In this document: positions 1 to 38,587 of the stretch, piece by piece
Position numbering within the stretch: position 1 is the stretch's first letter
Layout: each line of letters opens with the position of its first letter
Virus record (IMG/VR): IMGVR_UViG_3300036820_000043
Coordinates: 1 to 38,587 of that record
Length of the DNA: 38,587 nt
Reading direction: 5' to 3' (one strand)
Origin: a virus
Position numbers and translations under genes: made by a program
The notes under the pieces: model-generated
Told to the model about the DNA's origin: nothing
Seen by the model: only the letters and a program-made list of their open reading frames with translations
Database searches by the model: none

Positions 1-127
1 CAGACAATGTCATTATTGGTACCGGTGCTGCTGTTGCTTATACAGGTGCTGAATCTGATAATATTGTTATTGGGTCCACAAATTCTAATCCAGGTTATGC
101 GGGAGATATGGGTGCCATTCGGATTGG
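1..127. repeat. Terminal direct repeat, copy 1 (circular overlap)
   Basis: Bases 1-127 are identical to bases 38461-38587. The repeat lies inside an open reading frame that continues in frame across the join. An exact 127-bp overlap is the usual assembly signature of a circular or circularly permuted molecule, so the true unit length is 38,460 bp. A real short terminal repeat is possible but less likely because it falls in mid-gene. Confidence 0.9.
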
Positions 128-1820
128 CACTAGCGCTTTTCAAACAACATGTTTTATTGCCGGTATTGATGGCGTCAATGTTGGCTCAGTAGCTACCGTG
201 GTTACTGAGGCTAGCAATCAACTTGGTACTGCAGTAATTACCGCAGGTTCTGGTATAACAGTCACTCCCGGAGCTAATACTATTACTATTGCGGCTACTG
301 GTGGGGGCGGAGGCATAACAACGATTGATGGCAATGTGGGTTCAGTTACGGGAGCGACAGTAACTATAGAATCTACCGGTGAAGGAACTGCTTTTACTAA
401 TGCAACAAGTGCCACTAATTTAAATTTACTTTTTACTGATGCAAATAGTAATGTTGGCATTGGAACCAGTGCTTTAGGTCTACTTTCAGGTGGCTATGAA
501 AATGTCATGGTCGGATCTATTGCCGGAGCTGCCTATACTACAGGAACTGCCGCAAGAAATACTGGACTAGGATGGGCTACTTTAAATGCTGATCAAACAG
601 GTTATTGGAATACAGCCATTGGTGCTGCAGCAGGGTCAAATCTTAATGGAGGAAACTTCAATGTTTTGATAGGACCTGGAGCAGGAACGGGCTATAACTC
701 TACTGAGCAATATAATATCGTATTAGGAAATGTAGCGGGAACGGGTGGAGAAAGTGGTGCAATTCATATAGGAGATGCGGGTAATAATACTACTTTTTAT
801 GCAGGTGGTATTAATGGCGTGAATGTCGGTTCAGTAGCGACTGTTGTTACCGGAGCTGCAACAGCAGGAGGGATTCAATTAGGAACTGCGGTAATAACTG
901 CTGGTACCGGAATCACTGTCACTCCTGGGGCAAATACTATTACTATTGATTCAACAGCAACAGGAACAGTTACTACTTTAACAGGCGATAGCGGTACGGC
1001 TTCTCCATCTGCCGGAAATATTAATATTGTAGTAGGTAATCAAGGAACTGCATTAATACAGGGTTCTTCTAATACATTGGGTTTGTTTTTTAGGGGTGGA
1101 GCGGTCAGCACCAATCTTTCTATTGGAAGTGTCTCATTGATATCTGCTACCGGAGGTAGTAATACTTCATTTGGCTCAGGTTTAAATAGTGTTACGAGTG
1201 GGTCGGGTAATACTGCCATAGGAGCGGGGGTATTATCATCAGTAACTACTGGAAGTAATAATAATGGGATGGGGCTTGACGTAGGAGGATTAATTTCTTC
1301 AGGAAATTATAATATTTTTATCGGAACTAATGCGGGAACGGCATATGTCACCGGTACCGAATCAAGCAATATATTATTTAATGCCAATGGAACTAATGGA
1401 GAAAATAATGTTCTCAGAATTGGTAATGCTACGGGAACAAGTACGCAGCAATTAAATTCCGCATATATATGCGGAATAACAGGTATAAATGTTACTGGAT
1501 CAGCTGTGATGGTTAATGCGTCAAATCAATTAGGTGTTACTGTTTCTTCTGCTCGTTATAAAGAAAATATACAAGATTTGGGTGATACCAGTTCATCTAT
1601 TATGAAACTTCGTCCCGTAAAATTTAATTATAAATCTGATCCTACTCCACAGACAGGGCTTATAGCTGAAGAAGTAGATAAAATTAATCCTCAGTTAGTT
1701 GTCTATGATCAAGAAGGATTGCCTCAAACAGTTAAGTATCATGATTTACCGGCTTTATTACTCAATGAAATACAAAAATTACGCAAAGAAGTAGATGAAT
1801 TAAAAAGGATTAAAGGATGA
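1..1820 (+). CDS. Long tail fibre with C-terminal S74 chaperone domain (3' part)
   Basis: This is the downstream part of a 701-aa protein that starts at 38175 and crosses the window ends in frame (first full codon at base 3). The body carries many NxxIGxxAG-like beta-roll repeats, as in trimeric adhesin heads. A GVNVGSVATVVT...GITVTPGANTITI module occurs twice (DNA about 178-293 and 823-950). The last ~90 residues are a Peptidase_S74 intramolecular chaperone: SSARYKENI begins at full-length residue 611, followed by LRPVKFNY, GLIAEEVDKI and a leucine-rich helix. In this family the Ser (S611) and Lys (K616) carry out self-cleavage after the fibre has trimerised. The next gene overlaps by ATGA. 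A receptor-binding role is inferred; family membership is clear. Confidence 0.9.
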   Translation, partial: DNVIIGTGAAVAYTGAESDNIVIGSTNSNPGYAGDMGAIRIGTSAFQTTCFIAGIDGVNVGSVATVVTEASNQLGTAVITAGSGITVTPGANTITIAATGGGGGITTIDGNVGSVTGATVTIESTGEGTAFTNATSATNLNLLFTDANSNVGIGTSALGLLSGGYENVMVGSIAGAAYTTGTAARNTGLGWATLNADQTGYWNTAIGAAAGSNLNGGNFNVLIGPGAGTGYNSTEQYNIVLGNVAGTGGESGAIHIGDAGNNTTFYAGGINGVNVGSVATVVTGAATAGGIQLGTAVITAGTGITVTPGANTITIDSTATGTVTTLTGDSGTASPSAGNINIVVGNQGTALIQGSSNTLGLFFRGGAVSTNLSIGSVSLISATGGSNTSFGSGLNSVTSGSGNTAIGAGVLSSVTTGSNNNGMGLDVGGLISSGNYNIFIGTNAGTAYVTGTESSNILFNANGTNGENNVLRIGNATGTSTQQLNSAYICGITGINVTGSAVMVNASNQLGVTVSSARYKENIQDLGDTSSSIMKLRPVKFNYKSDPTPQTGLIAEEVDKINPQLVVYDQEGLPQTVKYHDLPALLLNEIQKLRKEVDELKRIKG

Positions 1821-2650
1821 GTAATTTTCAAGGTGGTGGAGCACCACGTGGTATAGGATATACGGGAACATATGCCAATAGACCACCTAATATTCATTTC
1901 AATGATCGCGATCCCAATCAATATGATACTCAGAATTATTCTTTAATGGATTTCTGGTTGAATACTGTTTCATTAAATATTTTCTGTCTTGTTTCTCTGG
2001 CGGGCAATTCTTCTTCTAAGGGAATGCTCGCAGATTGGGTTCCTCTGAGTACAGGCGGTGTCGGTACGGTTGATACCCTAACTTCTAATACTGGAGGAGC
2101 AGTTTCTCCTTTAGCGGGAAATATTAATGTAGTGGGGGATGGTGTAACTATTACTGGTATAGGAAATCCCGGTGCGCATACGATTACGCTTTCAGCGGTT
2201 GCTACGGGAGAAGTGAGCACATTAACTGGTAATTCAGGAGGAGCAGTTTCTCCAGCAGCAAATAATATTAATGTGATCGGAGATGGAACTACCGTCAATG
2301 TTGTGGGTAATCCAGGTACTAATACCCTTACTATATCAGCAGTTAATACCGGACAGACTAAATTAAATTATACTTCAGTTACTACTACTCCTTATGTAGT
2401 TGCAGCAACGGATGATTATATAAGTGTAACAACGACTTCTTTGGCTATTACTGTTCAACTTCCTAATGCTCCTGCAACAGGACGCGTTTATACCATAAAA
2501 GATAAAACTAATAATGCCTCTGTTAATAATATTACGGTTACGACGGTTGGCGGTACGGTTACTATTGATGGCGCTACTACTTATGTAATGAATACCAATT
2601 ATGAAGCTATTAATGTCATATTTAATGGTACTAATTATGAGGTATGGTAA
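1817..2650 (+). CDS. Tail fibre / appendage protein with tandem ~50-aa repeats
   Basis: A 277-aa protein whose start overlaps the stop of the S74 fibre (ATGA), so translation is probably coupled. The N-terminal ~70 residues (NRPPNIHFNDRDPNQYDTQN, then a short hydrophobic stretch) look like an attachment domain. Two tandem copies of a module follow: STLTGNSGGAVSPAANNINV, then GDG, a variable stretch, GNPG and a TISAV end. A variant of this module also occurs in the neighbouring S74 fibre. The C-terminal part is Thr/Asn-rich beta sequence. It is probably a secondary fibre or adaptor. No enzyme motif is seen. Confidence 0.75.
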   Translation: MSNFQGGGAPRGIGYTGTYANRPPNIHFNDRDPNQYDTQNYSLMDFWLNTVSLNIFCLVSLAGNSSSKGMLADWVPLSTGGVGTVDTLTSNTGGAVSPLAGNINVVGDGVTITGIGNPGAHTITLSAVATGEVSTLTGNSGGAVSPAANNINVIGDGTTVNVVGNPGTNTLTISAVNTGQTKLNYTSVTTTPYVVAATDDYISVTTTSLAITVQLPNAPATGRVYTIKDKTNNASVNNITVTTVGGTVTIDGATTYVMNTNYEAINVIFNGTNYEVW

Positions 2651-3240
2651 TGGCATACAAAAGACAGTCTCCTGGTCCAATATCTGAAGGATATACCAAT
2701 GCATTGTCCATGGCCAATACTAATGGTACTGCATATTTTGACGGAACTAAGGTTAATACAGTCAATCCTGGTACTGCTTTACAAATTCTTAAGAGTAATG
2801 GCGCGGGAATGGCGCCTACTTTTCAAAGTTCATCGGGAGGATCAGGAGTAAGTATTATTGGATTTACCTCTCAAAATGATATATCGCCTAATCGATATCT
2901 TGCCACAACAACTACTGATTCTTATTTAGCCCCATTTGGTTTTAGAAATCCCGGCGCAGATTCTTCAGGATCAAATATAGTTATATGTCCTCTAACAGGG
3001 ACCTTTAGCAATATGTATGTATATATTTCTCAGAATCTTTCAACAACTGATGTTACTTTTAATCTCATAACCAATGGTATTAATAGTTTAATAGCGGTAA
3101 CAGTTCCTGCTGGAACAACGGGATTATTTTCAGATACTACTCATAGTATTGGTATTACTGCAGCTCAAACGGTTCAAATGTTCTGTCAACAAGCTACTAC
3201 TGGCAATGTATATGGCAGCATTTCTATTCAATTCTCGTAA
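2650..3240 (+). CDS. Small fibre protein, MAYKRQSP family paralogue 1
   Basis: A 196-aa protein, first of three tandem paralogues. An in-frame ATG at 2644 exists, but the start at 2650 overlaps the upstream stop as TAATG and gives the MAYKRQSP N-terminus shared with the next two genes. The N-terminal ~65 residues (GYTN, ANTNGTAYFDGTKVNTV, GTALQILKSNGAGMAPTFQ) match a module used twice inside the long fibre at 35781. The middle is variable. The C-terminal ~110 residues are a beta domain with SNMYVYIS, AVTVPAGTTGLFSDTTHSI. It is likely a receptor-binding tip or decoy that shares a docking module with the long fibre. Function is inferred from position and repeats. Confidence 0.8.
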   Translation: MAYKRQSPGPISEGYTNALSMANTNGTAYFDGTKVNTVNPGTALQILKSNGAGMAPTFQSSSGGSGVSIIGFTSQNDISPNRYLATTTTDSYLAPFGFRNPGADSSGSNIVICPLTGTFSNMYVYISQNLSTTDVTFNLITNGINSLIAVTVPAGTTGLFSDTTHSIGITAAQTVQMFCQQATTGNVYGSISIQFS

Positions 3241-3248
3241 GGAATAGT

Positions 3249-3848
3249 ATGGCATATAAAAGACAATCACCAGTCCCTATCGCAGAAAGTGGTACCAATT
3301 ATATTTCTCAATCGAATGTTAATGGCACTATTATATTTGATGGAACTGGACTTTCTTCATTGCCAACAGGAGTATCGGGATGGGTCTTAACTTCAATAGG
3401 CCCAGGATCATCCCCGGAATTTCAACCATTAGCTGGAAGTGGTTCATCTTGGATTGGGAGTGCGCAGGGTCGCGATAGTCAAATATCAAATTGGGATGGC
3501 ATTTCTCCTTTTTGGACTGTTTCTATATTTTCTCTTGGGGCTTATCAACAAGGAAATAGTATTCAACCTATATTCCCTTTTCCTTTTGCTTGTATTATTT
3601 CTAATTTATATGTAGTTGTTACGGCTAATAATTCATCAAATATTACGAGTAGTTTTATTAATATAAATGGTTCTAATACTTCATTGGGCGTAACAATTCC
3701 TGCTAATACTGTCGGAACATTTAGTGATACTACTCATAGTGTTACAGTAATGGCAGGAGACCTTATGTATTTGGTCTCAAATCAAACAGGAGGAATGACT
3801 CAGATAGTTAATGGAGCATTTACTATTCAAATAACTCCAGAGGAGTAA
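3249..3848 (+). CDS. Small fibre protein, MAYKRQSP family paralogue 2
   Basis: A 199-aa paralogue of its neighbours, 8 bp after the preceding stop and preceded by a GGAAT ribosome site. The N-terminus (MAYKRQSPVPIAESGTN, NVNGTIIFDGTGLSSLPTG, GWVLTSIGPGSSPEFQ) and the C-terminus (SNLYVVVTANNS, GVTIPANTVGTFSDTTHSV) are conserved. The central ~45 residues (QGRDSQISNWDGISPFWTVS) match neither paralogue. Constant ends around a changing middle suggest diversification of the exposed part. It probably assembles on the same base as the long fibres. Confidence 0.8.
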   Translation: MAYKRQSPVPIAESGTNYISQSNVNGTIIFDGTGLSSLPTGVSGWVLTSIGPGSSPEFQPLAGSGSSWIGSAQGRDSQISNWDGISPFWTVSIFSLGAYQQGNSIQPIFPFPFACIISNLYVVVTANNSSNITSSFININGSNTSLGVTIPANTVGTFSDTTHSVTVMAGDLMYLVSNQTGGMTQIVNGAFTIQITPEE

Positions 3849-3850
3849 AA

Positions 3851-4426
3851 ATGGCTTATAAAAGACAATCTCCATTACCGCTATCAGAAGGAGGAACTAA
3901 TACTTCTTCACTAACCAATGCCAATGGAGTTATATATTATGATGGAACAAAATTTAATACGACAACCGTAGGAACATCAGCCCAATTATTTACCTCTCAA
4001 GGAGCAGGAGCAGCACCTCAATTTATGACTGTTTCAGGAGCTGGAACTAATTCCATTATTGCTACAAGTGGCCTTACGCTAATCGGTACTAATGCTGCTA
4101 CTAATTATTTTATTCCTTATTCGCAGAATCCATCATCTAATCAAGTACAATCTCAATTTCCTATGCCAGTTTCAGGAACATTAAATAATATGTATGTATA
4201 TATAAATCCATCAAGCGCAATAGCAAGTGGGCCTAATACTATTACACTTTTAGTAAATCAAGTAGCCACTTCGTTAGTAGTTACAAGACCGAATGCAGCG
4301 ATAGGAACCTTTAGCAATACAACCGATTCAGTTGCTGTTTCTGCAGGAGATTTGATTCAATTTTCGTGTAATTCTTCAGGGTCAAATGCTCTTACAGGAC
4401 AAGTATCGGTACAATTAACGACATAA
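3851..4426 (+). CDS. Small fibre protein, MAYKRQSP family paralogue 3
   Basis: A 191-aa protein, last gene of the rightward fibre run, only 2 bp after the previous stop. It has the family N-terminus (MAYKRQSPLPLSEGGTN, NANGVIYYDGTKFNTTTVGT) and C-terminal domain (NNMYVYINPSS, VTRPNAAIGTFSNTTDSV). The N-terminal module is the closest of the three to the copy at about 36540-36660 in the long fibre (TTDGTLYFDGTKFNSTATGT). A hairpin terminator candidate follows directly, so it probably closes the late transcript. Exact virion location is unknown. Confidence 0.8.
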   Translation: MAYKRQSPLPLSEGGTNTSSLTNANGVIYYDGTKFNTTTVGTSAQLFTSQGAGAAPQFMTVSGAGTNSIIATSGLTLIGTNAATNYFIPYSQNPSSNQVQSQFPMPVSGTLNNMYVYINPSSAIASGPNTITLLVNQVATSLVVTRPNAAIGTFSNTTDSVAVSAGDLIQFSCNSSGSNALTGQVSVQLTT

Positions 4427-4434
4427 TTTATTTC

Positions 4435-4463
4435 ATAGCCCCCATTAACCAGATGAGGGCTAT
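4435..4463. terminator. Hairpin between convergent operons
   Basis: ATAGCCC pairs with GGGCTAT, and after one mismatch CAT pairs with ATG, leaving a 7-nt loop. It begins 8 bp after the last rightward fibre gene. The T-tract is poor, so termination strength is uncertain. Its place between convergent operons supports a bidirectional terminator. Confidence 0.5.
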
Positions 4464-4498
4464 AACAGTGTTTCGCCCTTCATCATTACTCTCCTTGT

Positions 4499-4526
4499 CC
4501 TCCGCCTTGTAACTCCGGGGCGGAGG
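4499..4526. terminator. GC-rich hairpin at the end of the leftward operon
   Basis: CCTCCGCC pairs perfectly with GGCGGAGG around a 12-nt loop, in AT-rich surroundings. It lies between the ends of the convergent operons. Neither side has a strong T run (GTTTGATAAATTTT on the rightward side), so it may be a weak bidirectional terminator or a 3'-end stabiliser. Confidence 0.45.
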
Positions 4527-4612
4527 GTTTGATAAATTTTCTATAAATGGAATTATTGAGTTGGTCTGAGATAAGTAAAGGGCGTTTTCTATAGGGATTT
4601 AATCTAAGTATC

Positions 4613-4831
4613 TTATATCGCATGTGATAATTCGGGTAAATATCCCCAATGAGTGTCTGGAAATTCCCAATTAAGACAACTATCACAACATGTATTGCAA
4701 TGACAAAATATATGGGGATTCTTAGAGCCTTCTGGCCAGCAATTTTCTATCATATGAATAGTTTTTCCATTAGTCGCTAAAACTATAATATCAAGTGGGG
4801 GCATTTCATCAGAAAATTTAATCCATTTCAT
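4613..4831 (-). CDS. DUF551-like small protein
   Basis: A 72-aa protein, last clear gene of the leftward operon. It follows the DUF551 pattern: MKWIKFSDEMPP at the start, a central strand (IIVLATNGKT) and a C-terminal THWGYLPEL that matches the family's usual THWMPLPEP. It also has several cysteines (CHCNTCCDSC). DUF551 proteins are common small early proteins of phages and prophages with no known activity. The start overlaps the upstream stop by ATGA, indicating translational coupling. Confidence 0.7.
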   Translation of the reverse strand: MKWIKFSDEMPPLDIIVLATNGKTIHMIENCWPEGSKNPHIFCHCNTCCDSCLNWEFPDTHWGYLPELSHAI

Positions 4832-5058
4832 TTATACTTTTCCAAACACTCTTTTAAGAATTTTTCTGTTTCCAATTCTTTTGCAAATACCAACTCTAAG
4901 AAATTTCCCATTTTCATCCATAGAGGATTAGATTCATCGCGAGATGTTTGAATCCATAATTCTTGAGCATCATCCAGGTGTTGATTCCATCGTGTTCCAT
5001 ATTCTGCGAGATCAAATCTTGTGGGGGCACTGTACCGAATCAGTCTGGACTGCTCCAT
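4828..5058 (-). CDS. Hypothetical early protein, 76 aa
   Basis: A small charged protein with no recognised family. The ATG lies 2 bp after the stop of the ERF gene, with AAGGA seven bases upstream, and its own stop overlaps the start of the DUF551-like gene. The C-terminal half (ELVFAKELETEKFLKECLEK) is predicted helical. Its position directly after ERF and coupled at both ends supports a real gene of the leftward early operon. Function unknown. Confidence 0.65.
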   Translation of the reverse strand: MEQSRLIRYSAPTRFDLAEYGTRWNQHLDDAQELWIQTSRDESNPLWMKMGNFLELVFAKELETEKFLKECLEKYK

Positions 5059-5060
5059 AA

Positions 5061-5741
5061 TTAATCCTTTCTACGGTTTCTTTCATAATCTTCTTGGGTT
5101 CTTTTGATTCTCATGATCTTATTACGTGCTTTATGATATTCAGAACGAGGTAAGTCTGCCAAGGTTCTAATGTCATGAGTTTCCATAATATCTCGTGCTA
5201 AGTCTTCCTGACCTTCAAGTTCAATACATAACTCTTCATACTGATCTTTGCTTACGACGTCGGTTCGGTCAACGGTTGGTTTAGGAACGCCTACGTTTTT
5301 ACGGATATCTTGTATTAATTTCTGTTCGGCTATTTCTTCACCATTATCATCAAAATTAAGCGGATCATTATCAGACGGTGCGATTCCTAAAATCATCAAT
5401 GCCTGACGGCGCTTTTTGATTTCATATATATTTCCATTAGTTCTTTCATTATTTCCTACCAGGATACGGGCAAATGAAGATATATATTGACCAGACTCAT
5501 GACCAATTAGAGTCTTTAATATTTCAGCGCCGCTTCCTTCATCCAGCAGTTCTGTGTATTGATAGAAAGCTAGGCCATTTATAGACAATGATTCATTGAC
5601 GGCTGATAATATGGCCTTCAAGTTAGCATACTTTCCTCCTGGGGCATCCTGGTTTGCTATTAATGTCTTATAACTTCCCTGGGCTTTAGCTAAAGCACCC
5701 ATAACATTATTAATCTCCGCTGATCGGTATTGGTTCTCCAT
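5061..5741 (-). CDS. erf: ERF-family single-strand annealing protein (copy 1)
   Basis: A 226-aa ERF superfamily recombinase. Residues about 37-62 carry the family core (GKYANLKAILSAVNESL, then GLAFYQ) and about 108-127 carry KKRRQALMILGIAPSDNDP, equivalent to the usual YARRYAL...LGIA.DDD segment. Such proteins anneal complementary single strands during phage recombination and genome circularisation. The ATG at 5741 is chosen because AGGAGA lies nine bases upstream; the ATG at 5750 abuts that site. The C-terminal ~60 residues (SKDQYEELCIELEGQEDLAR...SEYHKARNKIMRI) are a separate helical domain that resembles the end of the second ERF protein at 7320. It is divergent from that copy and lies on the opposite strand. 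Confidence 0.85.
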   Translation of the reverse strand: MENQYRSAEINNVMGALAKAQGSYKTLIANQDAPGGKYANLKAILSAVNESLSINGLAFYQYTELLDEGSGAEILKTLIGHESGQYISSFARILVGNNERTNGNIYEIKKRRQALMILGIAPSDNDPLNFDDNGEEIAEQKLIQDIRKNVGVPKPTVDRTDVVSKDQYEELCIELEGQEDLARDIMETHDIRTLADLPRSEYHKARNKIMRIKRTQEDYERNRRKD

Positions 5742-6027
5742 CGGCTTCATTCTCCTGCTCTTTTTGCCAGCAACAATATACTTCTTCTGCTTTTTTTATG
5801 ATTTGTTCTTCTTTAAGGGTGATATCTTCCATACTCTCTAAGATATCGGTACATGATTTACGTACTTCTCCTATTTGATATAAGGCATCCTCATAATGAG
5901 AAAGCATGTTCCTTTGACTACGCCTAAGCTGAATAATATCTTTTTTGATACACATAATGGTATATACAAAGCCTATATTAGAGGCAATAGTAATACTGAT
6001 ATATAAAGCCAAATATAAACGCTTCAC
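5710..6027 (-). CDS. Membrane-anchored coiled-coil protein (possible inner spanin)
   Basis: A 105-aa protein with one N-terminal membrane segment (LYLALYISITIASNIGFVYTIM, residues ~4-25) followed by a long charged helix (about 30-90) with several Cys. The start is GTG, with GGGAT upstream. The 3' end overlaps the ERF start by about 30 bp. The topology fits an inner-membrane spanin (Rz-like) or another membrane-anchored early protein. A lipoprotein gene upstream in the same operon could be its outer-membrane partner. The function is inference from topology only. Confidence 0.6.
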   Translation of the reverse strand: MKRLYLALYISITIASNIGFVYTIMCIKKDIIQLRRSQRNMLSHYEDALYQIGEVRKSCTDILESMEDITLKEEQIIKKAEEVYCCWQKEQENEADGEPIPISGD

Positions 6028-6074
6028 TTATGATCCCATTCTCTTGCGATAACATATATAACAAAGTGCTAACC

Positions 6075-6105
6075 ATGGGTTGCGAGTTTCTTGCCCGCAA
6101 CCCAT
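6075..6105. other. Perfect hairpin inside the leftward operon
   Basis: ATGGGTTGCG pairs with CGCAACCCAT (10 bp, no mismatch) around an 11-nt loop, between the 102-aa and 105-aa genes. There is no T-tract on either side, so it is more likely an mRNA processing, stability or attenuation element than a standard terminator. Confidence 0.6.
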
Positions 6106-6118
6106 ACAGATAATAAAC

Positions 6119-6427
6119 TTAGCTAGCTGGCTGATCTTTGCCATTTTCTGTAGCTCCAGATTTTTTAAGTTGATCTATAAAATCACTATAATGGTTCGTG
6201 GAATTTGTAACGAACTGATACCTATGGCCTATAAAATGAAAAACTGGGTACATTTCACCAAATTTACTCTGTATATCTTTAAGAAGTTGATTTACTTCTA
6301 CCAGGTTTGTTTCACCCAATGGCTTGCCGCGATGCTTATCTAGTTGGTTATGCAGTTCTATATATTCTTCATGAAGAGTTTGTAGTTGAGCATCAACTTC
6401 TTTTATTACTTCATCCATCTTTTTCAT
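6119..6427 (-). CDS. Hypothetical coiled-coil protein, 102 aa
   Basis: A charged helical protein. Residues 1-30 (MKKMDEVIKEVDAQLQTLHE and following) and about 45-57 have heptad-like leucine spacing; the middle contains aromatic MYPVFHFIGHRYQF. AAAGGATT sits five bases before the ATG. It is the fourth gene after the leftward promoter and is followed by a perfect hairpin. No family recognised. Confidence 0.65.
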   Translation of the reverse strand: MKKMDEVIKEVDAQLQTLHEEYIELHNQLDKHRGKPLGETNLVEVNQLLKDIQSKFGEMYPVFHFIGHRYQFVTNSTNHYSDFIDQLKKSGATENGKDQPAS

Positions 6428-6437
6428 GTTAATCCTT

Positions 6438-6668
6438 TTATTTGATTTGTTTTGGAAATCCTATGATATGGTGCAGTGTGCGCATATATTTCATTTCTTT
6501 CAATTCATCATTCATCTTTTTTTCTTGATCGTAATCTTTTTTATTACAAGCCAGTTCTTGAGCTTTTATTTTATCTTTAGAATGGATTCTTACTATTTTC
6601 TGTGAACCCATGCATGATGCCAAGACAAAAGTAATAGCTGACAATACAAGTAGTTTATATAGAGACAT
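6438..6668 (-). CDS. Small lipoprotein (possible outer spanin)
   Basis: A 76-aa protein with a type II signal sequence: MSLYKLLVLSAITFVLASC, lipobox LASC with the modified Cys at position 19. The mature part is ~57 residues and charged. A diderm host with lipoprotein processing is implied. The start overlaps the upstream stop as TAATG. Small phage lipoproteins are often outer spanins (Rz1-like) or superinfection-exclusion proteins. The early operon setting leaves both open. The lipobox is seen; the role is inferred. Confidence 0.7.
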   Translation of the reverse strand: MSLYKLLVLSAITFVLASCMGSQKIVRIHSKDKIKAQELACNKKDYDQEKKMNDELKEMKYMRTLHHIIGFPKQIK

Positions 6669-6838
6669 TAGAGCCCGTTTCTTTCTTTATAATTGATAGT
6701 AATTACTTCTGATAGTCCGTCTGATTTTTTTCGTTGCCAATCCAGGCATTCTGTACATATAGGAATAACTTTATCTTCAATATATACGGAGATATATACT
6801 TCTTCTCCGCAACTGCAGCAAAATTCAACCGTTTGCAC
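6668..6838 (-). CDS. Mini zinc-ribbon protein, 56 aa
   Basis: A GTG-initiated small gene in the leftward operon. AGGA lies eight bases before the start and the stop overlaps the lipoprotein start as TAATG. It contains CCSCGEE near residue 7 and CTEC at residues 28-31, giving two CxxC knuckles about 20 residues apart, the pattern of a small zinc ribbon. The C-terminus is basic then mixed (WQRKKSDG). It may bind nucleic acid or a host protein; no family is identified. Confidence 0.65.
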   Translation of the reverse strand: MQTVEFCCSCGEEVYISVYIEDKVIPICTECLDWQRKKSDGLSEVITINYKERNGL

Positions 6839-6839
6839 T

Positions 6840-6983
6840 TTAGTCTTCCTGACACGCTAGAATATTTGATTCCCATATTTCATGACATGCTTGGCACAAA
6901 ATATTATCAATATCTTCACCAACAATATTCAGGTCATGAGTTACCTCTTTTTCACAAGATGAACAGTATAGTTTGTTATCCAC
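6840..6983 (-). CDS. Mini zinc-ribbon protein, 47 aa, first gene of the leftward operon
   Basis: A GTG start with AAGGGA four bases upstream. The protein begins MDNKLYCSSCEKEVTHDL and has CQAC at residues 30-33, so CxxC (7, 10) and CxxC (30, 33) form a compact zinc-ribbon pattern like that of the next gene, 1 bp downstream. It is the first gene after the strong leftward promoter, so its product should appear very early. Function unknown; a small DNA- or protein-binding early effector is plausible. Confidence 0.65.
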   Translation of the reverse strand: MDNKLYCSSCEKEVTHDLNIVGEDIDNILCQACHEIWESNILACQED

Positions 6984-7018
6984 ATTTTCCCTTCATGGAT
7001 TAAATTAAACATGGTTTT

Positions 7019-7047
7019 ATTATTATATAAAAATATATTACTGTCAA
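7019..7047 (-). promoter_or_regulatory. Strong sigma70-type leftward promoter
   Basis: On the minus strand a perfect TTGACA (7047-7042) is separated by 17 bp from AATAAT (7024-7019, 5/6 match). It is placed to drive the zinc-ribbon to DUF551 operon. Its -35 lies 3 bp from that of the facing rightward promoter. Confidence 0.7.
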
Positions 7048-7050
7048 CTA

Positions 7051-7078
7051 TTTACATATAACTTAATATATGTATAAT
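7051..7078 (+). promoter_or_regulatory. Rightward early promoter
   Basis: TTTACA (7051-7056) and a perfect TATAAT (7073-7078) with a 16-bp spacer, 37 bp before the HTH regulator start. The spacer is almost filled by an inverted repeat, so occupation of that site would block this promoter. Confidence 0.6.
7053..7074. promoter_or_regulatory. 22-bp inverted repeat, probable operator of the early switch
   Basis: TACATATA and TATATGTA form a perfect 8-bp inverted repeat around 6 bp (ACTTAA). It lies between the -35 and -10 of the rightward promoter and next to the -35 of the leftward one. The downstream HTH protein is the obvious candidate ligand (inference). Confidence 0.6.
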
Positions 7079-7114
7079 AATATAATAATTAATCTAAAAC
7101 GAAAGGAACTTTTG

Positions 7115-7327
7115 ATGACATTTGACTTAGAGGAATATATTAAGAGACTGGAAGATATCCGGGCTGAGAAGCTGTGGTCGCGCTTGGAGTTGGCACGTTC
7201 TTTAGGTTTGGACTATCAGACACTTTTAAGATTATATAAACACAAAAAGATGCCACGTCCGGTGACTATGAGACGAATCAGAGACTTTGTGCGCAATTAT
7301 GATAATGGTCAGGATATTCATGGTTGA
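7115..7327 (+). CDS. Small helix-turn-helix regulator (Cro/XRE-like)
   Basis: A 70-aa protein, nearly all a helix-turn-helix domain: WSRLELARSLGLDYQTLLRL followed by a basic stretch (YKHKKMPRPVTMRRIRDFV). The ATG at 7115 follows AAAGGA by seven bases; an upstream in-frame ATG at 7070 lies within the promoter region and lacks a ribosome site. It is the first gene of the rightward operon and overlaps the second ERF gene. Its size and place next to divergent promoters are like those of phage Cro proteins. Autoregulation through the 7053-7074 inverted repeat is likely but inferred. Confidence 0.75.
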   Translation: MTFDLEEYIKRLEDIRAEKLWSRLELARSLGLDYQTLLRLYKHKKMPRPVTMRRIRDFVRNYDNGQDIHG

Positions 7328-7889
7328 AATTAAAGAGTATTGCATTGCTTTTATGAAGGCCAAGAAGAATTTTGTTAAGACAGGTATGAGTGGCCATGTT
7401 AAGGGTGGCGCTAAAGATTTCAAATATGCACGTCTTCCTGAAGTATATAATGCAGTAGAACAAGCACTGAATGAGCAAGACATAATAATTCAGCATTGCC
7501 GACAAGTTAAAGGAGAAGTAGAGGTTCTTATTACTTTTTTTATACATATTCCTTCTGGGCAATATACCAGAGATGAATGCCTTCTTGTTCCTGAAAAGCC
7601 GAATAATCAATCACGGGCCGGAGCGGTTACGACTATGCGTAAACAAGCGGTTCTGGTTCTGTGCGGTATTGCGACAGAAGAAGATGATGAATATTTTGAA
7701 GAAGAAGACAAAGAAGTCTATATCACTCAAGAGCAAAAAGAACATCTAGAAGTTGAACTTAAAAAGCATCCGCGAGATCATGCAGTCGCTTTATATAGAG
7801 ATATTACTAAAGAATACAAGATTACTTCATTTGCTTATTTGAAAGCATCTGATTACAGAGAAGTAGAATTAAAAGTACGTAAAGGATAA
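7320..7889 (+). CDS. ERF-family single-strand annealing protein (copy 2)
   Basis: A 189-aa ERF-like protein. Core segments are KYARLPEVYNAVEQAL (residues ~35-50) and GAVTTMRKQAVLVLCGIATE (about 101-120), followed by an acidic run (EEDDEYFEEEDKE), the normal ERF order. The ATG at 7320 is preceded by AGGA five bases upstream and overlaps the HTH gene by 8 bp; earlier TTG/ATG codons lack such a site. The C-terminal domain (TQEQKEHLEVELKKHPRDHA...LKASDYREVELKV) resembles that of the ERF at 5061-5741, so the two look like ancient paralogues with the same two-domain plan. SSB follows 2 bp later, which fits a role in strand annealing. Confidence 0.8.
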   Translation: MVEIKEYCIAFMKAKKNFVKTGMSGHVKGGAKDFKYARLPEVYNAVEQALNEQDIIIQHCRQVKGEVEVLITFFIHIPSGQYTRDECLLVPEKPNNQSRAGAVTTMRKQAVLVLCGIATEEDDEYFEEEDKEVYITQEQKEHLEVELKKHPRDHAVALYRDITKEYKITSFAYLKASDYREVELKVRKG

Positions 7890-7891
7890 CT

Positions 7892-8293
7892 ATGGATATG
7901 ACTCATACAAATTCAATAATACTTGTTGGTAGATTAGTACGTGAAGTTGAAGTAAAAGAAATCAGACCGGGTTTGAAGATTGGGAAGATGACAATTGCTA
8001 CGGATCACATCCATACGAACAAAGACGGTGCTACAACGAAAGAAACTTGTTTCACCGAATGTGTGGTATGGAATAAAATGGCGGATCGGTGCGGTGAGAA
8101 TTTGCGCAGAGGGTCTATGGTTGCCATTGAAGGACGGTTAAAGCTCGATACGTGGAAAGATAAAAGTTCGGGTGAAGAGCGCTCTAAGCATACGGTAGCC
8201 GTTACCAATGTAGTATTCATGGATCCAAAAGATACTACTAAAACTTCCTCAGAACCATTTAGTGGCTTTACTGGTGATGAGCTCCCTTTTTAA
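7892..8293 (+). CDS. ssb: Single-stranded DNA-binding protein
   Basis: A 133-aa OB-fold SSB. It starts with NSIILVGRLVREVEVK (family NKVILIGRLG), carries the FTECVVWNKMADRCGENLRRG core at about 49-68 and GSMVAIEGRLKLDTWKD, and ends in GDELPF, the acidic protein-interaction tip of bacterial and phage SSBs. It coats single-stranded DNA during replication and recombination and recruits partners. It lies 2 bp after the second ERF gene. AAAGGA precedes the ATG. Confidence 0.95.
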   Translation: MDMTHTNSIILVGRLVREVEVKEIRPGLKIGKMTIATDHIHTNKDGATTKETCFTECVVWNKMADRCGENLRRGSMVAIEGRLKLDTWKDKSSGEERSKHTVAVTNVVFMDPKDTTKTSSEPFSGFTGDELPF

Positions 8294-8301
8294 GGATATA
8301 G

Positions 8302-8826
8302 ATGGAAAAAAAGATTCTGTTTAAAGACTTTAAAGATCGTATATCAGACAGTGAACAATGGGGTAAAGGGTCATGGACAAAAGAACCGGGTGAATTCGTA
8401 CGAATATGGGCATATTATAAAGGTCTGCCGTATACGCTGGGACGTAATGTATTAGGGGTATGGCTTGGTTATGTGGCTATTAGAAAAGACATGTTGGTCT
8501 ACACCAATAATTTTGATTGGGAACAGCTCGAAATTCACGGTGGGATAACGTATTCAGACCATGCTTATCCTTTGATGGAACTTCCCTATGAAGATAATGA
8601 TCAGTTGTATTGGATAGGATTTGATTGCGGTCATTATGGTGATAAGGTGCCTCAGAGAAATTACATACGGAGTATATTGCCTCGTGGTATGCGCAAAGAA
8701 CTTAAAGAATTAGAAAAAAAACTCCTTACCAAACGTGTTGAGAAATACAGAACACTCGAATTTGCTATCAAACAATGCAAGCTATTAATAGATCAGATAT
8801 CAGAAGAAGAAAGTAAATTATGTTAG
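8302..8826 (+). CDS. Conserved phage protein with HGGITYS...WIGFDCGHYGD motif
   Basis: A 174-aa protein of no known activity. Its centre (IHGGITYSDH, then WIGFDCGHYGDKVP) matches a motif seen in many small phage and plasmid proteins, where the usual form is HGGLTY...WWIGFDCAHAGD. The conserved His, Asp and Cys could be catalytic or metal-binding, but no reaction is established. The last ~50 residues are a charged coiled coil. AAGGATATAG precedes the start and the next gene overlaps the stop by 7 bp. The replication-operon position suggests a DNA metabolism or host-takeover role. Confidence 0.7.
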   Translation: MEKKILFKDFKDRISDSEQWGKGSWTKEPGEFVRIWAYYKGLPYTLGRNVLGVWLGYVAIRKDMLVYTNNFDWEQLEIHGGITYSDHAYPLMELPYEDNDQLYWIGFDCGHYGDKVPQRNYIRSILPRGMRKELKELEKKLLTKRVEKYRTLEFAIKQCKLLIDQISEEESKLC

Positions 8827-9227
8827 TAGAAAATTATGATTTGGCAGAAGCTCAATCATTACTTGAAGAATTAAGAATAAAACATCAAGAAGCAGTTGAT
8901 GAAGTAGAAAAACAAAAAGCAGCCTTTTTGGCAGTAATGCCTCAAAAAGAACAAAGAAAGAAATTTCTGATAAGTTTTGAAACTATGCTTTTGACGCGAT
9001 CACTCATCAATCAAAGAATTCTGTATATTACTACCTGTTCTTCTTATGTGTTGAGTGCGGTTCTTTCAGAAGCAATTTCAATTGAGGAAGGAGAAGTACA
9101 ACTCAATAAAATGAATAAGAATGTTGAGCTCGTTATTAAACAGTCTGAAATGATTCTCAAAGAATTTATCGATATGAATAAGAGGGGTAAGTATGTACTT
9201 AAAGAAAAAAGAAAATCTGAAAACTAA
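8820..9227 (+). CDS. Hypothetical helical protein, 135 aa
   Basis: An almost all-helical protein: a coiled-coil N-terminus (EAQSLLEELRIKHQEAVDEV), a more hydrophobic centre (ILYITTCSSYVLSAVLSEAI) and a Lys-rich end. The start overlaps the upstream stop, implying coupled expression. No family recognised. About 200 bp separate it from the initiator-like gene. That gap holds an imperfect hairpin (GGCCCAGGA...TCCTGAGCC, about 9311-9334) with no strong T-tract. Confidence 0.6.
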   Translation: MLVENYDLAEAQSLLEELRIKHQEAVDEVEKQKAAFLAVMPQKEQRKKFLISFETMLLTRSLINQRILYITTCSSYVLSAVLSEAISIEEGEVQLNKMNKNVELVIKQSEMILKEFIDMNKRGKYVLKEKRKSEN

Positions 9228-9433
9228 ACAAAAGATAGACATTAATCAAGAATCAAATTAAGCTGCTGATCGGCGTCGAAGTAGATGTCCAAACGTAAAA
9301 TAAGTACAGAAGGCCCAGGAAATAAATCCTGAGCCTGTCCATTTTATCAATCTTCCCTACCAGAGGATGTATGACAAATAAACTTAAAATCAAAAAACAA
9401 TTCCAAAACGAGTCACCCGACAAAGGAGGATTC

Positions 9434-10648
9434 ATGCTGAAAAGTTTTGTTAATTTCAAATTATGTAATAACTTTACTTCATCTACATCTTCGTGTCAAG
9501 AAGAAAACCTAAAAGAATTAACTGACACTCAAATCGTCATTTTAGATGAGATACTCAAATTGGGTAATAACTTTGATTTGGTCTTTCCATGTCAGCGGGG
9601 TTTGGGCAGAAAAGCTGGGGTTGGTATTCGCCAAGCACATAGAATTATTAAACAGCTATGCCAGATGGGTCTTCTTCAAAAGATTACTACTCCTTTTCAG
9701 TCATGTTATTACCAAGTAAATCCTATGTTATTAAATCCTGATGTTCGTAGGCGGTGGTCTCATGTTTTTTATGCATTTCGGTTCTTATCACTTATATTGC
9801 TTTTTTCAGGTTTACAGTCAAAAAATGTCGTACGTAGAATATCCGACCATAGGTCTTTTAATACATCGGTAATAGGGTCCTTAAAAAGAGAGCAGAAAAA
9901 AGGGAAAGTAATGGCACTTTACAAGACTGATGAACAAATAGAAATCATAAATCGGCTTGGCAAGGAACTTAAATTGACCCCGTTAGGTCATATTAAGTTC
10001 AGACCTTATCCGTTTGAATGTATTCAGTATGCTTACGATAAGCTCAAGTATGCCCGAAATGTGCAGAACTCAACGGTTTGGATGCTTAAGCTGTGTAATG
10101 AATGGTGCAAAGATAATAATATTACTCCTGATTGGGCTGTTTGTTTTAAACTTTATGACTATATGAAAGTTGATCCATTGGGACCACTTAATTTTTCAGT
10201 AATCGCAACCGATAAACCGTCTATGAAAAGAGAAGAGCGCCCTACCGGGCGTAAGCGCTTCGCTTCCCCTCAAAGGGACCAGCAAGAATCCAAAGCTACG
10301 GAGTATGATTTTCCGGCATACCGAGAGGGATTACTTAATACCCAAGAAACAGAGCAGATGCGTTCTGCCCTTAAAGAACCGAGCTATATGGCTTATCAGA
10401 TTGAATTGCGTAATTGCCGCGCCGCTCCCGCAGCCTTCAAAGAAGATTGGCTGAAAATTGAGCCTGCGTTATTATCACGAGGATGTCGGCAAGCTCTCAA
10501 GGAATATATAGAGGGAACCGTTGTCCCCACAGAAGGAGAAACGTTATTATCTTCTTTGGGGAAGGCGGTAACCGTTAAGGAACAAGCTACCCGGCTGTCT
10601 GAGAATAAATTATTATGTCAAAAGGAGAGCGATGGAGTTACAGGGTAA
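9434..10648 (+). CDS. Winged-helix replication initiator-like protein
   Basis: A 404-aa protein. Residues about 29-100 form a winged helix-turn-helix like those of phage O-type and plasmid Rep initiators: LTDTQIVILDEILKLG, then GRKAGVGIRQAHRIIKQLCQ, then a wing ending in YYQVNP. A hydrophobic patch follows (111-129). The second half is helical with a proline/arginine linker around 260-285. The ATG at 9434 is chosen because AAAGGAGGA lies just before it; an upstream ATG at 9371 has no such site. No helicase or polymerase gene is visible, so the phage would rely on the host replisome, as lambda O does. A hairpin cluster lies within this gene at 10237-10277. Function is inferred from fold and context. 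Confidence 0.6.
   Translation: MLKSFVNFKLCNNFTSSTSSCQEENLKELTDTQIVILDEILKLGNNFDLVFPCQRGLGRKAGVGIRQAHRIIKQLCQMGLLQKITTPFQSCYYQVNPMLLNPDVRRRWSHVFYAFRFLSLILLFSGLQSKNVVRRISDHRSFNTSVIGSLKREQKKGKVMALYKTDEQIEIINRLGKELKLTPLGHIKFRPYPFECIQYAYDKLKYARNVQNSTVWMLKLCNEWCKDNNITPDWAVCFKLYDYMKVDPLGPLNFSVIATDKPSMKREERPTGRKRFASPQRDQQESKATEYDFPAYREGLLNTQETEQMRSALKEPSYMAYQIELRNCRAAPAAFKEDWLKIEPALLSRGCRQALKEYIEGTVVPTEGETLLSSLGKAVTVKEQATRLSENKLLCQKESDGVTG
10237..10277. other. Three consecutive small hairpins inside the initiator-like gene (origin candidate)
   Basis: CGCCC-TACC-GGGCG, then AAGCG-CTT-CGCTT, then CCCT-CAA-AGGG follow one another almost without a gap. The segment is clearly more GC-rich than its surroundings and encodes the basic linker of the initiator-like protein. 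Lambdoid phages carry their origin inside the O gene, so this is a candidate origin structure. No iterons were recognised. Confidence 0.4.
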
Positions 10649-11039
10649 AGTATACTGTGTATTTATTAATCCCTTGGCTTGGTATAGATACAGAACTGAT
10701 GATTATAGAGGATTTGATAAACGAGTGACCGATAAGGTGAGGTATGATTTAACCATGCAGCGCATACATGGGGATGATCCTTTATGGGATGTTCCGATTG
10801 ATATGACCCTTGCTTTTTATATGAAATTGCCCCATACCGTTAAACACAAAAATAATAACACTATATTTCATGACCAATGGCCATCGGTACATGAAATGAG
10901 CAATATATTTGTAAATGGCATGCGAGATACGATTATTACTAATCCTGATATAATATGTCGTCTTAATAGCAAAAAGATATACGCAAAAACACCTCGTATT
11001 GTATGTATTATTAGTGAAAGTAAACCAGATGAAGAATAA
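10632..11039 (+). CDS. RusA-like Holliday junction resolvase, divergent
   Basis: A 135-aa protein of RusA size and layout: PLAWYRYRTDD at the start, a PIDMTLAFYMKLPHTVKH strand region, then WPSVHEMSNIFVNGMRDTII and a Lys-rich strand ending YAKTPRIVCIIS. RusA enzymes cut four-way junctions with a KPDxDNL...D site. Here the equivalent of PDxDN reads PSVHE and only later acidic residues (NPDII) remain, so catalysis may be altered or the match may be to the fold only. AAAGGAGAG precedes the ATG and the gene overlaps the initiator-like gene by 17 bp. Confidence 0.5.
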   Translation: MELQGKVYCVFINPLAWYRYRTDDYRGFDKRVTDKVRYDLTMQRIHGDDPLWDVPIDMTLAFYMKLPHTVKHKNNNTIFHDQWPSVHEMSNIFVNGMRDTIITNPDIICRLNSKKIYAKTPRIVCIISESKPDEE

Positions 11040-11541
11040 AAAGGGTAAAAGAACTAACACTATAGTTAGCCAGGAAGATTTGTCCAAAGAATTTGAAAAC
11101 GACCTCCAGATTGATGAATCGGGATTATTGCCTCCTGTAATCACTCGCCCACTTTTTAGAGAAAGACTCATTACGTCATTATTAAAATGGGCAAAGAAAC
11201 CCACATCTTTAGATCTTATGCAATTCTGTATTGCTACCGGTATTCAGCGGTTTAATCTTTATGGATGGATGAAAGAATATCCTGAGATTTTAAAAGCGGT
11301 TGAAGAAGCTCGCCTGATTATTGGCTGTAATCGGCGGATCGGTGTCATAAGAAAGAAACTTGATGGTACATATGCCTACAAAGATATGTATCGGTTAGAC
11401 CCTGAGTTCTTGGAGATTAATAAGTATAATGCGGACATGAGCAAGGCGGCTTCGCCAAGCGGTAATACGTTTAATATAAATACTGATAAGCCATTGGTAA
11501 AGACCAAGGAAGAATTGAAACAAGAGATTGATAATATATGA
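11029..11541 (+). CDS. terS: Terminase small subunit-like protein
   Basis: A 170-aa protein resembling small terminase subunits: a helix-turn-helix region (LDLMQFCIATGIQRFNLYGW) followed by MKEYPEILKAVEEARLIIG and KKLDGTYAYKDMYRLDPEF, close to the wording of many phage TerS proteins, and a C-terminal tail with TDKPLVKTKEEL. TerS recognises the packaging site and controls the large subunit. The ATG at 11029 overlaps the RusA-like gene; the ribosome site is weak (GAAAG). It is separated from the large subunit at 15501 by about 4 kb of small accessory genes. Confidence 0.7.
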   Translation: MKNKKGKRTNTIVSQEDLSKEFENDLQIDESGLLPPVITRPLFRERLITSLLKWAKKPTSLDLMQFCIATGIQRFNLYGWMKEYPEILKAVEEARLIIGCNRRIGVIRKKLDGTYAYKDMYRLDPEFLEINKYNADMSKAASPSGNTFNINTDKPLVKTKEELKQEIDNI

Positions 11542-11894
11542 ATGAAAATGAAGTAAAAAGCGAAATAAAAATATACATACGCAAACTTATCAATGAAATT
11601 TTTCATAATGAAAAGTCAAAGTACTCTGATCTTTTGGAGAGGATAGGTTTACTGGAAGAAGTGATAGAGGGAGAAGCGAGCAATATACAATATTTACGGT
11701 CTATTATACAGGGACTTATTGAAGAGAGGCGACAATGGAAAGAAGATAAAGATAGAATTCGCAAAAGAATGCATGAAATAGAAACAAAGCCCGAACAACA
11801 GTGCTCGTTTATTTGTAGAAATTCTTACCAAGCTATTAAAGAAGAAGTAAGTATGTTACGTAGCGAAATTGCCCAATTAAAACTTAAACATTAA
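11538..11894 (+). CDS. Hypothetical coiled-coil protein, 118 aa
   Basis: The start overlaps the TerS stop (ATGA). The protein is almost wholly charged coiled coil (LLERIGLLEEVIEG, LRSEIAQLKLKH) with two Cys near residue 88. No family recognised. The coupled position suggests co-expression with TerS. The next gene begins about 20 bp later and is also a coiled coil. Confidence 0.6.
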   Translation: MNENEVKSEIKIYIRKLINEIFHNEKSKYSDLLERIGLLEEVIEGEASNIQYLRSIIQGLIEERRQWKEDKDRIRKRMHEIETKPEQQCSFICRNSYQAIKEEVSMLRSEIAQLKLKH

Positions 11895-11914
11895 TGGTAA
11901 ACAAGGAGTTAATT

Positions 11915-12298
11915 ATGACAAGATGGTTAAGACAAATAAGATGGATGTTTGCTTCAAAGTTATCACAACAAGTTTCTGGTATAGTTTCTGAAAAGGTTAT
12001 TCCTGATATTACAAAGCTTTATAGAGAACAGAAAATAACTGCGGGAAATTTAGAGAATATGACTCATTTTGTGGGGGAAATTATTAAAGAGTTTCCCAAA
12101 CTTGAAGAGCGCGTTATTAAGCTTGAAACCGATAGCACATTTCTTTTGGCCCAACTTGATGCAAAAGAAAAAGAACTTGCCGAGTGCCATACGCAGCTTT
12201 CACAAGTATTAGAAAATGAAGTTTCTCAATCGCCATGTCTTGGTGAAAGATTTAGAACAAGTAGAGGCACTAAAAGAAGTGCCAAGAAGAAGGATTAA
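11915..12298 (+). CDS. Hypothetical coiled-coil protein, 127 aa
   Basis: The ATG at 11915 is chosen because AAGGAG lies seven bases upstream; an in-frame ATG at 11894 sits before that site. An amphipathic basic N-terminus (TRWLRQIRWMFASKL) could touch membrane or DNA. A long coiled coil follows (LEERVIKLETDSTFLLAQLD) and a Lys/Arg-rich tail. Its stop overlaps that of the leftward gene 12295-12561 by a few bases, so there is no room for a terminator between them. Function unknown. Confidence 0.6.
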   Translation: MTRWLRQIRWMFASKLSQQVSGIVSEKVIPDITKLYREQKITAGNLENMTHFVGEIIKEFPKLEERVIKLETDSTFLLAQLDAKEKELAECHTQLSQVLENEVSQSPCLGERFRTSRGTKRSAKKKD

Positions 12299-12561
12299 GC
12301 CCCTTCGAAGTCATCTTTGCTGAGAATAATAAAATCTTCTGGTTCTTCTATCATGCGGTATGATTTGATGTGCAGCTGAATTATTTCCCGGCGGCTGGCT
12401 AATGACGAATCAATTTCCATTGCCTCTTGTTCCATGATCTGCATAGCTTTTAAGAAAAAGCGGTAACGGTTTGATTTTTCCTGTGCAGAGCGTTCATAGT
12501 CCATACGGTCCATGCCGGAAGCGGTAGATAATATTATGACCCCCAACAATATGATCTTCAT
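12295..12561 (-). CDS. Secreted small protein on the opposite strand
   Basis: An 88-aa leftward gene inside an otherwise rightward region. AAGGAGAT is placed a few bases before the ATG. The first ~16 residues (MKIILLGVIILSTASG) are a signal peptide without a lipobox Cys; the mature part is charged and helical (MDYERSAQEKSNRYRF, EIIQLHIKSYRMIEEPEDF). An envelope-acting accessory protein is plausible. Its ends overlap the convergent gene on the right strand. Confidence 0.6.
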   Translation of the reverse strand: MKIILLGVIILSTASGMDRMDYERSAQEKSNRYRFFLKAMQIMEQEAMEIDSSLASRREIIQLHIKSYRMIEEPEDFIILSKDDFEGA

Positions 12562-12570
12562 AAGATCTCC

Positions 12571-12599
12571 TTGAAGTAAGAGTGAAATATTTTTATAAA
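12571..12599 (+). promoter_or_regulatory. Rightward promoter candidate for the accessory block
   Basis: TTGAAG (12571-12576), a 17-bp spacer and TATAAA (12594-12599), 35 bp before the gene at 12635. It would restart rightward transcription after the antisense gene. Matches are 4/6 and 5/6; no other support. Confidence 0.4.
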
Positions 12600-12634
12600 T
12601 CTACGATAGACAGTTATTAATTGGAAAGAGAATT

Positions 12635-12859
12635 ATGGAAAATATAGAAAAAGCATACATGTTAAAAGTTGTATACAAAGGCAACCCAAAAGAAGACTTG
12701 ATTCCTGTGACATTTGAAACAAAACAAGAACTAGAAGATGCGCAAAAAGCACTCTTTAGAAGCTTGTCTAATCCTGATTACAAATGGTTTTTGATACAGG
12801 GTGTTGCGCTAAAGATTGAAGAATGTGCCTCTATAACTATTGATCGTTACTACAAATAA
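12635..12859 (+). CDS. Hypothetical small protein, 74 aa
   Basis: A small mixed alpha/beta protein (YMLKVVYKGNPKEDLIPVTF, EDAQKALFRSL, ECASITIDRYYK). A GGAAAGAG ribosome site precedes the ATG. It looks like a compact beta-alpha-beta fold but no family is recognised. First gene after the candidate promoter at 12571, in the small-gene block between the two terminase subunits. Confidence 0.6.
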   Translation: MENIEKAYMLKVVYKGNPKEDLIPVTFETKQELEDAQKALFRSLSNPDYKWFLIQGVALKIEECASITIDRYYK

Positions 12860-12873
12860 AGGAGATTCAAATT

Positions 12874-13071
12874 GTGGAAATAACACAAGTAGCCAGAGAA
12901 GAATCGGATATTTTTGTCCGCCATGCCTTTTGCAGAGCGATTAAAATTAATTCTTATTGTATTCATAATGATGAAGATAAATCATTAAAGTTATGCGTAA
13001 GAAAAGACGAAGAAGAAATAAGTCTTACTGTATTATGGTGTCCATTTTGTGGTTTTACATATGGAAAATAG
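12874..13071 (+). CDS. Cys-rich small protein with terminal CPFC knuckle, 65 aa
   Basis: A GTG start with AAAGGAGA upstream. Cys residues occur at about 20, 29 and 42, and the protein ends in LWCPFCGFTYGK, a zinc-knuckle-like CxxC. It probably binds a metal, perhaps as a small zinc ribbon or rubredoxin-like domain. Function unknown. Confidence 0.6.
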   Translation: MEITQVAREESDIFVRHAFCRAIKINSYCIHNDEDKSLKLCVRKDEEEISLTVLWCPFCGFTYGK

Positions 13072-13082
13072 TAGGAGAGTAA

Positions 13083-13490
13083 ATGAGTTGCTGTAGTAAG
13101 GAAGAATTAGAATATTTGATGAATTACTTGGACAGAAATTGGAATAGCTGCCCTTTTTTTAATGCAACGCAGGGTAAAGGTCCCGACGTTCCCACTCAGT
13201 TAAATTGTTTGGATATTAAAGAGGTGCTAGAGTCAACCAATCTTCCTAACACAAGACTTTATATTTGGGCCGATAGTAAATTCAAACCACTTTTAAAAAA
13301 GATATGTGGCTTTGATGATGATATGCTCAATTTTAAAGATTCGCATCTTATATTTTATAGTACGAAAATACCTGAAGTGAACTTCAAAGAAGAGGCGAGC
13401 GCCAACGGGGAAAATGTTTACTATATCTATGTTATTACTAATGAAAGCGTACCGGCTCTGACTCAAATAAGGTTTACTATAGGAGAATAG
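13083..13490 (+). CDS. Hypothetical protein, 135 aa
   Basis: Starts MSCCSKEELEYLMNYLDRNW with GGAGAG upstream. The middle contains LPNTRLYIWADSKFKPLLKK and the C-terminal half is beta-rich (ENVYYIYVITNESVPALTQI). It has scattered Cys and no known motif. It sits 11 bp after the CPFC protein. No function can be assigned. Confidence 0.6.
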   Translation: MSCCSKEELEYLMNYLDRNWNSCPFFNATQGKGPDVPTQLNCLDIKEVLESTNLPNTRLYIWADSKFKPLLKKICGFDDDMLNFKDSHLIFYSTKIPEVNFKEEASANGENVYYIYVITNESVPALTQIRFTIGE

Positions 13491-13605
13491 ATCAAAATAA
13501 ATAAACCTGAAATGACAAAAGAAGAATTGATTATCCGCATTATTAATAAATAAAGAATGCGATAAGCAATTGAAACAGCTAAGAATAAAAGCAAAAAGGA
13601 ATAAC

Positions 13606-13893
13606 ATGGATTATTACAGCAGTATGTGCAAGAAATATATTCATCTAATGGATGAAACCGATTGCTATAAAACCGGCTGTAAAGAAGATGCGGTATATCT
13701 TCATGTGCGATTGTCGAACAATGATGTATTCCAGTGGGCTTCGGGAGAATGCGCTCGGCATAGAAATGAAGGTTGTCCTGATGAATGCGATTGTGGATGT
13801 CCCAATTTTATTGTCAGTAAACGGGATGGAAAAAATATAAATATATGGCATTCAGAGGGTGAAGAGCCCGTTACTTTTTATGAGGAGATTTGA
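13606..13893 (+). CDS. Cys/His-rich small protein, 95 aa
   Basis: The ATG at 13606 follows AAGGA; an upstream TTG is ignored. The protein has CYKTGC and a dense cluster, CARHRNEGCPDECDCGCP, so eight or more potential zinc ligands lie within ~45 residues. It may be a small zinc-binding regulator or inhibitor. The stop overlaps an 8-codon open frame (MNWFKTGD) that echoes the start of the gene at 15252. Confidence 0.6.
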   Translation: MDYYSSMCKKYIHLMDETDCYKTGCKEDAVYLHVRLSNNDVFQWASGECARHRNEGCPDECDCGCPNFIVSKRDGKNINIWHSEGEEPVTFYEEI

Positions 13894-13937
13894 TGAATTG
13901 GTTCAAAACTGGTGATTGAGAAGTTTGAGGAGTCAAA

Positions 13938-14336
13938 ATGAGCATACAATTGCTTGCTAGATTATTTTATCCCCCGCAGATCTATGATTTTCCTGGAAAA
14001 GAAGAATTCCTGAGAAGGGGGGAAGAGCTCGCAAGAAGAGAAAGAGAATACGAAATAGAATTTGCCAGAGAAAGTATCAAGATTGTATGTCAGTGGCCAC
14101 AATGTTCCAATACAATAACTAAGGCAGCCACTTATCACAATATCCAATCGATAACTTTTTGCCCTCAGGATTGGATTAGGTTCTATGCATTAAGAGATAA
14201 TCTAAAATTATTATTTCCTGACATTGAAAAACATATAAAAAATGCTGCAGATGACTATAGGCTGAAAGAAATAATGGGGGAAGAGATATCAAAGAACAAT
14301 CTTGATGTTTCCATAATGTTTAATAGGTTTATGTAG
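13938..14336 (+). CDS. Hypothetical zinc-finger-like protein, 132 aa
   Basis: GAGGAGT precedes the ATG. A helical charged N-terminus (RRGEELARREREYEIEFARE) is followed by CQWPQCSNTIT and, about 20 residues on, ATYHNIQSITFCPQDW, giving a CxxxxC...H...C pattern. The helical C-terminus contains YRLKEIMGEEISKNN. No family recognised. It lies 8 bp before the endolysin gene, probably on the same transcript. Confidence 0.6.
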   Translation: MSIQLLARLFYPPQIYDFPGKEEFLRRGEELARREREYEIEFARESIKIVCQWPQCSNTITKAATYHNIQSITFCPQDWIRFYALRDNLKLLFPDIEKHIKNAADDYRLKEIMGEEISKNNLDVSIMFNRFM

Positions 14337-14344
14337 GAGTCGAA

Positions 14345-14698
14345 ATGACACTTTCTGAACAACAACAACTATTTGCCCAGCATGTAGCCCAACTTATTAT
14401 AGAAATAAAAAACCAGGGTTACGCATGTACTCTTGCCGAAGCTTATAGAACTTCTGAGCAGGCTGCTTTGTACGCTAAGCGTGGTGTGGGCATTATAGAT
14501 AGCCTTCATTGCGAAAGACTGGCCATAGATCTCAATTTATTTAAGAATGGAGAATATCTTATGGATAACAATTCTTATGAGATATTTGGCAAATGGTGGG
14601 AAAGCCTAGACCCTAACAATAGATGGGGTGGTTATTTTGTGAGTAAATATGGCGGTCATATAGTGGACTTGGATCATTTTGAAAGAAAGCCAGAATGA
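14345..14698 (+). CDS. M15-family endolysin (L-alanyl-D-glutamate or D,D-peptidase type)
   Basis: A 117-aa single-domain peptidase. EAYRTSEQA (32-40) and SLHCERLAIDL (53-63) followed by DLDHFE (108-113) give the M15 zinc-site order: His55, Asp62 and His111 as ligands, with Asp108 as the likely catalytic acid. Enzymes of this type cleave cross-linking or stem peptides of peptidoglycan. The length fits small phage endolysins without a wall-binding domain. There is no signal sequence, so a holin is needed; candidate membrane proteins lie at 15128, 30998 and 34039. The next gene overlaps by ATGA. Confidence 0.85.
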   Translation: MTLSEQQQLFAQHVAQLIIEIKNQGYACTLAEAYRTSEQAALYAKRGVGIIDSLHCERLAIDLNLFKNGEYLMDNNSYEIFGKWWESLDPNNRWGGYFVSKYGGHIVDLDHFERKPE

Positions 14699-15135
14699 AT
14701 AAAAAAGAAATAAAAGGTTTAACTATCTCACGCCATCATATTACCGTTTTAATAACTGATGGGAAAAATGATAATTCGGTACACATAAATGGACCATTTA
14801 ATATCTCTACTGATGACCCAGTTCTTAAAGATATATGTGAATGGAACAAAATTGATATTATAGAAGCTATTCAATTTCTTAAAAGCTTAGCAAAAATGTT
14901 TCCAAGATTAGATGACACTCGTCCGAATTATATCGGACATAGATTTGGTTCATGGACTATTATAAGGGATGCGCCAGATAGAGTTGTTCCAAAGATGCCT
15001 AATTCTCGGCAAAGAATTAGGTACTGGGAAGCTCAATGCGACTGCGGATTTATAAGAACAATGTCTTTATCTAATATTAGGTCAAGCGGAATAAACGGTA
15101 GATGTAGAATGTGTCCTAAGGATAAAAATGATTAG
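14695..15135 (+). CDS. Zinc-ribbon DNA-binding-like phage protein
   Basis: A 146-aa protein. Residues ~79-140 match a domain common in phage proteins and HNH-associated factors: YIGHRFGSWTIIRDAP, then YWEAQCDCGFIRTMSLSNI and CRMC. Cys115, Cys117, Cys137 and Cys140 form the zinc site. The usual form is GxRFGRLTVIER...W.C.CDCG...C.C. The N-terminal ~75 residues are a separate alpha/beta domain. It is probably DNA-binding, but no nuclease core is present. Coupled to the endolysin by ATGA. Confidence 0.7.
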   Translation: MNKKEIKGLTISRHHITVLITDGKNDNSVHINGPFNISTDDPVLKDICEWNKIDIIEAIQFLKSLAKMFPRLDDTRPNYIGHRFGSWTIIRDAPDRVVPKMPNSRQRIRYWEAQCDCGFIRTMSLSNIRSSGINGRCRMCPKDKND

Positions 15136-15268
15136 TTTTATTATAGGTTTACTCGCAGGAATTATATTATCTTCTTCATTTGATTGCGGCAGATGTGTAG
15201 AGTACAAAAAACATTTAAATGAGATTGCGCGACACAGATTGGAGAAAATGCATGAAGAATTGGTTTAA
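15128..15268 (+). CDS. Tiny membrane protein, 46 aa
   Basis: AAGGA six bases before the ATG, overlapping the zinc-ribbon gene by 8 bp and the next gene by 17 bp. It begins MISFIIGLLAGIILSSSF (one membrane helix), then DCGRC and a charged helix (KKHLNEIARHRLEKMHEELV). Its position two genes after the endolysin suits a small holin- or spanin-like lysis helper, but the topology alone does not prove this. Confidence 0.6.
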   Translation: MISFIIGLLAGIILSSSFDCGRCVEYKKHLNEIARHRLEKMHEELV

Positions 15269-15485
15269 AAGTAAATCGTCAAATGTACTATCTCTTGATG
15301 AATTTGCAGATGATTTGGCGATTATGAGATCTTATTTAAAAGAATTTGAATCTCAAGTTAAAACACTTAATATGGCAGCCAAGATTTCAAATGAGCGAAT
15401 GGCAGAATTTGAAAAAAGAATATTGAAGGCCGATCGAGACTTTGAATCGGCCTTGAAAGAAATAGAGGAACTTAAAAAGAATTAA
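15252..15485 (+). CDS. Hypothetical coiled-coil protein, 77 aa
   Basis: The ATG at 15252 is preceded by GGAG eight bases upstream; an in-frame TTG at 15219 is not preferred. It begins MKNWFKSKSSNVLSLDEF and is a long helix thereafter (MRSYLKEFESQVKTLNMAAK, KRILKADRDFESALKEIEEL). It sits immediately before the large terminase. Function unknown. Confidence 0.65.
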   Translation: MKNWFKSKSSNVLSLDEFADDLAIMRSYLKEFESQVKTLNMAAKISNERMAEFEKRILKADRDFESALKEIEELKKN

Positions 15486-15500
15486 AACAGGAAAGTAGTA

Positions 15501-16871
15501 ATGAGCGTAGAAGTAAATGTAGCCCTGGACCGCTTTTCTTTAAGGTGGTACCAGGAACCGATATGGGACACGATAGAAAATGGAGAGAGTAAGCGCGTTC
15601 TTTATATCGCAGCTCGACGCAGCGGTAAGGATGTTCTTGCGTGGAATTTAGCCATTAGACAATGTATCAAAAAGACCTGTCTTGTTTTTTATGTTCTTCC
15701 CACTTATTCTCAAGGCCGTAAAGCTATATTTGATGCTATCACCATAGACGGTCGCAAGTTCTTGGACTTTATTCCCGAAGTACTCGTTGATGGTATAAAC
15801 CAATCAGAAATGAAGATTCGGTTCAAGAACAATTCTATTTTACAGGTTATTGGAGGGGACACGTATGATACTTCTATTGTGGGTACTAACCCATATGCTG
15901 TCATTTTATCCGAATATTCACTTATGCCCGCTGATATTTTTGCCTTTATTAGGCCTATTCTTGCAGCCAATGGTGGTTGGTGTCTCGTCGTAGGAACTCC
16001 TCGAGGCAAAAACCACCTTTGGCGTTTATGGAAAGAAGCACAGGAACTTCCTAACTGGAAAGTGTTTCTTCATAAGACCTCAGATATACAACACATCCCT
16101 TCAGATGTTCTTGAACAAGAACGACGACAAATGGATGAAGGAATGTTTCTCCAGGAGTATGAATGCTCTTTTGAACGCGGTATTAGCGGTAGTTACTACG
16201 GTGCTTATCTGGATGCTCTTAAACTCAAGGGACAAGTTTGTACGGTACCATGGGAACCTGGTCTTCTTACTTATACGGTCTGGGATATTGGTGTTCATGA
16301 TGCGACTTCGATTATATTTTATCAAGAAGTCGGTGACGGTACGGTTATTAGAATAATTGACGCTTATTCTAATAATAATTTGGGAATAGATCACTATGCC
16401 AAGTATATTCAAGACAAACCTTATCGCTATGGCGCGCACTTTGCCCCTCATGATATAAAAGTCAGAGAATGGGGAAGTGCCGCCGTTACACGTTATGAAA
16501 AAGCAAGACAATTGGGTATAGATTTTACTCTTGTTGATCAAGTTCCCATCCAAGACGGCATAGAAAATGTCTTAACTCATTTTGCTAAGTTTTGGATTGA
16601 TAAAGATAAATGTCGTTCTCTTATTGATGCAATAGAAAACTATAGGCGTGAATATGATGATGTTCGACAAATGTATACTAATAAGCCTATAAAATCATGG
16701 GCTAGTCATTATGCTGATACCCTCAGATACTTATGTTTATCGATTCATAGAAATAAAAAAGATATGACTTCTGAAGAGTTTCAGCAGATTAAGGCGCGAG
16801 CTCTTTATGGAGACAAATATAATTTACCTAGATTTTTTAGGGATGATCCGCGTTATAATTATAGGAAATAA
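15501..16871 (+). CDS. terL: Terminase large subunit
   Basis: A 456-aa two-domain packaging motor. The ATPase domain has Walker A AARRSGKD (37-44), a Walker B region YAVILSEYS with Glu138 as likely catalytic carboxylate, and coupling motif GTPRGK (165-170). The RNase H-like nuclease has TVWDIGVHDATS (Asp262), APHDIK (Asp318) and SHYADTLRY (Asp406). It pumps DNA into the prohead through the portal and cuts the concatemer. A 6-bp hairpin (AGACTC/GAGTCT, 16871-16887) follows the stop. Length and motifs are normal for podovirus-type TerL. Confidence 0.95.
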   Translation: MSVEVNVALDRFSLRWYQEPIWDTIENGESKRVLYIAARRSGKDVLAWNLAIRQCIKKTCLVFYVLPTYSQGRKAIFDAITIDGRKFLDFIPEVLVDGINQSEMKIRFKNNSILQVIGGDTYDTSIVGTNPYAVILSEYSLMPADIFAFIRPILAANGGWCLVVGTPRGKNHLWRLWKEAQELPNWKVFLHKTSDIQHIPSDVLEQERRQMDEGMFLQEYECSFERGISGSYYGAYLDALKLKGQVCTVPWEPGLLTYTVWDIGVHDATSIIFYQEVGDGTVIRIIDAYSNNNLGIDHYAKYIQDKPYRYGAHFAPHDIKVREWGSAAVTRYEKARQLGIDFTLVDQVPIQDGIENVLTHFAKFWIDKDKCRSLIDAIENYRREYDDVRQMYTNKPIKSWASHYADTLRYLCLSIHRNKKDMTSEEFQQIKARALYGDKYNLPRFFRDDPRYNYRK

Positions 16872-16900
16872 GACTCATTGGGAGTCTAAAGGAGTATCCC

Positions 16901-17185
16901 ATGAAGAATCTCATATGTCTTTTAGTGTTACTTAATACGACAACCCTTATGGCGGGAGAAAAGAGTTTTAGCTCTCAACAACCAGGGTTGCCTGAAATAA
17001 GACATTCTATTGATCATAAAGCAGAAGCCGAAGGTCTACGTGGAGAACTTGCTCGAACCAAATCTTATCATGAAGCACAAATTAAACAGGAGAAATGCAA
17101 ATCGCTCACCGCAGTACTTACTGCTTGTGGTTCTTTTCTAGGTGCAGTTGCTTCGTTTATATATTCTGTGAAGAAATGTAATTAA
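16901..17185 (+). CDS. Signal peptide plus C-terminal membrane protein (u-spanin-like topology)
   Basis: A 94-aa protein with a cleavable-type signal (MKNLICLLVLLNTTTLMAG), a middle charged helix (EAEGLRGELARTKSYHEAQI) and a C-terminal membrane segment (AVLTACGSFLGAVASFIYSV) ending KKCN. Envelope-spanning with both ends hydrophobic is the layout of single-gene spanins, but those have a lipobox Cys and none is visible at the cleavage site. A strong GGAG lies upstream. It sits between the large terminase and the portal promoter. The role is inferred from topology. Confidence 0.6.
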   Translation: MKNLICLLVLLNTTTLMAGEKSFSSQQPGLPEIRHSIDHKAEAEGLRGELARTKSYHEAQIKQEKCKSLTAVLTACGSFLGAVASFIYSVKKCN

Positions 17186-17191
17186 TATTTC

Positions 17192-17220
17192 TTGATTTCA
17201 GGAATAGGGCACTCTAGAAT
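17192..17220 (+). promoter_or_regulatory. Portal-operon promoter candidate
   Basis: TTGATT (17192-17197), 17-bp spacer, TAGAAT (17215-17220), 32 bp before the portal start. The same TTGATT box appears in the capsid and fibre promoters at 22675 and 34516, which raises its credibility. Confidence 0.45.
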
Positions 17221-17252
17221 TGATTTGATTTCTCATAAAAAAGGAAATAAGT

Positions 17253-19268
17253 ATGTTAATAAGGCCACCGGTATCTCTTCCTCAAGATCATAGTGCTATT
17301 AAGAGGAAGATGGATGCAGATTACTCATCATGTCAGGCTATTTGGCAGGTATATTGGACTGAAGCAACCCTAGATACCCGTCTTGAGGCTGGCGATACTG
17401 CTCTCATGGCCGATCTCAATACTCAATTACCCAACAATAATCGCGGTTCGTGGTATTTCAACCACGTAAGACCCATTTGTAATATGGTTTCTGGTTATCA
17501 GCGTCGTAATAGAAATTCTACGGTGGTCGTTCCCTTAGAGAATGGCGATCAACAGACAGCTGACCAATGGACTAAGATATTGCTGGGTGTCTATAAAAGA
17601 GAGGGCGTCAATGAGACTCTTTCTGATGCTTTTCATCAAGGTGGTTGCATTACTGGCCTTAATCTTTTGCATGTATATTTGGACTATACTAATGATCCTG
17701 TGTCTGGAGATATTAAGGTTGATAATTTAGCCTATAACTGTTTCTTTATGGATCCTTATTGGAGAAAGCCCGATCTCTCTGATTGTTCTTTCATCTGGCG
17801 CCGAAGCTATTTGTCTCATTCAGCAGCTGCGGCTTTGATGCCTAAAGAATATTACGAAGAAATCATGAATCTTCCCGGCAATCCGACAGGAACTGGTCGC
17901 GACGGTCGTTTTGAATATATGCCCGAAGCATATGGGCAAACTCAACAAAATAAACTTGCTTATGATGAATATTATTATCGTTCTTACCGTAAGCAACGGC
18001 TTTTGGTTGATAAATCAACCGGTGAAACCATGGACATAACTAATCAAGACGAAGTTGATATTGATATGTTCTTGGCTCACTATCCAGAAGTAGAGATTAT
18101 TGATCAAGATATTCCTACCGTACGTTTGGCCATCGCTATTCAAGACAAAATTTTCTACGATGGTCAAAATCCCCTCGGTATTGATATATATCCATTTGTA
18201 CCGGTCATGGGTTTCTATAATCCAATGATGCCTTACTTTTACAGCAGAATTCAGGGTATATGCCGTTCTTTAAGAGATCCACAAATGCTCTTTAATCGCC
18301 GGGTTATTCTTTCAGCTGATGCTGCTGAATCGGTCGTTAATAGCGGTTGGATTTTTAAAGCGGATGCGGTTGTTGATGCTGACCTCTTGTTTCAAACAGG
18401 ACAAGGTCGGATTATCCCATTGAAAAAAGATGCGCAAATGACGGATATTCAGCAGATTGCACCACCGAATATTCCTCAATATTTCTTCCAACTGCAAGAT
18501 ACGTTTGCCAAAGAAATGAATATTGTTTCGGGTGTTAACGAAGAACTTCTTGGATCAGCAATTGATGATAAGGCCGGTATATTATCAGCTTTACGTCAAG
18601 GTGCTGGTCTGACTACTTTGCAACCGCTCTTTGATAGATTAGATTTCTCTCAAAATCAATTGGGGGAATTGGTTATGAGAATTATTCGTAATAACTATAC
18701 TCCCGGAAAAGTTAAGAACTTACTCGAAGGCCAACAGCCAGCACCTTTATTTTATAATAAAGCATTCGGTAAATATCACTGTATGGTTGAGGCTGGATTT
18801 AATACCATGTCTCAAAAGCAACTCCAATTCGCGCAGCTGCTCCAATTGCGCGAACTTGGGGTTCCATTACCTGACGCAAGTTTACTTGAAGCTGCAACCA
18901 TACAGAATAAGACTGAAATTATTCAACAGATGCAGCAGCAACAACAACAAGCCCAACAGATGCAAATGCAGCAATCGCAGTTACAGATGCAGGAAATGCA
19001 AATGCGTGCTAAGTTGGCTGATGCACAATCTCATGCAAGTTATGGCCTTGGAGATGAAAGATATAGTAGAATTCCTGAGAATAGGGCACTTTCTGTTGAA
19101 CGCCTTGAAAAAGCACAGAGTGATAAGACTATGTCTTTATTAAATGTAGCCAAAGCACTCAAAGAACTTGAGCATCTTGATGTAGATCAACTCCATAGAC
19201 TTGTGGAAATAGATCGTCTGATGAATCAAAAAAATAATCCTGCTGCTGGACCAGTAGGCCAACTGTAA
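17253..19268 (+). CDS. Portal protein, P22-like
   Basis: A 671-aa portal. The N-terminal part contains FNHVRPICNMVSGYQRRNR (residues ~69-87), the hallmark start of the P22 portal family; the core follows (NPMMPYFYSRIQGICRSLRD, NRRVILSADAAES). The C-terminal ~130 residues are helical and very Gln/Met-rich (IIQQMQQQQQQAQQMQMQQ), like the long helical barrel of P22-type portals. Twelve copies form the DNA channel at one vertex and dock the terminase and the tail adaptor. AAAGGAAATAAGT precedes the ATG. Confidence 0.9.
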   Translation: MLIRPPVSLPQDHSAIKRKMDADYSSCQAIWQVYWTEATLDTRLEAGDTALMADLNTQLPNNNRGSWYFNHVRPICNMVSGYQRRNRNSTVVVPLENGDQQTADQWTKILLGVYKREGVNETLSDAFHQGGCITGLNLLHVYLDYTNDPVSGDIKVDNLAYNCFFMDPYWRKPDLSDCSFIWRRSYLSHSAAAALMPKEYYEEIMNLPGNPTGTGRDGRFEYMPEAYGQTQQNKLAYDEYYYRSYRKQRLLVDKSTGETMDITNQDEVDIDMFLAHYPEVEIIDQDIPTVRLAIAIQDKIFYDGQNPLGIDIYPFVPVMGFYNPMMPYFYSRIQGICRSLRDPQMLFNRRVILSADAAESVVNSGWIFKADAVVDADLLFQTGQGRIIPLKKDAQMTDIQQIAPPNIPQYFFQLQDTFAKEMNIVSGVNEELLGSAIDDKAGILSALRQGAGLTTLQPLFDRLDFSQNQLGELVMRIIRNNYTPGKVKNLLEGQQPAPLFYNKAFGKYHCMVEAGFNTMSQKQLQFAQLLQLRELGVPLPDASLLEAATIQNKTEIIQQMQQQQQQAQQMQMQQSQLQMQEMQMRAKLADAQSHASYGLGDERYSRIPENRALSVERLEKAQSDKTMSLLNVAKALKELEHLDVDQLHRLVEIDRLMNQKNNPAAGPVGQL

Positions 19269-19280
19269 AAGGAGACAGAT

Positions 19281-19442
19281 ATGACATTTATATCATTAGT
19301 GGAAAAGATAGTTGCTGAAGTAACTCCACAAAACATTCAATTGTATATCAATCTGTTAGAGTCTGTTATTGCAGCAGCAGAAAAAATTGAAGATGCCCAA
19401 AATTCTACTCAAACCCCTCCGCAGAATGGTTCTGCGAGTTAG
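19281..19442 (+). CDS. Small protein after portal, 53 aa
   Basis: AAAAGGAGA precedes the ATG, 12 bp after the portal stop. The sequence is one helix (FISLVEKIVAEVTPQNIQLY, ESVIAAAEKIEDAQNS) with a proline-rich tail (TPPQNGSAS). Strong ribosome site and tight spacing support expression. It could be a small virion or assembly factor; no family known. A hairpin (TGCGACGC-TTAA-GCG..TCGCA, about 19455-19477) follows before the next gene. Confidence 0.6.
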   Translation: MTFISLVEKIVAEVTPQNIQLYINLLESVIAAAEKIEDAQNSTQTPPQNGSAS

Positions 19443-19496
19443 AGGTTTAAGACCTTGCGACGCTTAAGCGGTTCGCAGTAACTAAAAGGAGCCATT

Positions 19497-19739
19497 ATGG
19501 CAAAAAGACACTATGGTAGCACCAAAGAGATGATGAAGAAAGCTGGACGCATGATTCATGACGAAATGAGTGCTCCGTGCTTACTTCCTCGTGAAGTCAT
19601 GGATAAGGACTGGCCTAAAGAAGATCAATATTCTCTAGGTATGGTAAACGACTTGTTTGATGAAGCACAAAGACAATTGTCTATGGACGCTTCTGGTATG
19701 CGCCGTGAACATGCTGCTGCCCGCGGCAAAAAATGGTAA
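19497..19739 (+). CDS. Small basic protein, 80 aa
   Basis: AAAAGGAGCC precedes the ATG. Starts MAKRHYGSTKEMMKKAGRMI and ends RREHAAARGKKW, with a conserved-looking middle (PREVMDKDWPKEDQYSLGMV). Basic ends around an acidic centre suggest a minor virion or DNA-associated protein. It belongs to a run of small Lys-rich genes between portal and scaffold. No family recognised. Confidence 0.65.
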   Translation: MAKRHYGSTKEMMKKAGRMIHDEMSAPCLLPREVMDKDWPKEDQYSLGMVNDLFDEAQRQLSMDASGMRREHAAARGKKW

Positions 19740-19749
19740 AGGAATCACT

Positions 19750-19899
19750 ATGCCTGGCACTATCCGTTCATCTAAAAAAGCAATGCAAATTGCTTACAAT
19801 ATCTTAAAAACTCCTAAGGATAGACAGCAAAAGAACCAACCGACACCGCCTGAAAAGATGGTGAAAGAGTGGTTCAGAGATTCTTCAACCGCACAATAG
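19750..19899 (+). CDS. Small basic protein, 49 aa
   Basis: The ATG at 19750 follows AAAGGA; a longer frame from 19657 overlaps the previous gene and is not preferred. Sequence MPGTIRSSKKAMQIAYNILK, then TPKDRQQKNQPTPPEKMVKE. Basic, helical, no known motif. A terminator hairpin follows 14 bp after the stop. Confidence 0.55.
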   Translation: MPGTIRSSKKAMQIAYNILKTPKDRQQKNQPTPPEKMVKEWFRDSSTAQ

Positions 19900-19912
19900 A
19901 ATTTGTTGCATT

Positions 19913-19947
19913 GGGGGAAGTACCGTTGTGGTCCTTCCCTCTTTTTT
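19913..19947 (+). terminator. Rho-independent terminator
   Basis: GGGGGAAG pairs with CTTCCCTC (one G-T pair) around a 13-nt loop that itself can pair ACC with GGT, followed by six T. It would end or thin the portal transcript; the next gene begins only 10 bp later, so partial readthrough is probable. Confidence 0.8.
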
Positions 19948-19956
19948 AGGAATATT

Positions 19957-20235
19957 ATGGATAAATCAAAAGTAACATATTCAACAATACCTGAATTAAA
20001 AACAGAAGAAGATATTATTAATGCCCATACTAAATTATATTTTCTAAATAGAAGTATAGATTATTCCATTAATAGTGATGATTATAAGCGCATATACAAT
20101 CACATGAAGAATGCTCGCAACGAAGAAATAGAGTCCTTTAAAAACATCGATTTATCAAAATCTTTAAATATTAATATTCCTAAAAATAAACTAAGTGGAG
20201 TATCAGGAAATACGCTAACCTTAAAAAGGAAATAA
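19957..20235 (+). CDS. Hypothetical protein, 92 aa
   Basis: The ATG at 19957 follows TTTAGGA; the longer frame from 19903 would run through the terminator hairpin. Sequence includes MDKSKVTYSTIPELKTEEDI, then LNRSIDYSINSDDYKRIYNH. Charged and mostly helical, with a beta-rich tail. The stop is 1 bp before the next ATG. Function unknown. Confidence 0.6.
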   Translation: MDKSKVTYSTIPELKTEEDIINAHTKLYFLNRSIDYSINSDDYKRIYNHMKNARNEEIESFKNIDLSKSLNINIPKNKLSGVSGNTLTLKRK

Positions 20236-20236
20236 T

Positions 20237-20431
20237 ATGGCTGAAAAGAAAAAATATTGGATATCAGACGCGATCGAACATCCTGGTTCTTTACGCAAAG
20301 AATTGCACATTAAAAAAGGTAAAAAGATTCCTGCTTCTAAGCTTAAGAAAGCTGCTAAAGCTAAAGGAAAAGAAGGTAAACGTGCTCGATTAGCTATGAC
20401 GTTGAAGAAAATGAACCATAAAGGAAAGTAA
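20237..20431 (+). CDS. Lys-rich conserved phage protein (WISDAIEHPGSLRKEL type)
   Basis: A 64-aa very basic protein. WISDAIEHPGSLRKEL followed by HIKKGKKIPASKLKKAAKAK is a recurrent pattern in phage genomes near the portal/capsid genes. The C-terminus reads RARLAMTLKKMNHKGK. It probably binds DNA or packs inside the head; no activity is established. AAAAAGGAAATAAT precedes the start. Confidence 0.7.
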   Translation: MAEKKKYWISDAIEHPGSLRKELHIKKGKKIPASKLKKAAKAKGKEGKRARLAMTLKKMNHKGK

Positions 20432-20432
20432 C

Positions 20433-20504
20433 ATGAAAAAGATGTGTAAGAAGTGTAAAAAAGAATCATGTAAATGTTCTAAGGGCATGGTGAAGAATGC
20501 CTAG
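20433..20504 (+). CDS. 23-aa Cys/Lys mini-protein
   Basis: AAAGGAAAGTAAC precedes the ATG, directly after the preceding stop, and the 3' end overlaps the next gene. The product MKKMCKKCKKESCKCSKGMV (plus KNA) has CxxC...CxC spacing and about 40% Lys. The ribosome site and tight overlaps favour translation. A tiny metal-binding, nucleic-acid-binding peptide is plausible. Confidence 0.45.
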   Translation: MKKMCKKCKKESCKCSKGMVKNA

Positions 20505-20685
20505 ATTAAAGAAATCAGCTTCCAAGAAAGCTAAAAAAACACGCGTTGATGATGAAATGCATAAATTCAAAGAAGGCGACTTGCATAGTGGTTCTAAACA
20601 AGGACCTCTTGTTACTAGTCGTAAACAAGCTATCGCGATTGCTCTTTCAGAATCCGGACAATCCAAAAAGAATAAGCGCAAATAG
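20497..20685 (+). CDS. DUF6496-like basic protein
   Basis: A 62-aa protein. The core DDEMHKFKEGDLHSGSKQGP, then TSRKQAIAIALSESGQSKK matches the DUF6496 pattern (EMHKFK.G.LHSGS..GP.V.SRKQAIAIALSEAG). These small basic proteins are frequent in phages and bacteria with no known activity; DNA association is probable. It is the last of the Lys-rich run before a strong hairpin. Confidence 0.8.
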   Translation: MPRLKKSASKKAKKTRVDDEMHKFKEGDLHSGSKQGPLVTSRKQAIAIALSESGQSKKNKRK

Positions 20686-20734
20686 GATTGAACAAAAAAA
20701 TGTTCTGAGGTAGCTTACAGATAACTACTCTCGT

Positions 20735-20768
20735 GGCCGGAGATGAAATACTTACTTCACTCCGGCCG
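20735..20768 (+). other. Strong RNA hairpin in the portal-scaffold intergenic region
   Basis: GGCCGGAG pairs with CTCCGGCC, and after a one-base bulge TGAA pairs with TTCA. No T-tract follows, so it is more likely an RNA processing or stability element than a classic terminator. Confidence 0.55.
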
Positions 20769-20791
20769 CAATCATAAAAAGGAAGTGATGA

Positions 20792-21304
20792 GTGAAGAAA
20801 CCTGCAGGCCAACTAATCGTTGATCATGAAAATAAAAATCTTGATCTTGAAGACGATATTATTGAATATCGTCGTGCAATGGAAAAAAAAACCGTAAAAG
20901 ATCTTTATGAAACTGCATTCAAAGTAAAAAACGAGCCTCTCTATAAAAATAAAGACTTTTATGTAGTAATGACGATAAAAAATGAAGCAGTATTTCGTCA
21001 TCCTCAAACTATTATGTGGGCGCGGCGCTCATGTCCTACTCCTGTTTATAAACAAGCTGTTTGGAAATTTCATACACAGACAGATACGTTAGAGTTTCTA
21101 TGGAATATTCCAGATCCATTACGTTATTATCATATATTGCGTAATAGGCATGAATACCTATCTCATAAAGAGCATCAAGAGATGGCCAAGTTCGTTATTT
21201 TGATGGAATCAGGAGAACTTTTAGAATGGGTAAAGAAAGAAAATGGAGAGAAAAAAGATGCAATTATCTATAAAAACAAGGAGACCAAATGGTCGATGAA
21301 TTAA
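20792..21304 (+). CDS. Conserved head-region protein of unknown function, 170 aa
   Basis: A GTG start with AAAAAGGAA upstream. Contains VVMTIKNEAVFRHPQTIMWA, RRSCPTPVYKQAVWKF and LEFLWNIPDPLRYYHILRNR, followed by a segment ending ESGELLEWVKKENGE. Similar proteins are often found between portal and scaffold genes of uncultured podovirus-like phages; their role is not established. The next gene overlaps by 16 bp, implying coupling to the scaffold. Confidence 0.65.
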   Translation: MKKPAGQLIVDHENKNLDLEDDIIEYRRAMEKKTVKDLYETAFKVKNEPLYKNKDFYVVMTIKNEAVFRHPQTIMWARRSCPTPVYKQAVWKFHTQTDTLEFLWNIPDPLRYYHILRNRHEYLSHKEHQEMAKFVILMESGELLEWVKKENGEKKDAIIYKNKETKWSMN

Positions 21305-22029
21305 CAAATAATGCACCAGAAGTTGTTGAGCAAGTTGCAACTCCTGAAGAATCAGTAGCCGTATCGGCCCAAAAAGAATCTGATAAAGAAAATAATATGC
21401 GCAATTTAAGAGAAAGAGCAGAAGTTGCCGAACGGCGAGCGCAAGAACTTCAACGCTATCTTGAAATGCAATATAGCCAACAACAACCAAAGCAGCCGCA
21501 ACAAGTTCAAGAATCAGTTTCTAATTTTGATCTAGATATTGATGAAGATGGCTATGTTGATGGTAAGAAATTTAAGAAAGTTGTTCAGACTCTATTTAAA
21601 CAACAGCAAGATGATCGTAAAAAATATGAAGAAGCTTTACAGAGAAATTCGGTAAGCCAAGCTGAAATACAGTTAAAATCTCAATTTAGTGATTTCGATT
21701 CGGTTGTTTCTAAAGAGAATTTAGAGCGGTTGGCGGTTCAAAAACCAGCATTATATAGATCAATTATGGCTTCTCAAGATATTTATGATCGTGGGTATGC
21801 TGCTTATGAAATGATTAAAAGTAGTAATATAAGCGGTAATGACGGTTATGCTCATATAGATAAAAAACTTGAAGAGAATAGATCTAAACCTCGTTCAGCT
21901 GCCTCTGCTTCGCCCCAAGCAGGCGAGACCCCTCTTACCCGTGTTGGTGATTATGATAGACGCGTATTAACTGAAGCAAAAAAAGAACAAATTCGTCGAG
22001 ATGTTGCAGCCGCTAAACAGCGTATGTAA
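21289..22029 (+). CDS. Scaffold protein
   Basis: A 246-aa acidic/charged protein between portal and capsid. It has an N-terminal disordered part, a coiled coil (MRNLRERAEVAERRAQELQR), a Gln-rich linker, then DIDEDGYVDGKKFKKVVQTL and a basic C-terminal helix (YDRRVLTEAKKEQIRRDVAA) that would bind coat protein. This order is typical of podovirus scaffolds, which guide prohead assembly and leave before or during packaging. A strong terminator follows. Confidence 0.75.
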   Translation: MVDELTNNAPEVVEQVATPEESVAVSAQKESDKENNMRNLRERAEVAERRAQELQRYLEMQYSQQQPKQPQQVQESVSNFDLDIDEDGYVDGKKFKKVVQTLFKQQQDDRKKYEEALQRNSVSQAEIQLKSQFSDFDSVVSKENLERLAVQKPALYRSIMASQDIYDRGYAAYEMIKSSNISGNDGYAHIDKKLEENRSKPRSAASASPQAGETPLTRVGDYDRRVLTEAKKEQIRRDVAAAKQRM

Positions 22030-22040
22030 ATCTTCCTTAT

Positions 22041-22081
22041 GCATCCCGTTTAGATTCCCTTCCCTAAACGGGATGCTTTTT
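22041..22081 (+). terminator. Strong Rho-independent terminator after scaffold
   Basis: GCATCCCGTTTAG pairs perfectly with CTAAACGGGATGC (13 bp) around a 10-nt loop, followed by five T. It separates the portal-scaffold transcript from the HNH and capsid genes. Confidence 0.95.
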
Positions 22082-22103
22082 CATAAAAAAAGTAGAGTAA
22101 TGA

Positions 22104-22565
22104 ATGGCCTGGAAAAATCAGCAAGAGCGCCGAAGAGGTACTCCAAGTTCACGTAGTGTGTATAAATATTGGTTCAGTAAGGGTTTGCATCCACAAAAAG
22201 GCAATGAATTTATTCCCCTAGAAGAAGGAACTTGCTTTGCTTGTGGACTATTTCATAGTATTCAGCGCGCACATATTGTTCCTGTATCTGAAGGAGGCAA
22301 TAGCTCAGTAGATAATATCCATTTGTTATGCAAAGGGTGTCATTGTCTATCAGAAGGCAATAAGAAATATTGGCAATGGTTATCATATATGCGCCTTAAT
22401 GAATGGAAAACAAGGCCAGAATGGTGTTTAAAGATTTTAGAAAGAAATGGTTTAAGCATTGAAGAAGAATGGCATAAAATTGAACACCTTGATTTTTATG
22501 AGAGAATAGTTGTCATTCAAAATATCCTTAAAGAAAATGGAATAATATTTGAAGCTCAAGAATAA
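22104..22565 (+). CDS. Free-standing HNH endonuclease
   Basis: A 153-aa HNH enzyme. CFACG (44-48) and CKGCH (76-80) provide the zinc-binding Cys pairs; His57 in AHIVPVSEGG, Asn71 in DNIHLLC and His80 are the HNH residues. The C-terminal ~70 residues are helical (YERIVVIQNILKENGI). Such genes are often homing endonucleases lodged between essential phage genes, and this one lies precisely between the scaffold terminator and the capsid promoter. Its ribosome site is weak. Confidence 0.85.
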   Translation: MAWKNQQERRRGTPSSRSVYKYWFSKGLHPQKGNEFIPLEEGTCFACGLFHSIQRAHIVPVSEGGNSSVDNIHLLCKGCHCLSEGNKKYWQWLSYMRLNEWKTRPEWCLKILERNGLSIEEEWHKIEHLDFYERIVVIQNILKENGIIFEAQE

Positions 22566-22689
22566 AATATCTGATACTGAAGCGCGCAAACTTGTCCAAT
22601 TATTTGAGATTCTTCTTAAGATCGATACAACAATGAAGAAAAAATCATTAAAAAAGCCGACTCGGTTAACAACTTGATTGTCCTATGAC
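22549..22689 (+). CDS. Possible small protein, 46 aa (TTG start)
   Basis: An open frame starting with TTG and overlapping the HNH end by 17 bp: MKLKNKISDTEARKLVQLFE then a basic stretch ending NNLIVL. The composition is protein-like and an upstream GGA is present, but TTG and overlap with the capsid promoter make it uncertain. If real, it is a coupled accessory of the HNH gene. Confidence 0.35.
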
Positions 22690-22704
22690 TTTTGTTCTAT
22701 AATG
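22675..22704 (+). promoter_or_regulatory. Capsid promoter
   Basis: TTGATT (22675-22680), 18-bp spacer, perfect TATAAT (22699-22704). It lies downstream of a strong terminator and 156 bp before the capsid start. The predicted start site is near 22711, at the foot of the first 5' leader hairpin. Confidence 0.65.
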
Positions 22705-22710
22705 CCCCTT

Positions 22711-22785
22711 AGCGTAATGTAGAGCTCGCTAGCTACAGGCGTACTGATCCTCGCCAGATCTTATTTAGGCGTATCGAACCTCGCC
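22711..22785 (+). promoter_or_regulatory. Capsid mRNA leader with three mini-hairpins
   Basis: Three repeated units occur: TAGCG...CGCTA (22711-22732), GGCG...CGCC (22738-22755) and GGCG...CGCC (22768-22785). The last two share GGCGTA and CCTCGCC with a 30-bp period. The stems keep pairing although the first differs in sequence, so structure seems to matter. About 75 nt of unstructured leader follow before the capsid start at 22860. Likely an mRNA stabiliser or translation control. Confidence 0.5.
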
Positions 22786-22859
22786 CGTTCATGACGTATG
22801 TGAGAATTCGTCTTTCTCGATGGTTAAATAAGATAAGTACGTTTGTGCTAGGAGTGTGT

Positions 22860-23804
22860 ATGATAACTACACCTACAACGCTTCCAGCCCCGGTTCAGCA
22901 AACTTTTGATGATGTACTTTTATCGGTAAGAACTCCAAATCTTATCCATAAATTAGGTGCATTAACTAAACGTTTGCCTGCCAAGGGTGGAAGAATTCTA
23001 CGCATGGGCCGCTATGATCGTTTACCAACTGCCCCAGTTCCCCTCGGGCCAAGTGGTGCAACGCCTCCTGCTACCCCATTGCGACGTGTTGATATTGATG
23101 CGGAAATGAGTTTTTATGGCTTATACGTAGCAATCAACCAACAAGTTACTCTTCAAAATCAAGACCCTGTCTTAAACGAAACTGCCGAACTACTTGGCCT
23201 CTCTCTTCGTATGACTGAAGACCAAATTACTCGTGATATGTTAGCGGCTACTGCTTCTATATATAATTGCACGGGCGGCGGCAACGGAGACCTTCCAACA
23301 AATTTATCACTTTCAGATATTGATGAAGTCACTGCTGCATTGCTTAGCAACGATGCATGGATGATTCTCAACACCATTTCGGGAGAAGATAAATTTGGTA
23401 CCGCACCAAGCCGTCAGGCATATCTAGCGCTTGGCCACACCAATCTGTCAAAAGACTTGAATAATATTAATGGATTCGTTTCACAGTGGAATTATCCTAA
23501 TAATAATCGCTCTATTGACAGCGAATGGGGCAGCGTAAATAATACGCGTTGGATGTTGTCTTCAGTTGGTTCAATCTCTCCTAATGCTTCTGCTTTAGGT
23601 AATGATGTATACAACTGCTTCATTCAGGGCATGGAAGCATTAGCTTGTGTTGAACAAGATAATTATTCTGCACGGTTCCTATATCGTCCACCAGTATTTT
23701 CTGATCCGTTGTTCCAAAACGTTACTCTCGGGTACGTTATGGCTGAGGTACCCCGTATCCTCAACGACCTTTGGATCACAAATACTCGCTGTACATTAGC
23801 TTAA
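22860..23804 (+). CDS. Major capsid protein (N4 gp56-like)
   Basis: A 314-aa coat protein of the N4 gp56-type HK97 fold. Features are FDDVLLSVRTPNLIHKLGAL, LPAKGGRILRMGRYDRLPTA (the conserved RR/RYD..L.. segment), a DAEMSFYGLYVAINQQVTLQ strand and AELLGLSLRMTEDQITRDML. The ATG at 22860 follows TAGGAG; an in-frame ATG at 22791 has no ribosome site and would add a basic, non-viral-looking leader. It has its own promoter and structured leader, consistent with very high expression. It forms the icosahedral shell with the portal and scaffold. Confidence 0.85.
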   Translation: MITTPTTLPAPVQQTFDDVLLSVRTPNLIHKLGALTKRLPAKGGRILRMGRYDRLPTAPVPLGPSGATPPATPLRRVDIDAEMSFYGLYVAINQQVTLQNQDPVLNETAELLGLSLRMTEDQITRDMLAATASIYNCTGGGNGDLPTNLSLSDIDEVTAALLSNDAWMILNTISGEDKFGTAPSRQAYLALGHTNLSKDLNNINGFVSQWNYPNNNRSIDSEWGSVNNTRWMLSSVGSISPNASALGNDVYNCFIQGMEALACVEQDNYSARFLYRPPVFSDPLFQNVTLGYVMAEVPRILNDLWITNTRCTLA

Positions 23805-23814
23805 AGGAGGTACG

Positions 23815-24906
23815 ATGAGTGTTGTTTTTTCTGGAACTAATCAAGGTAGATTTACCGCAAATGGTAAAAATATCTTTCTTCCTCTTCCCCCTGGTGCTGA
23901 TTATGTACATGTATTGAATGAATCCATTGCATATGGTGGCGCTCCCGGTGCTAATACTGGGGTAATATTTGACTGGTATTTGGGTGATACAACTGGCCGT
24001 GGTACGGTTCAATTCGTTACTAATGGCGGTTTTCCTGCTCTTAATATTGGTCAAATAGCTGTTGGTGCTGGATTCTATTTTATTGATACTACCAATAATC
24101 AGCCTGGACCGCTTAATAACGGTTCAACTGCTATTACTGCTATTTCAACTGCAACTCCTCCGCGAGTGACAGTTGGTTCAACAGCAGGTATGTTTACCGG
24201 TCAAACAGTACAGCTTTATAATGTAACAGGAGCTCCGCAACTTAATGGTTTGCAGTTCTCTATTACGGTTATTGATGCTACTCACTTTGATTTAACTAAC
24301 TGTTCTCCATTGGCTAATGCGGCTACCGGCGGTTCTTTCCGCGTAATACCGTATCAGCCATTGTACACAGTTGCATTCCCTGGTATTCCGGGACAAACGG
24401 TATCACCAACTCTGATTGAGGATCCATACTGGTATCCAACATCTCGTGTTATTGGTGATATTTCTCAAGCTAATCAAGCAATCATTACACTTTTAGTGAC
24501 TCATACTTATACTATCGGTCAATCTATTTCACTGAGAGTGCCAACAGTGAGCGCTACTGTTTTCGGTATGCCAACACTTAATGATCTGCAAGACGTAACA
24601 ATTGTTAATATTAATCAAGCCGATGTTAATGGTTATACCAATACTATTACTGTTGACTTGAATACAACTGGTATTGGCCCATGGGCTTTCCCTGATAATA
24701 CTGCTCCTGGTTACACACCAGCTCAAGTTATTCCAGTGGGTGCAAATACTGCCCAAGGTCTAGCAAGCAATCAAAATATCTTGGCTGATGCTACTGTTAA
24801 TCAATCGAATCGTGGTGTCCTAATGGTCGCTGGTGCTCTGTCTCCAGCCGGCGCTAATGGCAATATAATTCAATGGGTTGCTGGTAAATCATTCAACGGT
24901 TTTTAA
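23815..24906 (+). CDS. Head decoration / minor virion protein with FCCH-like domain
   Basis: A 363-aa beta-rich protein 10 bp after the capsid, with AAAGGAGG upstream. Residues ~105-170 (TAISTATPPRVTVGSTAGMF, GQTVQLYNVTGAPQLNGLQF) resemble the E1 FCCH-like domain that occurs in many phage structural proteins. The C-terminal ~140 residues (YPTSRVIGDISQ...PVGANT) share layout with the 129-aa protein at 25470, including a PVG end. A terminator follows directly, so capsid and this gene probably form a short, highly expressed unit. Decoration or head-stabilising role inferred. Confidence 0.65.
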   Translation: MSVVFSGTNQGRFTANGKNIFLPLPPGADYVHVLNESIAYGGAPGANTGVIFDWYLGDTTGRGTVQFVTNGGFPALNIGQIAVGAGFYFIDTTNNQPGPLNNGSTAITAISTATPPRVTVGSTAGMFTGQTVQLYNVTGAPQLNGLQFSITVIDATHFDLTNCSPLANAATGGSFRVIPYQPLYTVAFPGIPGQTVSPTLIEDPYWYPTSRVIGDISQANQAIITLLVTHTYTIGQSISLRVPTVSATVFGMPTLNDLQDVTIVNINQADVNGYTNTITVDLNTTGIGPWAFPDNTAPGYTPAQVIPVGANTAQGLASNQNILADATVNQSNRGVLMVAGALSPAGANGNIIQWVAGKSFNGF

Positions 24907-24913
24907 TGAAGCA

Positions 24914-24942
24914 GGGTGAGGGTTAAAATCCTCACCCTTTTA
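24914..24942 (+). terminator. Rho-independent terminator after capsid unit
   Basis: GGGTGAGG pairs with CCTCACCC around 8 nt, followed by TTTTAT. It limits capsid-level transcription from spreading into the tail genes. Confidence 0.9.
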
Positions 24943-24953
24943 TAAGGAGTTAT

Positions 24954-25460
24954 ATGGAACCTACACAATCGCTACCAAAACCAGCAGTACGTTCAGCTCG
25001 TATTACTGCTGTCCGTAATCCAAAGTTATCAAAGGAAGAGTTATCGCGTCGCATAAAAAAGATGCGTGATCGTGATTCGGAGCTGGTGACTGGTATTTTT
25101 AAGAATTTTGATAATCCTAGTTCAAGCAATGGGCTTGGGGCATTAATTTTTACTTTTAAGCTTTATCCCGGTGATGAAAATGTCACTTATGAATTATGGG
25201 ATGGAGAACGATATACTATTCCACGTTCTGTAGTACATCATTTGAACAATAGATGTTATTACAAGGAATATTATCATATGAAGAATGAGTTTGGTGATAA
25301 TACTATGCGTCGAGCTGCACCAGATGGTAGATACCATGTAGAAGGCATGCAAGCATGTAAGAAAAAGCCTCGATTTGCTTTCTTACCATTGGAATATATG
25401 GACAATGAAGATGCTGATATGTTACCGGCAGCTGATTTGGTAGAAGTTACCAAAGTATAG
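24954..25460 (+). CDS. Conserved virion protein, 168 aa
   Basis: The pattern IFKNFDNPSSSN, FTFKLYPGDENVTYELWDGE and YTIPRSVVHHLNNRCYYKEY recurs in many uncultured podovirus-like phages, always in the capsid-adaptor interval. The N-terminus is basic. AAGGAG precedes the ATG, directly after the terminator. It is probably a minor head or head-tail protein; no activity known. Confidence 0.65.
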   Translation: MEPTQSLPKPAVRSARITAVRNPKLSKEELSRRIKKMRDRDSELVTGIFKNFDNPSSSNGLGALIFTFKLYPGDENVTYELWDGERYTIPRSVVHHLNNRCYYKEYYHMKNEFGDNTMRRAAPDGRYHVEGMQACKKKPRFAFLPLEYMDNEDADMLPAADLVEVTKV

Positions 25461-25469
25461 AGGTGCATA

Positions 25470-25859
25470 ATGGCCAATTGGTATGCCGTTGCTTTTCCGA
25501 CTTATCAACCTGCAATGAGAAATATTTTATCGATCACCAATGCGTTTCCGGCTCTCATAACTACCACCTATGATGGCATTAATCCAGGTAATCATAACTA
25601 TGAAACAGGTTTAATAGTTCGGTTATATATCCCTAAAGGATGGGGCATGCCAATTGGACGACGTGATGTCTATAATATTACTGTCACAAGCCCAACTCAA
25701 TTTACTGTTAATTTAGATACAACCTTGCTAGAACCTTTCGTTATTCCTGCTTATAATCCCGGACATTATGGAACACCTCCGGTAGTAGTTCCTGTAGGTG
25801 AAGATAACGACACTCTATACCAAGCAACGCAGAATGTATTACCCTATACTACCCCTTAA
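25470..25859 (+). CDS. Small virion protein related to the decoration protein C-terminus
   Basis: A 129-aa protein. Sequence landmarks are ALITTTYDGINPGNHNYETG, IVRLYIPKGWGMPIGRRDVY and VNLDTTLLEPFVIPAY, ending PVGEDNDTLYQATQNV. The order matches the C-terminal domain of the 363-aa protein at 23815, so it looks like a stand-alone copy of that domain. Probably a head-tail joining or decoration component. AGAGGTG precedes the start. Confidence 0.6.
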   Translation: MANWYAVAFPTYQPAMRNILSITNAFPALITTTYDGINPGNHNYETGLIVRLYIPKGWGMPIGRRDVYNITVTSPTQFTVNLDTTLLEPFVIPAYNPGHYGTPPVVVPVGEDNDTLYQATQNVLPYTTP

Positions 25860-25874
25860 AGCAGGAGAGAAGCG

Positions 25875-26948
25875 ATGCCTTTAGCAGATTCAAGTTTAGA
25901 AACTATACGCACAAAAATAAGAAGACTTGTAAGAGCGCCTTCGATCTCACAACTTTCTGATAATGATATTGATGAATATATCAATACGTTTGTTATTTAT
26001 GACATCCCGGCTAACTTAAAATTATTTAACCTACGCAGAACATTAACTTTTTATACTCAGCCAGGAGTTGATGTATATAGAACAATTCCTGCGATTCCTG
26101 CTAATGCTGGATTGGTTAATGACCCCCTTTATAACTTCAAGAACAAATATACAGCTATTCATCAACCGGTATTCTTTGCAGGTATACAAGGGTTTTATAC
26201 TCAATGGCGCGATGTATTTTATGGTTATTATCCTCAAACTGCTACTATTGCGATGACCCAAATATTTGGTGATGGTGGCATGGGTCCATTCAATAGTACT
26301 TTGATTTCTCCTCCTCCAAATGTGCCTCCTCAACCATTTATTCTCCAAAAAAGCGTTAACTTCAATTGTGTTACGGCTAATAATCAATCGATGGTTATGG
26401 TTGACGTACCCATTAGTAATATCATTGGCAACCTTACACCACCGAATACTCCCCTTGTTCCTCCGTATGATACGATGCAAAACCCGGGCAACTACATTAA
26501 TTATTTAACGGGACAATTTTCGGTTACCTTTCCAAACAATACGGTTGCGCAAGCTCCTATTTGGTTTGAAGCGGTTTTGTATCAACCAGGAAAGCCTATT
26601 GCCATGCTCTATTTCAATGATGAATTCACCATTAGGCCAGTTCCGGATAAGACGTATGCCATTCAAATGGAAGTTGATGCATTACCTACTCAATTATTAG
26701 CTGATACTGATACTCCTGAACTCGAACAATGGTGGCAATATATTGCTTATGGAGCAGCAAAAAAGATTTTTGAAGACAAGATGGATACTGATTCCGTTGA
26801 AAAAATATTCCCTGAGTTTAAGAATCAAGAATATATGGTTCTTTATACTACTCTTACTCAACGGGCAAATGAACGCTCAGTAACTATATATACCCAGGGT
26901 AAAAATTATGGCTTCGGTTGGTTTGGACCAGGCGGTTGGCCTTATTAG
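25875..26948 (+). CDS. Head-tail adaptor / tail tubular A-like protein
   Basis: A 357-aa protein. It starts with ETIRTKIRRLVRAPSISQLS and DEYINTFVIYDIPANLKLFN, and ends with EQWWQYIAYGAAKKIFEDKM, LTQRANERSVTIYTQG, the signature of podovirus adaptors (P22 gp4 / T7 gp11-like) that sit under the portal. A proline-rich insertion lies in the centre (SPPPNVPPQPF). Position before the tail hub supports the call. CAGGAGAG precedes the ATG. Confidence 0.75.
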   Translation: MPLADSSLETIRTKIRRLVRAPSISQLSDNDIDEYINTFVIYDIPANLKLFNLRRTLTFYTQPGVDVYRTIPAIPANAGLVNDPLYNFKNKYTAIHQPVFFAGIQGFYTQWRDVFYGYYPQTATIAMTQIFGDGGMGPFNSTLISPPPNVPPQPFILQKSVNFNCVTANNQSMVMVDVPISNIIGNLTPPNTPLVPPYDTMQNPGNYINYLTGQFSVTFPNNTVAQAPIWFEAVLYQPGKPIAMLYFNDEFTIRPVPDKTYAIQMEVDALPTQLLADTDTPELEQWWQYIAYGAAKKIFEDKMDTDSVEKIFPEFKNQEYMVLYTTLTQRANERSVTIYTQGKNYGFGWFGPGGWPY

Positions 26949-26957
26949 GAGAGCAGA

Positions 26958-27551
26958 ATGGCATTAAATAATGTGCCCCTCACCGGGCAAAGCTTGGGTG
27001 TAACCCGAGTCCCAATCAATCAGAACTTTTCAGTTATAGATACGGCATTTTCAGTTGATCATGTCTCATATAATACTTCTGGACAAGGAAAACATAACCA
27101 GGTGACATTACCCGTTCAGGCAGGTGCCCCTACTTTTGCCACCGGAGATAATGGGATATATAACCTAGCATTGAGCGGTGTAAATGAAATTTATTTACAC
27201 AAACAATCGGCTGCAGGAACTAAAGAAATTCCTATGACAGCTTCCATTTTGGATACTGTCGCTAATCCTGCGGCATATTCAGGTGGCTATACATGGCTTC
27301 CCTCAGGAATATTTTTAAATTGGGGACGTCCAACCTCTTTAGGCGGTATTGTAACAGTTACGATGGCTAATCCACCACCCAATGGCATCATAAATGTGTT
27401 AGTTAGTCCTTTTAGTGCTACCGGGGGCGTAACCCAGATCACTCAAGTATCACTGCAGAATATTATTAGTAACTCACAGTTTTCCGTTAATTTAGGAGTG
27501 AATGGAGCGGTTGCTACTGCAACGTTTACCTATTTAGTGATAGGATACTAA
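26958..27551 (+). CDS. Tail protein with NVPLTGQSLGVTR attachment motif
   Basis: A 197-aa protein. The N-terminus NNVPLTGQSLGVTRVPINQN, then VDHVSYNTSGQGKHNQVTLP is a widely shared virion attachment domain of short-tail fibres and spikes. The C-terminal beta part (TWLPSGIFLNWGR...) resembles a small receptor-binding or knob domain. It lies between adaptor and hub and overlaps neither. A tail spike base or head-proximal fibre is likely. Confidence 0.65.
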   Translation: MALNNVPLTGQSLGVTRVPINQNFSVIDTAFSVDHVSYNTSGQGKHNQVTLPVQAGAPTFATGDNGIYNLALSGVNEIYLHKQSAAGTKEIPMTASILDTVANPAAYSGGYTWLPSGIFLNWGRPTSLGGIVTVTMANPPPNGIINVLVSPFSATGGVTQITQVSLQNIISNSQFSVNLGVNGAVATATFTYLVIGY

Positions 27552-27552
27552 T

Positions 27553-29868
27553 ATGCCAATTGATCGTTTTTTTATTGCTCCCTATGATACTAATAGCGGT
27601 ATGCAAACAAATGTTCGTCCCTGGTTAATCCCAGATGAGGCATTTGCTGAATTGACTAATGCATATGTTTTTAGAGGAAGAGTACGAAAACGATTCGGTT
27701 CAAGATACTTAGGAACAGATGCTCCTTCTTCTCGGTTGAGATTTACTGCGGCTACGTATGCTACAGGATCTGCTACTGGAACTGTTCCGGATGCTCCTTG
27801 GCCTATCGGTACAGCCTTTTCAATACTTGGGGTATTTTTTACGGTTAATGTAACCGGAACTCCTGCCAATTTATTAATTGCAAACGGCTCAGCGGTTGCG
27901 GCTACTTTTAATACAACTTCTGGTGCATTTGTTTTTACTACTGTATTAGATAGCGGCGGTAATCCAATTCCTGATAATACACCCGTCTATTTTTATCCAT
28001 CATTACCCGTGATGGGGCTACTTACTTTTTATGATAATACACAACTTAATGAACCCACTATTGCTTTTGATACTTCTTATGCCTATCAATATATAGCCAA
28101 TACTGGCTGGGATAGATTAGCAGCAGAAGCAACTGGTGGCGCAGCAACTTGGACTGGTGATAATTCACAATTCTTTTGGGGTGCTACATGGGGAGGAACT
28201 ACGCCTTCGGCGAGTAATTCAGTATTTTATGTTACAAATTTCAATCAAAATGAACCAAATTTCATGCGTTATTTGCTTAATAATACATGGAATAACTTTA
28301 ATCCTACAGTAAGCAATTTAGTAGTCGGTCCTCCATTAATATTAGGCATTACTTTAGTATCAGGTCTCATAATAGTTCCTTTTAAGAATAGACTTGTTGT
28401 TCTTAATACTTGGGAAAGTGAAACTGCTGATGGTATGACATTTACTCTGAATAATTATCCAGCCCGTGCTCGTTATTCTCAAGCCGGTTCGCCCCTTGCT
28501 ACTACTGGATGGCGCCAAGATATTCAAGGACTTGGTAATGCGGTAGATGCTTCTACTACAGAAGCTATTGTAAGTGTAGAGTTCATCAAAGATCGTTTGA
28601 TTGTATTCTTTGAGCAATCAACCTGGGAATTGGTATATACTGGTAACCAAGCATATCCATTTGTATGGCAACAACTTAATACCGAACTTGGCGCAGAATC
28701 GACTTTCTCTATTGTTGCCTTCGATAAGGTAGTTTTAGGAGTAGGTAATGTTGGTATTATGGCCTGTAATGGCTCAAACGTAGAACGAATAGACGATAAG
28801 ATTCCCGATGAAGTTTTTAATATTCATAATGCTGATGAAGGTATTTATAGAGTATATGGAATCCGTGATTACTTCGTAGAAATGACCTATTGGACATTTC
28901 CAAGTACAGATGCGAGTTCTACTTTTCCTTATCCCAATAGAGTATTGGTATATAATTATAAAACCGGTACATGGGCATTTAATGATGATTCTATTACGGC
29001 ATTTGGTTATTTTCAGCCCCAATCAAGTATTACATGGGATTCATTAACTGTTACATGGGATGATGATGAATCATGGGATAATGGCTCAACTCAAGCTCTT
29101 TTTCGCCAAGTTATCGCAGGAAATCAAGAAGGATTTACCTTTATTTGTGATGCTGAAGAAACTACCAATGCTTTAGTGCTACAAATTACTGATATCAGTA
29201 CAAATGTAATGACACCTAATATTATTACATTTACCGTTATAGATCATAATCTACGAGAAGGTGATTATATATATTTTAATGGTATTACGGCGAGTTCAGG
29301 AAATCTTACGTTGCTTAATAATACCATATTTCCTGTCATAAATTCAGGATCAAATACGATAACGGCAACTCAATTTTCAATTGTTTATTCGGATGTTCCA
29401 GGAAATATTATTACCGGTACATATTCTGGTGGTGGCTTAATCTCTCGAGTAAGTAATATTAATATTCTTACTAAGCAATATAACTTTTATGCAAAGAGTG
29501 GCAGAAATGCATATGTATCAAAGATAGACTTTATGGTTGATTCAACTGCTGCCGGTCAGATTCAAGTAGATTATTATGTCTCTACAGCACAGGATCCTCT
29601 TACGCAAGAAAGTGTCCTTAATGGTTCTATTTTAGGAACCGGAACCTTGGACACATTCCCTTATAACAATGCTGCTGCTCCTGTACCCTATGAAGCAAAC
29701 GCAACAAGATTATGGCATCCGGTGTATTTCCAGGCAGACGGTGAAGTAGTTCAGTTTGAATTGAGTATGAATGATGCTCAGATGAGAAACGTTAATATTA
29801 TGGACAGTGATTTCCAGATGCATGCTATGTGCATTTATGCCACACCAACGAGTTATCGTTTTCAGTAG
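27553..29868 (+). CDS. Tail hub / nozzle protein (P22 gp10-like)
   Basis: A 771-aa protein. The N-terminus (FFIAPYDTNSGMQTNVRPWL, IPDEAFAELTNAYVFRGRVR, KRFGSRYL) is the standard start of the podovirus nozzle family. The centre looks like a beta-propeller of Trp/Asp repeats (LGAESTFSIVAFDKVVLGVG). Residues ~545-640 hold an inserted FCCH-like domain (TPNIITFTVIDHNLREGDYI), and the C-terminus is beta-rich. It forms the ring below the adaptor through which DNA passes and to which fibres attach. Confidence 0.8.
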   Translation: MPIDRFFIAPYDTNSGMQTNVRPWLIPDEAFAELTNAYVFRGRVRKRFGSRYLGTDAPSSRLRFTAATYATGSATGTVPDAPWPIGTAFSILGVFFTVNVTGTPANLLIANGSAVAATFNTTSGAFVFTTVLDSGGNPIPDNTPVYFYPSLPVMGLLTFYDNTQLNEPTIAFDTSYAYQYIANTGWDRLAAEATGGAATWTGDNSQFFWGATWGGTTPSASNSVFYVTNFNQNEPNFMRYLLNNTWNNFNPTVSNLVVGPPLILGITLVSGLIIVPFKNRLVVLNTWESETADGMTFTLNNYPARARYSQAGSPLATTGWRQDIQGLGNAVDASTTEAIVSVEFIKDRLIVFFEQSTWELVYTGNQAYPFVWQQLNTELGAESTFSIVAFDKVVLGVGNVGIMACNGSNVERIDDKIPDEVFNIHNADEGIYRVYGIRDYFVEMTYWTFPSTDASSTFPYPNRVLVYNYKTGTWAFNDDSITAFGYFQPQSSITWDSLTVTWDDDESWDNGSTQALFRQVIAGNQEGFTFICDAEETTNALVLQITDISTNVMTPNIITFTVIDHNLREGDYIYFNGITASSGNLTLLNNTIFPVINSGSNTITATQFSIVYSDVPGNIITGTYSGGGLISRVSNINILTKQYNFYAKSGRNAYVSKIDFMVDSTAAGQIQVDYYVSTAQDPLTQESVLNGSILGTGTLDTFPYNNAAAPVPYEANATRLWHPVYFQADGEVVQFELSMNDAQMRNVNIMDSDFQMHAMCIYATPTSYRFQ

Positions 29869-29877
29869 GAGAAAAAA

Positions 29878-30402
29878 ATGCCTTATCAGCCAATTCAACA
29901 AAATACTGGTTCTTTTGTTCCCACCACGAATGTATGGGATGTATCAGAAATATACTCAGTAGATGTTACTTCTCCTGAATTTAAAGAACTTATTGTCCGC
30001 TTATATCAAAATATAAATAATGTATCATTAGTGTTAAATACTAAAGATTCTGCTTTCTATTTGACGGAAGAGTTCGTTAATAGTCAGCTTTGGTTTAATG
30101 CAATAACGAATGACCAATTGAGGCTACGTCCTGCTTTTAGAATGACAGTTAATACTGGCGCTCTGGGAGCAGGAGTTACCACGGTTGCGCATGGTATAGC
30201 AGTTGATGCGAATACTTCTTGGGTATATATTAGCGGTGCAGCAACGGATTCGGTTAATCTCCTGGGATATCCAATTACGTTTGGCGGTGGGGCAAATAAC
30301 AATATTGGGGTGAATGCAAATGCTACTAATATCATTATTAATAATAATAGCGGTCAGACATTTACTGGTTCGGTAATTGTTCTTGAATATCTGAAGTTTT
30401 AA
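29878..30402 (+). CDS. Conserved tail protein, TGSFVPTTNVWDV family
   Basis: A 174-aa protein found in many podovirus-like phages: NTGSFVPTTNVWDVSEIYSV, DVTSPEFKELIVRLYQNINN, then VAHGIAVDANTSWVYISGAA and a terminal VIVLEYLKF strand. It follows the nozzle gene, with GTAGGAG upstream. Probably a tail or fibre-base component. The last 41 bp overlap the convergent RHH gene. Confidence 0.75.
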   Translation: MPYQPIQQNTGSFVPTTNVWDVSEIYSVDVTSPEFKELIVRLYQNINNVSLVLNTKDSAFYLTEEFVNSQLWFNAITNDQLRLRPAFRMTVNTGALGAGVTTVAHGIAVDANTSWVYISGAATDSVNLLGYPITFGGGANNNIGVNANATNIIINNNSGQTFTGSVIVLEYLKF

Positions 30403-30592
30403 ACGGACGACCTTTTTTGATAAGTCCTTCTCTTGGTGGTAAAGCGCCGGATTTCTCTTCATAAGCATTCACACATATTTCCAGGGATTCTTCTATAAAA
30501 GAAGTGATGGTAATTCCTGGTGTCCAATAAGAGATTCTTCTAATTCTTTCTAATAACGCTTCATCTATTTTTACGGTAACGGTTTTCTTCAT
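30362..30592 (-). CDS. Ribbon-helix-helix regulator 1
   Basis: A 76-aa leftward gene. KKTVTVKIDEALLERIRRIS then ITITSFIEESLEICVNAYEE is a classic RHH fold: an N-terminal strand that reads DNA, then two helices. The tail (PPREGLIKKGRPF) is basic. AAGGAAATAA precedes the ATG. It probably regulates itself and/or the leftward neighbours; a tandem 9-bp repeat lies just upstream. Its 3' end overlaps the convergent tail gene. Confidence 0.8.
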   Translation of the reverse strand: MKKTVTVKIDEALLERIRRISYWTPGITITSFIEESLEICVNAYEEKSGALPPREGLIKKGRPFKTSDIQEQLPNQ

Positions 30593-30613
30593 TTATTTCC
30601 TTATAAAAACTAC

Positions 30614-30631
30614 TTACATGTATTACTTGTA
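30614..30631. promoter_or_regulatory. Tandem 9-bp repeat upstream of RHH regulator 1
   Basis: TTACATGTA is followed directly by TTACTTGTA (8 of 9 identical). RHH proteins often bind tandem half-sites next to their own promoters, and this lies 22 bp before the RHH start. Operator function inferred. Confidence 0.45.
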
Positions 30632-30640
30632 ACAGATTTT

Positions 30641-30672
30641 ATAGAAAAATAAAGGACGCACCATGCGTCCTT
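30641..30672 (-). terminator. Rho-independent terminator for the secreted PPIG protein
   Basis: On the minus strand AAGGACGCA and TGCGTCCTT (9 bp) close a 3-nt loop, then TATTTTTCTATAAAA. It follows the gene 30704-30919 and precedes the RHH gene, which therefore needs its own promoter. Confidence 0.85.
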
Positions 30673-30703
30673 ATTAACTGAAAACTAATATAAAAATTGT
30701 TTA

Positions 30704-30919
30704 TTAACCTATTGGAGGTGTACTAAACAATGGTGGCATCAAGAAATAGATAGGATCTACTTCTGACTTCAACCCAATTGGAGGAAATTCTGCACCAATT
30801 GGAGGAGTTATGAATCCTACAGGTGGTGTATACGGAGCGATCTCTCGACGATCAGTGCCGTTTGCACTGCTTACTGAGAGTGCGATCAACATAGAAAATA
30901 CGTATGCATATTTAAGCAT
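30704..30919 (-). CDS. Secreted PPIG-repeat protein, 71 aa
   Basis: AAAGGA six bases before the ATG. A signal peptide (MLKYAYVFSMLIALSVSSAN) is followed by a ~50-residue mature part with TPPVG, TPPIG, FPPIG and a terminal STPPIG. At DNA level the repeats read as ATTGGAGG units. Proline-rich repeats suggest an extended, surface or periplasmic peptide, possibly altering the host envelope. It has its own terminator. No family recognised. Confidence 0.65.
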   Translation of the reverse strand: MLKYAYVFSMLIALSVSSANGTDRREIAPYTPPVGFITPPIGAEFPPIGLKSEVDPIYFLMPPLFSTPPIG

Positions 30920-30968
30920 GGCGTATCCTTTCTGTTAAGAGTTAATAAAATAAATACTAAATGTGATA

Positions 30969-30980
30969 TTAGCATGCTAA
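30969..30980. promoter_or_regulatory. 12-bp perfect palindrome before the secreted protein gene
   Basis: TTAGCATGCTAA reads the same on both strands and lies 50 bp upstream of the PPIG gene start, between it and the 51-aa membrane gene. It could be an operator for a cassette regulator. No direct proof. Confidence 0.35.
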
Positions 30981-30997
30981 ACAATTAAAGCAACTAT

Positions 30998-31153
30998 TTA
31001 TTCATCAGTTCTTACCAAAAACGTTAGACATACAAGACAGGTATAAACTGATATAACAAGCATGGAAATGTATACAGGTGCATCTATTATTTTAAGACAT
31101 GCAGATAACATCATGAATTGAACGAGGTAATTTATTATATCTTCTAGATACAT
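30998..31153 (-). CDS. 51-aa two-helix membrane protein (holin candidate)
   Basis: AAAGGAG just before an ATG at 31153 selects a short product; a longer frame upstream is antisense to the Gly-rich gene and is rejected. Two hydrophobic segments, YLVQFMMLSACLKII and VYISMLVISVYTCLVCLTFLV, are joined by a short DAP turn, and the end is charged (RTDE). Size and topology fit a small class II-type holin or a superinfection-exclusion protein. Leftward, inside the virion gene block. Confidence 0.6.
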   Translation of the reverse strand: MYLEDIINYLVQFMMLSACLKIIDAPVYISMLVISVYTCLVCLTFLVRTDE

Positions 31154-31172
31154 ATATCTCCTTTTTCTGGTA

Positions 31173-31194
31173 CTAATATACCGTAATATATTAG
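31173..31194. promoter_or_regulatory. 22-bp inverted repeat in a divergent intergenic region
   Basis: CTAATATA and TATATTAG form a perfect 8-bp inverted repeat around 6 bp (CCGTAA), between the leftward membrane gene and the rightward ejection gene. The geometry (8-6-8) equals that of the early-switch repeat at 7053-7074. A possible extended -10 for the rightward gene (TGATATAAA, 31204-31212) lies next to it. Confidence 0.45.
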
Positions 31195-31238
31195 AATGCA
31201 TTTTGATATAAAAAATTAACCTTAATTGGGAGAATAGT

Positions 31239-31859
31239 ATGGCAAACTTTGGTGGTGGCGTAGCAGGGGGTTTAGGAGGTGCTGCAACAGGAGCAGGAAT
31301 AGGATCATTATTTGGTCCAGGACCTGGAACTGCCATTGGAGCTGGCGTAGGAGGATTAGCCGGATTCCTGGGCGGTCTATTCGGAGGCGGCAAAGAAGGT
31401 GGTGTCCAACAAGCACAGAATTTTACTCCTGAACAACAAAATATTCTAAAATTACTTTTAGGCCAAGGACAACAAGGATTGCAAAATCCCTATCAAGGAT
31501 TTGAAGGGATAGAGAATTATGCAAATAAGCAATTTCAACAAAATACGATTCCTTCTTTGGCCGAGCGATTTACTTCTTTGGGGAGTAATTCGCTAAGTTC
31601 TCCTGCATTTGCATCTCAATTAGGAGCCGCTGGTTCTGATTTGGCTACTGGCCTTGGTTTTTTAAGATCTCAATATGGACAACAGAATCAACAAAATGCA
31701 TTAGCTCAACTTGCTTTAGGATTAAGTCCTCAATTTGAGAATTTCTATAGTGGAAGGCAACCTGGATTTGGTGAAGAGCTCTTTAAGTCATCTGCTCAAG
31801 CAGCTCCGGCGCTTTATCAATCATATTTGATGAACAAAGCCCTACAAGGAATCAAATAA
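31239..31859 (+). CDS. Glycine-zipper ejection protein candidate
   Basis: A 206-aa protein. The first ~55 residues are a Gly/Ala zipper (GGGVAGGLGGAATGAGIGSL, GTAIGAGVGGLAGFLGGLFG), suited to membrane insertion; the rest is Gln-rich helix (LLGQGQQGLQ, FLRSQYGQQNQQNALAQLAL). The first of three such genes, it matches the layout of podovirus internal proteins that leave the capsid and form a channel across the envelope during DNA injection. Function inferred from composition and position. Confidence 0.65.
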   Translation: MANFGGGVAGGLGGAATGAGIGSLFGPGPGTAIGAGVGGLAGFLGGLFGGGKEGGVQQAQNFTPEQQNILKLLLGQGQQGLQNPYQGFEGIENYANKQFQQNTIPSLAERFTSLGSNSLSSPAFASQLGAAGSDLATGLGFLRSQYGQQNQQNALAQLALGLSPQFENFYSGRQPGFGEELFKSSAQAAPALYQSYLMNKALQGIK

Positions 31860-31868
31860 GGAGAAATC

Positions 31869-32987
31869 ATGCAAGTAATAAATGATACTAACTTTGGTGG
31901 TGAACTAGGAAAAGCTCTGGGTGGTGGCTTAAGAGATTTGGCTCAATATAAACTACAATCTTTACAAGAACCGTATCAAAGAATGCTACAACAACGTAGA
32001 GCAGTTGAAGGAACTCGTCAGATATTTGGTGATCAAGGGGCGCAATTCTATGCTTCATTAGATCCTAATGCTCAAAAAGAATTCCTAAAAAATCCTCTTC
32101 CTTTCTTGAAGCTTTTACAAGCAGGCGGATTAGATAATTTAGGTGGTGGCATGCAGCAACTAATGCAAGGACAACAAGGGCAAATTCCACTTCCTGGAGG
32201 GCAACAGCCTTCTCAGCCGGGCCAACCTATACCCAATACTGGCGTATTATCACCAGCTCTTTTAGAACAGATTCAACGCCAACAACAAGGTCAAGGAGAT
32301 CAATCTGGACAACAAGATAGATTTGCTGAATTGGACAATCTATTTCAAACACCAGAACAAAAATTGAATAAGTTAAAAGCTTTTCAACCTCAATTTCAAA
32401 AGATAAAAGAAAAAGCTGAAGCTGATAGAGCTTTAGTAAATGATGCGCAACAAGCATTGAAAGTTCTCAGAACTAATAAAGCTAAAACAGGAGTATGGGG
32501 TAAAATTACTCCGGGATTTCTACAAAGCCAAGAAGGACAACTTCTTACTAAATTACTTAATGATATTGTTATTAAGAAAGCAAATGCCGGGATAGGTGGA
32601 AGAGGAGCTTCTCAACTCAGACTCCAATTGGAAAAAGGCTCTAAGGCTGATATTTGGAACCATCCAAAAGTGATTGAACAAATTCTGACTGGTTTAGTTA
32701 ATGATCCAGAAACTCAGCGTAGAATAGCTGAAGGAACTGCTTTAAGTGAATTAGAAGAAAAGTATGCTGGTGCTATACCAGAAGACATTATTCCTCGTAT
32801 TAATAAAAGATCTAAAGAAATTCTTGGCTCACGGGCTTCTTCGCAGCCATCTGCCGCGGAAAGGCTTACTAAACAATCATTGCCGGATGCATCTTCATTG
32901 AGTAATGGCCAAAAGGCTCGTAATCCTGATACTGGTAAAATAGAATATATAGTAAAGAATGGTAAGTGGGAGGAGTATAATGGCTGA
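31869..32987 (+). CDS. Ejection / internal virion protein candidate 2
   Basis: A 372-aa protein with AAGGAGAAATC upstream. Gly- and Gln-rich low-complexity stretches (GGGMQQLMQGQQGQIPLPGG) separate helical domains. The C-terminal half contains GVWGKITPGFLQSQEGQLLT and GGRGASQLRLQLEKGSKADI, with a short terminal beta segment (KIEYIVKNGKWEEY). Together with its neighbours it forms a three-gene ejection cassette like P22 gp7-gp20-gp16. No enzymatic motif seen. Confidence 0.6.
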   Translation: MQVINDTNFGGELGKALGGGLRDLAQYKLQSLQEPYQRMLQQRRAVEGTRQIFGDQGAQFYASLDPNAQKEFLKNPLPFLKLLQAGGLDNLGGGMQQLMQGQQGQIPLPGGQQPSQPGQPIPNTGVLSPALLEQIQRQQQGQGDQSGQQDRFAELDNLFQTPEQKLNKLKAFQPQFQKIKEKAEADRALVNDAQQALKVLRTNKAKTGVWGKITPGFLQSQEGQLLTKLLNDIVIKKANAGIGGRGASQLRLQLEKGSKADIWNHPKVIEQILTGLVNDPETQRRIAEGTALSELEEKYAGAIPEDIIPRINKRSKEILGSRASSQPSAAERLTKQSLPDASSLSNGQKARNPDTGKIEYIVKNGKWEEYNG

Positions 32988-34158
32988 TTGGATCATAGAA
33001 CCAGCTGATTCTCAATCTCCTGAATCATTTGGTGAGCAAGTTAAACGCGTGGGAATTGGTACAGGGATAAGAGGCTTGCAGGGCATAGAAGGACTTGCTG
33101 ATTTAATATGGAATAATGCGCCACATCCTTCTGAAGCGCTTAAAGAACGGTTTAATCTGACTCCTGAATATCTCGAACCACGAAATTTTGGAGAGAACTT
33201 GGTTCAGCGGTTCGGTTCGTCTGCCCCATTTACAGCTGCTCTTGGCGGTGTTCCCGCTTTAGGTTCTCTAGTATTAGGTTCTGGAGCTGGTGCTCTTTTG
33301 GGCAGTGTTGGTCTCCCTGAAGGAGTTCAGGATGTGGGACAGGTTGCGACTGAGTTGCTGGGTGGAAGATTAGCGAGTGATAAATTAGGAAAAGTAATAA
33401 ATAGATTCCCGGGAGTTTCTGAAAAGATCAGCAAAGGAAGAGAATTAGCTAAAGCCTCAGTTTATCCCAATAAGGCAGATTTTTTAATAGATAAGGGCGG
33501 CAAAGTCGTTAAATCAACTGAAGCAAATAAAATAGTTTCAGCCATGAAAGAGGTAGGAAATAGACTACATACTGAGACGGACTCTAAAATATCTCAATCA
33601 ATTCAACATACTCTTGAAAAATTGGGAGAAAATATTGTTAAAAATAAAATCGATCCTGCAACTGCTATAGATTTACGCAAGAGTCTTTATCGTCAAGCAT
33701 CAAAATTGCCGTCTTCAGTTTCTTCAGATTATATATCTCCACTTACAAAAGGTATTAATAATTTTTTTGCTGAGTATGCCGTAGAGAATCCTAAATTTTG
33801 GAAGCATCTTAAGCCAGCGGACCAGTTGACCGAGATGAAGCATATGAAATCTTATATAGGAGAAGCATTATCAGGTAGTGCAGCCAATATCCCTGGAGGA
33901 AATATATCTAAAGCGTTAAAATTAATAGCAGAGTATCCTATTGGTAAGTTTGAAAAGTTTGCTCGTACATTAATAGGAAATCCAGCTGGAAGAAAGCACT
34001 ATTTTGATATATTTAAAGGATTATCAAAGAATGATCCGCTACTCATAACCCAGGGCGTAGGCGGCCTGATCAACCAGTTCTCTAATATTTTCGGGCAACT
34101 TAGCCAGGGCTCTGAAGAACAACTTATCCCAGAAAGTAGCAAATGGATCATAGAGTAA
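32980..34158 (+). CDS. Ejection / internal virion protein candidate 3
   Basis: A 392-aa protein. The ATG at 32980 follows GGGAGGAG and overlaps the previous stop by 8 bp; the longer frame from 32959 is not preferred. A Gly-rich hydrophobic stretch (VPALGSLVLGSGAGALLGSV, residues ~90-109) and amphipathic helices suggest membrane association. The C-terminal part is helical (AEYPIGKFEKFARTLIGNPA). Its last 120 bp overlap a leftward membrane gene. Third of the ejection set by position. Confidence 0.6.
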   Translation: MADWIIEPADSQSPESFGEQVKRVGIGTGIRGLQGIEGLADLIWNNAPHPSEALKERFNLTPEYLEPRNFGENLVQRFGSSAPFTAALGGVPALGSLVLGSGAGALLGSVGLPEGVQDVGQVATELLGGRLASDKLGKVINRFPGVSEKISKGRELAKASVYPNKADFLIDKGGKVVKSTEANKIVSAMKEVGNRLHTETDSKISQSIQHTLEKLGENIVKNKIDPATAIDLRKSLYRQASKLPSSVSSDYISPLTKGINNFFAEYAVENPKFWKHLKPADQLTEMKHMKSYIGEALSGSAANIPGGNISKALKLIAEYPIGKFEKFARTLIGNPAGRKHYFDIFKGLSKNDPLLITQGVGGLINQFSNIFGQLSQGSEEQLIPESSKWIIE

Positions 34159-34284
34159 TAGTTTAAGTATGCACCAAGGCAAGAATACTTTGACTACAAG
34201 CCAAAAGGTAAATAATCCCATAGCAAATGTAAGCGGAATCATTGCTATTAATGCTAATAAAACGGTTAAAAACTTTATAATCAT
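34039..34284 (-). CDS. Two-helix membrane protein partnered with RHH regulator 2
   Basis: An 81-aa leftward gene starting 1 bp after the RHH stop, with AGGGG upstream. Hydrophobic segments are FLTVLLALIAMIPLTFAMGL and FTFWLVVKVFLPWCILKLLL; the C-terminal ~35 residues are an amphipathic soluble tail (LAKLPENIRELVDQAAYALG). The tail is encoded antisense to the end of the ejection gene. Possible roles are superinfection exclusion, a holin or the toxin-like partner of the RHH protein. No family recognised. Confidence 0.55.
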   Translation of the reverse strand: MIIKFLTVLLALIAMIPLTFAMGLFTFWLVVKVFLPWCILKLLLYDPFATFWDKLFFRALAKLPENIRELVDQAAYALGYE

Positions 34285-34285
34285 A

Positions 34286-34456
34286 TCAATCCCCTAATGA
34301 TCTCTCGGATTTAAGTCTGGCGTATGCAGCCCTCAATATCCACATAGTAATACTAATATTTCTCTTTTTGGCTGATTCTTTGATGCAATCATGAAGTTCT
34401 TGTGGCAAATCTACTGATAATCTCTTTCTGCCTGGACGATTATTTATTTTTTTCAT
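34286..34456 (-). CDS. Ribbon-helix-helix regulator 2
   Basis: A 56-aa protein: RKRLSVDLPQELHDCIKESA then KKRNISITMWILRAAYARLK, a typical RHH (Arc/CopG) fold with a basic N-terminus. An ATG at 34456 is taken; a TTG at 34471 would add five residues. The ribosome site is weak. Two palindromes lie just upstream (34488-34501, 34507-34520), and the membrane gene follows directly. Autoregulation is likely by family precedent, not shown. Confidence 0.75.
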   Translation of the reverse strand: MKKINNRPGRKRLSVDLPQELHDCIKESAKKRNISITMWILRAAYARLKSERSLGD

Positions 34457-34487
34457 AACTATTATTTTCAATATAGCACGTTAATTA

Positions 34488-34520
34488 ATTGTGTACACAA
34501 TAATATATCAATTAATTGAT
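34488..34520. promoter_or_regulatory. Two adjacent 14-bp perfect palindromes
   Basis: ATTGTGTACACAAT (34488-34501) and ATCAATTAATTGAT (34507-34520) lie 5 bp apart in the divergent region between RHH regulator 2 and the rightward fibre gene. The first overlaps a possible leftward -35, and the second touches the rightward TTGATT box. Likely operators for the RHH protein (inference). Confidence 0.6.
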
Positions 34521-34545
34521 TATTGATCATGGCACATTCTATAGT
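34516..34545 (+). promoter_or_regulatory. Fibre-operon promoter candidate
   Basis: TTGATT (34516-34521), 18-bp spacer, TATAGT (34540-34545), 39 bp before the fibre gene at 34585. Box and spacing match the capsid promoter. The -35 overlaps the palindrome at 34507-34520. Confidence 0.5.
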
Positions 34546-34584
34546 GGGCAAAAATAGTAATGAAGTAAAATTTAAAGGAAGACT

Positions 34585-35403
34585 ATGCCTACACAAAAGA
34601 TACGTCGTCAGTTTTTTTCTGGAGTACCAGGACCGCTTGTTGGCCTTCAACAAGAACCAATTATTATGCAGCGTGCACCCACAACCTCAGATGCTGCAGA
34701 ATTGGGAACTATATGGATATTTCCCACAAGTAATGGAATTTACATTCTTTCAAGTGAAACTAATGCTGCAGGTGTAGTTTCAAATAACTGGCAAAATATA
34801 TCGGGTGGTGCAGGTGTATTTACTTCTTTAACAGTTAACCCAGGCCCAACCAATCTTTCTACAGTTGGTAGCGGAACGGTTACCATTGGCAATACGGCTA
34901 ATGCTGATGCAATCAATTTAGAATCTGGTACAGGTGGTTTATTCTTAATTGGCAATGCTCATTCAATTCACATTGGTGATGATGCAGGAAATGCCAATAC
35001 AATTACAATAGGTAATTCTACCGCTAATACATCATTGGATCTCACTGCTGGTACAAACTTTGGTATCGCTATAGCAAGCGGCGGTGCTATTTCTATGGTT
35101 GAAGCTACTGCAACAGCTGCTTCTCCAACTGCTACTGTTACTATTAATGAGAGAGCTGGTTTAGCTACATTTACTGGATTTACTACGGCAGCAGCTGGAA
35201 CACAGGCATTTACGATAACCAATTCTAATGCAACTGTTACTAGTGGTATATCTGTTACCGTATTGAATGAAGGTACAAATGATGCTCAAATGACGTTAAC
35301 ACGTGTCGAGCGGCTAGTTGGCTCATTTGTTGTCACTGTTTTAAATAATGGTGCTGCAGCATTAAACGGAAACTTAAGCATCGACTTTTGGGTAAAAAAT
35401 TAA
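34585..35403 (+). CDS. Tail fibre protein with IGN beta-repeats
   Basis: A 272-aa protein. The N-terminus (MPTQKIRRQFFSGVPGPLVG, then LGTIWIFPTSNGIYILSSE) looks like an attachment domain. The middle has IGN/IGD beta-helix-like repeats (SGTVTIGNTANADAINLESG, NANTITIGNSTANTSLDLTA). The C-terminal half is a beta sandwich ending SIDFWVKN. AAAGGAAG precedes the ATG. It is the first gene of the second fibre block. Confidence 0.7.
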   Translation: MPTQKIRRQFFSGVPGPLVGLQQEPIIMQRAPTTSDAAELGTIWIFPTSNGIYILSSETNAAGVVSNNWQNISGGAGVFTSLTVNPGPTNLSTVGSGTVTIGNTANADAINLESGTGGLFLIGNAHSIHIGDDAGNANTITIGNSTANTSLDLTAGTNFGIAIASGGAISMVEATATAASPTATVTINERAGLATFTGFTTAAAGTQAFTITNSNATVTSGISVTVLNEGTNDAQMTLTRVERLVGSFVVTVLNNGAAALNGNLSIDFWVKN

Positions 35404-35415
35404 TAGGGAGTAGTA

Positions 35416-35772
35416 ATGGGATTCACCAATGCTGGAAGGGTTCTTTTTGAACCCATTCGAGAAGTTGTATTTGGAGATATAGGAGCCGATTATTCACAGT
35501 TTGGTACTCCTTATCTTAATCAAATTCGAATTATTAGAATTATTAATACAAGTAATGCTGATGTATTTATTTCATTTGATGGAACCAATGATGATATTAT
35601 TGTTCCATCTGATGGATTTGTACTCTATGACTATGGAGCAAATGCTAACTTTCCTGCAGGAATTCTTGCACAATCAAAAAATACTCAAGTGTGGATTAAA
35701 TTAGTAAGCGCTGATGCAACAAGCGGTTCTGTATATCTAGAAACCGTTTATGCCGCTGGAGCTAATGGCTAG
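35416..35772 (+). CDS. Small virion protein, paralogue A of the SFDG pair
   Basis: A 118-aa beta protein: FEPIREVVFGDIGADYSQFG, IIRIINTSNADVFISFDGTN, FVLYDYGANANFPAGILAQS, TQVWIKLVSADATSGSVYLE. It shares its whole length and spacing with the 115-aa protein at 37818. Related proteins are common near podovirus tails. Probably a fibre adaptor or tip-capping unit. GGGAGTAGTA precedes the start. Confidence 0.7.
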   Translation: MGFTNAGRVLFEPIREVVFGDIGADYSQFGTPYLNQIRIIRIINTSNADVFISFDGTNDDIIVPSDGFVLYDYGANANFPAGILAQSKNTQVWIKLVSADATSGSVYLETVYAAGANG

Positions 35773-35780
35773 GGGATTCC

Positions 35781-37745
35781 ATGTCTCAAGGTGGTATTAA
35801 TAAAATCACGGGAAGTATATTGCCTCCAGATGTGCCATTACAATTTACGACGGATGCTGGGGTTGTTATTCCAGCAGCTAATAATGTAAATGTTTTTGGT
35901 GGCGTTGGATTTAATACTTCTGGAGCTGGAAGTACTATTACTCTTAATTTAGATACCCCTGTTGCTCTAGCTAATGGTGGAACCGGGGTAAATGGATTTA
36001 CTAATGTTGATGGTGTCATATATTACGATGGTACCGTGCTGTCTTCTACTGGAGTAGGAACAGCTGGTCAGATACTCATGAGTAATGGACCAGGGCTGGC
36101 TCCTGCATTTGGACCTGTTTCAGGTTCATCTATTATGATAACTGGTGATGTGGGAAGCGCGAGTAGTGGTGCATTTACTATTACCGGTGGCACTACTGGA
36201 TTAACTACTACCATGACTGGTACAACTCTTGCTACTGGTGGTACTCTTATCGTTGCTAATGGCGGTACTGGTCAACCATCTCTTACTAATCACGGAGTTC
36301 TTGTTGGCGCAGGAACTACAGCTATAACACAATTAACTGTAGGAGCAACCAATACTGTTTTACTAGGAAATACCGGTGCTGATCCATCCTTTGGTCAAGT
36401 TCCCAATGCAGCTCTTGTTAATAGTTCTATTACCTTAACAAGTGGTACGGGTATTACGGTAACTGGATCTCCTGTTGCATTAGGTAATTCTGCTACAATA
36501 GCCCTTACTACACCTGTTTCTATAGCCAATGGAGGAGCAAATAATACCACTTATACAACTGATGGAACTTTATATTTTGATGGAACAAAATTTAATAGTA
36601 CAGCTACGGGAACTTCGGGATGGGTTCTTACTTCTGGTGGAACTGGAGTAGCTCCAAGTTATCAAGTAATTCCTTCTTCTTCTATATCAATTACCGGAGA
36701 TACCGGGGGTGCCCAGACAGGTAGCTCATTTACCTTCCAGGGTGGCACGACTGGATTATCATTTGGCGGCTCTTCGGATACATTTACGACAACTTTTGCA
36801 GGTATAACTGCTAATGGTGGTACGGTAAATCTAGCTACTGATGCCACAACTTCTGCAATAAATATTGGAACAGGAGCAGGAAATAAAACAACTACTTTGG
36901 GTAGTACTAATACTGGAAGCACTACTGATATAAATTCTGGAACAGGTGGCACAACTATTAATAGTGCCTCAACTGGGTTTGTTGTGGTAGGCGCTGGTGC
37001 AGAATTTGGCGTAACTACTTCATCAACGGGAATTATTCAATTGGAGTCCGGTGCATCGGGGGCTGGCATATTGATAACTACACAAGGTTCTCATATGCAA
37101 TTGCAATCAGGAACAGGAGTATTTGATATTTCGAATGATGCAGTTGCCACAACAGTCAATATTGCAACGGCAGCAGCAGCAAAAACAGTTATTTTAGGAT
37201 CAACTAATACAACGAGTGGTACTACCATTCAATCTGGTTCAGGCAACATAATCATGAATAGCGGTCCCACTATAAGTAGCGCTGGGATAATGAAAAATTC
37301 AGTTCAGCCTTGTTTTACTGCTTATTTGAATGGAACTATAACCAATGCAACCGGAGATAGCACTTTAGTTAACCCGTTAATATTCAATGGAACATTGGTC
37401 AATCAGGGAAGTGGTTATAGTACTTCAACTGGAGGATTCACTGCTCCGGTAACTGGCAATTACATGTTCAATGTTATGATCACTTTTAATGGTCTTACTT
37501 CTTCTCATACAACATTAAACATATCATTAGGAACTACGGCAGAAGTTTATTCGTTAGTGACTAATCCTGGAGTTGCCCAAACATCAGGAAATAATTGTAT
37601 TACTTGGAGTGTTGTTGCTCCGATGACTTCAGGAAATGTTGCCAATATCGCGTTATTTGTTGCTGGAGGAAGTAAGGTAGTTGGATTTGTTGGTAGTTCT
37701 TCTACCACTAGATTCTGTGTGTTTAGTGGATATCTATTATGTTAA
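35781..37745 (+). CDS. Long tail fibre with C1q-like tip
   Basis: A 654-aa protein. Two copies of the DGVIYYDGT...GQILMSNGPGLAPAF module (about residues 70-120 and 250-300) match the N-terminus of the small fibre proteins at 2650-4426. Repeats such as SITLTSGTGITVTGSPVALG and TAAAAKTVILGSTNTTSGTT form the shaft. The last ~145 residues (FTAYLNGTI, VNPLIFNGTLVNQGSGYSTS, TGGFTAPVTGNYMFNVMITF) have the C1q/TNF-like jelly-roll pattern, a trimeric binding head. It is the probable primary receptor-binding fibre. Confidence 0.75.
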   Translation: MSQGGINKITGSILPPDVPLQFTTDAGVVIPAANNVNVFGGVGFNTSGAGSTITLNLDTPVALANGGTGVNGFTNVDGVIYYDGTVLSSTGVGTAGQILMSNGPGLAPAFGPVSGSSIMITGDVGSASSGAFTITGGTTGLTTTMTGTTLATGGTLIVANGGTGQPSLTNHGVLVGAGTTAITQLTVGATNTVLLGNTGADPSFGQVPNAALVNSSITLTSGTGITVTGSPVALGNSATIALTTPVSIANGGANNTTYTTDGTLYFDGTKFNSTATGTSGWVLTSGGTGVAPSYQVIPSSSISITGDTGGAQTGSSFTFQGGTTGLSFGGSSDTFTTTFAGITANGGTVNLATDATTSAINIGTGAGNKTTTLGSTNTGSTTDINSGTGGTTINSASTGFVVVGAGAEFGVTTSSTGIIQLESGASGAGILITTQGSHMQLQSGTGVFDISNDAVATTVNIATAAAAKTVILGSTNTTSGTTIQSGSGNIIMNSGPTISSAGIMKNSVQPCFTAYLNGTITNATGDSTLVNPLIFNGTLVNQGSGYSTSTGGFTAPVTGNYMFNVMITFNGLTSSHTTLNISLGTTAEVYSLVTNPGVAQTSGNNCITWSVVAPMTSGNVANIALFVAGGSKVVGFVGSSSTTRFCVFSGYLLC

Positions 37746-37755
37746 AGGAGCAAGA

Positions 37756-37809
37756 ATGATGTTTTTTATCGAAATATTTTTAACACACATTGATATAGTG
37801 AAATTCTAA
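37756..37809 (+). CDS. Possible 17-aa peptide between fibre genes
   Basis: AAAGGAG sits six bases before tandem ATG codons; the frame reads MMFFIEIFLTHIDIVKF and stops. It fills the only sizeable gap in the fibre run. The ribosome site is excellent, but the peptide is very short and may be a remnant or a leader that tunes the next gene. Confidence 0.3.
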   Translation: MMFFIEIFLTHIDIVKF

Positions 37810-37817
37810 GGATAATT

Positions 37818-38165
37818 ATGCTCGTAAGTTCATCAAGAATTGAATATGAACCATTAAGATCCATTGGATTTGCATCTTTATCTGGTGCTTATGCAGGTGT
37901 CGGAATGCCTTTTGCTAATCCAGTTAAGATTTTGAAAGTTACTAATCTGACTGATGCTGCTCTACTTGTTTCATTTGATGGAGTAACTGATATGGATGTA
38001 GTGCCAGCAATGGGTGCCTATGTATATGATTACTCTACTAATAAAACAGATGCCGCTGGATTACTGGAACAACCTACCGGTAAAAGATTATATGTAAAAG
38101 AAGAGTTAACGGCCGCTACAGTAGGTACCTGCTATGTAACTGTTATATATGCATCACAAGTATAG
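37818..38165 (+). CDS. Small virion protein, paralogue B of the SFDG pair
   Basis: A 115-aa protein: RIEYEPLRSIGFASLSGAYA, VKILKVTNLTDAALLVSFDG, AYVYDYSTNKTDAAGLLEQP, KRLYVKEELTAATVGTCYVT. It aligns over its whole length with the 118-aa protein at 35416. The two copies bracket the C1q-tipped fibre and precede the S74 fibre, so each may serve one fibre. AAGGATAATT precedes the start. Confidence 0.7.
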   Translation: MLVSSSRIEYEPLRSIGFASLSGAYAGVGMPFANPVKILKVTNLTDAALLVSFDGVTDMDVVPAMGAYVYDYSTNKTDAAGLLEQPTGKRLYVKEELTAATVGTCYVTVIYASQV

Positions 38166-38174
38166 GAGATAGGT

Positions 38175-38587
38175 ATGTCACAAGTTGTATTTTATGGATC
38201 AGGAGGGAGCGGTGGAACTCCTATAGAAACTATTGATGGTAATACTGGATTTGTTGCGGGTTCTACAATTAATTTGATAACACCCGTTACTGAAAAAACA
38301 TTAATGTTTAATGGTAATGATTCTTTCACTATGACTCTTAATACTACTGATACTGTAGGAAATGTGTCATTGGGTCTGGGAGCCTTTATTAATGGGGCGG
38401 CTGGTTCAGAAAGAAATACCGTTCTAGGATCTCTGGCCGGAGGAAATTTAACGACTGGTACAGACAATGTCATTATTGGTACCGGTGCTGCTGTTGCTTA
38501 TACAGGTGCTGAATCTGATAATATTGTTATTGGGTCCACAAATTCTAATCCAGGTTATGCGGGAGATATGGGTGCCATTCGGATTGG
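38175..38587 (+). CDS. Long tail fibre with S74 chaperone (5' part)
   Basis: First 137 codons of the 701-aa fibre that continues at base 1 of the window; bases 38461-38587 repeat bases 1-127. TAGGAGATAGGT precedes the ATG. The start (MSQVVFYGSGGSGGTPIETI) is a short glycine-rich leader common to phage fibres; repeats of the NxxIGxGAA type begin near residue 96. The last gene of the circle before the join. Confidence 0.9.
   Translation, partial: MSQVVFYGSGGSGGTPIETIDGNTGFVAGSTINLITPVTEKTLMFNGNDSFTMTLNTTDTVGNVSLGLGAFINGAAGSERNTVLGSLAGGNLTTGTDNVIIGTGAAVAYTGAESDNIVIGSTNSNPGYAGDMGAIRI
38461..38587. repeat. Terminal direct repeat, copy 2 (circular overlap)
   Basis: Identical over all 127 bases to the start of the window. 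Removing one copy restores an uninterrupted 701-codon fibre gene and leaves a 38,460-bp circle. Confidence 0.9.

Follow-up and report, generated by a model that had tools for sequence, protein, structure and literature searches.

Two very different putative Erf-type annealing proteins, mostly side by side, are usual in an uncultured phage clade

Rad52-superfamily annealing proteins have mostly been studied one gene at a time, and the locus described here raises the question of why a virus would keep two of them. The DNA that we analyzed, IMG/VR record IMGVR_UViG_3300036820_000043 (38,587 nt, hereafter the window), is a closed phage record of 38.6 kb with a 127-bp terminal repeat. A preliminary description had recognized two ERF proteins in it, as PHROG matches and structural models bear out, but had placed them in facing operons; the operons are in fact divergent and lie back to back. 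The features to which we refer are as follows:

108-1820 and 1817-2650: tail-fibre genes, with tail-fibre PHROG matches
4828..5058, minus strand: 76-aa protein just behind ERF1 (family 8)
5061..5741, minus strand: ERF1, ATG start, 226 aa, a derived, predicted Erf-type annealing protein with a conserved C-terminal helical domain
6119..6427, minus strand: 102-aa protein of the ERF1 operon (family 2), function unassigned
7019..7078: back-to-back sigma-70-like promoter sites, leftward at 7047-7019 and rightward at 7051-7078 (11/12 consensus matches each)
7070..7327, plus strand: small HTH-like protein (family 3), first gene of the rightward operon; weak HTH matches, all below Pfam cut-offs
7320..7889, plus strand: ERF2, 189 aa, a predicted Erf-type annealing protein nearer the canonical kind, with a fast-evolving C-terminal domain
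7892..8293, plus strand: single-strand DNA-binding protein (SSB), directly behind ERF2 (Pfam SSB 1.8e-25, phrog_44 9e-31)
9371..10648, plus strand: possible replication initiator with an HTH, located downstream of ERF2 (family 4; Pfam HTH_36 9.8e-5, below cut-off; phrog_428 0.023, weak)
10632..11039, plus strand: RusA-like Holliday junction resolvase, encoded on the same strand as ERF2 (phrog_140 2.9e-8; Pfam RusA 0.011, below cut-off)

An alternative TTG start at 7287 would give an ERF2 of 200 aa. Scans of the window detected no tRNA and no Rfam match, and the 102-aa protein had no credible Pfam or PHROG match.

Both ERF proteins matched Erf-like PHROG profiles (phrog_2324 at E = 1.3e-14 for ERF1 and 2.5e-15 for ERF2; phrog_155 at 7.3e-10 and 8e-11, respectively), and neither had a match in NCBIfam or PADLOC. 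Against Pfam ERF (PF04404, cut-off 25), ERF2 scored above the cut-off (30.6 bits, E = 3.9e-7) and ERF1 below it (18.2 bits, E = 0.0027), so we class ERF1 within the superfamily as a subfamily derived from Erf, outside Pfam ERF itself. With hhalign, the ERF1 clade aligned to 15 control ERFs at 99.6% (E = 3e-24). The profiles of the ERF1 and ERF2 clades aligned to each other at 99.7% probability (E = 3.7e-25) over 197 columns that included the C-terminal part, and pairwise identity was 23%. The preliminary description had called the pair highly diverged with a matching C-terminal domain, which agrees with these values, and the motifs that it quoted are present in the sequences; it had also allowed that a profile search might put one protein outside the superfamily, and PHROG and hhalign placed both inside.

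Structure prediction, proposed earlier as a check, gave the same Rad52-superfamily-type fold for both proteins. The AlphaFold models (pLDDT 81.7 for ERF1 and 90.7 for ERF2), built from alignments that include canonical ERFs, so that searches made with these alignments do not bear on either protein alone, each comprised two helices, three strands and a long helix, followed by a three-helix C-terminal unit. In both, as in solved members of the superfamily, a long helix runs across a three-stranded sheet. The nearest solved fold for both was phage Gp77 (PDB 9y6u; Z 12.5 for ERF1 and 12.0 for ERF2), yet identity to it was 20–23% over about 115 residues. RAD52 and Mgm101 came next for the ERF2 model (Z 6–7), while they reached only about 5 against the ERF1 model, a score equalled by unrelated LptE chains. 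The PHROG matches, the fold match and the hhalign result together ruled out a chance resemblance of ERF1.

The two proteins differed on the long helix. In our own reading of 16 control ERFs, all 16 carry a T/S-Y-x-R/K-R/K-Y signature, which was present in 0/29 ERF1 sequences, where the basic pair was kept. The first column was T or S in 16/16 controls and 23/23 ERF2 but in 0/29 ERF1 (E in 25, with one gap). The strict motif occurred in 16/23 ERF2 sequences, with T in 23/23, the first Y in 22/23 and the last Y in 17/23; the window's own ERF2, with T-T and Q, lacks it and is the only one of the 23 with T-T instead of T-Y. From these alignments, the family T-Y/Y signature appears to have been lost from ERF1 and mostly kept by ERF2.

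A search for other phages with both copies, also proposed earlier, found two ERFs in 24/47 terminase relatives 10 kb or longer, a count that includes one genome, G036, with a shortened ERF1 (E = 0.0017) and two genomes (G001 and G004) whose terminases also contributed to the query alignment. Among records of at least 30 kb, grouped by best-segment terminase identity, two ERFs were present in 19/20 at 65% or above (one of them with a shortened ERF1), 2/3 at 50–64% and 0/5 below 50%, which points to a clade of uncultured phages that usually carries two very different ERFs, mostly side by side. That phages normally carry one, as the preliminary description had it, was borne out by other ERF-bearing records, of which 45/46 had a single ERF; these controls comprised 16 named phages (15 from the ERF1 match list and one from that of ERF2, with Cylindrospermopsis phage Cr-LKS4 picked for showing two places) and 30 IMG/VR records from three queries, many of them near-identical and probably from Staphylococcus phages. 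Places and records found by tblastn were likewise nearly equal for three queries (1480/1478, 1092/1089 and 925/923), but the best query recovered only 18/29 ERF1 and 14/23 ERF2 of the clade, and these counts may therefore overlook a divergent second copy. Viral scans gave three relatives for ERF1 and none for ERF2 with the single protein as query, and four and one, respectively, with an alignment; a scan of genome contigs gave a single Halomonas locus. Within partial literature coverage, part of which was swamped by unrelated uses of "ERF", we found no report of two ERF proteins in one phage.

The two genes lay 0.5–3 kb apart in 24/25 two-ERF genomes, and 19.7 kb apart on a linear contig in the other (G051). 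The linked pairs were in separate divergent operons in 18/24 cases (the window and 17 further genomes) and in tandem on one strand in 6/24. Relatives of the 102-aa protein were found in 21/25 genomes and, in 19 of these 21, were encoded upstream of ERF1 on the same strand; those of the 76-aa protein were found in 13/25, those of the small HTH-like protein ahead of ERF2 in 18/25, and the possible replication-initiation protein in 18/25.

A phylogeny of ERF proteins, also suggested in the preliminary description, placed ERF1 (29 rows) and ERF2 (23 rows) in separate clades, each with support of 100/99, in a tree whose bootstrap had not settled (0.984); the separate clades and the 23% identity ruled out a recent duplication. 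The phage may instead have acquired two annealases independently, each with its own partners (SSB and replication genes for ERF2, the 102-aa protein for ERF1) and different DNA substrates, a reading that we consider rather unlikely. It gains from the unconstrained tree, in which control ERFs fall between the two clades, from the separate operons, from ERF1's own recurring neighbours, and from the four genomes in which another lineage (ERF2b) takes the place of ERF2. However, a single ERF1+ERF2 clade was not rejected (AU test, p = 0.268, a result compatible with duplication and with two acquisitions alike), the genes are nearly always close together, and the two proteins share their C-terminal domain. 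The ERF2 profile of this domain found 26/29 ERF1, 4/4 ERF2b and 1/16 controls; the ERF1 profile found 12/23 ERF2, 3/4 ERF2b and 0/16 controls; and each found 3/4 single ERFs of more distant relatives. Because the domain is common to ERF1 and ERF2 and present in at most 1/16 controls, we favour an old duplication as the probable origin of the pair.

The opposite strands of the two genes in the window and 17 further genomes could suggest a temporal division, with one annealase early and the other late, and the preliminary description had offered different times of action. We regard this as very improbable: 14/18 divergent loci had promoter-like sites of the same type, arranged back to back in the space separating the operons, against 0.4 expected from shuffles (consensus matches only, of sigma-70-like type, with whole-region shuffles that may understate chance in AT-rich gaps), and tandem pairs share one strand. 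Counted without regard to arrangement, the sites in this region of the window (19, against 16.2 by chance, sd 4.7) did not exceed chance. The same-type sites and the tandem pairs suggest that both ERFs are probably made together rather than at separate times.

According to PMC8093625, almost 80% of the erf genes in Firmicutes phages have an associated ssb. The arrangement of that erf-ssb module, with ssb adjoining and downstream of erf, was found at ERF2, which also resembles the Erf family (PF04404, PHROG 2324/155) in profile match and fold; what differs here is the added, remodelled second copy, with its sub-threshold Pfam score and without the T-Y/Y signature. The window's SSB begins 3 nt behind ERF2. 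An SSB match was found in 6/25 two-ERF genomes, one of which (G079) has ERF2b as its second ERF, and in all six it lay downstream of ERF2 on the same strand, 0–604 nt behind, so the earlier remark that only copy 2 sits beside SSB held wherever an SSB was detected. ERF2 is thus not always found with SSB, there being no match in the other 19/25. As a possible partner in an Erf-exonuclease two-component system we looked for the YqaJ exonuclease (PF09588), which was found in 0/25 genomes while positive controls were detected, and no tyrosine integrase match was found in the 25, which set aside a temperate phage with such an integrase.

ERF1 was more conserved than ERF2 in 190/190 pairs drawn from the 20 two-ERF genomes that remain once G036 and the four with ERF2b are set aside. 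Estimates of dN/dS were 0.025–0.073 for ERF1 and 0.127–0.265 for ERF2 (8/10 near pairs measurable for each, hand-picked among near relatives, with dS near or over saturation in many), which indicates purifying selection on both, stronger on ERF1. These values ruled out either protein as a decaying redundant copy, the exception being the deletion in G036, whose ERF1 has lost about residues 70–146, that is, the core, in frame; that phage may be able to do without an intact ERF1, or its contig may contain an error. Identity within ERF2 was 29.0% at the C-terminus versus 51.8% in the core.

This fast-changing C-terminus could fit an arms race, in which ERF1 would be a decoy, backup or variant evading host defences that detect or inhibit proteins of the Erf type. 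Phage annealing proteins have been reported or proposed to be acted on by host or satellite factors, AbiK/AbiA (PMC8093625) and SaPI2 Stl2 (PMC11846896) among them, and the nearest solved fold, Gp77, known here by title only, sits in a complex titled RAZR:GP77. Nevertheless, it is the supposed escape copy, ERF1, that is conserved, unlike in an arms race, and close relatives nearly all keep both proteins, whereas decoys should turn over; we therefore find this explanation improbable.

We think it reasonably probable that ERF1 and ERF2 are a co-expressed, specialized annealase pair, in which canonical ERF2 works with SSB and remodelled ERF1 has a non-redundant second job; their annealing activity, joint expression and division of labour are what we infer from the genes and their surroundings. 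One phage clade would then have long kept a co-expressed, paralogous Rad52-superfamily pair. ERF2, on the SSB and replication side, would most likely anneal SSB-coated single strands in phage recombination and replication. ERF1 would be a remodelled paralogue under stronger constraint, with the fold and the basic pair kept, the T-Y/Y signature replaced, and a conserved C-terminal domain that is probably partner-binding; it most likely acts at the same early stage, either alongside ERF2, in mixed oligomers or in oligomers placed side by side, or on a different DNA intermediate.

Yeast Rad52 and Rad59 are paralogues within a single annealing superfamily and are unequal, one being nearer the canonical form. 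ERF1 and ERF2 would likewise be unequal paralogues in one genome, a likeness drawn from their co-retention and co-location. By this analogy they might form an obligate two-subunit viral annealase, a phage counterpart of Rad52-Rad59 whose mixed rings exceed either protein alone, which we put forward tentatively as a minority possibility. After duplication, ERF2 would have retained the DNA-groove signature and SSB coupling, and ERF1 the C-terminal domain while remodelling the groove. With its opposite conservation of core and C-terminus, the two-ERF clade offers a natural system for studying annealase division of labour and viral mixed rings, and for locating the part of the protein that is adapted to SSB or host factors. 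ERF1 represents a further, divergent Erf subfamily, which might be put to use in recombineering trials.

Fibre-family genes lay near the ERFs in 24/25 genomes, in the stretches examined (the member in L003 is without a tail-fibre PHROG match), and the tail-fibre region holds diverged repeats of 72–84% identity; despite co-location and repeats, we found no functional link to a role of ERF1 in recombining the adjoining fibre genes. More than one ERF was also seen in GenBank in Cr-LKS4 (OQ625504), a 101-kb record with three matches, two of which are identical proteins; its two distinct ERFs group together (98/96), apart from ERF1 and ERF2.

The 127 bases at the two ends of the window are identical (1-127 and 38461-38587), an exact direct terminal repeat, and the window is therefore a closed phage genome (circular or circularly permuted), in which a terminase, a portal and a major head protein were detected. 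It had been described preliminarily as carrying two highly diverged ERF proteins, and both indeed matched Erf-like PHROG families, at 23% identity to each other, with ERF2 only, and not ERF1, passing the Pfam ERF cut-off:

5061-5741, minus strand: ERF1, Erf-type annealing protein; strong PHROG Erf-like match
7320-7889, plus strand: ERF2, Erf-type annealing protein; strong PHROG Erf-like match, Pfam ERF passed

Their operons, earlier called facing, are actually divergent, lying back to back. Two tiny reading frames with zinc-ribbon-like CxxC pairs head the ERF1 operon (6668-6983, minus strand).

That phages normally carry one annealing protein, as the preliminary description held, agreed with our controls, since 45 of 46 other ERF-bearing phage records had a single ERF. 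Likewise, tblastn against the phage collection gave, in three separate searches, barely more places than records (1480 in 1478, 1092 in 1089, and 925 in 923), counts that bound the two-ERF frequency only roughly because part of such diverged copies is missed. Cylindrospermopsis phage Cr-LKS4 (OQ625504; L021, L337, L338), chosen as a control since an earlier search gave two places, gave three ERF matches, of which two are identical proteins, and is an independent case of several ERFs in one phage; a Halomonas genome also gave three matches, on three contigs that perhaps hold separate prophages (L012, L013, L015, L017). Literature searches of limited value turned up no description of a phage with two ERF proteins.

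Scanning with an alignment of three terminases yielded 71 related loci, and we searched for ERFs in the 47 terminase-relative records of at least 10 kb, finding two in 24 (including G001 and G004, which also supplied query terminases), one in 8 and none in 15. For the 28 records that reach 30 kb, the share with two ERFs was 19 of 20 where best-segment terminase identity was at least 65%, 2 of 3 at 50–64%, and 0 of 5 below 50%. In the sole exception among the 20 closest (G052), ERF1 sits at the extreme contig end. The two-ERF arrangement is thus a real feature of a phage clade, one with no close relative in the GenBank phage collection, where no terminase matched at 60% identity and the top-ranked reached 38%. 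In G036, which is among the 19, ERF1 is shortened by an in-frame deletion of approximately residues 70–146 that removes the annealing core and leaves the C-terminal domain open (L306 6130-6579); this may be real or an assembly fault, and the loss of the core counts against the reading of ERF1 and ERF2 suggested below. Separately, the terminase genes of two distant relatives (L004 6311-8521 and L005 5052-7448, both minus strand) have apparent intein-like insertions, within which lies an HNH-like ORF in a different frame.

AlphaFold models of ERF1 and ERF2 (mean pLDDT 81.7 and 90.7) shared one core and C-terminal unit, and for each the nearest solved structure was Gp77, the phage protein of the RAZR:GP77 complex (ERF1: Z 12.5, rmsd 2.7, 114 residues; ERF2: Z 12.0, rmsd 4.7, 116 residues). 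RAD52 and Mgm101 came next for ERF2 (Z 6–7); for ERF1 they scored Z ~5, equalled by unrelated LptE chains. That Rad52 and Erf are related has already been published (PMC11783212).

In a phylogeny of 77 ERFs, the ERF1 copies (29 rows) and the ERF2 copies (23 rows) formed two separate clades, each with support of 100/99. A further lineage, ERF2b, occupies the second-ERF place in four genomes, which also counts against that reading. Control ERFs fell between the ERF1 and ERF2 clades in the free tree, and constraining ERF1, ERF2 and ERF2b together was not rejected (AU p 0.268). The matching C-terminal helical domain noted earlier was borne out by reciprocal profile matches (E 0.01): the ERF2 profile found 26/29 ERF1 copies and 1/16 controls, the ERF1 profile 12/23 ERF2 copies and 0/16 controls, and either found 3 of 4 single ERFs from more distant terminase relatives. 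Because this domain is common to ERF1 and ERF2 and matched in at most 1/16 controls, we favour an old duplication as their origin, and the conserved pair would be specialised Erf proteins, probably paralogues.

Across 20 genomes with both, ERF1 was more conserved than ERF2 in 190/190 pairs (means 63.8% vs 43.9%), the gap being widest in the C-terminal domain (61.6% vs 29.0%, against 68.6% vs 51.8% in the core). In the eight of ten chosen near pairs measurable for each gene, many with dS near saturation, dN/dS was 0.025–0.073 for ERF1 and 0.127–0.265 for ERF2; both genes therefore appear to be retained as working proteins, ERF1 the more tightly constrained. The long-helix signature (T/S, Y, x, basic pair, Y) was present in 16/16 controls; in ERF2, T occurred in 23/23, the first Y in 22/23 and the last Y in 17/23, the window's ERF2 being the one copy with T for the first Y, and having Q for the last. 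In ERF1, T occurred in 0/29 rows (E in 25, one row gapped), the second-place Y in 3/29 and the last Y in none, with the basic pair retained among the 28 rows with a residue (K or R 25/28, then R 28/28). Three single ERFs, from relatives further away, group as sister to ERF1 with moderate support (88/87) and still have T-Y, so the change is most simply placed on the ERF1 branch.

An SSB match was found in 6 of the 25 two-ERF genomes (the window included), always 0–604 nt downstream of the second ERF and on its strand (ERF2 in five, ERF2b in G079), in line with the earlier remark that only copy 2 adjoins SSB. A RusA-like resolvase lies downstream of ERF2 on the same strand, an HTH-like gene precedes ERF2 in 18/25 genomes, and a 102-aa gene of the ERF1 operon recurs in 21, in 19 of them upstream of ERF1 on its strand; neither a YqaJ exonuclease nor a tyrosine integrase was matched in the 25. 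Of the linked pairs, 18 were divergent and 6 tandem; in G051 the genes were far apart. At 14/18 divergent loci, sigma-70-like sites matching at 10 or more of 12 positions lay back to back between the operons, vs 0.4 loci predicted by shuffles. Those of the window (7019-7047 and 7051-7078) were the two best of the scanned region, where the plain count of sites was not above chance.

We suggest that both operons would fire early from this putative common promoter region. ERF2 would play the ordinary Erf role: it would load on strands coated with SSB of phage or host origin and anneal them as part of replication linked to recombination. ERF1, with its conserved, probably partner-binding C-terminus retained and its groove presumably altered, would serve a second function that the clade can seldom do without, and the two could form either one machine or two. 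The Erf protein of phage D3 was shown to act as a recombinase on diverged DNA (PMC3945230).

Fibre-family genes occur in 24/25 genomes, the window's including matches to tail-fibre PHROGs and an endosialidase-chaperone domain, and the fibre-family protein of L003 giving no match. The window's tail-fibre-type genes near ERF1 (1-4426) contain diverged direct repeats, 72–84% identical, the kind of substrate that Rad52-type recombinases handle, and in Klebsiella phage Diencephalon (L022) and Cronobacter phage CS01 (L203) erf-ssb also run towards an opposite-strand tail-fibre gene. Several small proteins with signal-peptide-like starts are encoded in these genomes, in the window at 16901-17185 (plus strand) and 12295-12561 (minus strand), with similar ones in L003 and L004; they presumably resemble those of Dependentiae, which may hint at the host.

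Follow-up and report, generated by a model that had tools for sequence, protein, structure and literature searches.

Three small genes point leftward within a block of rightward late genes in a podovirus genome, which raises the question of what a regulator, an exported peptide and a membrane protein do at such a place. The genome analyzed here (the window) is a complete virus record, 38,587 bp long and bearing an end repeat of 127 bp; its portal is of the P22 type, a terminase and a major head protein were also identified, and a DNA search of the window against phage records gave no match. Comparisons were made with 91 related viral loci out of at least 564 confirmed relatives. The three genes, A, B and C (cassette 1, 30362-31194), are a window-specific accessory island, in which a recycled regulator is joined by two envelope proteins that are orphans. 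A second antisense locus nearby (cassette 2, 34039-34471) is the conserved version, and its pattern of an RHH protein with a small, fast-changing membrane protein is larger and better supported than the trio.

Genes and DNA signals of cassette 1

The preliminary description had reported three leftward genes with their own ribosome sites, and this holds: ORFs A, B and C were confirmed between the plus-strand genes g29878 and g31239 (Table 1), with a good Shine-Dalgarno sequence before each (AAGGAAATAAATATG; AGAAAGGATACGCCATG; AAAGGAGATATATGTATG). The gap holding them measures 836 bp, and the 3' end of A overlaps g29878 tail to tail. Their codon scores are intermediate, exceeding those of 72-88% of spurious ORFs and lying below those of core genes, and all three show GC1>GC3 as core genes do; this codon evidence is supportive only. 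An intrinsic terminator is located between B and A, which divides the trio into two transcription units, C→B and A, and not one operon. The earlier notion of a single self-regulated unit is therefore not supported.

Table 1 Features of the two antisense cassettes and their surroundings in the window
Feature	Position	Strand	Remarks
LUZ24-type structural protein	27553-29868		Profile match
g29878, left flanking late gene	29878-30402	+	
A, RHH protein, 76 aa	30362-30592	-	YWTPG/GRP ParA-partner family by sequence, solo
Tandem 9-bp repeat TTACATGTA / TTACTTGTA, upstream of A	30614-30631		Candidate operator of A, weak alone
Intrinsic terminator ending the C-B unit	30652-30672 (reads 30672-30652)	-	9-bp perfect stem, T-rich tail, shuffle z -3.5
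B, exported protein with PPIG/PPVG repeats, 71 aa	30704-30919	-	By hydropathy/composition
12-bp palindrome TTAGCATGCTAA, between C and B	30969-30980		Local p about 0.05
C, membrane protein, 51 aa	30998-31153	-	By hydropathy
22-bp inverted repeat CTAATATA-N6-TATATTAG, before C	31173-31194		Candidate operator, local p about 0.05
g31239, right flanking late gene, glycine-zipper	31239-31859	+	Ejection-protein-like by position
D, membrane protein, 81 aa	34039-34284	-	By hydropathy; convergent with g32959
E, Arc-like RHH protein, 61 aa	34286-34471	-	Profile and fold match to Arc
Two 14-bp palindromes ATTGTGTACACAAT, ATCAATTAATTGAT, before E	34488-34520		Candidate operators

The other DNA signals described earlier all exist as well, but the palindromes are statistically weak. 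Perfect palindromes of at least 12 bp number 22 in the window, compared with 13 ± 4 expected. A promoter-like site on the minus strand (31212-31185) has its -10 within the 22-bp inverted repeat, for which no second match with at most 2 mismatches was found. Because promoter-like sites in the cassette 1 region are no commoner than in shuffles and the repeats near B and C lie close to p 0.05, the control signals of cassette 1 are suggestive only. Elsewhere in the window, a perfect 22-bp palindrome (ATTCCGCATATATATGCGGAAT, 1456-1477) lies within the gene at 108-1820. Read on the strand opposite to B, the repeat that codes for PPIG (CCAATTGGAGGA) takes the form of a strong ribosome site before a 42-aa ORF (30810-30938, plus strand), and this site is probably a by-product of the repeat.

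Protein A is, judged by its sequence, a member of a family of RHH partners of ParA that is marked by a YWTPG turn in the RHH core and a GRP tail. It matches AL022_RS04115 of the Cardinium plasmid pCher, whose gene immediately follows that of ParA, and starting from this match 13 bacterial and 15 viral relatives were collected. Family members were detected in 14 of the 101 Dependentiae genomes. They are located directly behind ParA in Dependentiae, Chlamydiae and one viral contig (L109), and occur solo in Nitrospira and in another phage group (L110-L122), where the gene lies between scaffold-like and capsid-like genes. A resembles the RHH proteins of pCher and of the Dependentiae and Chlamydiae MAGs in core, turn and tail (24-44% identity), but differs from these ParA partners in that it starts at the strand region, without the ~45 N-terminal residues that form the MxxKTIGENPLD arm. 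Viral members of the L110 type are likewise armless. No ParA lies beside A, and none was recognised among the annotated window genes (a subset of the ORFs was searched). A is a solo copy of a ParA-partner RHH protein, which does not support the dedicated partnership with B and C that had been proposed. A single-sequence scan of viral contigs and phage records with A retrieved nothing, the family emerging only after the Cardinium match. A supposed match to A in L050 was rejected (internal stop, E 0.65). A tree of A and its relatives was set aside because it gave no supported placement and several Dependentiae rows had been read on the wrong strand. By profile comparison, A and E do not form one family.

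In kind, the earlier reading of the trio, a regulator accompanied by an exported and a membrane protein, was right. B has a signal-peptide-like N-terminus by composition, with a cleavage context between ANG and TD and a mature part of ~50 residues. C has one clear hydrophobic stretch by hydropathy; the membrane segment claimed for it stands, whereas the proposed two-helix structure is uncertain. The exported and membrane calls for B, C and D were made from hydropathy and composition. Profile searches of Pfam and PHROGs gave no family match for the three proteins, and PHROGs, PADLOC and NCBIfam returned no informative match for the exported and membrane proteins. Relatives of B and C were found neither in the 91 related loci nor in viral scans, and no homologue of B was present in 101 Dependentiae genomes. 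Candidate matches to B in L015 and L095 were rejected, as they contained internal stops or were antisense to a recombination gene of another phage. The PPIG-repeat peptide, for which the preliminary description knew of no described system, has no detected relatives, so that its novelty is that of an orphan. Another antisense exported protein (88 aa; 12295-12561, minus strand; signal peptide ending at ASG, followed by MDRMDY) is encoded outside the virion block.

Sites 1 and 2 in related viruses

The preliminary description had proposed to search relatives for the same trio, whose absence from all of them would refute the proposal. The trio was found in none of the 91 related viral loci, which is the refuting outcome for the trio, though not for the site. 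Both flanking genes were readable in 72 relatives, in which the gap mostly measures 0-70 bp. In 10 of these 72 (L003, L020, L038, L039, L051, L073, L074, L079, L086, L091), site 1 holds an exported protein with a signal peptide that is unrelated to B, mostly leftward and often with a C-terminal hydrophobic segment. Site 1 is an insertion hotspot. An M15-type endolysin-like gene adjoins exported proteins at site 1 of L038, L039 and L011. The build of several site-1 proteins of relatives, a signal peptide plus a C-terminal TM segment, also occurs in a 94-aa protein of the window (16901-17185, plus strand) between terminase and portal. In 16 relatives (L004, L005, L011, L050, L051, L053, L060, L065, L074, L077, L078, L079, L083, L084, L089, L091) the homologue of g29878 keeps its neighbours but is inverted, so that leftward transcription of the site-1 region probably occurs in these viruses.

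Cassette 2 lies between ejection-protein-like and tail genes, the place of sieA-mnt in P22. A profile of E detected an antisense RHH protein in 49 of the 51 loci having the tail gene, and all 53 hits were on the minus strand. After redundancy was removed, 55 antisense neighbours remained, a few of them divergent RHH genes, and 35 of the 55 have a TM segment. In the comparison sets the share is lower, at 14 of 75 for spurious antisense ORFs preceded by a ribosome site and 30 of 445 for small co-directional genes. With signal peptides included, the count among the neighbours rose to 36 of 55 (p = 2e-6 versus the spurious antisense ORFs). The membrane proteins at site 2 are mostly 35-97 aa long. 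In L026 and L028, a non-matching membrane-protein segment is flanked on both sides by stretches that are 82-89% identical, and in L021 and L024 the replaced stretch extends further, into the ejection-protein-like region. The best fold match of E is P22 Arc (Foldseek probability 1.00, E 0.07). The shared core of the palindromes before E, TGTGTACACA, recurs before E in L035 and L091, but long palindromes at this position are not a general rule, being not above shuffles over 28 loci. HNH-endonuclease-like genes adjoin the antisense RHH gene at site 2 of L002, L011 and L046, and are fused to it in L012, L058 and L067.

Host assignment

A profile of the structural protein matched 1 of the 101 Dependentiae genomes in a whole-genome search, a single contig of 1,118,422 bp. 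At this place (L130:13950-18374; G020:C1, about 95.9-100.4 kb) the chromosome carries a remnant of this phage's late genes, consisting of a structural-gene fragment, the homologues of g29878 and g31239 in order, and then a 453-aa gene in place of g31869. A small membrane ORF is convergent with the end of the 453-aa gene. Four more small hydrophobic ORFs lie beside the remnant (L130:12533-13557). The remnant links the virus group to Dependentiae, bacteria living inside amoebae, which are probably the host. More distant profile matches in 3 of 151 Chlamydiae genomes make Chlamydiae the second-choice host, and a pattern search for the structural protein in GTDB contigs found none. In the exported proteins of relatives the signal peptide is often followed by Met, as in those of the remnant-bearing chromosome (by simple motif 15 of 44, versus 9 of 56 in other proteins); this shared style is weak support for the host. 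No described phage of Dependentiae was found in the literature searched, and the Babela massiliensis genome paper identified no phage-related genes (PMC4378268).

A tyrosine integrase is absent from the window and from 25 of 26 relatives, and no lysogeny genes were identified in the window. One integrase gene is present in the record of L041 (G273, 24284-24784), and part of the phage group may therefore be temperate.

Possible functions and comparison with known systems

Our preferred explanation of the island, which we offer tentatively, is an accessory envelope module under repressor control that serves superinfection exclusion. It would be an antisense module inserted between two late genes of a Dependentiae podovirus, the same kind of locus as cassette 2 at another site and with other parts. 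The C-B unit, ending at the terminator, would provide a small inner-membrane protein and a Sec-exported peptide. The other unit would provide A, a solo RHH repressor that probably binds its own tandem repeat and perhaps also the repeat at the C-B promoter. As in immI of P22 (mnt-sieA), the result would be a repressor-controlled patch within the late block with its own leftward promoters, and the envelope proteins would hinder adsorption or DNA entry of competing phages. We infer exclusion from position and turnover. This function is favored because cassette 2 agrees with P22 immI in its parts and its place, and cassette 1 is the same kind of locus. Indirect support comes from the family-wide recurrence of antisense RHH and small membrane proteins in the sieA-mnt place, and from the other exported proteins that relatives carry at site 1. 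Several points count against it: the trio is confined to this phage among the loci compared, the operator signals of cassette 1 are weak singly, the endolysin-like gene at site 1 of three relatives fits lysis, and the ejection-protein label of the neighbours rests on their position. No homologue of SieA or of any known exclusion protein was found in the window. Since most of the family has no tyrosine integrase, the module would have to be expressed during lytic growth, persistence or another maintenance state, and this scarcity of integrases is the main weakness of the P22 parallel.

Lysis timing is a less likely function of the trio. A lysis unit, with C (and D) as holin-, antiholin- or pinholin-like proteins, B as an envelope-disrupting peptide and the RHH proteins setting the timing, would account for the M15-type genes beside exported proteins. 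The signal peptide plus C-terminal TM build in relatives also resembles one-protein spanins in topology, and a holin profile gives a very weak match (E 0.12) to the membrane protein of L066. We nevertheless consider it unlikely, as the window's own endolysin candidate is far off (14345-14698, with a small TM ORF nearby at 15128-15268), an antisense placement relative to the late genes would be odd for a late function, and hypervariability fits exclusion better. Moreover, B has no lipobox, and neither an adjacent endolysin gene nor a holin family match was found for B, C or D. That B and the site-1 proteins of relatives are effectors, acting on the bacterial surface or the amoeba for the infected bacterium and not against phages, seems decidedly unlikely. 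The signal-peptide style that relatives share with the candidate host chromosome agrees with such a role, as does the very large share of proteins that Dependentiae export (PMC6561590). B itself, however, has another cleavage context, a short mature part and no Dependentiae homologue, and the site-2 partners are mostly membrane proteins.

Unlikely to the same degree as a lysis unit is an origin of A from the parA-RHH pair of a phage-plasmid or captured plasmid, with B and C as unrelated passengers. It would agree with the relatives of A directly behind ParA and with the tandem short repeats before A, which resemble partition-type sites, but the window genes that were annotated include no recognised ParA, A itself is an intact gene preceded by a good ribosome site, and solo members occur in virion blocks of other phages (L110-L122). 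It is very unlikely that A alone is a gene and that B and C arose by chance as ORFs of an AT-rich insertion, even though the two have no homologues, surpass only 72-88% of spurious ORFs in codon score, and hydrophobicity is frequent in AT-rich antisense ORFs (27% of unselected ones). Strong ribosome sites precede all three ORFs, the terminator is placed just after the C-B unit, and without them a compact genome would contain an empty gap. Least credible is a toxin-antitoxin-like pair, in which an RHH antitoxin would be combined with C or D as a small membrane toxin. In its favor, E lies directly next to D with the RHH gene first, and small hydrophobic proteins may be toxic; yet neither a known TA toxin nor a defence system was matched, no known toxin was recognised in an operon with the RHH genes as in type II systems, A and C belong to separate units, and the RHH protein stays while its membrane partners change.

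A wider version of the exclusion reading is possible but doubtful: the near-constant immI-like locus of Dependentiae phages would be a general exclusion device, and the window's virus would have built a second one with a partition-derived repressor and a new PPIG peptide. For the trio alone the message is smaller.

Among known systems, SieA and the lipoprotein Ltp of Streptococcus thermophilus phages are likewise small exported or membrane phage proteins (PMC3952083), with a role like the one proposed here; no sequence relation to them was seen, and lysogeny genes were not identified in the window. The closer comparison is with P22 immI (sieA - mnt - arc - ant), in which mnt and sieA are flanked by genes 16 and 9, are variable and are largely off the late message (PMC8022706). 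SieA is an inner-membrane protein that occurs in three types less than 30% identical and acts on ejection proteins (PMC10883804). We do not claim membership in the immI family, because no SieA or Ant homologue was found: searches of Pfam, PHROGs and NCBIfam gave no SieA or Ant family match. At cassette 2, no ant or divergent arc was found, the membrane proteins are not homologous to SieA, and the phage family, unlike P22, mostly has no tyrosine integrase. E resembles Arc-like repressors (phrog_582; P22 Arc, CopG folds) by profile and best fold match with weak scores, and would control a membrane protein and not an antirepressor. Cassette 1, one site earlier, shares with immI only the antisense position in the late block. 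It lies before and not after the ejection-protein-like genes, adds an exported protein, and has its membrane gene upstream of A in the other unit, unlike the immI order. Cassette 2, in contrast, has its antisense RHH gene within the late operon, with ejection-protein-like genes on one side and tail genes on the other. Downstream of the RHH gene follows a membrane protein (D and its counterparts, by hydropathy) that is convergent with the last ejection-like gene. Cassette 2 and immI are both highly variable between relatives, and the window's portal belongs to the P22 family. If our reading is right, an exclusion locus of the P22 immI type, familiar from phages of enterobacteria, is near-constant in phages that infect an obligately intracellular phylum and swaps its membrane protein as a unit, and a concrete set of small envelope proteins is at hand to be tested for a block of phage entry.
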